From contig JAHQIY010000005.1 of NCBI GenBank assembly GCA_019054805.1, forward strand, positions 4,199,501-4,263,500: DNA of 64,000 bases, read 5' to 3'. Positions within the stretch are counted from its first letter, which is position 1; the number at the start of each line of letters is the position of its first letter. The notes below the pieces were generated by a model. That model was not told the DNA's origin and searched no databases. It worked only from the letters and a program-made list of their open reading frames with translations. The position numbers and the translations under genes were made by a program. Positions 1 through 64,000 of the stretch are shown in pieces. This stretch comes from Brachionus manjavacas. Taxonomy: Eukaryota; Rotifera; Eurotatoria; Ploima; Brachionidae.

Positions 1-3000
1 TTAGCGCGACCATTTTTTTCCGCAATAATCTGAAATCAGTATTAACAGGAAAAAAATCTAAATACTTTAAACAAATTTATTTATATGTGTTCTGAATTAG
101 ATAATGAATTAGGATTTGGAATATGGTGGTGGCAAAGAGATATGCCAAACAATGTAATGTTAAATGGTGTTTTTAATAATTTCTTAAATTTAAATCCAAA
201 TATTATAAACATAAAAATATTCAGCATGCTAAAACTGTTGTTGATTATTGGTTTTGTATTAAACTTCCTAAGCCCAACGATCAATTACATAATATAAACT
301 TTGTGATATAAACAGTTTATTTTATATGGTTTATTTTCATTTCAATTAAGACAAAGACTTGAAAAATCTTATCTCTATTGCAGCTTAATTAAAACATTAT
401 ATTTATGCTATACTATCTTAAGGCCATGCTTTTCAATGAATCTGCTTATTTATGTTATATCTAAAGCAATTTGTCTTCAAACATAACAAAATAGGCAATG
501 CTCGTTTTTCAGAAGTTGAAGAATTTAATTTTATTTATTGGAATTTTTGACACACTGAGTAGTTTTATTTGCGTAACAAATTAAATTCCGGTCTATATTG
601 CTAATCAGAATAACACGGCAATTTACAAGTACTCAATGTGACATAAGAAATTTCCTTAATTAAAAAATTTAACTTAATAATCGCTTATTTAGACTATTTA
701 AAGTTTTTTGTTAATTAAAATAAATTTCTTTTCAGAATATTATAATTGCGCTCGCATTTTTATCGCAGCGGGTAAAAAAAAAGATTTTTAATTTCTCACC
801 TGCAAACAAATTGGCTCTACGGTAAGATTTAATTTTTTTTGATTATTTACCCATAAGATCCCAACAAAAAATTTGTTTTATTTTAATTTCATCTAAACAA
901 TAATTGAATATGTGTAAATAAATAGCAGCATTTACTTAGTGATCTTTTTTTTTATTTTATTTTAAACGCGTAATCATTATCAAAGAATAAAATACCATTT
1001 TCTTCCTTCAAGAATGTTTTTACATAACCTAACAGCGATGAATGAGAAGAATGGTTTTTAAATCAATGTCTTAAAAGTACTAGATTCTAGCATTGATAAC
1101 AAAACCAGATAAGATGAAGTTAAATTTAATAATATTTCAAATTTTTTAGTATTTTTATCTCATTAAGATTCTTAATCTTATTTTATAAAAAATTTCATAC
1201 TTCCTAATTTTATGTGTTTGGAATTAGAATAAGATTTGTCGGAAATCGATGCCTGATCTAACATTTAATTAAAGATTAGATGTTCAGAAAATCCTAATTT
1301 AAAATAAATTCTTTTAAATTAAAAAATAAATTTTGACGTTTTCATGAAATTTTTAAATTTCTGTCATTTTTGATAAGAAAATAAATTTTTCAAGGATTTA
1401 ATTATCTTTTTTTTTTACCAAAAATCAAAATATTAAATCAAAAATGCAAAAAGACTTCAAGTCTAAAATAGAAGCTTTTTGTTCATTCAATTCTTTTAAC
1501 ATAAATCTTTTTCGCTAAAAAATCTTTTATTTACTTCTGAAAAAAAGGATTCAATTCTTTTAAATTTGCTCAATGGAATTTATTTTTATTTTCTTTAAAA
1601 AATATCTAATGAATCAGCAATTACTAAATCAATACAATTATGAATTTAAAAACAATTAAAATAATAAACGATTTTTAATTAGAAATAGAATGAGCTAAAA
1701 AATAGAGTTTCTATCCATCTTATTTCTTTTGAAGTTAGACAAAAAATGACTCGAGTTATTTACGTGACTGTTTATAAATTTGTCTTTCGATTTATCTCAC
1801 AAAATTTCTAAACTTTACGCTTCAAATTATGTTGAGAGCAAATATTTAAAATTATATTGCCCAATATTTATTATGGACAAAAATCGATTTCTGTCATATT
1901 AATTAACTTTTACGTTGCTAGATAAAAATTCAAGGAATAAAAACGCCTTTAATTTTTAAAATTTTAATGCTTTTTTCAATAAATTTAAACTAAATTATTC
2001 TTTGAAAAAACAAATTGTGAGATCGATTTATCAAAGTTATTTTACGTAATAGAATTTTAGGCTACAATTCTAACAAAATGAAAAGATCAAAACAAAATTT
2101 GTAAACTAAAACACATGATTAAAGATATTGAAACATAATCAAGTTTTTTTTTGTTTTCGGCTGCTTTTTTAAATATCCAGTTTCAGATTGGTGTATCTTT
2201 GAGTTACAAGCCTTAAGTTAAAAGGACCCGGAAAAATTATATTATTTAATGGTAACCAAACTATGTCTTAAAATATTATAATTGAAAAAATGTTAAAAAA
2301 AAATACATAAATATTTCATCATCTGTTATCAAACTTGAATGTGCTAAAATAATAAAGATCTAAGAAAAAATTTTCTTAAATTAATCACTTTATTTAAGTA
2401 AAATAAAATAATTTAAATATTAATTATAAAAACTGTCTCTGAGCAACAAAATTGTTCATTATATAATTTATATAATTCTAAATCTTTTTGATTTTTCCTT
2501 TAAATTTTATTTTATTTTATTTATGATCTTTTGATTTTTATAGAAAACAATTAAAAAAACAAAAATACAAAAAAATTATTTGATAAAAAATTAAAAAAAA
2601 CTTGATCGTATTGAATATTCAATTATTTGAGTTTTTTTTCAATTTTAAAAATCGTAATTAATTAATCAACAGTTAAGGTATTTAGAAGTTCAGTACAAAA
2701 GAACAGAACATAATGATAAAAATTGAAAAGCTTTTTTTCTAAAAGGTAAAAATCAGTTTTGTTGGAAAAAAAACGGAATTGGAGAAAAAAAGCATGAAAT
2801 TACACATTTTTTGAGAATTTTGTCATGAAATTTAGCTCATCAAAAAAATAAAATAAAAATTTGATTTTAAAATTTTTTAAAATGACATCAAATTAATGAA
2901 ATATTTATATTTATGTAAATTATATTTATTAATTTGTTCTACAATCCTCGAATATTTCATTTCAAAATGTAATAAAAAATTCACAACTATTAAAAACGAT

Positions 3001-3200
3001 CAAACTTTTCAATAAATAAACTATTTTCAACAAATGTTTTTAATTGAACAAAAATTTTTTTTTTAAAGCTTAATAATAATAAAATATAGAATGAATATAG
3101 AATTATTAAGCACTTACGGTAATTAATAAAAAGTTAAATGTTTTAAAACAAATAACTCAAAACTTTTAAGTTATTAATATTTTTTAAATTAAATTATTAG
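1..3200. other. AT-rich gene-free stretch
   Basis: I see no supportable gene here. A 70-codon frame near 85-297 reads as low-complexity hydrophobic sequence with no recognisable motif and no splice partners. The rest is dense in stops on both strands and in A/T homopolymers. Confidence 0.6.
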
Positions 3201-3207
3201 AGTGACT

Positions 3208-3700
3208 ATGCCATGGAACGCTCTACCCCAAGAGATCGTTCAATCCCTATCCGTCAACCAATTCAAGAACAGACTGGATAAGTTCAGACGTAAAGAGAAA
3301 CCCACCATGGATGAAGTCTAGAGGCTAGGTAGAATCCACAATAGGAAATGGTGACCTAACGAATAACAATCTACAGTGTGATAAAGGCAGAACTGGGGAA
3401 GTGTGTTCTAAACACAGAACATGCTATCACCCTAGTCAACTGGAGCATCAGACCTGAGACCTCTATCCCTCTCAACATCGAACCAAATTACCAAAATCCA
3501 ATCAGTTCTCCACGACACTCTTCTTCTTCTTCAAAACATTATTATCATCTTTTAATTAATTATATACTGACATAATGAATTTTACTGATTAAGTGTACAA
3601 ACCACCGTTACCATAGATGGAATCCTACTGTTTCCCATCTTCACAAGTCTTGCTTGCTAGCTTTTTGTAACTTATATTATTATTATTATTTTTAAAGAGA
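3208..3700 (+). mobile_element. LINE 3' end remnant with (TTA)n tail
   Basis: A stretch clearly richer in G+C than its surroundings encodes, from 3208 to 3321, a 37-residue tail containing NALPQEIVQSLSVNQFKNRL. This matches the conserved C-terminal pattern of CR1/Jockey-type non-LTR retrotransposon ORF2 proteins (W/N-x-LP...vv-x-a-x-S-v-x-x-FK-x-x-LD). About 340 bases of 3' untranslated sequence follow and run into a short TTA microsatellite near 3668-3690, the usual kind of tail for such elements. Only the 3' end is present, so this is a 5'-truncated dead copy. Confidence 0.7.
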
Positions 3701-3800
3701 TTTTAAAAATCTTTCAAAATTTTTTGACAGGGCTAAAATAAAATTTTGAGTTAAATTTATTTCTAGAAAATTAATTCAATTTGCTAAAATTTTTATTAAA

Positions 3801-3858
3801 TTCACCCAAGCTAAATTTCTGAAACGATCTTTAGTTTCAGAAATTTAGCTTGGTTGAA
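3801..3858. repeat. 25-bp inverted repeat with 8-base loop
   Basis: The arms 3801-3825 and 3834-3858 are complementary at 24 of 25 positions, with loop GATCTTTA between them. The element lies about 260 bases past the stop codon of the RPGR-like gene, so it could be a hairpin in that transcript's 3' UTR or a mini foldback element. The arms are too long and too exact for chance, even in AT-rich DNA. Confidence 0.75.
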
Positions 3859-4120
3859 TTCAATCTTTACCAGGCAGTCAATGATTTCTAGAAATTTTAA
3901 AAAATCATCAAAACATTTTATATTTTATTAATTAGTAAAAATAAATTTAAAATAAAATAAGCATTTAACATCTGATTGAAAAAAAGTCTTCGTAATAACT
4001 GAATTTATTCAGTGATAAAATCTTTGGCAAATTTGGTTTAAAATTTAACAAAATAACGCTTATAAAATTGAACATATCTTGAAAGTCTTTAAAAAAATTT
4101 AAAGATTAATTTTATCTTTT

Positions 4121-6718
4121 TTATTTGAATAAACTTACTTTTTCCTTCGGTTTTTCATTTTTTTTCTTATCGGACTTATCTTTTTCTTGTTTCATGCTTT
4201 CTTTAACATTAGTTTTACTCGATGCTCTTCTGTCATTTAAAGGACTATCCTTTTTAGATCTAGGAAATCGTTCTAGTGAATCATTTCTTATTGAGTCTCT
4301 CAAATAGGTTGAATTAGGTTTTTGAATTCGGGCTCTATCATTTAAATAGCTACTTCTTGGAATCTCATCATCCGAAAAACTTTTGGTATTAAATCTAGAT
4401 AAATTTCTAAAATTTTGTGGTTTCGGTGAACCAGTTGGCTTTTTAAGGTCTTTATCTGAATCGTCTGAATTATTTATTTTTGGACGTGACAAGAATGGTG
4501 ATTCAGTATCAAAATCAGTGACTTTTTTAACGGGCGGTTTTAAAAAACTTTTCTTATTACTTTTGTAGAAGGTTTCATCATCGGAATTGGAAGAAGTACG
4601 ATTTCTATTGCTTTTGATGCCCTTAAATCGGCTGTTCTTTTCATCATCATTGTTTCTACTTGTGCCAAAGTGTCTTGAATCGGTTTTACGATCTCGCTGA
4701 TAAGACCTTTCGTCTTCATTATCTGAATTTTTGTATCTATTTCTTGATTTTTCTTCAGCTGCTTTTTTCAGGTTTAGTTCACTTAATGGCACAAATGCAT
4801 TATCTCTAGTCAGGGTATGAGTCTTGAAATTTTTTTTATATTTTAAGTTATTTTAAAGGTTTAAACAACTTACTCTATTGAAAGTTCTTTCGGCTTCTTC
4901 GTCTGAGTCTAATTTAAAATATTTTTAAAAGGTTTCTAAATTTTCAAATATTTATCTGACCTGAATCTTTGCGTTTGGAATTTTTTCTAATTTTGTCTCG
5001 TACATACGGACTCGGACTCGGAGTTCGTCTCGACAAATCCTTTATAAAAATATTTTAAAACTAATTTTCATAATTAAATAAATAGTACTCTTCTACGGTC
5101 AGAATAACCCTTTTCTTTTATAGAATCGTCACTGTCATTTTTTTTAGATATTCTCAATTTTCCAATCAGAATCATATGACATCCACCACAGGCAACCTTG
5201 AACAAAATTTTAAAAGTAAAACAAATTAGTTGACAAAAAAATATGAATTGGTACATTTTCAATCATTAATGCCTTAAATTTATCAACTAAAACTGGATTA
5301 AACTGATTTGTGTTGAATATTTTTTGACTTAGACCCAACTTGCCATATCTATTATCTCCTGAAGCATACATTTCTCCTGTTTCGGTAATAAATACTGAAT
5401 GACATTCTCCACATGCAACTTGAACTATCTTTTTCTTGCGAAAAAACGTGATTTGTTCTGGTACTTTACTTCGATCTACATCTTCACCGTTTCCAAGTTG
5501 GCCTTTTGAGCCATCACCAAAAGAATAGACTCTTCCACCTAAAAAAAAATTTAATAACTAAATCAACTGGATCAATTAAAGTTCATACTTGCGCCAATTA
5601 TAACTGAGTGCTGCCCTCCACATGATACAAATGTAATGGGTTCGTCGATGGATAAAACTTCCGAGAACCGTTTGTTGTGATCAGTATGGCCCAATTGACC
5701 ATATTCATTTGAACCCGATGTATAAAGCCTTCCTTTTTCTAAAATAAAAAAATACATAAATTTTTTCAAAGCTATTATTTGTGTATATTAAGTCAATAGA
5801 TATTTTGTTGCTATGAAATTTACTTACTTGATATTAGTGTTGTATGATAATATCCACATGCAATAAAGCTTACTCGGAAGTCTAGCGGAACCATTCTTGG
5901 AGAAAATTGCTCGATAACTTTACCTAAGCCTATCTCTCCATTTTCGTTGCTTCCCCATACATAAACTTCTCCAGATTCTTAAAAATGTATTCAGTATTAA
6001 TCAATAAATCAATCTTAATAGCGTTTTCTACTTGATAGAGCTACTGAATGACCCGATCCTGCTCCGAGCATTAACCATTCTTGAGGCTCTATTTTTTCTA
6101 CCATCTTTGGTATATTCGAAAAAGGATCTTGGAAACTTTCACCAAAACCAAGCTGACCTTCTGAATTGCTTCCAAATGTGTAAATATTTCCTTTATCTAA
6201 ATTGAATTTTATTTAATCAATAAAAATTATCTAATATTATTTATAACAAAAACCTGTAGCCAAAATAGTATGATTTCTACCACATGCTATAAGCAATACC
6301 TTTTCATGTTTCATAGCTAGATAAAAACTTAAATAATTATCCTTAAATGTTAATAAATTTTCAAACCTTTGACACAGCTTGGCTTTTCTACATTATTTTC
6401 GTGTCCCAGGCCCAGCTGACCCCAATTGTTTGAACCAAACATAAAAACTCGACCTCTTTCAGTAATCACGCCTGTATGCTCATCACCACAAGCAATTTCA
6501 ATGATAGGATCATCTCTGACATGAAACTTTCCTTCTTCGAACCGACTTTTTCCACAAACAAAAGCTGATCCATATTCTTCAAATTTGTTTTTATTTTAAT
6601 TGTTACTATTTATCTCTTTAGTGGTTTTTTTACCTGGTATATCTTCTAATAGATCGTTGGTTGTATTATCCATCGATCGGTGAGAGTAATTACCGCTAGG
6701 TCTTGCGTAATAGCTCAT
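4121..6718 (-). CDS. RPGR: RPGR-like RCC1-repeat ciliary protein
   Basis: Predicted exons (minus strand): 6718-6634, 6576-6367, 6316-6254, 6196-6032, 5977-5828, 5738-5589, 5538-5255, 5196-5089, 5039-4961, 4908-4874, 4822-4121, giving about 676 aa. The first 380 or so residues form an RCC1 beta-propeller. Blades carry FGSNNWGQLGLG, ACGRNHT, WGSNENGEIGLG, SCGGQHS, ACGECHS and ACGGCHM. The first and last of these are especially like vertebrate retinitis pigmentosa GTPase regulator, a transition-zone protein that works through the ARL3/PDE6D axis. After the propeller comes an SR-rich linker and a roughly 230-residue low-complexity tail rich in Ser, Asp, Arg and Lys, rather than the vertebrate Glu-Gly ORF15. 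The last exon contains GTAAGT just before the stop, so a longer spliced C-terminus is possible. Read as RPGR rather than another RCC1 protein because of N-terminal blade similarity. Confidence 0.88.
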
Positions 6719-7078
6719 TTTAAGGTCAACTTCTCTCTCTCTCTAAAAAATTCAGCAGATAATATTTTAAAATCAAATAAATTATTTGGAGTTGAATGAA
6801 TTAGCAAAGGTAAAGACTGAAGACCGTGACATTTTCTGTATCTAGGTAACCAAACAAAGATTTTTTTGAATTTTTAAATCCAAAATAACACGTAAATTGT
6901 AAGCTTAATTCCGATTTAGAATTTAAAAAAAAATCTTAAAAAAATAATTCCATATGCTTTGTCTCGTGATCTAATAAAATTTTCTAATCAAAAATTTTAA
7001 TCTAAAATATTCATCTTTGAAAGCAAAATTTTTTACCAAGGTTAGATTAGATTTGGTCAACGAATAATTGAACCAAAA
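6719..7078. promoter_or_regulatory. Shared divergent promoter RPGR/ATG5
   Basis: Only 360 bases separate the start codons of two divergently transcribed genes, so this interval must hold both promoters. It contains a short CT run at about 6730-6743 just before RPGR and the X-box candidate at 6838-6850. No TATA box is evident on the ATG5 side. Confidence 0.5.
6838..6850 (-). promoter_or_regulatory. Candidate RFX X-box (imperfect) upstream of RPGR
   Basis: On the minus strand the site reads GTTACC-T-AGATAC: a perfect left half-site, a 1-base spacer and a right half-site with one mismatch to RGNAAC. It lies 120 bases upstream of the RPGR start. It is the weakest of the four X-box candidates in this window. 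Confidence 0.35.
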
Positions 7079-8195
<1,117 letters not shown>

Positions 8196-9250
8196 ATTTG
8201 GAATCGATGCTCCGATTCAATGTTTTTTCGTCTACTCAAAATTTGGTATATCACTTAAATTATTTACTATGTGCTTAACAATAATCGATGTTTTTTGTTA
8301 ATATTTTTTTTTTCAAATAATAAAAATTAATATAATTTATTTAGCAATTAATCATTGATACTGTTTTAGAAGAATTGCTAGACTTGATTTCCGTATTAAA
8401 GGGAAATAAGTTGATTATCGAATAAATCAAATTTGTGCAAAAGTCAAAAATAAAATTACCTTTGACTTAATGACTTTGGAAAAAGCCTGAAATAAACAGA
8501 GTAGTTCTATTATCCATAGTTTTTACTTTAAACTACACTAGTTATCTTAAAATACTGGTATTTACGCGAAACTAAAAAAAGTAAAAAATTTGACATTTTT
8601 GCGTAGAATTAGTTGTCAGTTTATGATAAATGGCAAAAAATGTTTAATAGGTATAAAAAAGTTAAAAACATGCAAAAATATCAAATTCAATTAGTATTTT
8701 TAAAGAGAATTTAATATTCTAATATTCTAAATAGTTTGATTATTGTTATTATTGACAATCATTTTCTAAAACAATTTAACCGGCATTTTTAATTTTCATA
8801 AAATATTTCAACACAAATTTTAAATTCTATATATACTGCAAATATGAATTTTGGATTTTTTGCTTTTCTGTGAATTTTACTAAATGAAACAAAAATCATT
8901 TAATTTAACCGTTCAGTTAAAATAAAAAGATTAAGGGTCCAGATTTAGAATTGCAAATCGTTTTTTTTCAATTTTTAATTTGAATTCAAATACAGGATTA
9001 ATTGAGGATAAATTGTTATTTAAATTCAAATATTAGAGGTATATTCAAGGGTGGAAAAATTCAAAAGCTAGTTGTAATGGAGACTGAACATTATTTTATT
9101 TTTTTTTATTTACTTAGATTAATCCAGATTAAGTAAATTCTAAAATGTTAAAATTCGAAAATTTAAAAAAAGATTTCATTTTGAAATTAATCATAAAGAC
9201 AACAACCTGAGAACATGAATTGTTCCAGTAACAGGTGAACCACAGTTTAA

Positions 9251-9341
9251 CTAACCGACTAGACCTGATAAACTTTTTTTTATTTTTTGACATTCGTTTA
9301 ATGCATTTTAACAAAAACTCAATTGATAAAAAATGGAAAAC
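9251..9341. repeat. Dispersed direct repeat, copy 1
   Basis: Shares AACCGACTAGACC, AACAAAAACTCAATT and AAAAATGGAAAACA, in the same order and orientation, with 9864-9977. Copy 2 carries an extra A/T insert in the middle. No coding potential was seen. Confidence 0.6.
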
Positions 9342-9863
9342 ATTTAGTTTTTCATTTGTTGTATATTATTTAGTATAAAAATTTTTAGACTTTTAGGTGT
9401 GAACAAATTAAAAAAAGCTATTTAATAGAATGACTAATTCTCGAAACTGAAAAAAAAAATAAACAATTGAAGTTAATAATATTTATGTTTTTTTTAATTT
9501 GAAGAAGCTTTAGAAAAAACATTTGGTTCTGATCTGGCGAGTTGGTATTACCTAAACCCTTTCAACAATCCTAAATACTCAAATGCGCTCTCTACTTAAG
9601 TCTCTGTCTTTGAGCATAAATAATAAAAATTAAAGAAAATTAAAATTAATTTATCAGTCTTCAAGTTTTTGACTTTGGAGAACATAGATTCATCTATTTC
9701 GCAAATTTTACCTACTTCGTTTAACTTTAAATATTTTATCTAATTATTACTTTTTTCTATATTATTCTTTAAATGACATTACATTTAGTTTTTTTCTCAA
9801 ATAGAAAAAAGGTGAAAAATTTTATATAACTAATTTTATATAAAAATTTTCCAGTAATACAAT

Positions 9864-9977
9864 TAACCGACTAGACCCGAAAAACTTCGTTTTTTTCTTT
9901 AATAATTTTTACTTTAGTGATAATTGACTTTCGTTCGATGCTTTTAACAAAAACTCAATTTATGAAAAATGGAAAAC
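9864..9977. repeat. Dispersed direct repeat, copy 2
   Basis: Partner of 9251-9341, see there. The copies have drifted, mainly by insertions in T runs, which suggests an old duplication or two insertions of one short element. Confidence 0.6.
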
Positions 9978-10199
9978 AGAGCGTTGATTCTTTTCTAAGT
10001 TATAAAAAAACAATTGCAAGCTTTTTCATGCTTGCAATATTAACTTAAAATTATTTATTTTTCTTTGAAACCGTAAAAATTTTTTGAAACATCCCCCCTT
10101 TTAATGTTATTTCAACATTGGATACATTATATAATTCAAACACAAAAAATTAAACCATATATTAAAACTTATAATTTTTTATAATCAAAAAACTTAAAA

Positions 10200-10803
10200 A
10201 ATACTATAAAATCAAAAAATAAAAGTCCTTTAAAGAATTTTAGAAATTCGGATAATCCAAAAATCTTTAAAATCTTTATTCCGTTCTTTAAAACCATAAT
10301 CGAAAAATTCTTTGATGGATGAATTAGTCTCAATGTTTTTTTTTCCATTTTTTTGAAGTAATTGAGTTCCTAACTCAAACATTTGAAGAGTTGGTGATAT
10401 CTGGTTATATTCTGTCCGATATTAGTTCTTTGGCACAGTCTATCATCAACTTTTTTTTTCATATGAAACCAGCGCATAATCTCTTGATATTCTATAATAT
10501 TTGGGAATGCTTTAGAAAAGCCATTAATGAGAGCAAAAGCTGCATTGGCAACAAGAGCTGTTAGTTCAAAAAAAATTTTCTAATTTTTCTACTCCAAGCT
10601 TAACACTCGAAAATAAAAATTCAAAATCCTCCGTTTTTTTCAATGAAACTTACTGCTAATCCATTAGGATGGAAATCTCTATCTTTACCAGTAGTTCCTA
10701 CAATAAGTATAGGGAACCGTTGCCAAACTAGCTTGTAAGTTGCATCAGCATGAAAATGAGTAGAAATCGAAAACAACAAAAACTGAAAAAACTTAATTCT
10801 CAT
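10200..10803 (-). mobile_element. MULE-type transposase remnant
   Basis: The frame 10803-10621 contains HADATYKLVWQRFPILIVGT followed by FHPNGLAVS. This is the characteristic start of the MULE transposase domain and includes the first catalytic Asp (in DATYK). Further downstream on the same strand, after frame breaks, come ANAAFALINGFSKAFP and MRWFHMKKKV, matching the segment around the second catalytic Asp and the W/C-x-H-M motif. Stops and frame changes make it inactive. No terminal repeats were recognised. Confidence 0.75.
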
Positions 10804-10959
10804 TTTCGGAAATTTTAGAATGATTATTAAACCTTAACAGCTTGGCTAAAGTATACTCTAATGGGATTTCTCCAAATAAAGGGTTAGAGTCTCATACAGC
10901 GATCAAAATACCCTTTCAAAACATAAAAGATAGACAAAAAAGATATAACTGATCTAAAC

Positions 10960-11405
10960 ACAGACTTAATTGGACGTTCGTCCAGAGTTATTTTTGGTGA
11001 CGAGTCCAATTTTTCAAAGTCTTTAATTGTAAATCAAGAGGTAAAAAGTTTAAATAATGAAAAGTTTCATCTGAAGTTCTGCATAACAAGGTTACAACAC
11101 GGTGAAGGCTCAGCCGGTATTTAGGGATGCATTTTTTACAGGAACTTTTTAGCCATTTGACACCTGAATTTTTCAACAAGATGGCGCTTTGGCATATACC
11201 GCTCACTCAGTAAGCGGCTGGTTCAAAGAACAGAACATTGAGTTTCTTTTATGGCGTGCTCGTTTACCAGTTTTCAACTCAATCATGAACTAATGGCCGT
11301 CCATGGATGACAAAATGGTTAACACTAAAGTAACCCTATTGAGTATTTAAAAGAGGTTTTAAACAAAGAGTGGATAAAAATTACTAGTTATGACGCCAAA
11401 GGCGG
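10960..11405 (+). mobile_element. Tc1/mariner-type transposase remnant
   Basis: Broken frames give VIFGDESNF, then FQQDGALAYTAHSVSGWFKE, and near 11345 PIEYLKEVLNKEW. These are the family's second catalytic Asp region, the QD-x-A-x-H-T-A block and the NPIE block in correct order. In-frame stops and at least one frameshift show it is dead. Confidence 0.75.
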
Positions 11406-11720
11406 TCATTTCAAATATTAAATTGTAAAATTTCTAAATTTTAGAACCGTTTTTTTTTTAATTAATTGTATCTATTTTTTCTTTTGAATTTTTTTCACTT
11501 ATTTTATTTTTGGTTTTATGTTTTTGGATATATGAAAAATAAAAATTAAAAAAAAATTTTCTTTTTTATTTTCTGTAAATTAATCACATATAATTTAAGG
11601 AAAAAATAAAATAAAAATCTTTTCACACTAAGAAAAAAAATACGTTAAGTTAAATCAAAAGATCAATGTGCTGTTTTAAATTAATTTGAAAATTAAAAAT
11701 CTAAAAATTAATACATTTTT

Positions 11721-11771
11721 ACTCTTTGTGTAAAGCCTCTTTATACTCAATAGGGGTTACTTTAATTTTAT
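11721..11771 (-). mobile_element. Inverted copy of the Tc1 C-terminal block
   Basis: The reverse complement of this stretch matches 11320-11370, including TATTGAGTAT and ACAAAGAGT. It is therefore a second, inverted fragment of the same transposase end, about 350 bases away. Confidence 0.6.
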
Positions 11772-13604
11772 TGAAATATTGAAAATGCTGAAAAATGGAT
11801 TAAAAATATGGTAATGATTTGGTTGTGTCTTAACATACAACCCAAGGTTCCTTTTATTTTTTTATTGTTCTTGTTTCAATATATGCTTATCGTTTTTCTA
11901 CAAGCTTTCTAAGCAATTCTCAATAAATAATAGGCTGATTTGCATCATCTACACATTTATTAATAAGTAAATATTGTTCTACAAAATTCTATCAATTACA
12001 TTAAAGTTCTATTTATCTATTCGAAAATTTAGCATCATTGGCAAAAGTTATAGGAGTTAAATGAGGAATTTAATATGAATTTATGGAGTGAAGCTTTTCA
12101 ATAATATATTATTATTATTATTTATTTAAATTTTAAGTCACATTCACAATCATATTTTAAAAATTAAAAAATACAAATTAAAAAAAAATTAGTTTTAAAA
12201 ATATTTCTAATTTTTCCAAAAGATTTACACAATTAGTCATTCGAAGTCATAATTAACTTTCGATAAATTTTTTAATACGCTATATAGATCAAAAAACTCT
12301 TGATTTGTATGATATAAAAATTCCACTACGAAATATAATCAGCGTCTTTTTAAGCATAATATAACATTCATTGCGCAATATAATTAATTCAATAAATATT
12401 TCACTAAAATTTCAACTTTGTAATTGGAATAATAAATTTTTTCTTCAAAATATTTTTTGATTTAGTACTTTTAGATAATTTTTTTTTATTGGAATCGAAA
12501 ATTTTCGTTTTTGAAAATATCAGCTCTAAATTTCCAAGTGAAATTGGTCTTAAGTTCTAAAAAATACTTTATTTATTTACAAGTTCCTAATACAAGTAAA
12601 AATTATAAAGAAATTTGCAAATTTAATTGTAATTATGGTAATTAAAAAAAGTACAAATTTGCCCTCACTAGGAATTTAAATTCTTTAGGTAGAGTGTATA
12701 AATATATTTCACTAAATGACTGATATCTGAATTTTTGATAAATTAAATCAAAATAATTCTGGTCATCAGAATGGATCATTAATTTTGTACAGTTTTAATT
12801 TTTCATTCATTTTTTTATAAAAACTGCTATTTTTTTAATTAAAGCTTTGACCCTTCATGATAAAAACAAACGATAATTATATAAATTTTCCAATTTTTTA
12901 AAGCTAACATCATTTTTGTTTGTAAATTGTTTAATTATATGATCAAAATTAAAACTGAACATTTTCTATTTCGGCTTTTAAAATAAAGAAATAATCATAA
13001 AACTTAATCTTCGATTAGAGACACCACATTTAGGTCAAACTAATAAATATTGAATTAATTTAAATTTTAAATTTAGAAAATTTGATTGATTTAGTTGGCT
13101 TCAAATGCTTCGTTATAAACAACTCAAATCGAAAACGAACTGTAACATAAGAATTTGAGATAAGAATTCATCCGCTAAATGATAACACGTTTAGGATAAT
13201 AGCCCACGATATTAGTGAGAAAATGCAATTAATTTAAACTCATTAAGAAATTTTTGTTCAAGTTTACTTTGAAAAAATACAACAATCCAAATTTGTAAAA
13301 TTTTTTTATCTAAATTATTTAAAACATAAATGATAGAGTTTTTTGTGATTAAATATTCTTATACAAATCAAGCTAATTTCTCTCAAATTTTTGCTCGGCT
13401 CAACTAAGTTTTAGCTTGGGTTTTTATTGCTTGATTATAATTCAAAACATTCATTTCGAGAATTTTGTATAAATTTAAAATAAAAAAGATAAAAATGATA
13501 CTTGAATTTATTTTTTTTTAAATTTCAACATTTCTTTTGCTCATCATTTTTGACTGAGTATATAAAATTTTAAAAATAGATGCTAAAATTGAATAACATA
13601 TAAA

Positions 13605-14696
13605 ATGGCTAATCGAAAGAATCCAAAACCATATGATGTTGATTATAAAGTTCTCATTATCGGTGAATCAAGAGTTGGTAATTTATCTTTTATTATCGAT
13701 GAATTTTTAATTGAAAAAATTTTTAAAATAAAGGAAAGACCTCAATAATTAAAAGATTAAATGATGAAGGTTTTAACGAAAATACCATCTCAACAGTTGG
13801 TCTTGACTTCGTCAACGTTTATTTTGATATCGATGGGGTTAAAGTAAAACTTCAAATCTGGTAAAAATATATTATTTATCAAATAAAATGATCAAAATTT
13901 TCGAATTTCAAGGGATACAGCAGGTCAAGAGCGCTTTAGGACAATAACTAGAAATCATTTCAGAAATACAAAAGGGACAGTGCTTGTTTATGATATTAGT
14001 GAAAAGGAGTCTTTTGAAAAATTGGAATACTGGGCTGACAACATATCGATAGTATGGTTTTAATTAAAATTATAAAGAAGAAATTTGCAAATAAATTTTT
14101 TTAGATGAGTCTTGATTCCGAAATAGTGTACATAGTTGGAAACAAAAGTGACCTTGAACAAAAACGGGAAGTCAGTTTTGAGCAAGGAAAAAAGGTAATT
14201 AAAATTTAAAAAGAAAAAATTTTGACAGATATTTTAATAAGTTTGCCACTCGGAATTTGATGAAATTTTTTGAGACTAGTGCAAAAAATGGTGAAAACCT
14301 CACTGAAATATTCAAAAATTTGGCATTTGATATCTTAGATACGAATGATATGTCAAAAGTAGACTTTTTTTAATTTTGTAAGTAAATTTTGAACTGAATA
14401 TTAAGATGAATCGATACAAATACAAGTCAGCTTCTGATTGTTTTGTGTATTCGTACAATATGCCGAAAGAAATTCAATTAAAAAAACCGGAACAGAAAAA
14501 AAAGTCAAAATTTGTTTTACCCTTTAAAAAAAAACTTAAATACAAAGCTCCGGTTGCAAAATCGTTAGACAACTTGAATCAAATAAGCTATAAACCATCA
14601 AATAATGTAGTAAAGCTCAAGCCAGATAAAAAAAACAAGAAGAAAAAGTCAAAAAATGGCAAAAAATTATCTCTTAATTGTTGTAAAATTAGTTAA
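13605..14696 (+). CDS. Rab-like small GTPase with long basic tail
   Basis: Predicted exons: 13605-13677, 13734-13860, 13913-14051, 14105-14194, 14242-14358, 14406-14696; 278 aa. All G motifs are present: GESRVGKT (20-27), switch-I Thr45 in TISTVGLDF, WDTAGQE (68-74), NKSD (126-129) and ETSAK (154-158). Switch regions are Rab-like, so membrane-traffic function is likely; I cannot assign a subfamily. The GTPase core ends at about residue 177. The final exon adds 96 residues with more than 30 lysines and ends in CCKIS, a plausible geranylgeranylation motif. A stop follows the donor TCAAAA/GTAGAC within 12 bases, so an unspliced transcript would make a tail-less form of about 186 residues. Usual Rabs have a 25-40 residue tail. 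Confidence 0.85.
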
Positions 14697-15160
14697 AAAT
14701 GTTAAATTGTTTTTTTCAAGTAATTGATAAAATAACCATAAATATTAATTTTTTTTAATAGTTTATTTATTTAATTTTTATAAACTTTTAGATCATAAAT
14801 GAGAATTAACTTTTTTTTGTTTATCCATAGTTTCAAACTTAATACGGAAAAAAAAATTGTTTTGTCTAGAAATTTGGAAAAATAAATTTTATTATAGTTG
14901 CTTTTTCTTTTAAGTCAAAACCTAAAGAATTTTCATTTAGACCAAATTCATCATCTAGCTTTACATTTATTCTTTAATCAAAATCAGAATAAATCAGAAT
15001 AAAAAGACTCTTCTTTCTTTAAAGTTCGATTAGAATACGTTTTTGATTATTGTTTATCTCTTTGGTTTTATTTTTCCAAAGTTAATAATTAGTTAATTTG
15101 CTAAAAGTTTTTTTTTAATATTTAAGCTGTTTTGATTCAAAATTTAAGCTCAAAACTTCA

Positions 15161-15780
15161 ATGATGCAAACAACTTTAAACTTTATAAAAATAATATATA
15201 AAAAAAAGCATAGATTTGTCAAGAGAAAGTCATGTACAACTAATTTTCTGAAAACTCAAGATTTCATCTCAATGAGTCTAGACAAAAATATTCCTGTTGA
15301 TGGGATTCTGCTAGATTTTGCGAAAGAATTTGATCCTGTTCCGCAAAGACAACTAACATCTAATTTGAAAGCGTTTGTTTTTGATGGTCTGTCAATAAAA
15401 TGGATCGAAGCTTTCTTGAAAAATAGAAGACAACTATGGTAAAATTAGTTCAAGGTAAAATTTTGTCAGATTGGGTTGAGACTTTTAGCGATGTACCACA
15501 AGGTTCAGTGATTGGTCCACTTTTGTTTGTTTTGTATAACAATGATCTACCAAAAGGATTGTAGAATATTTTGAAAATGCAAATGATACCAAAATTTTAT
15601 CGCAAACGTTATCAGAAATGAATGCAGCGAAACTGCAATCAGATTTAGATTTAGTTTTCAAGTGGTTTCAAGAGTTGTTTCCTCTCTTAGACACATCAAA
15701 ATGTGTGGTCATGCATTATAGTCATGAAAACAAAGATTTTCCTTATTTTATCAATGATAAGCAGTTTTACATAAGATTTA
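15161..15780 (+). mobile_element. LINE reverse transcriptase fragment
   Basis: Two overlapping frames encode consecutive reverse-transcriptase blocks: GILLDFAKEFDPVPQRQL, equivalent to the usual D-F-S-K-A-F-D, then FSDVPQGSVIGPLLFVLYNN after a frameshift near 15440. After another break comes NANDTKIL, where the catalytic YADD has decayed to NAND. CR1/Jockey-like architecture. The frameshifts and active-site loss show it is dead. Confidence 0.85.
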
Positions 15781-16019
15781 CAAATGTTTGCTAGTGTCTA
15801 ATAGATCCCACTTTTGTTTGACAATATTTTTGTTGAGTTAAAATGTGAACTCCAATTTCCATTGGGGTTAAAATTTAATTTTGAGTCAAATTTTTTTCTT
15901 AAGAACTCGATTTTTTTTGAATCTCAATTTTATTTTCATATATCTTTAAGTCAGTGTTTTGTTTATTATATTTAGTGAAGACAATGAAGCAAGACTTTTA
16001 AACACATCCTTTTTTTTTT

Positions 16020-16170
16020 AGATTTCCTTTTTTCTCAAAATGAAGAATGTACCCAAACCATCATCAAAAAGAAGAGAGTATTCACTTTTTGTTTTATCTC
16101 TTTTAGATACATCATTAGTAAAAATACTAAATAGAAATGGACTAATTACTTAGCCTTAAGGTAAACCTGC
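16020..16170 (-). mobile_element. LINE reverse transcriptase fragment, minus strand
   Basis: The minus strand reads AGLP*G*VISPFLFSIFTNDV followed by YSLLFDDG, i.e. the RT block GLPQGSVISPFLF with two point stops, and an F-x-DD active-site relic. It is a different copy from the plus-strand fragment at 15.2 kb. Confidence 0.7.
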
Positions 16171-16741
16171 AGCAACATGTATTCATTACTTATATTAGCA
16201 TTTACATTTACTTTAAATGATTTTGAGTATAAGAATAAATTAATCAATGTATATGTAGGAAAGTTCATTTTCATTAGTTAATAAAAACGATTTAATTAAT
16301 ATTTTATGTTATTTTAGTAAAAGTAAGATCGGAACAATTAAAGAATTTCTAATTGATTATTTACAGCAAAAAGAATTCATTTAAAAAATATTTATTTTAT
16401 TTGTAAAAACGATTTGAAACTGAAAATTTTTCTTGTGAATAATTGAAAATCGTGAAAAATGAAGTGCTCAAACTACACTTTGTTCCACCAGATGCCGATT
16501 TGTGGTTACTGGTGAGATAGAAATTCAATTGTTTTCTAGTTTTAGATTTTAAAAATCAATAGCTCTTAAGTCCAGTTAAATATTACCTACGTGAAATTGA
16601 ACTATTATTACACTTTTTATACAGAATCCAACAATTGATTCCAGTCATACTGAGAATATTGAAATTAATGTATTTTAATAAGTTTGCCACTGATGACTAT
16701 AAATTTGAAATTTTTGGCAATTTTATTTTTAAATTTGAAAA

Positions 16742-17063
16742 ATTAATTAGTAGTAGTAGTAGTAGTAGTGTGATCGACTGCTAGTTAATGGAACTGCTTC
16801 CATTAAAGAGATTAAGTCCTATATGCAGTCATGCTAAGTTCATCAAGATCGTTTTTAAAAGCGTTGACACTCGACGCATTTACTAAATTATCTGGAAGCT
16901 TATTCCAGTGCTTCGCCACTCGGTTTGTGAAGAAAGCTCTTCTGATTCGGCTGTTTCTTTCTGACCTGAGCATTCTAGGCTCTCCTTTTCTTTCCGGAAC
17001 CTTCTCAAGTGAAGCTTGCCATTTAATCATCAATTCTGATTTCAATCTTGTACATCTCAATCA
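16742..17063 (-). mobile_element. LINE 3' end with (ACT)n tail
   Basis: The frame 17060-16812 (minus) has FFTNRVAKHWNKLPDNLVNA then SSVNAFKNDLDE, the LINE ORF2 C-terminus. About 45 bases after the stop it ends in a CTA/ACT trinucleotide run at 16749-16770, typical of a microsatellite-tailed CR1-like element. 5'-truncated. Confidence 0.75.
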
Positions 17064-17082
17064 ATTATGGTTTAAAAAACAG

Positions 17083-17850
17083 TATTTATTTATTTATTTG
17101 TTTTCTGTATCGAGCTAGAGCTACTTCAGAATAAGTTAAAAAAAAAAAAAATAAATAAAATAAAAATAAAATTATAGTTAATAAAATGAGATAAAAAAAA
17201 AGAATCATAATAAAGTAAATAAGTTAAAAAAATGAAAGTTGAAAAGACATAAATTGGAATAGATTGTTACATGTGGCACATGTTTAAATAGTTCAAGTTT
17301 CAGGAAAAAAAATAAGAAATTACTAGGTAGCAATTACACAATGGAGTTGGATATTCGATATATATAGATTCGAAACCTTCTCTATATTCTTCTACCAGTT
17401 TCACGACCAGTGGGACAGAATGACTCAATCCTGCCCTGACATATCTCTCACTCAACTCAAAAAGTCGATTCGAGACTGTAAGTAGATTAAGTTTATTCTT
17501 GGTATTTCGTTGAAGGCTTCTTGGTGCACAATATTGGAGGGGGTATCATATTTCAGCTTCAAAATAGATCGAACTGCTGAATTTTGAATAACTTGTATTT
17601 TTTTAATGTTAGTTTCTGAGAATGAATTTAAACAAGGAAAAGAATAATCCAAAATTGATCCTATTAACGATTTGTAAAGATTACCTAATGTTTCTGGTTT
17701 AAGACCCCATTTCCTATTTAAAAGATATTTTATTAAATTAAGTCTAGAATTACAGCGTTCTTTTAATTCATCTACCATTGGACTCAATGTAAGTTTTGAG
17801 TCTAACGTGATTCTACGTATAAAGATAGATTTTATTTTATCATCAACGAG
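17083..17850 (-). mobile_element. LINE 3' fragment with (AAAT)n tail
   Basis: On the minus strand the C-terminal part of a reverse transcriptase (LTLSPMVDELKERCNSRLN, then IQVIQNSAVRSILKL and AFNEIPRINLIYLQSRIDFL) continues to about 17310. About 170 bases of T-rich 3' UTR follow, then the block CTCTAGCTC...ACAGAAAACAAATAAATAAA (17083-17136). That 3' block recurs on the plus strand near 53.7, 56.4 and 57.8 kb. The coding part lacks the catalytic YADD region. It abuts the (ACT)n-tailed copy. Confidence 0.8.
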
Positions 17851-18113
17851 TCAAAAATCAGGTCGTGTCAAAAATGACACGACTAATAATAAAACGATAA
17901 TTTTTTTTTTCACAAATTTTTTTTTAAATTAATTAATTATTTTTTTATTGTATTAATAAAAAAGATTTGATAAAGCTTCTATCTTACACCTATTTTTTTT
18001 ATCAAAAAATCCCAAAAATGACATGATTAGAGTGTTAAATAGAAAAATTAATTAAAAAAATTTAAAATTACACTAAAACATCAATATTTACATTTTTCAA
18101 TTATCTGTTGTAT

Positions 18114-18127
18114 TTTACTATAGCAAC
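18114..18127 (+). promoter_or_regulatory. Candidate RFX X-box upstream of CATSPER2
   Basis: TTTACTATAGCAAC matches the X-box consensus GTNRCY-AT-RGNAAC at every position except the first base. It lies 60 bases upstream of the CATSPER2 start codon, within the usual range for ciliary-gene promoters. Confidence 0.5.
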
Positions 18128-18186
18128 ATTTAAAAGCAAACAAATTGAAAATTTATTTTTCGATTAATTCTGAAAAATTTATAAAA

Positions 18187-19608
18187 ATGGAAAATATTGA
18201 AAACAACTCCCTCCAAACAAGTCTTAATTCATTGATTGTTCTGAAAGAATTAGGAGATCATAAACTCCTGACCAAACATGCCGAATATTTTCGTAAGCTT
18301 TTTTTCAACCATTTTACAGAAGATAGTCAAAACAGCAACATAAAATTCACCCACAATGATTTAATTAATAATCCAAGCACTGTTTTAGACAAACAGCCAG
18401 TTCAGTTTAGCATTTACCAAAATCGAGTCCGTGAGAAAAGAAGCAACAGCATAAACGAAAGTCAAATGTTTTCATATCACAAGTCATTTTATAAGCAAAA
18501 AAAATTTTTTGGCAATTTAATTAAATCAAAAAAATTTGAATTTTTGCTAATTAGTCTTCTAATTTTGGATTCTATATCTAAAGCAATTATTGTAAACAAA
18601 ACTGAGTTAAATCAAATGCAAATGTATTCTCTTAAATCAATTCAATTGCTCTATGTATTTACTTTTGTTATCGAAGTCTTACTAAAATTTTTTGCTGATT
18701 TCTCTGCTTTTTGGAAGTCACCTTGGAATATATTTGATCTGATCAATTTGATACTGACAATTATACTAGAGGCAATTAATACAATTGTTCATTTTAACCA
18801 AAAAAGTAATAATTTTATTAAATTTTTAGATTTATTAGGTGTTTTTCGCATTTTTACAAACATCAAAATTCTTTCCCATTTCATTGAATTAAGAATCATT
18901 GTTATTTGCTTGACCAAAGCAGTTCGCTCAGTAGTATTAATATCTATTCTATTGTTTATTTTTACCTTTATTTTTTCCAACATGGGCTTTACATTGTTTG
19001 ATAAAAATGCAGTCGGAAATTCTGAAAATTCAAATGATTATTTTACATCTATATTTGAATCTTCGATCACACTCTTTGCGATCATGACTTTGGATCAATG
19101 GTGGAAAATATTGACTAATACAGAATCAAGCTCTTCATTCACCAAAACATTTTATTTTATATCTTGGGTACTGCTAGCTTCATTTATATTCCAGAATCTT
19201 TTCACCGGAGTTATGGTGAATAACTTTCAAGAAATCCGGGAAGAGGTTGTTAAAAATTTGGATCTAAAAAGAATTAAACAAGCTCAAAAGGAAAGTTTTA
19301 AACAAGAAGACGACCTAAGTCGACAAAGACTGTGGGAAGACAAATCAAACAATCTAGATGAAAATGACAAAACCAGGCTCAAGAATCAAGAGTGGTGCCG
19401 TTTGATTGACGAATCGGGTGAAATATTAAAAAATGTAGAAAACAAGACTATTTGGCCCGAGGACACTTTGATCAGATATTACGAGCTGATGCAAGTGTTA
19501 ATGGATAATTTAAAGGAAAGAATTGATTTGATTGATTTGGCCAATGAGTCCTTAATTTCGATGCATGATCGAGATCACTTAAGCAAAAAAATATTTAAGT
19601 TCTTTTAA
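18187..19608 (+). CDS. CATSPER2: CatSper2-like sperm cation channel subunit
   Basis: A single uninterrupted exon of 473 aa. The frame is open upstream to 18145 but the first ATG is at 18187. It is a one-domain six-transmembrane voltage-gated channel. S1-S6 span about residues 115-345, with a weakly charged S4 (GVFRIFTNIKILSHFIELR). The pore motif is TLDQW (301-305), the T-x-D-x-W filter of calcium-selective CatSper subunits. After S6, GVMVNNFQEIREEV matches CatSper2. So does the C-terminal block IWPEDTLIRYYELMQVL...NLKERIDL, which other CatSpers lack. Expected in the flagellar CatSper heterotetramer. Oddities: intronless in an intron-dense neighbourhood, and the stop lies 6 bases from the TRDMT1 stop on the other strand. 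Confidence 0.92.
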   Translation: MENIENNSLQTSLNSLIVLKELGDHKLLTKHAEYFRKLFFNHFTEDSQNSNIKFTHNDLINNPSTVLDKQPVQFSIYQNRVREKRSNSINESQMFSYHKSFYKQKKFFGNLIKSKKFEFLLISLLILDSISKAIIVNKTELNQMQMYSLKSIQLLYVFTFVIEVLLKFFADFSAFWKSPWNIFDLINLILTIILEAINTIVHFNQKSNNFIKFLDLLGVFRIFTNIKILSHFIELRIIVICLTKAVRSVVLISILLFIFTFIFSNMGFTLFDKNAVGNSENSNDYFTSIFESSITLFAIMTLDQWWKILTNTESSSSFTKTFYFISWVLLASFIFQNLFTGVMVNNFQEIREEVVKNLDLKRIKQAQKESFKQEDDLSRQRLWEDKSNNLDENDKTRLKNQEWCRLIDESGEILKNVENKTIWPEDTLIRYYELMQVLMDNLKERIDLIDLANESLISMHDRDHLSKKIFKFF

Positions 19609-19614
19609 AATTTA

Positions 19615-21228
19615 TTAATCCAAAACCATTAGTTTTATTAAAATTCCTACAATAAAAACATTCAAACTATTTCCAATACATTTCCATTTTTGCAGGGTTG
19701 TCAGATCATTAGGAAACTCTTGAAATTAAAATAAATTTTAAATGCCACTTAGAGTGTTAAATTAAATACCGAATTTGTCCGGAAAGCAATGCAAATTAGC
19801 AATTTCTTTCGGACTGAAAAATCGAATTAAATTTTTGCTAATATTTATATGCTCTGTTTTGTCCATAATTACATCCATTAAGTCTATTTTATTTGAATTT
19901 ACCTTCAATAAGGATCCAGTTCCTTCCAAATATCGACCGTAACTAAAAAAAATAATGAAAATAATAAATTGACTAATTTTTTTGTTAATTTACTTTTTTG
20001 TAAAGCAATTTGTTCTTGTTGAATTGACTGTGACAAGATCCATGACTTTTAAAGACTTTAAAAAGATATTTCTGGTTAAATATAAATCGGTATCATGTCC
20101 CATTTCGTCTACAACAAATTCTTCTAATTTTCTCACATTTCCATGTTTAGTAAAAACATTTTTCGATTCAGCTTGAGCGCAATTCTGATAGTTATCATTT
20201 ATTTGAGATTCTTTAATATTAGCTGTTAAATTCTCGGTAAAAAAGCATTCTTCTTTAGAATTTAACTCGTTTCTTAGCTTATCCAAATCGAACTCAATTT
20301 CACTGCTAATTTCATCAATCCATTCAAAGGCTTTTGTAGGTATTGTCGTTGCTTTTAAATTTTCAAAATTGGTTACTTTCAAATTTAATTTAAATTAAAT
20401 TACAGATTTCGCTAGTGGTCTCAAAGGTAAAAGGTTCGTTCAGACGAGCTATCAGAAAATATCTAAGTCTAGAATTAGGTATTCCGAATTGAATCGGTGA
20501 AAGTAAAAATTCCTTAAAAAAAAAATAGAAATGTTGTCTTTAAAAATTTTTTTATTAAAAATCTGAACATTTACTAAAAGATCTGAGCAATTTTTGAAGT
20601 TTTTTTTTAAAGGAAATTTACGAAAATACAATTTTAAACTTTTTCTAAATTACCTGATAGTAATAATTTTCTTGTTTTAGCATTCGAATGAAAATATTTC
20701 TTGCCTCGTCTTGGTCAAAACCTCTTACGTTTTCCATCAAGATAAATTTCGGTTTTTTCTTTATTCTTGAAATTAAATTTTTTTTAAAATGTCGGATGTT
20801 CAGTAAAAATTACTTTGGAATTATTTCAATTAATGTTAAGAAAGATTGCGCTCGGTTATCCGATGAACCTGCTTGGTTTCCCTGCCTGCTAAATGGTTGG
20901 CAAGGAGGACTCATTAAGATACAATTAAAGTCTAAATTGTCGTACTCTTCTAATTTTATGCCCTTAAAAATAAACTAAATAAAGAAAAGGTATTTTCTTA
21001 AGCTCACTTCAATTGTCTTTTGTAAAACTTTGGTATCTTTGAAGTTATGCTTATAAACCATGTTCGCATTATGATTGATATCAACAGCAGCAATAATTTC
21101 CCCGGGAATTCCGCTAACTAAAACAACAATTATTAAATTTTATTTTTCAATAAAAACAAATTACGATTGAAGGCACAGTGCATTCCACCAATGCCACTGT
21201 AAAGTTCCAGCACTTTGAGGCCATTCAT
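19615..21228 (-). CDS. TRDMT1: tRNA (cytosine-38-C5) methyltransferase DNMT2
   Basis: Predicted exons (minus): 21228-21165, 21117-21008, 20962-20814, 20765-20654, 20512-20404, 20351-19994, 19942-19770, 19718-19615; about 392 aa. Methylates C38 of tRNA-Asp and some other tRNAs with AdoMet. Motif I is LELYSGIGGMH. Motif IV PPCQPF carries Cys79, the same position as in human DNMT2. Motif VI is FILMENVRGF and motif VIII FGIPNSRLRYFLIAR. The DNMT2 signature C-F-T is in NCFTKNYGRYLEGTGS, and motif X is IGNSLNV. Exon 5 to 6 uses a 52-base intron; an alternative AG would leave only 28 bases. The linker before the target domain is long and variable, as in the family. Tail to tail with CATSPER2, so their 3' UTRs must overlap. 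Confidence 0.93.
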
Positions 21229-22366
21229 CTTATTTTATCTATTTATTTTTTAAATTTAAATTTTATTTAATTATCGCAAATATGTTTTTGTTATTTATTA
21301 ATTTAAAATTTAAATAGATCAGAATAAAGTTTACTATCTGTCCAAAGATTTTAATTTACTCAAAATTTTGAACTCGTCAAGGATCTAGGCTATGTTTTAA
21401 CAGAACTAGATTTCTTTTAATAGGTCAGGTCAAGCTAGATTGATTAATATGATCTTAAGGCTTAATTTCATTTTTTTAAATGTTTTTTTATGTGAAATTT
21501 AATAGTCATCAAAATTAAAAAATAATCATTTGCTTTATCAAACTATTGCGTCAAAATTTATGTAAAAATTTTGATTTATCCATAAATCTAACTATTTAAA
21601 TTTTTTTCTCAACAAAATAATTTTTACCAAAGTTATTTAACTTATTTGTTTATACCATGCTAGATTAAATATTTTTATTATTGAGCTAAACAATTGATAA
21701 ACAATCAAATTCGTTTATCTATCTGTAAAGAAAGAAATCGATCCCTGTTAGTCATTATTTTGATCGGTCATTATTCTAAAATAATTAAAAACAACGAAGA
21801 CACTTTTGATTGATAATAAAATTAATTTTTTCCACTTAAATTTAGCTAATTAAAAAATATATAATAGATACTTTATTTTTCTGAATTTTACTTTCAAACG
21901 TCAAAATCTAGATATTATCCTAAAAATTTGATTAAAATACTTTCTTAGCTTTTAAAACTTGAATAAACTAATCTATAAATATTAAACTAAATTAGTAATT
22001 GTTTTGTAATAAATTATTTGTTTTATTTAGTTTTTTTAAATTTATTTTTTTAATGATGCACATTTTTTAAATAAACATAAAAAAGAATCATATAAATCTT
22101 TTTTTTATGAATACTAAATATTCATTACAATTAGATGCAACAGAAATGCGTTTGAAAATTAGATAATATAATAAATTTAAATATTTGTCATAAAATGAAC
22201 TCTTTTCAGGAACAGTTAAAGAAACTATCAACATAATTTAGAGAAAAATTAATTTTAATTCATTTATTTAAAAAAGAAAAGGTGCTGATGTTTTACTAAA
22301 TATCAAAATTATTAAAACCCAAATAAAACATGTATAAAACTATTGATCTTTTTAAATTTTGATCAA
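21229..22366. other. Intergenic, TRDMT1/IFT172 divergent
   Basis: About 1.3 kb between two divergent starts. Apart from the X-box candidate at 22367-22380 near the IFT172 end, I see only AT-rich sequence with no coding potential. Confidence 0.5.
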
Positions 22367-22380
22367 GTAACCATAGAAAC
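22367..22380 (+). promoter_or_regulatory. RFX X-box upstream of IFT172
   Basis: GTAACCATAGAAAC is a perfect match to GTNRCC-AT-RGNAAC, the binding site of RFX factors that drive ciliary genes. It lies 131 bases upstream of the IFT172 start codon. Confidence 0.65.
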
Positions 22381-22510
22381 AAAATAAAAGTTCAAGGAAA
22401 ACCAAAAGAAAAATTTTACTCGAATTTTTCAAATTTTAATACCATATTTATTTCAAAAAAAACAAATTCCAATCGGAACTAAAAATTATTCTGTAAATGA
22501 GTAAATCAAA

Positions 22511-25500
22511 ATGCAGCTAAAACGAATCAAAACTCTTTTGCCCAGCATGGTAAAAAATATTAGCTACTTTGAATTTTGTTTTAACTTGAATTTAAAAGGG
22601 TGGCGAAGCCCAAGTTCAGGCTATGACTTGGTCCGCGAACAACCAAAAATTCGCTGTGTGTAGTGCCGATAGAGTTGTTCATTTATTTGATGAATACGGA
22701 GAAAAAAGGGATAAATTCTCGACCAAACCATGCGATTCTAAAGTATTCCTAAAATACTAAAAACCATTAAATTTAACTTAAAAATATTGTTTAAATTAAG
22801 TTTGGAAAAAATAGCTATTTAGTAAACGCACTTGCATTTTCTCCTGATGGTTCTATGCTTGCCGTAGCCCAGACAGATAACATCGTTTTTGTGTACAAAA
22901 TTGGTTACGATTGGTAAACTTAAAATAAAATATTTAAGCATTTTGATAAATGTTCTCATAGGGGAGATAAAAAATCTATAGTAGCTAAACTTATACAAAA
23001 TAGCGCCATCACATGCATGCAATGGTTGCCCGATAACCAAATCATTTTCGCCCTGGCCGATGGAAAAGTAGACTTTTGTGGTAACAAAAATTTCAAAGCC
23101 TCTAAATTATTTTTTAAAGATAAGAGCTGGAAACGTAAAAAAAAACAAATCCTCAAACGTCTATACAGCAGAGTACTACACAGTCTCTTTGACCGCAAAG
23201 TAAGATTATTGCCTTAAAATAAGAAGACATTATTGTATTTTCCATTAGTTCAAGTGGTAAAGCAATACTTTCCGGTCACGCAGATGGTTCAATAGTTAGA
23301 TACATTTTTGCAGATGAACATACGGGTGAAACCCAGGGTCTGGTTTGCCGACATTCAACTCCACCTTATGCACTAGCCTGGACACCTTTTGGAATATTAG
23401 CTGGCGGATGCGACAAGCGCATAGTTGTTTACACCAAGGATGGTAGAATGCTTCAACAATTTGATTACAGCAAAGACCCGAGTGAAAAAGAATTTTCTTG
23501 TGCATCTGCCAATCCGACTGGTCAGATGGTCGTTTTTGGCAGCTATAACCGGCTCAGAATTTTTACTTGGTCAGCTCGAAAAGGTCTTTTTGAAGAAAAT
23601 GATCCAAAAGAGTTCATTAACTATTACACAATTACATCTATTGCGTGGAAAAAAGACGGGTCTCGGCTTGCAATCGGAAATCTTACAGGATGTGTTGACC
23701 TTTTTGACTCAAGTCTTAAAAAACAATTGTATAAAGGAAAATTTGAAATGACGTATGTTGGTGTATCGCAGGTTATTATTCGAAATATAACCACGAACCA
23801 AAAGGTAGATTTAAAATCCCACTATGGCTACGAGGTATTCGAAGTCAAAGTCCTAGGCAGAGATAGATATGTGATAGCGCATACAAGTGAGACACTAATG
23901 ATCGGCGATCTGAATACTGGTAATTTGAGTGAAATTCCGTGGAGGGCTCAAGCCGGAAATGAGGAAAAATTTTATTTCGATAACGAAAGTGTGTGCATGA
24001 TTTTCTCTGCTGGTGAATTGACTCTAGTTGAGTATGGTGCCAATGATGTTTTGTGCCAGGTCAGAACAGAGTTCATGAATCCGCACTTAATCAGTGTTCG
24101 TTTGAACGAACGAAAACAAAAAGATGTTCAAAACAATAAAAAAATGGCGTTTTTAATAGATCTAAAAACTATATCAATAAGTAGGATCAGTTTTTTATTT
24201 TTTTGTTTTAAAAAAATAAAATTATTTTTTTATAGTGGATCTTGTTCCCGGAATAACAATCGCCCAAATTCAGCATGATTTAAAAATAGATTGGCTAGAA
24301 TTAAATGAAACAGCAAAGTACTTGCTTTTTAGGGACAAAAAAATGAAGCTACACTTGTACAATGTAGAGACCCGGGAGAGAAATTGTATCCTAAATTTTT
24401 GCACTTATGTCCAATGGGTGCCCGACTCAGATGTTGTAGTAGCCCAAAATAGAAACAATTTGTGCATTTGGTATAACATTGAGGCCTATGAAAAAATGAC
24501 TATGGTTCCAATTAAGGGAGATATTCAAGAGATAAAAAAAGACAATAATAAAACAAATGCTGTAATAAACGAAGGAGTCAATATTGTTAACTATGAATTG
24601 GACTCTGGTTTAATAGAGTTTGGCACGGCCATGGAAGATGGTGATCTAGTCAGGTATTGTATATTTTAAAAGAAAAAAGCTTAATATAAGTTTTTGCTTT
24701 TAAAGAGCTGTTGAGTATTTGGAATCTGTTTTGATCACAGATGAAACTGAAACAATGTGGAAAATGCTGGCCAGATTTTCGCTGGAAAGCAAACAGTATT
24801 TTATTGCGGAAAGATGTTATGCTGCTCTTGGAGATGTTGCTAAAGCAAGATTTTTGCGTGAAACTAACCGAATTGCTGCAGAAAACGAAAAAGAGGTGTT
24901 TTTTATTATTTTTTTAAATTTGAATAAAAATTAAATTTGAATATTTTCAGGGAAATTTTGGAAATCAGTATAAAGTGCGGGCCCGTATAGCAGAGTTAGA
25001 CAAAAATTTCAAAGCAGCTGAGAGCATATTGTTAGAAAATCAAGCAATTGACGAAGCAATTCAAATGTATCAAAGCATTTACAAGTGGGAGGAAGCGATT
25101 GAAATTGCCGAGGCCAAAAATCATCCAAATGCAGAAAAATTAAAGCGAAATTATACACAATGGTTGCACGATACCGAGCAGCACGAAGTGGCTGCGCTTC
25201 TAAAAGAAAAAGAATATGACTATTTGGGCGCTATAAACCTGTATTTGAGAGCCAACATTCCAATTAGAGCTGCCAAAATTTTAATGAACAATCGAGAATT
25301 AATTCATGACCAAGATCTCATTACTAAAATAGCCACTTCTCTAATTAAATCAGAGTTGTTTGAAAATGTAAATTTAAAGATTTTTTAAATGAACTTTTTT
25401 AAATATAAAATTGTGCTATAGGCTGGAGAATTATTTGAGAGAATACGGGATGACCATAGAGCACTTGAGTGCTATAAAGCCGGAAAAAGCTTTAGAAAAG

Positions 25501-28500
25501 CGGTTGATTTAGCAAGACAATGTGCTCCACAAGAAGTGGTCAAATTAGAAGTCGAATGGGGCGATCATTTAGCATCTCAAAAATTGTACGATGCAGCTAT
25601 AAATCATTATATTGAAGCTGGGTAAATATTTTTTAAATAGATTTATCAACTTTTTCAAATAATTTTCAAAAAATAAACAAAAATGTTGACTTCAGAATAT
25701 TAGAATCTAAAATTTTGAGAAATTTGTTATGTTTTGAAATCTTTAATTATTGTTTGCTATAACAAATCTTAATTTAAAAAAATGAATCAATTTAAATATT
25801 TAATTTATAAAATAGTATTCTACTTTTGATTTTAGTATTTTAATTAAAAAATTTTAAAATCAAAATACTTCTGAGAAAATTGTTTAATATGATTGATATG
25901 ACCTCATTTTTTTCTTTACTTTTTAAAGTTTTTGTTTTAAATTTTTAAAATATTAACTTAAAAAAATAATAAAAAAAATTTGGTTTTACCTGTTATTTAA
26001 TATCATTGTAAGAGCCAAATGTTTTAAATTTAGGCTAAACACGATAGTTTTGCTACCATTCGAACTTTTTGGGAAATAAAAATTTTCAAACCAACGCTAC
26101 GAATTTAGGATTAAATATAACAAGGTGATACCCGTTGCTCCTCTACCGAAGTAATAAAAAAAAGAAGAGAAATCAGTTTTGATTATTAATTTTATTTTAA
26201 TATTAATTTATGAATTTGGTCAGGTTCTGATGCCGCTTCATTTTTCAATCTTTTTAAAACCATAATTACTTCATTTAAGCAAATTGAATCATTAAAATTA
26301 TACTGATTATAATTTTTAAAGAATTAAGAGTTAGAATTAGTTATTTCGATATTTTTCCAAGTATCATTTAAATCAGAATTATGACTAAATATTGAAGATA
26401 AGAGTTCTCCGAATTAGCATTTTCCCTTTTCTTCATTTGTTCTTGATTCCTTACCTTTTGAAATCAGATTTGGAATTAAATTTGATCCTTTTTTCGTTCT
26501 AAATTTATTTATTTTTTTAACAAAAAGGTCTACTTGTCAGTGCGTTTTTTCCCATCCTCTGAATGAAATCAAACCAATTTTGATTCCAGATTTCTTTTAG
26601 AGAGGCCTTTAACTCAAATGTAAGGTGATTAAATTTTTACTTGAGTTTTTGGCAGCGAGTTTTCTATAAGTTTTTTTTAACTTTCCTACGTTCTTTTATC
26701 AGATTAACGAGTAAATTATTACATTTATTGGCAAGCATGGTTTCAGATCAGAGACAATTATTTTTTAGCAAATTCGGTAACAAAATCAAACTTAACATCC
26801 GATATCCGATTTTTATCCCAAAAAATAAAAATTTTAATTCTAACTTTTTGTGTTAATTTTTTTTCGCTAATTGTTACCGTATTTCCCCGAATATAAGCAT
26901 CTCTTTTGATCTTTTCGAGAGCCCGTATAGCCGAATGGTTTGCGTGTTAGTCATGCAAGCAGAGGATCGAGGGTTCAAAACCGCTGAGAGTGAAAAAATC
27001 TTCAAAATATCTCTGCCATACGGGACGAATGTTTAAACCTCTTTCATCATAAAACCAGTTTCGACTGGGTAATAGTTGCGGTGTAGATGAACAACTCAGA
27101 TCGGAGCCGTTGCTCAAAAAAGGTACTTGAAAAGGAGATGAGCGCCTCCCCATCATCCACTAGGATAGAATAGGGACAATTATTTTGATCTTTTCGTTTC
27201 TCAAGGATCCGCTTATATTCGGAAAAATACTGTTCATATTTTTGTATGTAATATAATTTATTAAAAAGTAGTAAATAATAATAAAATTGCCCTTTTCTAT
27301 CCTAGTGGATAACGGGGAGGCACTCATCTCCCTTTCATGTACCTTTTTTCGAGCAACGGCTCCGATCTGACACAGAGGTTGCTGCATCGAGTAGATCATC
27401 AACACCGCAATAAAAAATTAGTAAAAATGAGCTTTTTTTAATTTGATAAAATTCATTATTGAAGATTTTTTTAATTGCAAAAAATAAAATTTTTATTTTT
27501 TTCAACTTTATTCTAACTTTTTGTGACAAACTGTATTAACAACATTTCTTGTAAGAAAATTTGAATGAATAAATTTCAATGAATTCGGCTATTTTTTTTT
27601 CGCTTCAATTTTTTTATGTAAAAATTTTATTTTTAAGTTGTAAAAAGCTACTTTATATTATGTTATTTATAAAAACGGATTAAAACAATTATAAAAAAAA
27701 TTTCAAATTTAAGTTAGTTATCGTAAGTATATGTATGGAAAGTTTACTTTTTTTCACGCTTTTGGATTTTAAATATCATATAATGAATGGATAATCAACA
27801 ATCCTACCGAAAATTGACAACTTTATATTTAAAAAGTATATTTCAATTAAAGTGGATATATAATATAGTTATTAAAAAATCAGTAATTATTGTCTTGTTC
27901 CTTTGTTTTTATAAAACTTATTTAATATTAAAAAGAGAAGTCAAAGAAGTTTTTATGCTTTTTTTGTTTTTTTTGTACATGTCTGTTCCTTTGAATCTCA
28001 ATTTTTTTTATTAGGTAACTGATAAAATTAAAATTTTGAATTTTCTAAATTGTGATGATTTGAATCTTTAAATTTTAAAATTCATTAAAAGTTAAATTTA
28101 AAATATTTTATTTTAACAAACTAAAATAAAGTATAAATTTGCTAAATTTTTGCAAAGTAAGTAACAAAATTATTTTATAAAGGAAGTTAACTTGTGGCAA
28201 ACAAATTAAACGAATACAACCGAAAAAAATCCAATTTTTTTTCTAAGATTAGTTTAACATCAAAAAAAATTATCAAATAAAAAAAAATTATCAAATAAAA
28301 TTATATCAATTATTAGATAAGACAAAAACCCATTTCCTAAATAATTTAAGATTTAAGGTAAATCCGCAAGCAACCTAGTCAAAAATAATATCAAGTCAAG
28401 TTTTTATTTTTGAAGACTTCGAGAGAATTTGAAAATTTGAATGTTAATAGGGTATTATGATTTGAAATAATTTTAAAGAATTGTCTAAGGAAAATCTCTT

Positions 28501-31500
28501 TAATTATTTTCTTCCTCAATATTTCATCATTAAATCATTACTTTTCATTACTTTTGGATTATTTGGGAACCATAAAATAATTCTAATTGAATATATTTTT
28601 AAAGTGAGTCATTAAAGGCAGTCGAGGCCGCTATAAATTCAAGACAATGGAAAAAAGCTTTGGACATATTGAGCACTCAAGATTCTGAATCAGTCTCAGT
28701 TTATTACAAAAAAATCGCAGATAACTTTGCCAATTCACAAGATTATGACATTGCTGAAAAACTTTACATTAAAGCCAATTATCCGAAGGAGTGTATTGAG
28801 ATGTTTAATCGAGCTGGTAAATGGGATCGAGCTTTTAAGATAGCTACTTCATATTTGACGAAGGAAGAAGTGACAAGTTTGTACTCTGAGCAAGCTAAGA
28901 TTCTTGAAAAACAAGGAAGATACAAAGAAGCTGAAAAGCTCTATACCACCATTAATGATCCACAACAAGCCATTCAAATGTATAAAATATTGAAAAATTA
29001 TGATAGTATGATTCGATTGATTAAAGAATATTATCCGGACATGGTGTCCGATACTTATGTTCACTTGGCCAAAGAACTTGAATCGACCAACAATTTCAAA
29101 CAGGCTGAGAACTATTACATTCAAGGTAATGATTGGAAATCGGCAGTGAATATGTACAGAAAAGCAGATAATTGGGAAGATGCTTATAAAGTGGCCAAAA
29201 ATCATGGCGGACCAGTGGCTGGCAAACAAGTTGCTTATTTATGGGCTAAAACTTTAGGTGGCGACTCAGCAGTCAAATTATTGAACAAATTAGGCTTGTT
29301 GGATCAAGCAATTGATTTTGCTCTTGAAAATTGTGCTTTTGAGTTTGCATTCGATTTGGCAAAAACTTCGTCAAAGGAAAAAATGCCAGAAATTCATGCT
29401 AGATATGCCATGTTCCTAGAGGATGAAGGCCGTTTTGCCGAAGCTGAACAAGAATTTATCCGAGCTAAAAAGCCCAAAGAAGCTGTGCTCATGTACGTTC
29501 ATAATCGCGATTGGGACAATGCCCAACGTGTTGCCGAACAATACGACCCATCTCTGACCTCGGATGTTTTGATCGGACAAGCTAAACTTGCATTCGATGA
29601 AAAGAACTATCAAAAAGCCGAATCTTTTTTGCTAAGAGCTCAGCGTCCTGAATTGGCTGTTAAACTTTACAAAGATAATGGCATGTGGCAAGATGCATTC
29701 AGAGTTTGTAAAGAATATTTACCTAACAGAGTTGATCAGCTCAGAGAAGAATTTGAAAGTTCAGGCTCATCTCAGAATCAATCAATGTATTTTTTTTCAA
29801 ATAATTAAATAATCAATTTTATTTAGAATTATTTTAGTGGAGTCGACGGAACTGGTTTACTTGAGCAGGCGACCAGGTGGGAAGCGTCTGGAGAATATGC
29901 CAAGTCGGTCGATGCCTATCTCAAAATACTGCCCTCGAACAACATCGACAAAGACACGGCTTTAAAATGCTGGATGAAGGCATTTGATGTATCACAAAAA
30001 TTTCTGTCTGAAGAAAGAACACAGTATGTGGCTCAAACTATTGGACCTAGGCTTATACAACAAAATAGATCTAACCAGGCTGCAGAATTGTATCTCAAAG
30101 CCGACTTGGTAAGAGAGTGCATCGATGCTTTTATTATTGCTGAAGACTGGAAAAAGGCCAAGAAAGTAGCTGAACAATTAGATCCAAGTTTAATTCCGTA
30201 TGTAGAAGAAAACTATCTTAAAAGTAAAAAAAGCCAGGGAGACTACTCTGACTTGGGTGCTCAGGCTCTCGAGCTATATGCCAGTGACGGCAAATGGGAA
30301 GAATGTTTAAAACTTGCCGAACAACAGGTAAATTTCTAACTTAATGAAGATAACATTTTTCTAATTTTAAATTTCTTACCAAGAATCAAGATGTTTTGAA
30401 CAAATATGTGGCTAGATACGCCGCAATTTTAATTAAAAAAGGTCGATCTGATCTAGCTTTGGATTTGTATATTAAATATGGAGCCCCAGCAATTAGCCAA
30501 GTAAAGCTCAGAAAAATATATTTTTACAAAAAAAGATAAAACCCTCAAGTTTTAGACCTTAAGTAAAATTTCAGTCAAAAATAATTGTTTTATTGACTGA
30601 AAAATTGAAATTTACCAATTTTTATGTCAATTTATTATCAAAGTAAATTATTCTTAATTAACGAAAAAATGGTAAAACATTAAAAGCCTAAAAGAAAGGA
30701 TTTTTTTTATTTTTTTATCATTGATTTTACGTTAATTACTATAATTAATGGTAATTTTGATCAGAAAAATTAAAATAAAAAGTCGAGAAAAGATAGAATT
30801 TTTATACAAAAAAATGAAGCTAATTAATTTTATAAAATTAATACCTTAACTATTCATTTTAAGCCTTTAAACGTAAAGCATGTAGCAGTTTTTTTGAGAG
30901 ATTTCATTCCTCAAATGTTAAGCCATAATAGACTCGATAAGATTTTTTGTCTTCTTTAAAAATTAAAAGTTAATTTAAATAAAAACTCAGCAAAAAATAG
31001 TCGAATCTTTTTTCCCCTAATTTAACATCAAAAAGTATTTTCAGTATATTTTAAAATATAAGAATTAATTAATTTTTTTTTATTCATAATAACAAAGAAT
31101 TGTAGAAAAAAAGATAAAAACGTGCCCATAAAAATTCTTTGTTTCTAAAAAGAAGAAGTTTTAAAGACTTCTGGGATCTTAATGGCTAAAAGAAATTTTG
31201 GCTCTGACATTTTTTCCTAAGATTTAGAAATTTTTGGGCTTTTCGAAATTAATTTATTTATTTTTTTAATATTAATAACACAAAATTATAAGAATAAGAT
31301 TAAATTAACCCAGAAAAATTATTTTTTTTTCATTTAATGTTATAAAAAAGTTTTTTAGACTTCTCGGATATTAATAATTAAAAAAAATTGGATCTTCTAG
31401 TGTTATACAATTTAAAACTATTCTTTATCTTTTAGCTATATATAACTTAAATAAGTAAATTCCAATGATTATGTTAGCACTCTTTTTATTTCTAAAAAAA

Positions 31501-32703
31501 ATAAATATATAGTATGTTTGCTCAAAAATGTATATTCAGAAATATGAATGGATATTTCATTGTCAATAGATGTGACATTCAATGAAGAATAAAAAGCATA
31601 GTACATTTTTGATAACTCGAAAACTTCTTTAGTTACAATAGTTAAGATATATTTAATATGAAAATCTATTTATCTTTTTTACTTTTCAATAATTTCTTTT
31701 AATGATAATTTTTTTCAAAAGTATTTTGACAATTTTAAACAAATTGCTTATGACATTTTCAAACTGGATAGTCTTAATTCAAAACAATACTATAGCGAAT
31801 GGTCAAAATTAAGAGAAATTTTGTTTAGTTTGAATCAAAATTTGAAAAAATCTTCAGAAAAAGATGGACCTGAGCACAAATATTTTCAAAAATTATTCCT
31901 TATCACTCATTACAACACCATGAGAAGTAGCTGTATAGGCAATGATCAATTGGATTTGATAGCAACAAAGTTGTCTATTTCCCTATTACGTCACACAGAC
32001 CTAATTCCAGCAGATAAAGCGTTCTACGAAGCCGGCATAATGTGCCAAAAAGTCAAGTGGGATAATATGGCTTTTGTTTTCCTGAACAGATACATTGATC
32101 TTGCTGACGCCATAGAAGATAAAAATAATGAGATAATGGACAATCCGTATTTGGCCGATACGGACATACCCTTCGAAATAAATCTGCCTGAAAGCAAATT
32201 TTTGTCGGTTAGTATAAATTTTTAATTATTCTTGAAAATTGACTACTTTAATTTCGTAAAAAGGATGATAAACATGAAGAAATTAAAACTTGGGTGATCA
32301 AGGTTAGTATGGATCAAAAGATTGAGCCTTCATTGAATACAGATGAACGAGGCATCTATGAAGCTTGTATAATATCAGCAGACTCGGACACTGTATATTT
32401 GCCATGTGTAATAACAGGTAAATTTGAATTATTTCTAAAATTTTCTAGATTTCTAACAATTTCTAACTAAAGGATATCCAGTTTTGAACAAAATAGAATT
32501 CAAAAATAATTTGTCTGCTAATGTAGATGACTGGAATACTTATTTAATGAATACAAAGGTATTTTATTTTTTTTTTAAAAAGAAATATTTAAATTCCTAT
32601 TTTATTATTATAGATGTCGAAAACCGATGAAATGTTGGACTGTGTCAAGTTTTTGGGTAAATGGTGTGATACTAATCCAAATACTAGTTATAATTTTAAC
32701 TAG
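22511..32703 (+). CDS. IFT172: Intraflagellar transport protein IFT172
   Basis: Seventeen predicted exons: 22511-22549, 22599-22742, 22801-22913, 22962-23067, 23120-23199, 23249-24180, 24236-24653, 24706-24895, 24951-25367, 25422-25621, 28605-29786, 29838-30327, 30384-30500, 31722-32207, 32264-32417, 32473-32558, 32614-32703. Together they encode 1747 aa, almost exactly the human length (1749). All phases join. The first 550 or so residues are two WD40 propellers ([37 protein letters not shown]). The remainder is TPR-like helical repeats (RAYNE-type A/E-rich pairs; [20 protein letters not shown] is nearly invariant in the family). The C-terminus has DKAFYEAG and [19 protein letters not shown]. 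It is a peripheral IFT-B subunit needed for tip turnaround and cilium assembly. Most introns are about 50 bases, but intron 10 is 2983 and intron 13 is 1221. Intron 10 holds nested mobile elements. Confidence 0.97.
26876..27233. mobile_element. Small inverted-repeat element (MITE) interrupted by a SINE
   Basis: Termini 26876-26898 and 27211-27233 are inverted repeats matching at 20 of 23 positions, inner ends AATATAAGC / GCTTATATT. Without the inserted SINE the element would be only about 80 bases, with almost no interior, typical of a minimal MITE. It lies in IFT172 intron 10. No clear target duplication was recognised. Confidence 0.65.
26904..27196 (+). mobile_element. tRNA-derived SINE with target duplication
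   Basis: The body 26918-27182 begins with a tRNA-like head: an A-box-like TAGCCGAATGG at about 26927 and a B-box-like GGGTTCAAAACC at about 26971. A tRNA-unrelated body and an AT-rich end follow. It is flanked by an exact 14-base direct repeat, TTTTGATCTTTTCG (26904-26917 and 27183-27196), the target-site duplication made by LINE machinery. The acceptor stem does not pair, so this is not a functional tRNA gene. Confidence 0.75.
27290..27411 (-). mobile_element. Second SINE copy, inverted and 5'-truncated
   Basis: The reverse complement matches the 3' half of the SINE at 26918-27182 (blocks TCAGATCGGAGCCGTTGCTC and GCCTCCCC...ATCCACTAGGATAGAA). It has a roughly 25-base insertion relative to the first copy and lacks the tRNA-like head. 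Confidence 0.75.
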
Positions 32704-32930
32704 AAAATTGAGTCGGAAATTAAAACCAATTAATACATTTATTTTTTTTATTTTTTTTCAAAAATATTTAATAAATACTTGATTTATAATGTTTTAAATT
32801 TTGCTAATGTAATTTAATCAGTAAACAACTTTTCCTAAAAAAGATTAATAAACTATAAAAATAAACTATAAAAGCTTAAATTGAACCACATTAATTGTTT
32901 ATTCGAACAACTGTAATTTAATTTGATAAA

Positions 32931-35403
32931 ATGATACCAAAAGGAATTCTTAAAAAACCAACCGAAGAATTCAAAGAACGTAAGATTTTATTTTATTCAC
33001 ATATTTTTAAAGACTGAAACCAAAAAATTAAATTTCAAAAAAGACATCATTATTTCATTAAAAGCTGATAAATGTTTTGATATAAATAAAAACGCCCTTT
33101 TTCGAATTATGATTCAATAATAGAAATCACTTGTTTCACTTCTTTTTTTATCAACCAAAATCAATAAGGGCTCAAAAGATCAAATTCCGAGGTCCCATCG
33201 GATTTAGCCAGTGAAATATTAATAATTTTGATTTATAGTCAGATATTTTAGAATTGAAGTAATAATTTTTAGATCATCCTTCTGATTCCCTGTAAACAAT
33301 ACTATTAATTATTAATTAAAATTGACAAACATTGAGGGGATCAATTTTAATTAATAATTAAAACCATAATCTCTATGATAGAATTAATTGGATAAAATAA
33401 CCAAAATTTGTTTATATTTATTTTTTACTAAAGACAAATAAAAATAAATAATTAAAAAAAGTAACCAAAAATAAGACTTGTCTTAAATTGATTGTCACAT
33501 TGCTCGTGTAATATGAGTATTTGTAATCAGTTTGGTCATAATTAGTTTCAAGCAATATTAAAATACTTTAAAAGAAATGAGCCTTTCACATTTATTAAAT
33601 ATTTAAGACGCGATAAAAACAAATTTTTTTTTGAAAGATCCAAGAAAATGTGTCTTGTTTTTTTTCTTTATATATCAATTTTTGGGTGATTTTTTTATTT
33701 TTTAAAATATAGATTAACAGCATAAAAATTAATGTTCATTCAAAATTTTTGCTTTTAAATATCGAATTTTAAGGAATTGTTAATTTTGGATCAAAGAAAA
33801 AAATGAAAATACTGTAATACTTTGCACAATTGCAAGGCTTTTGTGGAAACTTAATTTTGGTCATGAAAAGAATTTAGATATTTCAAAAAGATAAAAATTC
33901 TAAAAAAATCAACATTTTGACGACAAATTCAAAATTTAGCTAAAGAAAATATGCATTAAATTATTAATTTTAGTTTATTTAATTTTTTTGTTTTTATTTT
34001 ACAATTCTTCGGTTAGGATTATTTAAAGCTAAATAAATAAAAAAAAATTTACTCAAATTTGTCAAAAAAAAAATATATTTAGTTAAAATATTGGAATTCG
34101 AAGATACCTTTTTAAATAAATAAACAAAATCAATTTTTCATAAGTTAATTTTGTTATTTTTATTAAAGTAAAAAACTTATCAAAAAATTTAAACAGGCAT
34201 ATCTGACAATTTAAAAAATAGTTTGGCTTTAAATTTAATTTCTATTTGAAAATAAAATTAGCTAGATTTTTTCTAATAATATAGCAAGTTTATGATTCAA
34301 AATTTTCAAATCAAAATTTTTTGTTTTAACTTTAAAAAAAGGTATTTTTCATCAATTTTTTAAATATTAAATTTGTTAACTTTATTAAGCATGATTTGTT
34401 TAATCTTTAATTAGGAAGAAAATTATATGAATATTTATCTGAAGATAAATAAAATCTAAATCAATATTTTGAAATTTTGCAATACAAAATTAAACTTCGT
34501 TCGCTGTAATATATTTTGATTAATATTAAAATATCATTTAAAGCCATTATTTGGATGCTTTAATGTGGATTTTTAATTTGTTTCAACTTTTTGCAAGCTA
34601 CAAACTTTTAAAATTAATATTTTATTAAAATCGATTGGGAAAAAAAAAATTTAATTAAATTAAGATAATTAACATTTTTTGTTTAATTAAAAAGTATTTA
34701 AAAAAAAGTTTATTTCATCATTTTTATAAAGATTTTAGTTTATTAAGCTTTGATCATTTGATCATGATCATGAACTTCAAGTTGCCTATAATGAATAATA
34801 TTCCCACTTCGCATTTTTATTCTAATTATATAAATTAAGATATTTATTTTAAAAAGAGGACAAAAAGCAACAGCAAATAAAAAAATTTTTTGACCAAAAT
34901 TTAGAGAGTAAAATCAGAAATTCTAAACAGGATTCGATCAGACTGTGTGATGTTTTGACTACGAATTTTGTTGGATTTTACTTCGACGCCAACTGGTGTA
35001 CTCATAGTCAAGGCTTTTTAAAAAAACTAAAAGAAGTGTACACTTTATCAAAGCAAAAACAATTAAATTTTGAGATAGTTCATATTTCAGCTGATTATGA
35101 TAAAAAAACCTGCTTGGAAAATTATGAGCAAAATCATCCAGATTGGTTTTTATGGCCCAACGAAGATGAAATTTCCCAGTATTGTATTAGTCTAAAATAA
35201 TACTAATTAAAAACATTTTTTTAAGTGAATTAATTAATTTTCTGGATGTGAATTACGTTCCATGTTTAGTTGTTGTTTCATCAAGTTTCAAATTAATTAC
35301 TAACATGGGCCGAAAAGAAATCAGCGAAAAAGGACTAGAAGCCGTGGTTAATTGGAATAAATCTAATATTCAAGCAAGACGCATGAAAATAATCAAATTT
35401 TAA
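32931..35403 (+). CDS. Nucleoredoxin-like thioredoxin-fold protein, altered active site
   Basis: Predicted exons: 32931-32979, 34857-35178, 35226-35403; 182 aa. The first exon is joined across a 1877-base intron only by phase and splice signals, so the N-terminus is less certain. The core has VGFYFDANWCTHSQGF, in the place of the tryparedoxin/nucleoredoxin V-x-L-Y-F-x-A-x-W-C-P-P-C motif. FEIVHISADYD follows, then the late NYVPCLVV, equivalent to the cis-Pro strand V-x-x-x-P-T-L-V. The first active-site Cys is kept but the resolving Cys is Ser (C-T-H-S). This should prevent ordinary disulfide cycling, though a monothiol or structural role is possible. The family is cytosolic/nuclear; no signal peptide is seen. 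Converges on the neuropeptide gene, with 97 bases between stop codons. Confidence 0.8.
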
Positions 35404-35500
35404 TAATTTATTAAATATCAAACAAAAATGGTCAGTTTTTTAAATCTTGAACAGTTTAAAAAAATTTAAATAAATTATTTAAAACAAAATACAACATTAA

Positions 35501-35887
35501 TTATTTTCCTAGAGATTCAAAGCCTCTTTTGATGATTGGAAAAAGCTTTTCAAAATTGCTTCTCACTTCATCATTGTTTCTTTTTCCCAGAGCCTCGAAG
35601 CCTCGCTTTTCCATTAATGAATGAGTGGAGGTTTTAAGCAAGTCTTTTATAACTCTTTTAAGGATTAAATTTTCTTCAATCAATTCTTCAACCAAAGCGT
35701 CATTTTGACTTCGTTTGCCGAGTGCTTCGAATTCTCTCTTATCCAACTCTTGACTGTCATATTTAATATCAGATGCTAAATATGGGTTATTTTTCGTAAG
35801 ACTTTTGGTTGCATCTACAAAAGCAACTGATGAGAAAATATGGGATGTGATGAAAACCATCAGCAATCCAAGTATCATTTTTTCCAT
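35501..35887 (-). CDS. Neuropeptide precursor, three XFE(A/S)L-amide peptides
   Basis: A single exon encodes 128 aa. Residues 1-22 are a typical signal peptide (charged MEKM then a hydrophobic run). Three short peptides follow, each preceded by Lys-Arg and ending in the amidation/cleavage signature Gly-Lys(-Arg): EFEALGKR (52-59), GFEALGKR (96-103) and GFESLGK at the very C-terminus (122-128). Expected mature products are EFEAL-amide, GFEAL-amide and GFESL-amide. Acidic or charged spacers of about 35 and 18 residues lie between them, one with an extra LKR site. The repetition of the peptide with divergent spacers is the hallmark of a secreted neuropeptide prohormone. I do not recognise the family. 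A TATA-like box lies about 60 bases upstream. Confidence 0.85.
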   Translation of the reverse strand: MEKMILGLLMVFITSHIFSSVAFVDATKSLTKNNPYLASDIKYDSQELDKREFEALGKRSQNDALVEELIEENLILKRVIKDLLKTSTHSLMEKRGFEALGKRNNDEVRSNFEKLFPIIKRGFESLGK

Positions 35888-35946
35888 AATGGCTTTAACT
35901 GATCTAAGTTTTTTTTATTTTCAAGAAAAATACCTCAAAAATTCTT

Positions 35947-35954
35947 TATTTATA
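35947..35954 (-). promoter_or_regulatory. TATA-like box of the neuropeptide gene
   Basis: The minus strand reads CTATAAATA 60-67 bases upstream of the precursor's ATG, a fitting place for a core promoter of a tissue-specific gene. In AT-rich DNA such matches are common, so confidence is limited. Confidence 0.35.
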
Positions 35955-36403
35955 GACAAAAATTTAATTTAAAATTTGTGCAAAAACAAACTCAAGATTT
36001 TTTAATGATTTTGAATATTTAACGTCAAGTTTTGTGACGCATTTATATCCTTATTCTCCATTCATTTATTAATTTTTTTTCTGAATATACGAGTCTGATA
36101 TCAGTAACTTCCAAAATTTCTCTTATAAATTTTCAATAAAACCTTTTTAATATTTAAAATAAATCGGACTCTTAAAAATTGGATTTGGGTTTTATTTTTT
36201 CTAGAATTATGTAACAAGTGCATAAATGATAAATTAAGTGTTTTTCAAGGAAATAAAAATGAATTTTATTTAAATTTTTAAATAAATGTTTTATGAGATG
36301 GAAAAACAATTAAAAGCTGTTTTAAAATCGCTTCATTTTCTGTAATTGGGCGAACTATTATCAAGAGTCTTAAAAAGGAAGTTTAATTTTTTTACTCAAT
36401 TGA

Positions 36404-37438
<1,035 letters not shown>

Positions 37439-37546
37439 TTATCTTCGAAAGGCTATAATGCCTTTGTCTATGCAATTTTAGTTTTTAAATTTCTAATTTA
37501 AAAAATTTATTTAAAAATAGATTACAAATTTCTATAATTTCATTTT

Positions 37547-38870
37547 TTAAGCAGATTTCATTTTTAAAATATTAAGTACACTTTGTTTATACTGTGACAG
37601 ATTAGAGTCGTCTTCGCCTTGGTTGAAAATTTTACTCAAATTTTCTTTGTAATCTTTCACTTGTTCCAAATCAGCCGCTTTTTCGGCATCAGTCAAATTT
37701 TCTATTCTACTGACTGTATTTAATATGTTTTGCTTAGATTTGCTATGATCCCATTTGAACCCTATCATATCTTCCTCAGTAATTTCAGATTCCCAGTCTT
37801 CGCACTGTTTGGACTCAAAGTACAATGTTGTTAGCAAGTAATTTGCATAATCTTCGTTTTGACGACGATATGGACACCTTAAATTAAAATTTTCAATTTA
37901 AATCCAGTTTTTTGCAGTTTTTAAGTCATCAATTGAAATTACCTATCAGCAACTATAGTTAAGGTATCACTAGATCGATCATATTTGTCTTGAGCTAATT
38001 TCATAAATTTGTTGTAGGCTCTTTCCTCTAAATTTAGGCTTGATAGTTTTATTTTCAGAGTTGCAACTCTGGCTCGATCATCCCTAATATTAGGACCATC
38101 ATAAATGTAAGATGAAGTTGTTATTTCAACTGGAAAATGAGCCTCACAATCTTGGTCGGTCTTTAGTTCTTTGGGCCATTGAGTACAAAACTCTAGAGAA
38201 ATAAATAAATTTAGAAAAATTAATTAATATTTGGATCAATACTTTTAATAGCCGAACATTGTTTTTTGATATGTGGAGGAGTCAAATGTAGAAAATTAGG
38301 AATTTTAATGAGCTCTACATTTCCGTATTTTTCCGGTGGAAGACCTTCGTTTTCAATTAATTTTTTTGCATAACCTTGTCTGACTGGAAGAGGAACAGCA
38401 GATTGCTTAAACATGGCACCTGTTGGCCAAACATTTGTCCAATCTTGATCAATCGGCATTTTATTATGTCTAGCGTACTGATCACGTTCAACGCGTTTGT
38501 ACTTAATTATTAATCAAATTGAATTTTTTTTTATCCTTAAGTCTATATTACTTACAGCCCTTCTAACACGCTGATCAAATGGAACACCAGCTTTTTTTTT
38601 GTTCATATAAGTATCAAATACTCTAAATCCATCAATTACTTCTGGGTCTTTGAAAAATACTCTTTCTTGTTTGGTTGGAGTTTCGTCTTAAAAAACTCAA
38701 ATTATTTAAGCTTATTAATAATTAATTAAGGCAAACTTTAAACCTGCATTCTCGGTAGATTCAGTGGCATAAAATTTTTTGCTCAAATGAGAGATGAGAA
38801 TTGTGTTGAAAGCATTGCCATTAGCAAGTGTATGAGAGTGGATTCGGTTGAATTTTTTAACTAGAGACAT
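37547..38870 (-). CDS. MRPS35: Mitochondrial ribosomal protein S35
   Basis: Predicted exons (minus): 38870-38744, 38686-38556, 38501-38243, 38192-37943, 37877-37547; 365 aa. A component of the mitochondrial small ribosomal subunit.  The N-terminal 40 residues are basic and Ser/Thr-rich without acidic residues, like a mitochondrial presequence. Family landmarks: [85 protein letters not shown] and the closing [15 protein letters not shown]. These match mammalian MRPS35 in order and spacing. The start Met is chosen because it gives the presequence; an AG lies just upstream, so a 5' UTR exon is possible. Confidence 0.93.
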
Positions 38871-40827
38871 ATTCCAAGCTTGAAAGAAAGCTTCTAATAA
38901 GTTAAATAAATTTAAAATTCAAAAATTAAAAACATACACGCGATTCAAAAATATATTTCAGTTTTGATAAAACAAAGCTTCAGAAAATGAAGCAAAATAG
39001 CATTCAAAACTAAATTTGCATTCTACTTTGAATATTTTGATGAATGTGTATTAAATTTTATTTGTGCTCAAACAGTTGAATTTACCTAGCTAAATATAAT
39101 TGTAAATAACTTTTTAATAAAAAATATTTGCTATTTATTAAGTTTTCATTTATTCTCCTTGACATACTCTTGCTTACTGATAACATCTTAGGAGATAAGA
39201 AAACTGATTTCATACTTGTTTATGATTAGGACTACCATTTTTCAATAATAAAAAATTTTTTTTGATTTTTATCTTTTTGAAAATCTAAAACACAACGATA
39301 TGTTGGGAACCAAAGAGTATTATGAGTATGAGCAAAATTTTTCAACTAGCTTTTTCAAAGATATTTGTTTACATTGGCAAAAAAAATTTTCTTATTTAAA
39401 AAAAATAGTAAATTATTTATTTGTTTTAAGCTGAGAACTATTTTTGGATAATTCTATAGTTGAAAAAAAAAGAAAATTGTCCTAAACCAGAAATTTTTAT
39501 CAACTGGTTTTAGGATAAATTTTTTTTAATGCCTTCTTAAATTTCCAAAATTAATAGAAATTTTATGCTCTAAAGAAGCAAAAGTGATTATTTTTTGACT
39601 GAGTAAATGAATCTTTTAAATAGTTTATTATATTTCAAAGATTAATATACAAATTTATGAGTAACGATTTTTAATTATTGAACGAAAATTATTAAAAAAT
39701 ATTTAGTCATAAAGTCAAAGTCTCTAAAGCGTCAAAAAAGTATTTATTAAAATATCTAGACAGTTTCAAAAATATTGAATGCAAAAATTTGAAACAATTT
39801 ATTTTACAAGAGGTGGCAGATTATTTAAATTTTTTTTTAAATAATATAGTTTGATTTCAAAATTTTGAATTATAAAAATCTCTATTAAAATTTCAATTCA
39901 CTAAATTTGACTTATATGCTCATTCAATTTAAATTATTCATTGTCATTTATTGATATTTAATTATATTAAGCACTTCAAATAAAAATTAATCGCATACAA
40001 TAAAATATTTTAAAAAATTTCAAAAAATAATTTTTTTTCAAAAAATAATGAAATTCACTATGGTTTTTAATAGATTTTTTGTCAAACAAAAATAAAATGT
40101 AACTTCCATTGCCTTAAATAGTTGCTTAAATGCATGTTTATAAATGGTTTAAAAGCCTGATTAAATAATAATGCTTTTAATTAAATCAATCAATTTTGAT
40201 CATATTAAATGCTTGACATTAGAAGAAGTAAAAACTAATTTTGATTTATGTAGCTAAAATAAAACTCGGCAACTTCCTAATAAGTTACCTAAGTTTCTTG
40301 AAAGTCATTGATTTAATAAATCACAGAATTTTTGTTTTTCCAAATGCAAATTTATTTGATCCCGAAAATTCTTTAATTAATGACAAAATAAGAAGTTTAC
40401 GTGATCCTGGAGAATGAAAAATGATGAATTAAGACCGCAGAATTTAAACAAAAAGCATCATACTTGAATAAAATGCTTGAAAAATAAACTTCCTAAAAGC
40501 CCACAACTTCAAAATTTCGAATTAATTCAAGAAATTTTTTCCATTAAAAATGAAAAGACGTAGGCTTGTTTGTGTCTTTTTATAAGTCTAGTTATTTTTT
40601 AAATTAAAAATACAAAAAAGTCACTCTTTCCTTATTTTTATCCGATTGATTACATTAAAAGATTATGAAATAAATTAGCTGAAATTGTTTTTTTTATTTA
40701 TTTTAATGATTTTTATCTATGTCTTTTTTCCTGTAATTTTTTGTCTATTATAGAACTTTTTTCTTACCAAGATTAATTAGGATGCAAATTTATTTGTTGC
40801 ATAACCATTGTTTGGCTTACCAAATCC
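38871..40827. other. AT-rich intergenic interval
   Basis: About 2 kb between MRPS35 and TH, divergent. I see no coding potential. A short inverted repeat (CCTAAACCAG / CTGGTTTTAGG) lies near 39481-39513. Confidence 0.5.
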
Positions 40828-40833
40828 TATAAA
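40828..40833 (+). promoter_or_regulatory. TATA-like box of TH
   Basis: TATAAA in context CCTATAAATTC lies 45-50 bases upstream of the TH start codon. The position is plausible for a core promoter, but chance matches are common in AT-rich DNA. Confidence 0.3.
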
Positions 40834-40877
40834 TTCTGATCAATTTTTTTTTTCATCAAAGAATTTTAATAGTAAAA

Positions 40878-42673
40878 ATGTCTAAAACTGAAAATTCAAG
40901 CAGAGCCAAGTATGGTGCTATAAAGAGTTATAGCATAGAAGTAAATTTTCTTTAACCAAAAACCTCTTTCAGCTTTAACAACTTTTTTAAGTATGGCTAT
41001 GTGGCCAAGAAAAGAAGCTTGATCGAGGATGCTAAATTTGAACATAATGTACTTCATGCTCAACAGAGCATTGAAAAGTATGACAATGGCAACGCAGATG
41101 AAATTGATTCAATACACAAATTGATGATATCATTAGATAATCAAATAGATGGCATAAAAATAATAGTTGACAAATTAAAAGTTAGTTGCAGGTTCAATTT
41201 TTCACATCTTGAATTTTTAAACAAAAAATGAATTTAGAATTCGGGTTGTTTTTTGGACCACATTGAAAGCAGGCCCACTAAAAAGAAAAGAAATGCCAAT
41301 TATGAATTGTATTTGGAGATTAAGGCAAAAAATAAAAATTTTGCTTATTTGGTCGAAAAGTTGAAAGAGTCATCATTTCTTTCAAATGTTGTAGTATTGG
41401 ACATTGAAACTAAATCCGAGGAAAAAATTTGGATCCCATTTAATGTTTGGGAGCTGGATAATTGCACTCATTTAAATATCAAATATGAACCGGATATTGA
41501 TTCAAGACATCCAGTAAAAATAAAAGTCTTTTTTAAATAAGTTTTTAATTTTTTTAAGGGTTTTTCTGATATGCAATACAGAAAGAGACGCCAAGATATA
41601 GCTGACATAGCTTTTTCATTCAAACAGTTAGTTATTTTGTTTAATAAAATGATCATTAATATTTTTTTACAAGTGGTGATCGTATTCCGCGAGTAGTGTA
41701 CACAAATGATGAACTGAATACTTGGAATGTAATTTATAGGGAACTAATGGTACTTTATCCTACCCATGCTTGTAAAGAGCATATTGAAGCTATAAAAAAT
41801 TTGGAGAAAAATGGTTTATACGCACCAAATTTTATTCCACAGCTGGAAGATGTTTCAATTTTTTTAAAAAGTTTAAAAAATTAAGCTCATTTGGCTTCCT
41901 AGCATTAAGAGATTTTTTTTAGAAAGATCAGGATTTCAATTGAGACCAGTAGCTGGATTATTGAGCGCAAGAGATTTTTTGGCCAGTTTAGCGTTTAGAG
42001 TATTCCAGTGCACGCAGTATATTAGACACAGTTCATCGCCTCTTCATTCTCCTGAACCGTAAGTTATTTTATGAAAACAAGTTTATTTTTTATTTTTTTA
42101 GTGACTGTGTTCATGAATTACTCGGCCATGTTCCCTTGCTATCTAATCCAAATTTTGCAGAATTTTCGCAAGTAATTGGCTTATGTTCATTAGGTGCATC
42201 TGATGAAGACATAATTAAGCTGTCTACGGTAACTAATTAATGAAAGATTTTTTTATTTATTAATATCTAAATTTTAGCTCTATTGGTTTACAATCGAGTT
42301 TGGACTTTGTCAAGAAGGGAATGAAATAAAAGCATATGGCGCTGGATTACTTTCTGCTTTTGGAGAATTGAAGCATTCTTTATCTGGAGTTCCGCAGCTA
42401 AAAAATTTCGAACCTTTCTCAGCATCAGTACAAGAATACCAAGATGAAGATTATCAACCATTATATTTTATTGCGAACAGTTTTGAAGACGTAAAGCAGA
42501 AGGTCAAGAAATTTTCAAAATCACTCAAAAGAAAATACAAGCTTAGATATGATCCATATACACAGTCACTTCAAGTTATTGATAATGCAAATGTAATAAC
42601 TGAAGTAAAAAAAGAAATAAATGATGGTTTTGACGAAATCGTAGAAACTCTTGATAGTTTAAGTCTGCTTTAG
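40878..42673 (+). CDS. TH: Tyrosine 3-monooxygenase (tyrosine hydroxylase)
   Basis: Predicted exons: 40878-40940, 40992-41180, 41238-41513, 41559-41626, 41674-41870, 41923-42058, 42102-42228, 42278-42673; 483 aa. The rate-limiting, tetrahydrobiopterin- and iron-dependent step of catecholamine synthesis. The regulatory domain has KKRSLIEDA, matching the mammalian PKA site RRQSLIEDA (Ser30 here, Ser40 in human), which separates TH from phenylalanine and tryptophan hydroxylases. The catalytic domain is nearly unchanged: [36 protein letters not shown] with iron ligands His314 and His319, and Glu359 in FTIEFGLC, with spacing identical to human. The C-terminal tetramerisation helix ends in ETLDSLSLL. 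Marks dopaminergic cells. Convergent with TTC36. Confidence 0.96.
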
Positions 42674-43099
42674 AATTTTTATTTTAGAAATGGTTGGGTG
42701 TTTTGATATATTGTAATTTTTGAGTGTTTTAATTTTTTGATGGAAACTAAAATTTTGATTAAAAATTTTATAAAATCGGTGTTAAGTGTTAATAAAATTT
42801 AATTTAAAACAAAATATCAAGATTTAATTCTTTAAAACACTTAAATTTTAGAGTTAAACTTCAAATAAAGAAATAAATTTAATTTGAAATAAATGTCTTC
42901 CATATTTGCATTCATATTTTTTTAGATTATTATATTTTGCTTAAAATTGAGTTGATCTTAAAAGCTTTTTGAACAAATGAATAAATGGTCAGAACAAAAC
43001 TATGCAGTAGTTATTAGACATAAATCTTGGTCATTTTTTCTAATTCAAAATAAATACAAAAATAAACCAAATATTTTTATTTTCCTTAAAATGTTCTTC

Positions 43100-44875
43100 T
43101 CAATAAGATTCACCCTTCTTTATTTTTTCGAAAACATCCGAGAGCATTTGATTACACAAAGCAGCATACGGATTCATGGACACTACTTGTTGCTTGGCAA
43201 AACAGTTTCCACAACTGCTAGCTACTTTAAAACACTCGATCGCTTCATCATCCTTACCTTTGATAAACATTTAATATTCAAATAAACAATAAATTAATAT
43301 TACCTTTTAATCTCAATATTGTTCCTTTTTGCGTCAAAGCCAAAGCTAAAACCTTATGATCATTGAACTCTTTTGATAAGTCTATAGCTTTTTCCAAGTC
43401 ATTCCAGGCCTCTATTGGAAACAAAGAAAAAATCTAATCTTAAATAATTTATTCAAAAATTTTATTTAAACAGCATTTAAAACATCCTATTTCTGACTAG
43501 AATTAATTTTGCTCATCAGTCTTTGGCTCAGTCGAATTGTAATGTTCTCCAGAGCCTAACATGTGTCTATGATAAGTAATAACAAGTCGATTTTTTTGAT
43601 CCTCGCCAATTACAATTTCAGATCCTTCGCCTTGCACTACCTCAATGGAGACCTTTAAAACATCTGACAAAGCTTTTAGTTCCAACTGTCCGCCCCAAAC
43701 TGGAGTATTTCTAATACTATGACAATATTCTCTGTATTCCTCTATTCCCAAAAAATCGCCCTCATCATTTGTCAAGTAAGGCTGAAAATCATCTGTGTGC
43801 TGAAGCATGTAATCACAAGTTAAGTCTCTAAGCTCTTGAAATGTTTTGTTCACTGATAATTTTGTCTTAATTTGATCAGAAACAGCATAGTACATGCAAT
43901 TACCATCTGATATCACTTCTTTAACGTTTAAGTCTTTTTTTGAAAGCTTTTCTTTTATTTTTTTGAGCTCAATCGCAGCAGGTCCTTTTTGGTTCTCTAT
44001 CTCTTGCAAAGAAATAGCTTTTTCTCTTTCAAGCTCTAACTTTTCTTTCTTTTCTCGTCTTTTTTGTGATTTACTAATTTTTTCGGTTCTATTGTCATTA
44101 GAGCCACTCAACATCGGTTCATTAGATTTTTCATTAAATTTTTCATTACATTGTTTTGCTGGCTGATTAATTTTTTTTATTTCTAATAAACATCTTTCCT
44201 CAAACTCTCGTTCAAGTTTTTCTATTTCTGTGTCAATTTCTTTCTTTTTTTTCCTATCTCCTTTGGTAACTGACTTTTTTAAAGACTGTAATTTAGCCTG
44301 TAAGTCTTTTTTTTCCAGTCGATGACGATTAGTCACACTCTCAAGAGTTTCGCCATTTCCTATAAATATTTTAAATAAAATTTAATATTAAAAGCTAGAC
44401 CAAGAATTAAGGGAAGTAAATGCTGTTTTTTTTTTAAGAGAAAATTTTACGATCGGTATCTCCCGAAAGTCTTAGAGCTTGGGCTCTATTATTGTATGAA
44501 GAAGCCCAATGAGGTGCTAATTCAATTGCTTTGCTGAAAGTCTCAATTGATTTTTTCAAATCTCCAGCTTGGGCTGCTTTTACACCTAAATTGAATGATT
44601 AAAATTCTTGGTCTTGGTTACTTAGACGCCTCAGATGCATTTGAGGTATCTAAAAAAAAGAAATGTAGTACCTTCAATTTCGAGAGATTTAGCCTCGTTT
44701 ATAGCCGAGTTTGCTTCATATTCTGCAATATTATGGTTAAAAATTAAAAATTCAATTAAAAATCAATGTTTAGCTATTTACTAGATTCAGTGGTTGGCTT
44801 GAGCTCGCTATCTTCAAATGGCGTATTTGGGTTTAGAATTGCGTTCAAGACGCGTTCGTCATTTCGATTAGACAT
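43100..44875 (-). CDS. TTC36: TPR protein TTC36
   Basis: Predicted exons (minus): 44875-44782, 44722-44672, 44585-44451, 43411-43304, 43257-43100; 181 aa against 189 in human. The N-terminal signature [15 protein letters not shown] matches the TTC36 leader. Three tetratricopeptide units follow: [31 protein letters not shown]...[11 protein letters not shown], and [14 protein letters not shown]. The end, [11 protein letters not shown], is diagnostic for the family. In mammals TTC36 binds HSP70 and stabilises 4-hydroxyphenylpyruvate dioxygenase in tyrosine breakdown; whether that holds here is unknown. Intron 3 is 1039 bases and contains the OTUD6B coding exon on the same strand, and both downstream acceptors are in the same phase. 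Neighbouring TH (tail to tail) is a curious link to tyrosine metabolism. Confidence 0.92.
43503..44359 (-). CDS. OTUD6B: OTU deubiquitinase OTUD6B-like exon, nested in TTC36 intron
   Basis: A single open exon encodes about 284 aa from the acceptor at 44359 to the stop. A Lys/Glu-rich coiled coil ([37 protein letters not shown]) precedes the OTU cysteine protease domain. Numbered from the GTG at 44336, the domain holds [14 protein letters not shown] with catalytic Cys147, [17 protein letters not shown] and GSGEHYNS with catalytic His265. Order and spacing match animal OTUD6B. No in-frame ATG opens the exon; the first is codon 75 (44114), after part of the coiled coil. The exon begins in phase with an AG acceptor, so an upstream exon is needed. 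The only phase-compatible donor I found nearby is that of TTC36 exon 3 (91-base intron). Confidence 0.85.
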
Positions 44876-46833
44876 TTCTAAAAAGGTGTGCTTCTGATTT
44901 TCAACAAATGGAATCTTATTAAATTTGAGAGATTTTTTTTATATTATTAAAAAATATGCTTTTACTTAACTAGATTTGAAAATTATTTGTCACTTAAAAA
45001 ACTTAACTTTTTTCCTTGTTTGTATCAAATTGCACAATCAGTTTCTAAACAACTAAAAAGCAATACCGATGAAATTTCTCATATCAATAATTATTTAAAT
45101 TTGTATATTTTTTTAATCTAATAAATTTAGACCAAATCCAAAGTTTGACAAAACGATATTACTAACATAAACTGAGAAAAAAATCTACTTTAGGGAAATA
45201 ATGTGAATAAAGTTGGTTAACTTTCTAAATCTTTAAAGGGTTATTAAAAATATTAAACTTAATTTTTGAAAATTTCTTTGAAGAATATAACACTTTTTTA
45301 AGGTTATTATTTAAGGGAATATTTACTCTGAAAATTGACCGAACAAAAATATATCATCAAATTATTATCACAAAAGACAAAGACATAAATTGAATTAAAA
45401 TAAATGATTTCCTTTTCGTAATTGGTATTTTTAGGCAGAAGATATGAAAATCCAAATAACTGCTCTGAACTTTTTAAAATTTTTAACTGGCTGTGTGTTA
45501 AGGTCAAGATTTGAGTCTATAAAAAATCCAAGGTATTCTTTCTGATTTGTTTTGTTAAGTTCGGATCCATTTAGTTGGAAAACCGACTTAAATAATTGAA
45601 TATCAAAGCTAACAACTTTTGTTTTATTAGTGTTAAATTTAATTCTCCATTTATTCCCATAAGAACCACAAATACCTAAAAGCATTTGTAGATGGGAGTC
45701 AACTGAGCTTATTAATATTATATCATCTGCATAGACAATGGTATAAACATTAAGATCTTTATAAAGAGCTCCAAGCTCCTTGTTTAGACATTCTATTTTA
45801 AAATCATCAATAAAGATGTTAAAAAGAAATGAAGATAAAATAGCTCCTTGTTTTACACCAGCTTCAATTTTAAAGACATCTTTAGTTAAATTATTCTAAG
45901 AAGTACCCAGCAGGAAATATCCAGTCTCTTTAATAATATGAAGAATAAGCCATCACGCTATTTAGCGTCATTAAAAAACAATAAATTTACAAGATATATG
46001 CAATACTCAGAAAAAAAAATCAAATATGTGAAAGACTTGATTTGTTATTTTTAGAAAAAACTATTGCGCTGTCTTGAATTTAACTAAATAAAATTCCAAA
46101 AATTGGAACTTATTTCCCCTTTTTGAATTTTCTTTTCACCAAATATGAAAAAAATTTAAGTAAATAAAAAATAAAATAATATCAGAATTTTCATTAAAGT
46201 TTTTATTTTTTGATTGATAATTCAACAAAAATAAAATTAATTGAAAAGAATATGTTTTTAAATATTTTATTAAAAATTAAACATTGAATTGTTTAGTTTC
46301 ACTTTTTTCCAGCTTTCGTTTTTCTAAAAAAAAATTAGTTAAATTTGAATTTGATTTAAAAAAAAAGAACAAAAAAGCTGATTTTTATTGAATACATTTC
46401 AAACTGTCCATCAACGACTCATTAATTAAGAAATAAATACTAAAAAGATTCTTTAAAAAAAGAAGATATCTAAGTAAAAAATCAAGAATAAAAACACAAA
46501 TATTTTGATTTAATCAAATGAGTCATTAACTGGTCAAATTAATAAAAGTTAGCTAAATTTTTTAAAATTATGCAATTGATAATATTCATAGATATTTATA
46601 GATTGAAGATTTAATATCAAAGATTAATTTTCCCCAACACATGATTCATGCATTGAATTGTAATAAAAATAATCAAAACATTTATTCTAATTTTCAAGAT
46701 CATTAAATAATCATTCATTTTATTAAACTTTAGGAACTAGAATTAAATTTTCAGCACTCCTAGAACTTACTTTATCTTTTTAAAATTTAATTTTATTAAA
46801 TCGTGATAACATTACTTAAAAATAAAATATTTC
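44876..46833. other. Intergenic, with a LINE fragment
   Basis: Between TTC36 and the MORN1 3' end I see only the reverse-transcriptase fragment at 45431-45897 and AT-rich sequence. Confidence 0.5.
45431..45897 (-). mobile_element. LINE reverse transcriptase fragment with intact YADD
   Basis: One continuous minus-strand frame encodes EAGVKQGAILSSFLFNIFID, then YTIVYADDIILIS with the catalytic Tyr-Ala-Asp-Asp. KWRIKFNTNKTKVVSF and QKEYLGFFIDSNL follow. This is RT domains 4 to 7 of a non-LTR element, uninterrupted for about 155 codons, and so the youngest-looking RT piece in the window. Both ends are missing and a stop lies just upstream. It differs in sequence from the copies at 15-17 kb. Confidence 0.85.
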
Positions 46834-49800
46834 TTACGCTTTGGCTTCAATAGAAATACTATTTCTTGACGAACTTTTGCGTGCTTCGGTTTGCTTTACA
46901 TACAAAACACAATCTAAATAAGCTGATTTGAGCCGTTTTCCGAAAATTGGAGGGTTAGATAAGTCTTCAGCAATTAAAACACAATTCACTTATTTAAATA
47001 TTTGATTAATTTTAAAAATAATCAAAAATTAGTCTTACTTGAATTTTCGTTAATATGAAATTTACTCAAATCTGGAGAAAGTTTATTACCAATTGAAGGA
47101 ACTTTTGGCAGGTTGCTTGAACTCTTTCGAGTCATCTTTTTCGTCTCTATTATTTCTTCAATTTTTTTTGGAATCTGAACACTATCTACATAGAGATTAT
47201 TGAAAAGTGCCTCTCCGTTTTGGTTATTAGCAATCTGCTCAAACGCTTTTGAGCTTTTTGAAACTATGTCGTCACCTTGAACAGCACTTTTAGTTTCGGA
47301 TTTATTATCATTCTGGTTTGTTTGGTCACTTTCTTTTTTCAATTTAAGATTTTTACTTAAAAATATTTAAAATATTACTTTTGACATCAATAAATGTATC
47401 ATTCAGGTTTTCACTTTCTTCAACTAGGTAAGAATCAAATTTGAATTTTGCTGATTCATTAAATGCAAGCAGCTGAACTGGAATATAAGAAAATCCACTA
47501 GTTTGAAAAAAAAATTATTTTTTATCTCTTCAACTTCTTAAAAGTCTTACAACTCAGTGCCAACCTCATTTTCATATTTATTTGTGTCAGTTATGTCAAC
47601 TTTAAATCCAAATGTTAGTTGAATAGTCCTATTTTCCTCTAATTTTTTAAATTAAATTTTTATTTTCCAAATCAAATTAATAATACCTTTGAAAATTTCA
47701 TTTTCTTCATTCAAAGATTTAACTATTATTCTAAATTGGCTAGAATAGCCTTCATATATTTCAAATTTTTTTTCTTCCGGTAAATCGAAAGCTAGTTGAG
47801 TGGCAAATTTAATTGGGAGTCCATTTTCAAAAATTCCTTCATAAGAATATCCATCAAAGCTTTTGTACAATCCATGTCCATTCATTAGATCATTGCGCCA
47901 TTGGCCATCATAAACATTTCCATTTGAGTATTCCAGATCGCCATGACCTTGTCTTTTGTCTCGTATCCAATCTCCTGTATACACAGATCCATCTGAATAT
48001 TTTTGAGAGCCTTGGCCATGTCTCTTATTCAAATACCACTGACCTTTGTAATTTTGATTCATTTTAAATTCATTAAGTTCACCATATCCGTGCTTCATGT
48101 TGTTATCAAAGTCTCCTTCGTATACATATTTATTCCGGCATCTTAAGACACCCTTTCCTTGATAATGACCTTCTAAAAAATCTCCAGTATATTCAGTTTC
48201 TCTTGTTCTATCATATTTGTATCCTTTGCCTGTCATTTCGCCATCTCTGAATTCTCCTTCATAAAACGAACCATCTTTCATGATAAATTTACCGTTTCCT
48301 TCAAAATAATACTTTTCAAAATCTGTTATCCAAATTAACTGATTTTACCATTTTTGATCCCATCTTTCCACTCACCTTCATATCTAAAAAATTTATTATC
48401 GTAGACATAAATCCCAAAACCTTAATTATTAAAACCTAAAAAATAGAAAAATCTAAAAAACAAAACTTAACGCCAGTCAGAATAAAAGATAGTTTTTTAG
48501 TGTCCAAGATTATTTTTAGATTCAAGTCAAATTTACTGTGACGGACACATGAACCTAGTTTTAAACGAAAATGAAAATAAATTCAGAATCGACTTTAAAA
48601 AAAAAATTTTCAATAAATTATCCCGTTTTGTTTATCCAAAAAAAATCAACATAAGATAACTATTTTTTTTTCTTAAAAAAATAACAATTAAATGTAAATA
48701 ATAATTCAACGTATACAAATACATGGTCAAGACTGATTTGAGAGCATCAAAATAGGACCATCTCTTAAAAGAAATGCAAGAAATAGAGTCGAGTTCCCAA
48801 AACTGCTTTACAAGATTCGATCAATATTTTTTTTTGGAATTATAAATAGAACTATTCTTGATTTTTATTTATTTTTCAAAATGAGACTTTTACTTTTTTT
48901 ATTTTAATATGTTCAAACTCTTTTCCTTTTATAATGGATAGCGATATGCTTTATTTTACAGCGTATTTAAAGAGGTCCAAGTGCTGGCCTCAGCCTTAGA
49001 AATAAATTTATATAATTCAATTTGAAATTAAAAACTTAAATAAAAAAAATTAATCAATAGTTAAATCTACTTGAAAATCTCTCAAAAAATTCTATGATTT
49101 TCTTCAATTCTAATTTACATTTAATACACGTTGTTTATTAATACCATTTTTTGTCCATAACATCTTCGTTTCCTTCTTGAAATCTTAATCTGTTAAGGCT
49201 CCTATTTATCTATTCCTCTCTCTTTTCTTTAGCTTGGTTCATTAAATTTTCATCAATTCTCAAAGACTCAATTATATTCAATACAGAGGCGTTAAAAAGT
49301 TCCATAATAAAGTCCAAGTCCGGACTTTAATAAATTATATATATAAATTTTTTATATTTTTACAAAAGTCCAACACTAACTTGGCCCCCATAATAACTGA
49401 CTAAGTTTAATTTAAAAAATAAAAATTATAGAAATTTGAATATCAAAAATGCTAGATAATTTTTGTTTGTTTTTTAAAATTAACTTAAATAAAAATAATT
49501 TCGGTTAACCACAATTGTTTATCATTAGTGTTTGATACGGTCAAGACAAACCGGTCCAATGTACTGATGGTTTTTAGCGGTATGACCGCCCGCTAAAAGA
49601 TTGCCCCTGGCTAATGCGGACATGGTCACGGTTTCTGAAAATTTTAGCCGGTTAAGTGCCCGCTTATACGGATCCGGACACTATTTATCATGTGTGATGA
49701 TCAGGGCCAAAAGATCTTCTTGCCGTTCAAGGTAGTTATTGTGGCGGTCTAGTATGTGTCATAGTCCATACTTGGACTAAAAAAATAAAAAGTCGTAGTT

Positions 49801-51114
49801 TTGAGCTTTTGAAAAAAAAAATTCAAAATATTTTTGAATGATTTTTTTATTCATTCATAAAAAAAATTTAATATCCCTTTTGTGTCAGTTAGCGGGATAT
49901 CCATGAAAAAAAAATTAATTTCGAATACTCAATTTAAAAACACAACCCAAGACTAAATAAAAAGTTGCTAAATTTTTTATTGTAAATATGACAAGTAAAC
50001 GGAATAAATACTATAAATTTTAAAATGAGGATAATTTTGTTAATTAAGAAAACGGGTTGTTTTCTCTTTCTTAAATTTCATGACTATTTTATTGAATAAA
50101 AAATTACAATTATCCATAACAAGAATATTAGAAAGATTGCTTAAAATAAAAAACTGAATAATTTTCTCATTTTTCAAAACGGGATATTTATTTTTACTTA
50201 ACTTATGACTCTGAAACAGCTTAGTAAAACTCTGAAAGTTCTTCAAAATACAAGTGGCGTTGAATTTTAAGCATTTTACTGTAAATTAAAATCATACCAT
50301 TTCTTAGATTATTAGAAATTTCGCCTTTGTAGTTGTGCTTAAAATTGTCATTTTTAAAAGTGTTTATAGACTTTTTTAAGCTGGTAGTATTCAACGAATT
50401 CGAATAAGAATTAAAATCTATGTAGGTGCTATCTTGTTTAGGGACGAAAGAAAAATACCGATCAACTAAAAAGTCGAAATTTATTTTCAATTTGTTATTT
50501 GTTTCTTCCGAATTGCTGACCACTGGTACACTGCCAAGAATAGAATTTTCGAATGGCTGAGAAATGTATTGAATATTGTTGAATTCTTCTAAAAAATTTT
50601 GAACAACATTCAAAATTTTGAAAGAATCATCTGAACTTGATTGATTAGACTCTAAATTGGTGACATTTATCATGTTACAGAGTAAACAGGTCAAATCATC
50701 GCTGAGGATAAAATTTTCAAAGTTTTTTTTCAGCTCGTTATGAATTGATTGAATATAAGCAAATGTATCACTATTTGATTCATCATATAAATATATTATC
50801 GAGGCGATAAAAAATTGGGAGATTTTTTTGGTTGTATAACTATTTTCGATTAAGGAATAAATGACGCTCTTATCAGAACCATCAATTAGTTGAACATATT
50901 TGGTTGCATATTTTGAGTTTTCAAGCTCGACTGAATAGTCAGATATGAAGCAATTTATGTTTATTCGGTTATTTTCCACTAGTGACTCGAAACTTTTGGT
51001 CATCAAAGTAAAATTATTCAATTCATTCGAAATAGATTCGATAAATTTATTTTTAAGAAGCTTAGAACTGCTTATCAAGAGAATATTGACGCCGTCCGAA
51101 TTTTCTATTGTCAT
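46834..51114 (-). CDS. MORN1: MORN1-like protein with N-terminal GTPase-like extension
   Basis: Predicted exons (minus): 51114-50298, 48420-48349, 48298-47687, 47638-47551, 47497-47379, 47332-47039, 46988-46834; 718 aa. Residues 273-460 or so are MORN repeats (GFGIYVYDNKFFRYEGEW, SFYEGEFRDGEMTGKG, YEGDFDNNMKHGYGE, YTGDWIRDKRQGHG). They match vertebrate MORN1, and so does the C-terminal block VLIAEDLSNPPIFGKRL. The first exon adds about 272 residues absent from vertebrate MORN1, and ends YKGEISNNLRNG, in phase with the next MORN unit. This part reads like a decayed small GTPase: NILLISSSKLLKNKFIE where the P-loop would be, YVQLIDGS, and ASIIYLYDESNSDTFAYI. The gap is a 1877-base intron. A perfect RFX X-box stands 77 bases before the first exon's ATG, supporting this start and a ciliary role. 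Confidence 0.82.
49311..49779. mobile_element. Inverted-repeat element in MORN1 intron 1
   Basis: The left end has AAAGTCCAAGTCCGGACTTT. The right end, reversed, has TTAGTCCAAGTATGGACT. These outline a roughly 470-base element with imperfect inverted termini. The right half (49530-49770) is much richer in G+C than the surrounding intron and holds several short palindromic words (AGCGG...CCGCCCGCT, CCGGACAC). No transposase frame is present, so it would be non-autonomous. Confidence 0.45.
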
Positions 51115-51190
51115 TTCTAAATGGAAATAATAAAAGTATTAATTTTTCAATTTTATTTCAAGCATCTTATTTTTTAAATTCAAAATTTTA

Positions 51191-51204
51191 GTAACCATGG
51201 AAAC
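51191..51204 (-). promoter_or_regulatory. RFX X-box upstream of MORN1
   Basis: GTAACCATGGAAAC is a perfect match to GTNRCC-AT-RGNAAC, 77 bases upstream of the first ATG at 51114. The near-palindrome reads in either direction. Confidence 0.65.
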
Positions 51205-53570
51205 AAGATTTTATAAGTTTTTCAGGTTTAGAATTTTGTCTTAAAAATAATAAAAAGACTAACCAGTTAAAATATAAATAAAGCCTGGTAAATTTAGGAA
51301 TATCTTATCTCAGAAACTAGTACTAGTCGTACTATTAATTCAGAAAAGAAATGATAATTTTTTTAAATTTTAAAGCATTATCGATTACTTTTTTTTTTGT
51401 TGAATAAAGAGTCATTTGATTATTAAACTGCCAAAAAAATCGGTTTATAAAAAAATAAAAAAAGTGAAACAAAAATTACAAGCAAAAAATTTTTTTTGTA
51501 TTAACACAAATTTTTGGCTTTAGATTTTTTTTAGCAATAATTTTACTTTCATCACCACCCAAAAATCTTACTTTTCTAATAATACTTTTATGAAAAAAAT
51601 TACTTGCACTAAACAAAATAACTTCTTGAAAAAAAAATCACTTCATTGAAAAAATTTTATCATTTACTAGAGATAGCAGCTGTGAGCTGACAGGAAGTCG
51701 ATCAACATATTAAAAATAAGCCTAGGAGCTTGAAATCAAATATTAAATTTCTTATTTTTTTAACTTAATTTGTTTTTATAAAAATTATTATAAATTACAA
51801 AAAAGTACTTTAATATCATAAGAATGTTTTCACAATGCAAAGAGAAATTTTAGAAAAATGATGATTTTTGATGATAGAAAAATTCAAAGCCATATTTTTT
51901 TCTTGCCTTTAATGAATTTGTTCTAAAAAAATTTGAATTAGAAAAATACCTAGAAACTAACACGATTGAGTAAATAGAATTAGAGAGTTTAATTGCTGTA
52001 AGACTCGAAATTAATTTTTTATCAAAAGAATTTTTTTCTTGTATTATTGTCTTTATACTGTTTTGTAACTTTTCTATAACTTAATTTTTATTTAAAAATT
52101 AATTAATGTGATTTTCAGGTATTATAAATGTATTCACTGATATATATATATTAAATTAAAAGTTTTATTTTTAATTTATCAATCCTTTTTTTATGTATTT
52201 TCATCTATTTTTATTTTTTTTTAATCCCCACACAACTAAGAGTTAATTTTAGCATGTCAAGCTAAGAAGAAGGGTCAACAGGCTCTGTGGTGCTGCAAAC
52301 ACAAGAGCAAATCCATATTTGATCTTCAAAAAAAAAAGTCTTTTTTTGATAAAACAAAATAAAACTCCTTGCCTTTTCCCACCTACAAGTTTCACCGACG
52401 CTATAAATAAAACTTTTAACAACTAAGCTATTTACAATTCCTTTTTAATTAATAAGTATATTATTACACTAGGCAAAAAAATCGTGATCATTCTAAAAGA
52501 AGTAGCCGTTCAGACCATATTAATTGGCTATCATTTTCTTGAATTGCCAGTATATTTAGTTTTTAGTCTAATCTAACTAATTTTTGTTTAATAATAGAGT
52601 ATTCGAATTTTAAGAAATTATTTTTGTTTTAAATATCAAGTTTATCCTTGTCCTTTTCGAAGACTTTAATATTGAATTTCTGTCCAAATTATTTAAATCT
52701 TTGTGCAAAGTATTTTATGGCAATTTTTTTCTAAATTTCAAAAATTTAGAGTTCACTGAACCATAAATTTTAATGTTTAAAAAATTTTTTCATTCTCCCG
52801 ATTGCTTATGCTTTTGACCCTCAGCTTTCATTCTAGCATGATATCTTATGACTAAAAATTTGTTCAAGAGAATTAGAAGGGGGTCCCTGAAAGTCGGTGG
52901 ATTTTTCGACTTTTATTTAGTAATCAATGGCGCTAACCAATAATGTCCACTCAGTTTCAACTTATTTAGATTTTATTTCGCAGAAATTCCGCGAAAAAAT
53001 CACTTTTTCTCATATGATTGTCTTTAAACGAATAAAAGTCCGCAGTTGATACATAAAAAGTCTAAACAGCCAAAATTCTGATAGAAGAAGAAATTTAGAA
53101 CATTTTGGTTATATTGAAATTTTTAATTAAGCTTGTTTTCGCAAAAAAAATTAACTAAACGTAGCCTTTTTCAAAAAAGTTTATTAAGAGTAATATTTAT
53201 ATTTGAGCTAAAAAAATTCGAGAAAGTTAAGATCTATTGTTTTGGAGGTCACTGCTGAATTTTTAAATTATTTTTAGGGATAGGACTAACTTTGAGGTGT
53301 TAAAATTTTTTAGAATTTTGCCCCAAATTAAAATTTGAATAAAAAATTGGAGCAGGAGATTATTGAAGCCATTAAAGGTAACAATTTTGATAAAGGAATA
53401 GTTGCATGAATCAAAGCCAGGTATTATTGAGTTTTTCAATTTATACATTGTTTCAAATATTTGCAAAAATCTGAAATATGGGAGAGTAGGTGGAACTTAA
53501 TAGGAGAAAAATTTATTTTGTACTTCTTTTCTCATATTTAATCATTCTGGAGAACATTTTGGAGATCATG

Positions 53571-53775
53571 TAACAATCTTTTCCAATTTATGTCTTTTCA
53601 ACTTTCATTTTTTTAGCTTATTTACTCTATTTTGATTCTTTTTTTTTTTTTTTTTTTATCTAATTTTATTAACTTTAATTTTTTTGTTATTTAATTTTTT
53701 TTTTTTTTTTTAACTTGTTCTGAAGGAGCTCTAGCTCAGTACAGAAAACAAATAAATAATAAATAATAAATAATT
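53571..53775 (+). mobile_element. LINE 3' end with AAAT-type tail
   Basis: Closely matches the reverse complement of about 17083-17275: the T-rich 3' UTR, then CTGAAGGAGCTCTAGCTCAG, then ACAGAAAACAAATAAATAAT. Only the non-coding 3' end is preserved. Confidence 0.75.
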
Positions 53776-53955
53776 CTGGAGAATTTTCTTTGAATATTTT
53801 TCTAAAGTAAGTAAGAAGCTAATCTGTCGGAATTGATTTATCTTTTTTTAAACTACGAGTTTATTTTGATCTTTTAGTGAATTTTCAGAATTTATTGTAA
53901 ACTTTAAAAGAAACGAATCTTTTAATTATAGCCTGGTTTATCAGTTCACTCAAGT

Positions 53956-55650
53956 AAAGTTCAAGGCAGCATGAATACAAATTCTTTTATTGTAAGTAAA
54001 TATTGTAAGTAAAGGACAGATGTTTTATATGTTATTTGATCTCAGCTTTCATTTGAAAAAAAAATTATTCCAACCTGTAAGCCGCCTAATGGTCCCTCAG
54101 GATCCCCCATCATAGGGGTCAATTTCGATATTTTGGACGATGAAACTTCCAAAAGATAATTTTAACCTTTTCTGGGTAATTGAGGACCCTCTATTCCTCT
54201 AATATTAATGTAAAATTAAACTCAATATTAAAAAAATATCTCGAACAATTTCTTCTAAATTTTATTCTCTACAAAATGATGTATTAATCAAACCATTTGA
54301 TAATTCGGTTCAGGAGTTATTACGCTTTAAACTTTAGAAAGAGAAAAAAATGGTTTTTAACAATATCTCGTGAAAAACGCAACACAGACGCTTGAAATTT
54401 TACAGATATTCTTATAGAGGGTCCTCATTCCCTGGGGGACATGTATTGTCGATATGAATGTCAATTTCTTATGGCTCATTTTGCTCATTTTCCTCATTTT
54501 ACTCATTTGCCTAATTCGTTGTTTTTGACTTTAAAAAACCATAGTTTAATCAAAGAGAGACTTCGCCAGACGTCTTTAGCTTTGGAAAGAAAGGACGAAT
54601 AGTAAGATGGCGATTACACAACGGAGTCAGTATTGGCATGATATAATTTAGAATTAATCAATTTGATTTTGCAAAATTATCTGCTTCTGGTTCATACCGA
54701 TGAATGGCTAATAATCACAAGCAACAAAAAATTACAGTTAACTAATTTGAGCACTAATTGACTTACCTGGGTGTCGCTAGAAACAAAGATAATTCGATAA
54801 ATTTTTTGTCGGGCAAGTAATCCCAAAAATTAATCAATTAGTTAAACTATTATTTCAAGCTAAAAATTAATTTTTTTAGTTTAGTCTTTTTTTTTTATTA
54901 TGAGTGAGCAAAGGCTTGGGACAGATTTACAAATAAGTAAAAAAATAAATTAAAAAAAAAAATATATAATTTAATCTAAACATATAAAAATATAAGCAAA
55001 TAATGTTTTCGTCAAAGAAAATTTTAATAAAAATTCCACTATTTCAATAAAAACCCTCTTTTTCTTTAAAACCCATGTAAATTAGAAGCAGGTGCAGCCA
55101 GTCGAGATCCGGATCACTGACCAGGTATAGGTAACAGCGGCTAAGGCCAAAGGGGTCCGGGGCGAAGCCCTGGTTTAGAGTTTTGGGTAAGCACAAGGTA
55201 AAGGTTTTTTTATTAAATTAGCTTTAATTTTGATTTGGGGGTCTATTTTTTAATAGAATAGGCGAAAAGTTTATTGAAATTAGCAGGGAAGGGAAATAAT
55301 GTGCTCAATTTTGTTACTTTTAATCAATCTTTAATCATTGATGAATCATTTATTAAAAAAAAATCAATGACTATTTAATCTTTTTTAAATATTTTTGATA
55401 AAAATGATAACAAATTTTATAGAATTTTTCAAAAATTTTATTCAACCTTTTGACACCAAAGATCAACTGATGGTTTCTTTATACTTTTAAACCAAGCTTA
55501 AAAGGTTAAGTTAAACTAACGAAGAACAAAATGTATAAAATGAGTAAAATGAGTTAAAGAAACAGCCACCGTCAATAGGTGAAAACATCTGTCCTTTACT
55601 TACAATATTATTTTCTAAAAGAATTTGTATTCATGCTGCCTTGCACTTTA
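53956..55650. mobile_element. 1.7-kb element with about 70-bp terminal inverted repeats
   Basis: The arms 53956-54027 and 55582-55650 are inverted copies sharing AAGGCAGCATGAATACAAAT and ATTGTAAGTAAAGGACAGAT. The left arm has a short internal duplication of TTGTAAGTAAA. Inside, GAGGACCCTCTA (about 54180) and TAGAGGGTCCTC (about 54414) form a second inverted pair. A G+C-rich patch at 55085-55200 contains GGGGTCCGGGGCGAAGCCC. No transposase frame is visible, so it looks like a non-autonomous DNA transposon. No target duplication was recognised. Confidence 0.65.
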
Positions 55651-56244
55651 AAAATTTTGTCTCTGAACCCTTCTAAACTTTTTTTTTTTAGTATTTTTCG
55701 GCAAACCGTAGAATAACGTTAATTGCTTATTTAGATTTATTAGTTAATATTTATAGATAATATGTCTTCCAGTTTTTTTCCCTAAATATAAAAGAAGAAA
55801 TTATTAAGACAATTATAATTTATTTATTATAAAAAAATTCGTAATATAAAACAAAAAATTTAATTTATGAGAATTTTTTTTTTTTAATTAAGATTTTTTG
55901 AAAATTTTTTGAAAACCTCTTTGCTTCATTCTATTCTCTCAGCAATCGCCCTTTCAACACTTTCTTGCTCATCTCGTTTGGCTTGTCATTCTTTCTAAAT
56001 TCTCATTATTTAAAAAGGACTCAATTATATTAAAAAAAATAAACATTATCACTCAAATCTAACTCAGCTGAATAAGTTGCTAAGTTTCTTAAAAATTCGC
56101 ATGTGATAATTCGGATGAAATATTAGGAATATTTTGTTCTGGTAAATCTTCTTCTCCCTTAATTTCAACAAATAAAGCGATATCTTATCTTTCAAACCAA
56201 TACTCATAAGAATATTGTAAATACTGACTCATAATGAATAAACA

Positions 56245-56450
56245 ATTCATGTCTTCTTAACTTTAATTTATTTAGCTTATTTTACTTTATTTTTATTTTA
56301 TTTTTTTATTTTCTTATTTTCTTATCTCATTTTATTAACTTTAATTTTATTTTAATTTTATTTATTTATTTTTTTTTTTTTTTTTTAATTTATTCTGAAG
56401 GAGCTCTAGCTCGGTACAGAAAACAAATAAATAAATAAATAAATAAAAAA
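56245..56450 (+). mobile_element. LINE 3' end with (AAAT)n tail
   Basis: A third copy of the shared 3' end: T-rich 3' UTR, CTGAAGGAGCTCTAGCTCGG, ACAGAAAACAAATAAATAAA, then five AAAT units. The regular tail suggests a fairly recent insertion. Confidence 0.75.
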
Positions 56451-56599
56451 TGTCTTCAATCATTTGAGTCTTGTGTTCAATTTTTATCTGATCGTTTAAA
56501 GTCAATTTATCTATTTTTCTGTACTGCTTCTTAAGACTAAATAAGATAAGTAAGCAGAGAAAAAATAAATCCAAAAGAATTTTACAAGTATGTAAACAA

Positions 56600-57800
56600 C
56601 AAATCAGGCAATCATTATTGAGGGACTTAAAAATTCGATTGAAGTGTTAAAGAATGAGGATAACTTATCTCTACAAAGCGATATAGATACAGTTTCAAGC
56701 TGAACGATTACTTGATCGAAAGATATAAGAAAAGAGAAATGTAAAGTTATGCATATTGGAAAACATGGAACAGAATCTGTGATGTCGAAGCATCACGTGT
56801 TTAAAATCATTATATTTAGTTTTTACTTTTTAACGCTTATTTAGTTTTTATTTAGCTGATAGGTTTGTCCGGTTTGAAAACATTGTTTTCTTTATCTATA
56901 GTTTTACAAAGATGTGTAGGAGCAGATATTATATATATACTAACAAAAACTGAAACGATTATTAAAGATTTATGTTATTGAATTATTAACTTTTTGGCTT
57001 AGACGGCCGTTTCTATCTATTTAAATTAAATTTAATAAAAGCCATTCGGCAAATACAAGAGTTACAGAGTCATTAGATAAAACGACAAAGGAAAGGGATT
57101 TGGAAGTTTTTTCAAATGATCTTAAATTGGGTGCACACGTTAACTAATCTCCAAGTAGAGCTAGTAAGATTTTGGGAACGATTTGGAAAAAGTTTAATTT
57201 TTTAGACACAAGTGAGGTTCAGCTTCTATATACCTCATTGGTTAGATTTATATGGAATCCATTATTTGAAAGAAGATAAGAAGGAATTATAAAAAATACA
57301 GCGTAAAGCTACGAAGTTGATTCCAACTTTGAAGAATTGTGAATATGAAGAGAGATTTAACAAATTAAATCTTATGTCGCTACGAGTATTAGTAGAAAAG
57401 GTATTTTATTCAATTCTTGAAGATTATAAATTAAACTGTTACATTGGTAAACTCTTACTAATAATGTGACATCAAAGTTGTCGTTGTATTCATCTAAAAT
57501 ATTGTTGTTGCACCGAGATTCCTTGAGGGTACTTAATGGAGCATTAAAATTAATGCCGACCGGAAATTGAGCACGACTTGTTCAAGAAATAAAAATTTGT
57601 TTGTCGTACAGGCTATCTAACTAAATGATTTGAATCTTTTCCCTTAAAAAATATGATAGCTGAAGCCATTGCTTAAGTTTTTATAAATAATTTAATTTCT
57701 AGACACTCCTCTCCTCTCTATCAAAACTTTAATTTGATATTTTTTTAAATCTGAAAGAGTTATAGCTCGGTACAGATGAAAAAATAAACAAATATTTCAT
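56600..57800 (+). mobile_element. Decayed CR1/Jockey-like LINE
   Basis: Broken frames show, in order: NLSQ-like SLQSDIDTVSS and KCKVMHIGK (about 56660-56760), KERDLEVFSNDLKLGAHVN (about 57090), ASKILGTIWKKFNFLDT and VQLLYTSLVRFIWNP (57160-57260), and ATKLIPTLKNCEYEERF after a frameshift (57310). It ends with a variant of the shared 3' block (GTTATAGCTCGGTACAGATG, about 57759-57779) and an A/T-rich tail. Many stops; inactive. Confidence 0.75.
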
Positions 57801-58228
57801 AATCTTTAAAAGAATAAAAATAATTCAAGTATTTTTTTTGCCATTTTATTTAATTAACAACAATAATGTAAATTTACATCTTTAAAAAATCAAAGTGAGT
57901 AAATAACAGCAAATCATATACAGTATGCTAAAATAAACTATTTTAGAAATTTAAAAATAAATAAATAACCAAGTCTTATCATAATTTCAAAACAAGAGGC
58001 CGAATTTAGTTTTAAAAAGATTAACTTCTTTTTTAAATTTTTACAAAGCATTTTTGCTATCTAACTTTATAAATATAGATAAATTAACTATTTACTCTAA
58101 AAATTACTTTTTTTGGTTCTAATTCAATCTTAAATTTACCCTAAATTATAAAATAACTTAATTTTAAATTTCTGTAATACTTTATTGGCATACTGTATGA
58201 TCTTTTTAAGAAAATTTTAAATTTGTTT

Positions 58229-61200
58229 CTAGTCTGAATCTTCTTTTGAACTGATCTTAGGTTTTTCAATTAAATGGTGATAATTTAATTGCTCATAGTA
58301 ATTTTGATAATTAATATCATAGCAAGTGAGCAAAAATTTAGTTATCTGTTGATATAAATTTTGTTGAGTCTCATCATCGGGTGTATGTGGCACATCTGGA
58401 TAAACCTCAAAGTCGAGATCTAATTTTGTCCTACGCAAAACTTTAGCCAAATTTGCACTGTGTTGAAAATGCACATTGTCTTAAAAACAAAATTAGTTTT
58501 TTAATCATTATCTTTCAAAACAGTTCCTAAAATCAATTTGCGACTTATAAAACTAGAATTATTTAAAATTTATTCTGAACAATAACTACTTAGCTGACAA
58601 ATCAATTTTTGGAACCCATTGTTTCATATTTAAAAAAATACCATCTCCAGTTCCATGGATTAATAACATTTTTCTTTTGTCTAAAAATTTACCATTTCTT
58701 TCAGCCAAATTGGTCAAGTTAGATCTCTAAAGAGTTTTTAGACAAATTTTACTTGAAATTCTAAAGATTACCTCATACGCGTGCCTATTCTGGGAAAAGG
58801 AGCCTAAATATCTTTCCGTATATGCAGAGTCATACTTGAGCCAATCTGTGACAGGGGCGCCACTAACTGCACATCTAAATGAAGTTTTTTCTTGGAATAA
58901 AGCCATAGCCGAAATAAATCCTCCATATGACTAGAAATTTTATTAAAAAAATTATGCCAAAACAATTTAAAAAAGACTAACCCAACCCCAAATGGCATAG
59001 TGTTCATCCGAAGTGTAAACCTCTTTTTTGAGTGCACTTTTGAAATTATTTTTAAATTAACAAAAAAAATTATTTTTAAACAATTTACTTTGCCAAAGCT
59101 ATTTGGTCAATGGTTTCTAGTTCTCCTAATTTTTTTGCCACTGATTTCATAAATTTATCTCCATTCGCATCTGTGCCTCTACCGTCCATTGAAGCAATAA
59201 TTATATCATAGCTTACGCACAAATAGGCTTCAAATTTTCTAATTCTAAACTGAAAATCAACTACCTGACTAGACGGACCATTATATCTTTAAAAAATTTG
59301 ATTATTTATTTAATTGCTTTGATTGTTTTTAATCTTACACGTAGATTAATACAGGGTAGACTTTTCTGAGCGGCTCAAAATTCGGCGGATACAGAATTTC
59401 AGCATCAGCATCTTGAATGTAACACATTAAAGCTATTTAAAACTAAATTTAATTAAAATTTACAAAAATTTGAAGAATTGTCTAAATGAACTCTCAAATA
59501 GCTTCGAAGAGGTAGAATTTTTGAATTGACCATGTGACTTAATTCTTCGTTGCGCTCAAAAACATCTAAATGAAAAAATTAGTAATTTTTTTTTTAAATG
59601 CTGATTCTCACAAGAATAGGAAGCGTTTTCGGATTTTTTAATCCAAGAGATTGGAATTCTATCTCCAAGACACTCTAGAATATAGTAATCGCCATCTTGA
59701 CTAAAATGAGCTGAATGATAAAGACAATTGTCTTGGGATGCCAAAGGCTGCAGATGTGCTGATGGATCATCATGTTGCATTTTTATGGATGAATTACAAG
59801 TCAAACAATGACCAATCCTGGATGCATCGTTTACTCTTTTTCTTTAGAAAAATTCAATATCAATCAACAATCAATATTTCAAGCAAACCTGAACAAATGT
59901 CTTTGTTTTGGATCACCATTCGTGGCCAAATAATAGAGCTCTCCGGTTTTCTCACTGAAATACAGCATTTCGACCACATCGAATTTGTGATGTGTGACGG
60001 GATAGGCTTCTCCACTCTTTAAAAATAACAAATTTCAATTGATGGTTATTTAGAGATTTATTCCAATTACTCTAGTGTCAAATGAGATGATTGCTTTAAA
60101 ACCCTCATATGGCCATATTTGAAAATAGTAATTGTATCTAGAAGAAACAAGAAGACCGTGAGGTAAAAACCATCCATTTTCATGTCCCAGAGGAGCAGTA
60201 GGATACTCCTTTAAAATATTTAAAATTGATCTAGAATTAATTTAGAAATTTACTTTCTGGTATAGCTTGTAACTTGGTTTGACATTAAATTGAAGATTTT
60301 CATAAATTACGGTGAGAGATTTATCTTGACGTCTATTGACATAAACTACAATTAGAGAATTTTCAGCAAGCCATTTCAAAGTCCACACGTAGTAATTACT
60401 AAAGAAAAATAAATTAACACCGAATTTCTAAGAAAAAGATTTTTTACTTTGGATCAAATGAATCTGAAAATGGTAGATCTAATTCCATCGTTTGGTTGTT
60501 TATAGTGTTGTAAACGTAAACTTTTGCTATTGGATTTTGAGTGTCTGGCTTTGGATACCTCACTCGATTAATATGACCATAAGGCGACCCGTCATACATC
60601 TGAAACTCATAGAATTTTACATTAGTATCATCAAATTTTATATAAGCTAATTTATTGCTATCAGGCGACCACCACATGGCGTTTGTCTGGTAGAATATTT
60701 CTTCTTCATATAACCAGTCGGTGACACCATTAAAAATAAATGAATCGTTTCCATCATTAGTTATTCTAATCGATTCCTTTGAGCCGTCAAAATAACTTTC
60801 CATTAGATAAATATTATTTTCATAAACAAACGCAAGTTTTCTACTGTTTGGCGATAGAATGGTATTTTGAATTCGATCAGTGCTGTAAACACCAGTGGGA
60901 AGAACATCATAGCTCCTTAAATTTTACAAATTAATTTATTTTGCTTGTTATTGAATTTCTCACTAATAAAACTGAAAATCGATGATTTATTTTAAAATTT
61001 ATCTTAATATTATTAACAAAGCATATTTGTCAATTATTAGATCAATTTTTATCAAAGATTTATCATCTAAAAAACAATTGGGATAAATTTTTTTGTATTT
61101 TAAGTTGTAAGTTGTTAGATAAAATTTCAAAAGATCCAAAATAATTTTTTCAGACTGGAAATAGCTATCCCTAAATAAGAATAAAAATTTTTTAAAAATT

Positions 61201-63925
61201 AACTTAATTTTAATTCTTTTTTCAAATTATAATTTAAGGCTTATTCCAAAAAATGGAATTTTTATCTGAATGAAAAAACCACAAAGACAACATCAAAATC
61301 TACAAGCTTAATAATTCTAGTATAAACATAAATAATAATTAAAAATTAAGAAATTCTTAATTGATTTAAATGAAGATATTGACCAAATTAATGCAACCAA
61401 AGTTTTTTTTTGAAAATTTCTAAAAAACAGATGTTTCATAAATCCGTTTTCAAATTAAAAAGAAAAAAATTTTTTTATTGAAGTAATCGTTTATGTCTAA
61501 AACATAAACCCATCAAGATTGAGAAAAAAAAAAACAAATCCGGATGTAATTCGCCAAATTTTTTTTTGACACATATATTCTTTATTATCTAAATTTTACT
61601 GTACAACCATTTTCATCTTAAAAAAAAATAATAATATAATAATATAAATATCGAATGAAGATAAAACAACACAAAACAACCAAAAACACCCTCATAACTT
61701 TGCAGATACACCCCAAAGATGATTATATTTTTGAATAGAGCATAAAAATATCTATTAGAAAATGCAGTTTTTATAAATTAAATAATATTATTTTGCCATT
61801 AAAAATCGAAAAAAAACTTTTTTCACTCATCGACAATACACCCTGATTTTTTTGTCTTTTTTGCATTTTTTTTTCCAAAATATAAAATTGCCATTGTGAA
61901 TTATCGAACCTGAAGAATCTTAAAATAAAATAAAATTTCTTCTAACTGAATTAGTTTTCAAAGTATATTTATGATTTTTTTTAGTTTTTGTTAAATGTTT
62001 ATAACACCTCTACAATGGTCTTCACAATGAATTGGAAAAGGTTTAATAAATTTTGAAAAAAAAAAAATAAATTTTTCCTATCTATTTTAATTTATTTGAC
62101 GCAGAATTTGATCAAAGTATACTAGTAATGTGGGGAAGTGGTGAGTATACTGTATCATAATATTTTAGTCAGTACTCAACTGGTCGAAGGAGTCAACTTA
62201 GCAGCGAAGAAGTAGACTGAGTTAAAATTAGCCACATTTACTATATTATTTCAATATTACTAATTTTTTTTATATTATTTTAATGATTGAAAATCCTGGT
62301 CTGTATTTAAAAATAACTTCTGATTATAAAAATCAATTTTCTTTCGATTTTGTATCCTTTTCTCCTTTACCATTTAAATACTTAATAAAATTTTATTAAT
62401 CGATTTGATCAGCGATTCGAAATTATTATTTTAATAACAAAATGTTCTATGATATTATCAAGAAAGGAATATTTTTAGATTAGTTAAGATTCTTTACTTA
62501 TTTAATATCCATCGCTTTCGTTTTTAGAAAAAATAATTTTTTATTAGTGAAAAACAATTTGCAGACATTTCTTTATTTACTTACACATTGCTGATAGTGT
62601 TGAATATTTTATACCGAGAAATCACCGAATGACGGTATAAATGCTTTATGTCATAGGATAAAAGGACAAACGTTGGATCATTAGTTACAAAAAATTTGAA
62701 TTGACTCCCGACCAACTGTTTTATTGTGTTATTAGACATTAAAATATTTTCTGTCTGTGATTTACAATCAAATAGCATTAGATTTAGATGATCGGTTTGG
62801 TAAACAAATGTATCACCTAAAATAGAATCAAAATTAAATAAATCTTTTTTAGTATGAAACCAAAATCATTTACCACTTGTCCAAATACCAGTAAACCTTT
62901 TTGGCTCAAATTTTTGACTTATTATGTCATCCAGTGTAAATGGCATTTGTTCATGACTGTTTGATTTGGCTAAGAAAGATTGAATGTTTAAAATTTTTTA
63001 AATAATCTCAAAATGAAATGATACCTGGTTTTTGAATGATTACCGCCATTACAATCATGGAACATACGAAAAATATTACCAAGAACGAAATGCCTATTCC
63101 TCTCCAATTTCTGGCGTTTGAATTTGATCCAACAAGTTCCTTAAAATAAATAAATTAGAATGCCCAATAATCATAAATTAACCTTAGCATAAACCAAATA
63201 AATTTCGTAAAAGCATACGTAAAAATTATAATGTATTCGTCTAAAAACTCTTAAGACCATTCTTAACCAAAGTTTTATAAAATGGCACAATCGAATACAA
63301 AATCTCTGATCCAGTATTTTAGCTATTTTACTTTTTTTCCTTTTAAAACCTAGCTGTTTGAGTAAGAAACATATAAAGAAAATTTTTTCATTTAAATTTT
63401 TTTAATTAGGTTAATAATTGTCGAGTAGAATTTCCGTCTCGCTTTTCATTGTTTCACTAATAGATCTTTTATCACTATTATTAAAACCAAACAAAAATAA
63501 TTAAAATATTTGACATTGATAAAAATTTTTGAAAATTTTATTTAAATTTAATTAAATAAATCATACAATTTGTAAATTTCCAACAGGAAAATATATGTTT
63601 TGTCTTTTAAATTAAATCATGAACCGGTATTTTTTTATATAATTTTCTTTCATTAATCAGTTAATAGATTGCATTATATAATTTAGGGTACACGAACTTT
63701 AGAAAAAAAATAAACAAGCTTATTCAGAGTTTATACGACTGATTGACTGTTTGGTATAGAGATACTTAAATATATTCCTTTTAAATTGAAATAAATTTTC
63801 AACAAGAAAAATAAACTATTTTTAATTAAATTCATAAAAAATGGCTTGAAATCGAATATAAATTATACCTCGATGGGTTCTTGATTGGACTCGGTTTGAG
63901 CAGATTTTTTACCAACAAAATGCAT
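58229..63925 (-). CDS. DPP4-family membrane serine dipeptidyl peptidase
   Basis: Sixteen predicted exons (minus): 63925-63869, 63139-63025, 62969-62874, 62816-62585, 60915-60448, 60398-60254, 60208-60071, 60016-59889, 59841-59612, 59565-59464, 59411-59339, 59286-59089, 59036-58982, 58930-58772, 58726-58642, 58479-58229; 843 aa. Type II membrane protein: short cytosolic tail, then NWRGIGISFLVIFFVCSMIV as the anchor (about 30-53). The propeller has FNGVTDWLYEEEIF, where the Glu pair binds the substrate N-terminus. The hydrolase domain has the triad Ser680 (GWSYGG, split by an intron), Asp760 (HGTGDDNVHF) and His792 (YPDVPH); Asp-His spacing equals that of DPP4. It should cleave X-Pro or X-Ala dipeptides from secreted peptides. 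The membrane segment resembles DPP6/10, but those lack the Ser, so I leave the symbol open. Intron 4 is 1.67 kb. Confidence 0.93.
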
Positions 63926-64000
63926 CTTAGATTTTAACTTTGAAATTTCTAAGTTTAATGAAAGTTCGATAATAGCGAACTTTTTGAATTCCAGTTTTAA

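Follow-up and report, generated by a model that had tools for sequence, protein, structure and literature searches.

A candidate precursor gene for multicopy amidated FE[A/S]L peptides in the rotifer Brachionus manjavacas

Kinins end in F-x-x-W-Gly-amide, with the core F-x-[S/A/P]-W-G; allatostatin-A peptides end in F-G-L-amide and FMRFamide-like peptides in R-F-amide; and pedal peptide/orcokinin peptides, which are about 11-15 residues long and have a free C-terminus, start like [x]-F-[D/E]-[S/A]-[L/I]. The protostome TRH-type peptides include EFLGamide and FSEFLGamide of Platynereis, according to excerpts of two papers (PMC3890597, PMC5818035). Neuropeptides of rotifers and Gnathifera are thinly surveyed: passages of a 2021 spiralian study name a gnathiferan neuropeptide survey as the next frontier, refer to one study in which very few precursors were found in three Rotaria species, and mention lineage-specific peptide families known in other groups (PMC8557429), while an excerpt of a further paper lists an FCAP-like precursor among those of Rotaria (PMC6425005). 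For Brachionus itself, an extract of PMC10730642 describes an APGW/AKH precursor of Brachionus plicatilis with three APGWamide copies and AKH; among the matches listed for rotifer neuropeptides and genomes, this was the sole paper whose title names a neuropeptide precursor of Brachionus. The locus described here adds a candidate precursor in a genetically tractable rotifer, as CRISPR knockout has been published for Brachionus manjavacas (PMC10395877, in the portion consulted), and the function of the precursor gene is therefore directly testable.

Reading of the open frames in the window, that is, the whole 64,000-nucleotide stretch of B. manjavacas DNA that was analyzed, gave an uninterrupted ORF of 128 codons on the minus strand, from 35887 to 35501, where a sequence-only reading had placed an ORF without naming its strand. 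The three X-F-E-(A/S)-L-G-K(R) units claimed in that reading, each directly after Lys-Arg, were all found in this one frame: Lys-Arg precedes each of the three copies, Gly-Lys trails each of them, and a full Gly-Lys-Arg trails two (Table 1). In total, the precursor contains six Lys-Arg pairs and no cysteines. Its N-terminus, MEKMILGLLMVFITSHIFSSVAFVDA, reaches a 9-residue hydropathy maximum of 3.21 at residues 5-13, and putative signal-peptidase positions lie after A22 (S-V-A22) or A26 (V-D-A26), with the signal peptide itself judged from hydropathy alone. The start context has A at -3 and G at +4. The earlier proposal of a single small exon agrees with the uninterrupted frame, which is its whole basis, and the TATA-like box that had been claimed is present as a TATAAA. 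As G+C is ∼24% in 32001-36000 and such hexamers are common in DNA of this composition, both the TATAAA at -67 and an AATAAA at +88 are weak evidence, faintly compatible with a short transcription unit.

Table 1. Features of the candidate precursor and its immediate surroundings, in window coordinates.
Feature	Position	Strand	Basis or remark
Candidate neuropeptide precursor ORF, 128 aa	35501..35887	-	ATG 35887-35885; stop TAA 35503-35501; sole genome locus
Putative signal peptide, residues 1-22	35822..35887	-	Hydropathy; residues at -3/-1 are small; could instead end at residue 26 (35810)
Copy 1, KR-EFEAL-GKR, residues 50-59	35711..35740	-	Predicted EFEAL-amide
Copy 2, KR-GFEAL-GKR, residues 94-103	35579..35608	-	Predicted GFEAL-amide
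Copy 3, KR-GFESL-GK then stop, residues 120-128	35504..35530	-	Predicted GFESL-amide
Additional Lys-Arg, residues 77-78, within the first spacer	35654..35659	-	Sequence
Spacer peptide VIKDLLKTSTHSLME, residues 79-93	35609..35653	-	Inferred from dibasic sites; would be non-amidated
NFEKL, residues 111-115, a chance resemblance or perhaps a fourth copy that has decayed and lacks processing sites	35543..35557	-	Sequence
TATAAA, 67 nt 5' of the ATG	35949..35954	-	Weak evidence in AT-rich DNA
AATAAA 88 nt 3' of the stop, possibly signaling polyadenylation	35407..35412	-	Weak evidence in AT-rich DNA

On the plus strand, a thioredoxin-like gene (34955-35200; Pfam Thioredoxin_8, E 3.2e-11) faces the 3' end of the precursor; the stretch 35248-35403 (+), read by eye, is likely a further exon of this gene, possibly nucleoredoxin-like, and with the gene taken at its full extent (34955-35403), about 100 bases separate it from the 3' end of the precursor. 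Upstream of the precursor and on its strand lies a spermine/spermidine synthase (36567-37205, E 4.1e-69). Elsewhere in the window, 23223-32225 (+) holds a run of same-strand open frames, and because 28603-29808 matches the IF140/IFT172 TPR family (E 2.7e-21), this run is likely to be one large intraflagellar transport gene of multiple exons. A reverse-transcriptase fragment at 45431-45895 (-) (Pfam RVT_1, E 1.8e-16) is probably the remnant of a retroelement, and a 305-aa open frame at 50221-51138 (-) matched no Pfam family at E up to 0.001.

The frequency of such an arrangement was evaluated with a detector that called an ATG-initiated ORF positive when it held at least two dibasic-peptide-Gly-basic units. 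Among the window ORFs of at least 60 aa, 2 of 44 were positive, namely the precursor and an ORF with a single lysine-run site that was counted four times. None of 156 ORFs was positive in 200 kb from other parts of the genome (20 stretches of 10 kb), and 5 Mb of third-order Markov sequence gave 2 positives among 1315 ORFs, each because one Gly site within a run of lysines was counted repeatedly. By itself, a hydrophobic N-terminus (peak of at least 2.2) is not rare: 16 of the 156 background ORFs, about a tenth, have one, as do 4 of the 44 window ORFs.

The genome searched comprised 114,169,980 bases in 61 contigs. The vasa and mlh3 guide-RNA targets published for B. manjavacas (PMC10395877) each had one match in it, free of mismatches where one was permitted, and the four genotyping primers from that paper all lie nearby, exact and oriented as expected. 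From these six short oligos at two loci, we take the animal to be Brachionus manjavacas or a very near relative, in line with the pointer to rotifers in the sequence-only reading. Among the best candidates scored, both the DNA search of these 114 Mb and the protein search, at E up to 10, returned one match each, the precursor locus. The pattern KRGFE[A/S]LGK, in which Ser was coded as TCN only and outside which copy 1 (EFEAL) falls, had two genome matches, copies 2 and 3, against 0 for the reversed control. Pfam gave four matches to the precursor, none of them above cut-off (the best, Securin, at E 0.014 and 15.9 bits vs 22), and the PDB sequences gave one weak match only (E 0.78). In genome_contigs, a pattern was fitted by 106 stretches, of which 1 passed; this was a 19-residue match in a Candidatus Eisenbacteria contig that we took as chance. 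In viral_contigs, 22 stretches fitted a pattern and 0 passed. Among the papers listed for the motif strings (mostly open-access text without supplements, judged by title and listing), none was a neuropeptide paper on such a peptide, which agrees with the earlier description of these peptides as unrecognized.

Pairwise comparison of the three copies gave 7, 8, and 6 nucleotide differences over 27 positions and 1, 2, and 1 amino-acid differences over 9. For all three pairs together (9 codons), pS was 0.86 vs a pN of 0.08, and an equal number of random changes gave so few amino-acid changes with P values of 0.0003, 0.003, and 0.006 for the individual pairs, which are not independent of one another. 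This test spans three copies of 9 codons each, and the copies may not share descent by duplication. As most synonymous sites but few amino-acid sites vary among the copies, selection seems to act on the peptide, and the repeated peptide together with its processing residues is constrained relative to synonymous sites. The spacers, of which one pair was compared, showed no clear similarity (score 4, shuffle P 0.07).

The genome contains candidates for the processing machinery. The copper monooxygenase family PF01082 had 12 matches in the genome and none in any of 14 control genomes. ORFs were read at L003 and at seven other loci, the latter covering 8 matches, with L004, L005, and L006 left out, and one piece, from L010, was taken into the PDB search. 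The L010 exon (G000:C16) had peptidylglycine alpha-amidating monooxygenase as its best PDB match (E 7.7e-18, vs 0.099 for dopamine beta-hydroxylase), and PHM is therefore present in the genome. L003, the strongest PF01082 match, was dropped as an amidating enzyme, since on inspection alone its ORF resembles a dopamine beta-hydroxylase-type protein. The proprotein-convertase P-domain had 7 genome matches, a count that does not separate neuroendocrine convertases from furin, and was found in 1 of the 14 control genomes (an archaeon). The APGWamide pattern, which served as the positive control, had two genome matches against 0 for its reversed control; at L041 (G000:C4:6378735-6378781), an APGWamide exon reads LDKR-APGWGKR-APGWGKR, with two tandem copies, and the KR...GKR grammar of this exon shows that this genome uses such precursors.

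We consider the locus very probably a small multicopy precursor gene for amidated neuropeptides or peptide hormones of a Brachionus rotifer. The same conclusion in the sequence-only reading is well supported by (i) the anatomy of the frame, (ii) its occurrence at a sole locus, (iii) the excess of synonymous over amino-acid differences, and (iv) the amidating monooxygenase in the genome. We infer expression, processing, amidation, release, a receptor, and a neural role for the precursor along the following lines. The precursor would enter the secretory pathway through its putative signal peptide, a prohormone convertase would cleave after the Lys-Arg pairs, a carboxypeptidase would trim the basic residues from the cut peptides, and PHM/PAL would turn the exposed Gly into a C-terminal amide. 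The predicted products are EFEAL-amide (computed [M+H]+ 607.309), possibly as its pyroglutamate form (589.298), GFEAL-amide (535.288), and GFESL-amide (551.282). Neurons or gland cells would presumably release these peptides, which would act through a G-protein-coupled receptor, with the shared F-E-[A/S]-L-amide end as the presumed receptor-binding part.

Among other readings of the locus, an ORF open by chance or a dead gene is extremely improbable: the surrounding DNA is AT-rich, which speaks for it, but the frame is intact and carries a signal-like segment and the start context given above, its three in-frame repeats differ mainly synonymously, and no comparable ORF occurred in the 200 kb of other genome sequence or in the 5-Mb simulation. 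The repeats might instead be structural parts of a secreted, non-signaling protein whose Lys-Arg and Gly-Lys sites go unused, and the first spacer, read by eye, does have a long acidic, helix-like stretch, SQNDALVEELIEENLIL. We regard this as very unlikely, given that all three copies sit in a dibasic and glycine context (copy 3 as Gly-Lys-stop), that the constraint spans the peptide plus its processing residues, and that the protein has no Pfam domain above cut-off.

The peptides might belong to a known bilaterian family, for example TRH/EFLGamide, kinin, or pedal peptide/orcokinin, from which the rotifer form has strongly diverged; this reading overlaps with the preferred one of an amidated-peptide precursor and differs from it in ancestry alone, and we judge such a descent unlikely, while giving it appreciable weight. 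Copy 1 starts with EF and would end in L-amide, as in EFLGamide relatives, but EF occurs in only one of the three copies, and the E-F-L-Gly-amide C-terminus is absent from the precursor, where the copies end F-E-A/S-L-G-K. Similarly, F-E-[A/S]-L-G aligns with the kinin core if Trp changed to Leu, but the kinin F-x-x-W-Gly-amide end is absent and the whole precursor contains no Trp; a defining end, EFLG-amide or WG-amide, is found in none of the three copies. The start of the peptides is orcokinin-like, but orcokinin-like peptides are longer and non-amidated, and the precursor units have 5 residues and then Gly-Lys. In the genome, 0 matches were found both for KR-[E/D/Q/H]FLGGKR, a pattern that misses longer forms (e.g., KR-FSEFLGG) and intron-split codons, and for the kinin pattern F[Y/H/N/D][S/P/T/A]WGGK, which misses intron-split codons. 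A family member with a changed sequence could hide behind these zeros, but because of what the patterns miss, the zeros say little, and EFLG or kinin families could still lie elsewhere in the genome.

The precursor likewise holds neither FGL, as in the allatostatin-A end, nor RFG, as in an RF-amide end. An RFamide pattern had 4 genome matches vs 8 for its reversed control, and therefore did not exceed chance; a clear precursor was seen in none of the 4 frames. One of the loci (L043, G000:C1:2429251-2429270) has FFRFGKR in a 59-aa open frame, which is a possible RFamide exon. The predicted FE[A/S]L-amide peptides thus lack the defining ends of EFLGamide/TRH, kinins, allatostatin-A, and RFamides.

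For the amidated-peptide precursor as preferred here, the sequence evidence makes it most likely that it is real and functional; its peptides are unassigned to a family. That the FE[A/S]L-amide family arose in rotifers (or gnathiferans), with a receptor of its own, and has no counterpart known elsewhere is a more tentative proposal, to which we give a little less than an even chance; if true, FE[A/S]L-amide would represent a peptide-receptor system of rotifers or gnathiferans. As lineage-specific families have been reported elsewhere, the finding of the precursor is useful rather than startling.

Compared with TRH/EFLGamide, the precursor shares the format of short amidated peptides, an E-F start in copy 1, and a Leu near the C-terminus, whereas its predicted peptides end in F-E-A/S-Leu-amide rather than F-L-Gly-amide, with Gly as the first residue in two of three copies. 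The likeness to kinins lies in a Phe, then x-[A/S], and then a hydrophobic residue ahead of Gly; in contrast to kinins, however, the precursor is devoid of Trp and has a single Gly after Leu in each unit, and Leu, not Gly, would therefore be amidated. Pedal peptide/orcokinin peptides are similar in a start resembling F-[D/E]-[S/A]-[L/I], while the units here are only five residues long and carry an amidation signal, in place of a longer peptide whose C-terminus is free. With the APGWamide precursors, the locus has the processing grammar LDKR-peptide-GKR in common, whereas the peptide is unrelated, and the two APGWamide copies in the exon are adjacent while the FE[A/S]L copies are split by long spacers. 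Multicopy amidated precursors are a well-known kind, to which the FE[A/S]L-amide precursor most likely belongs.
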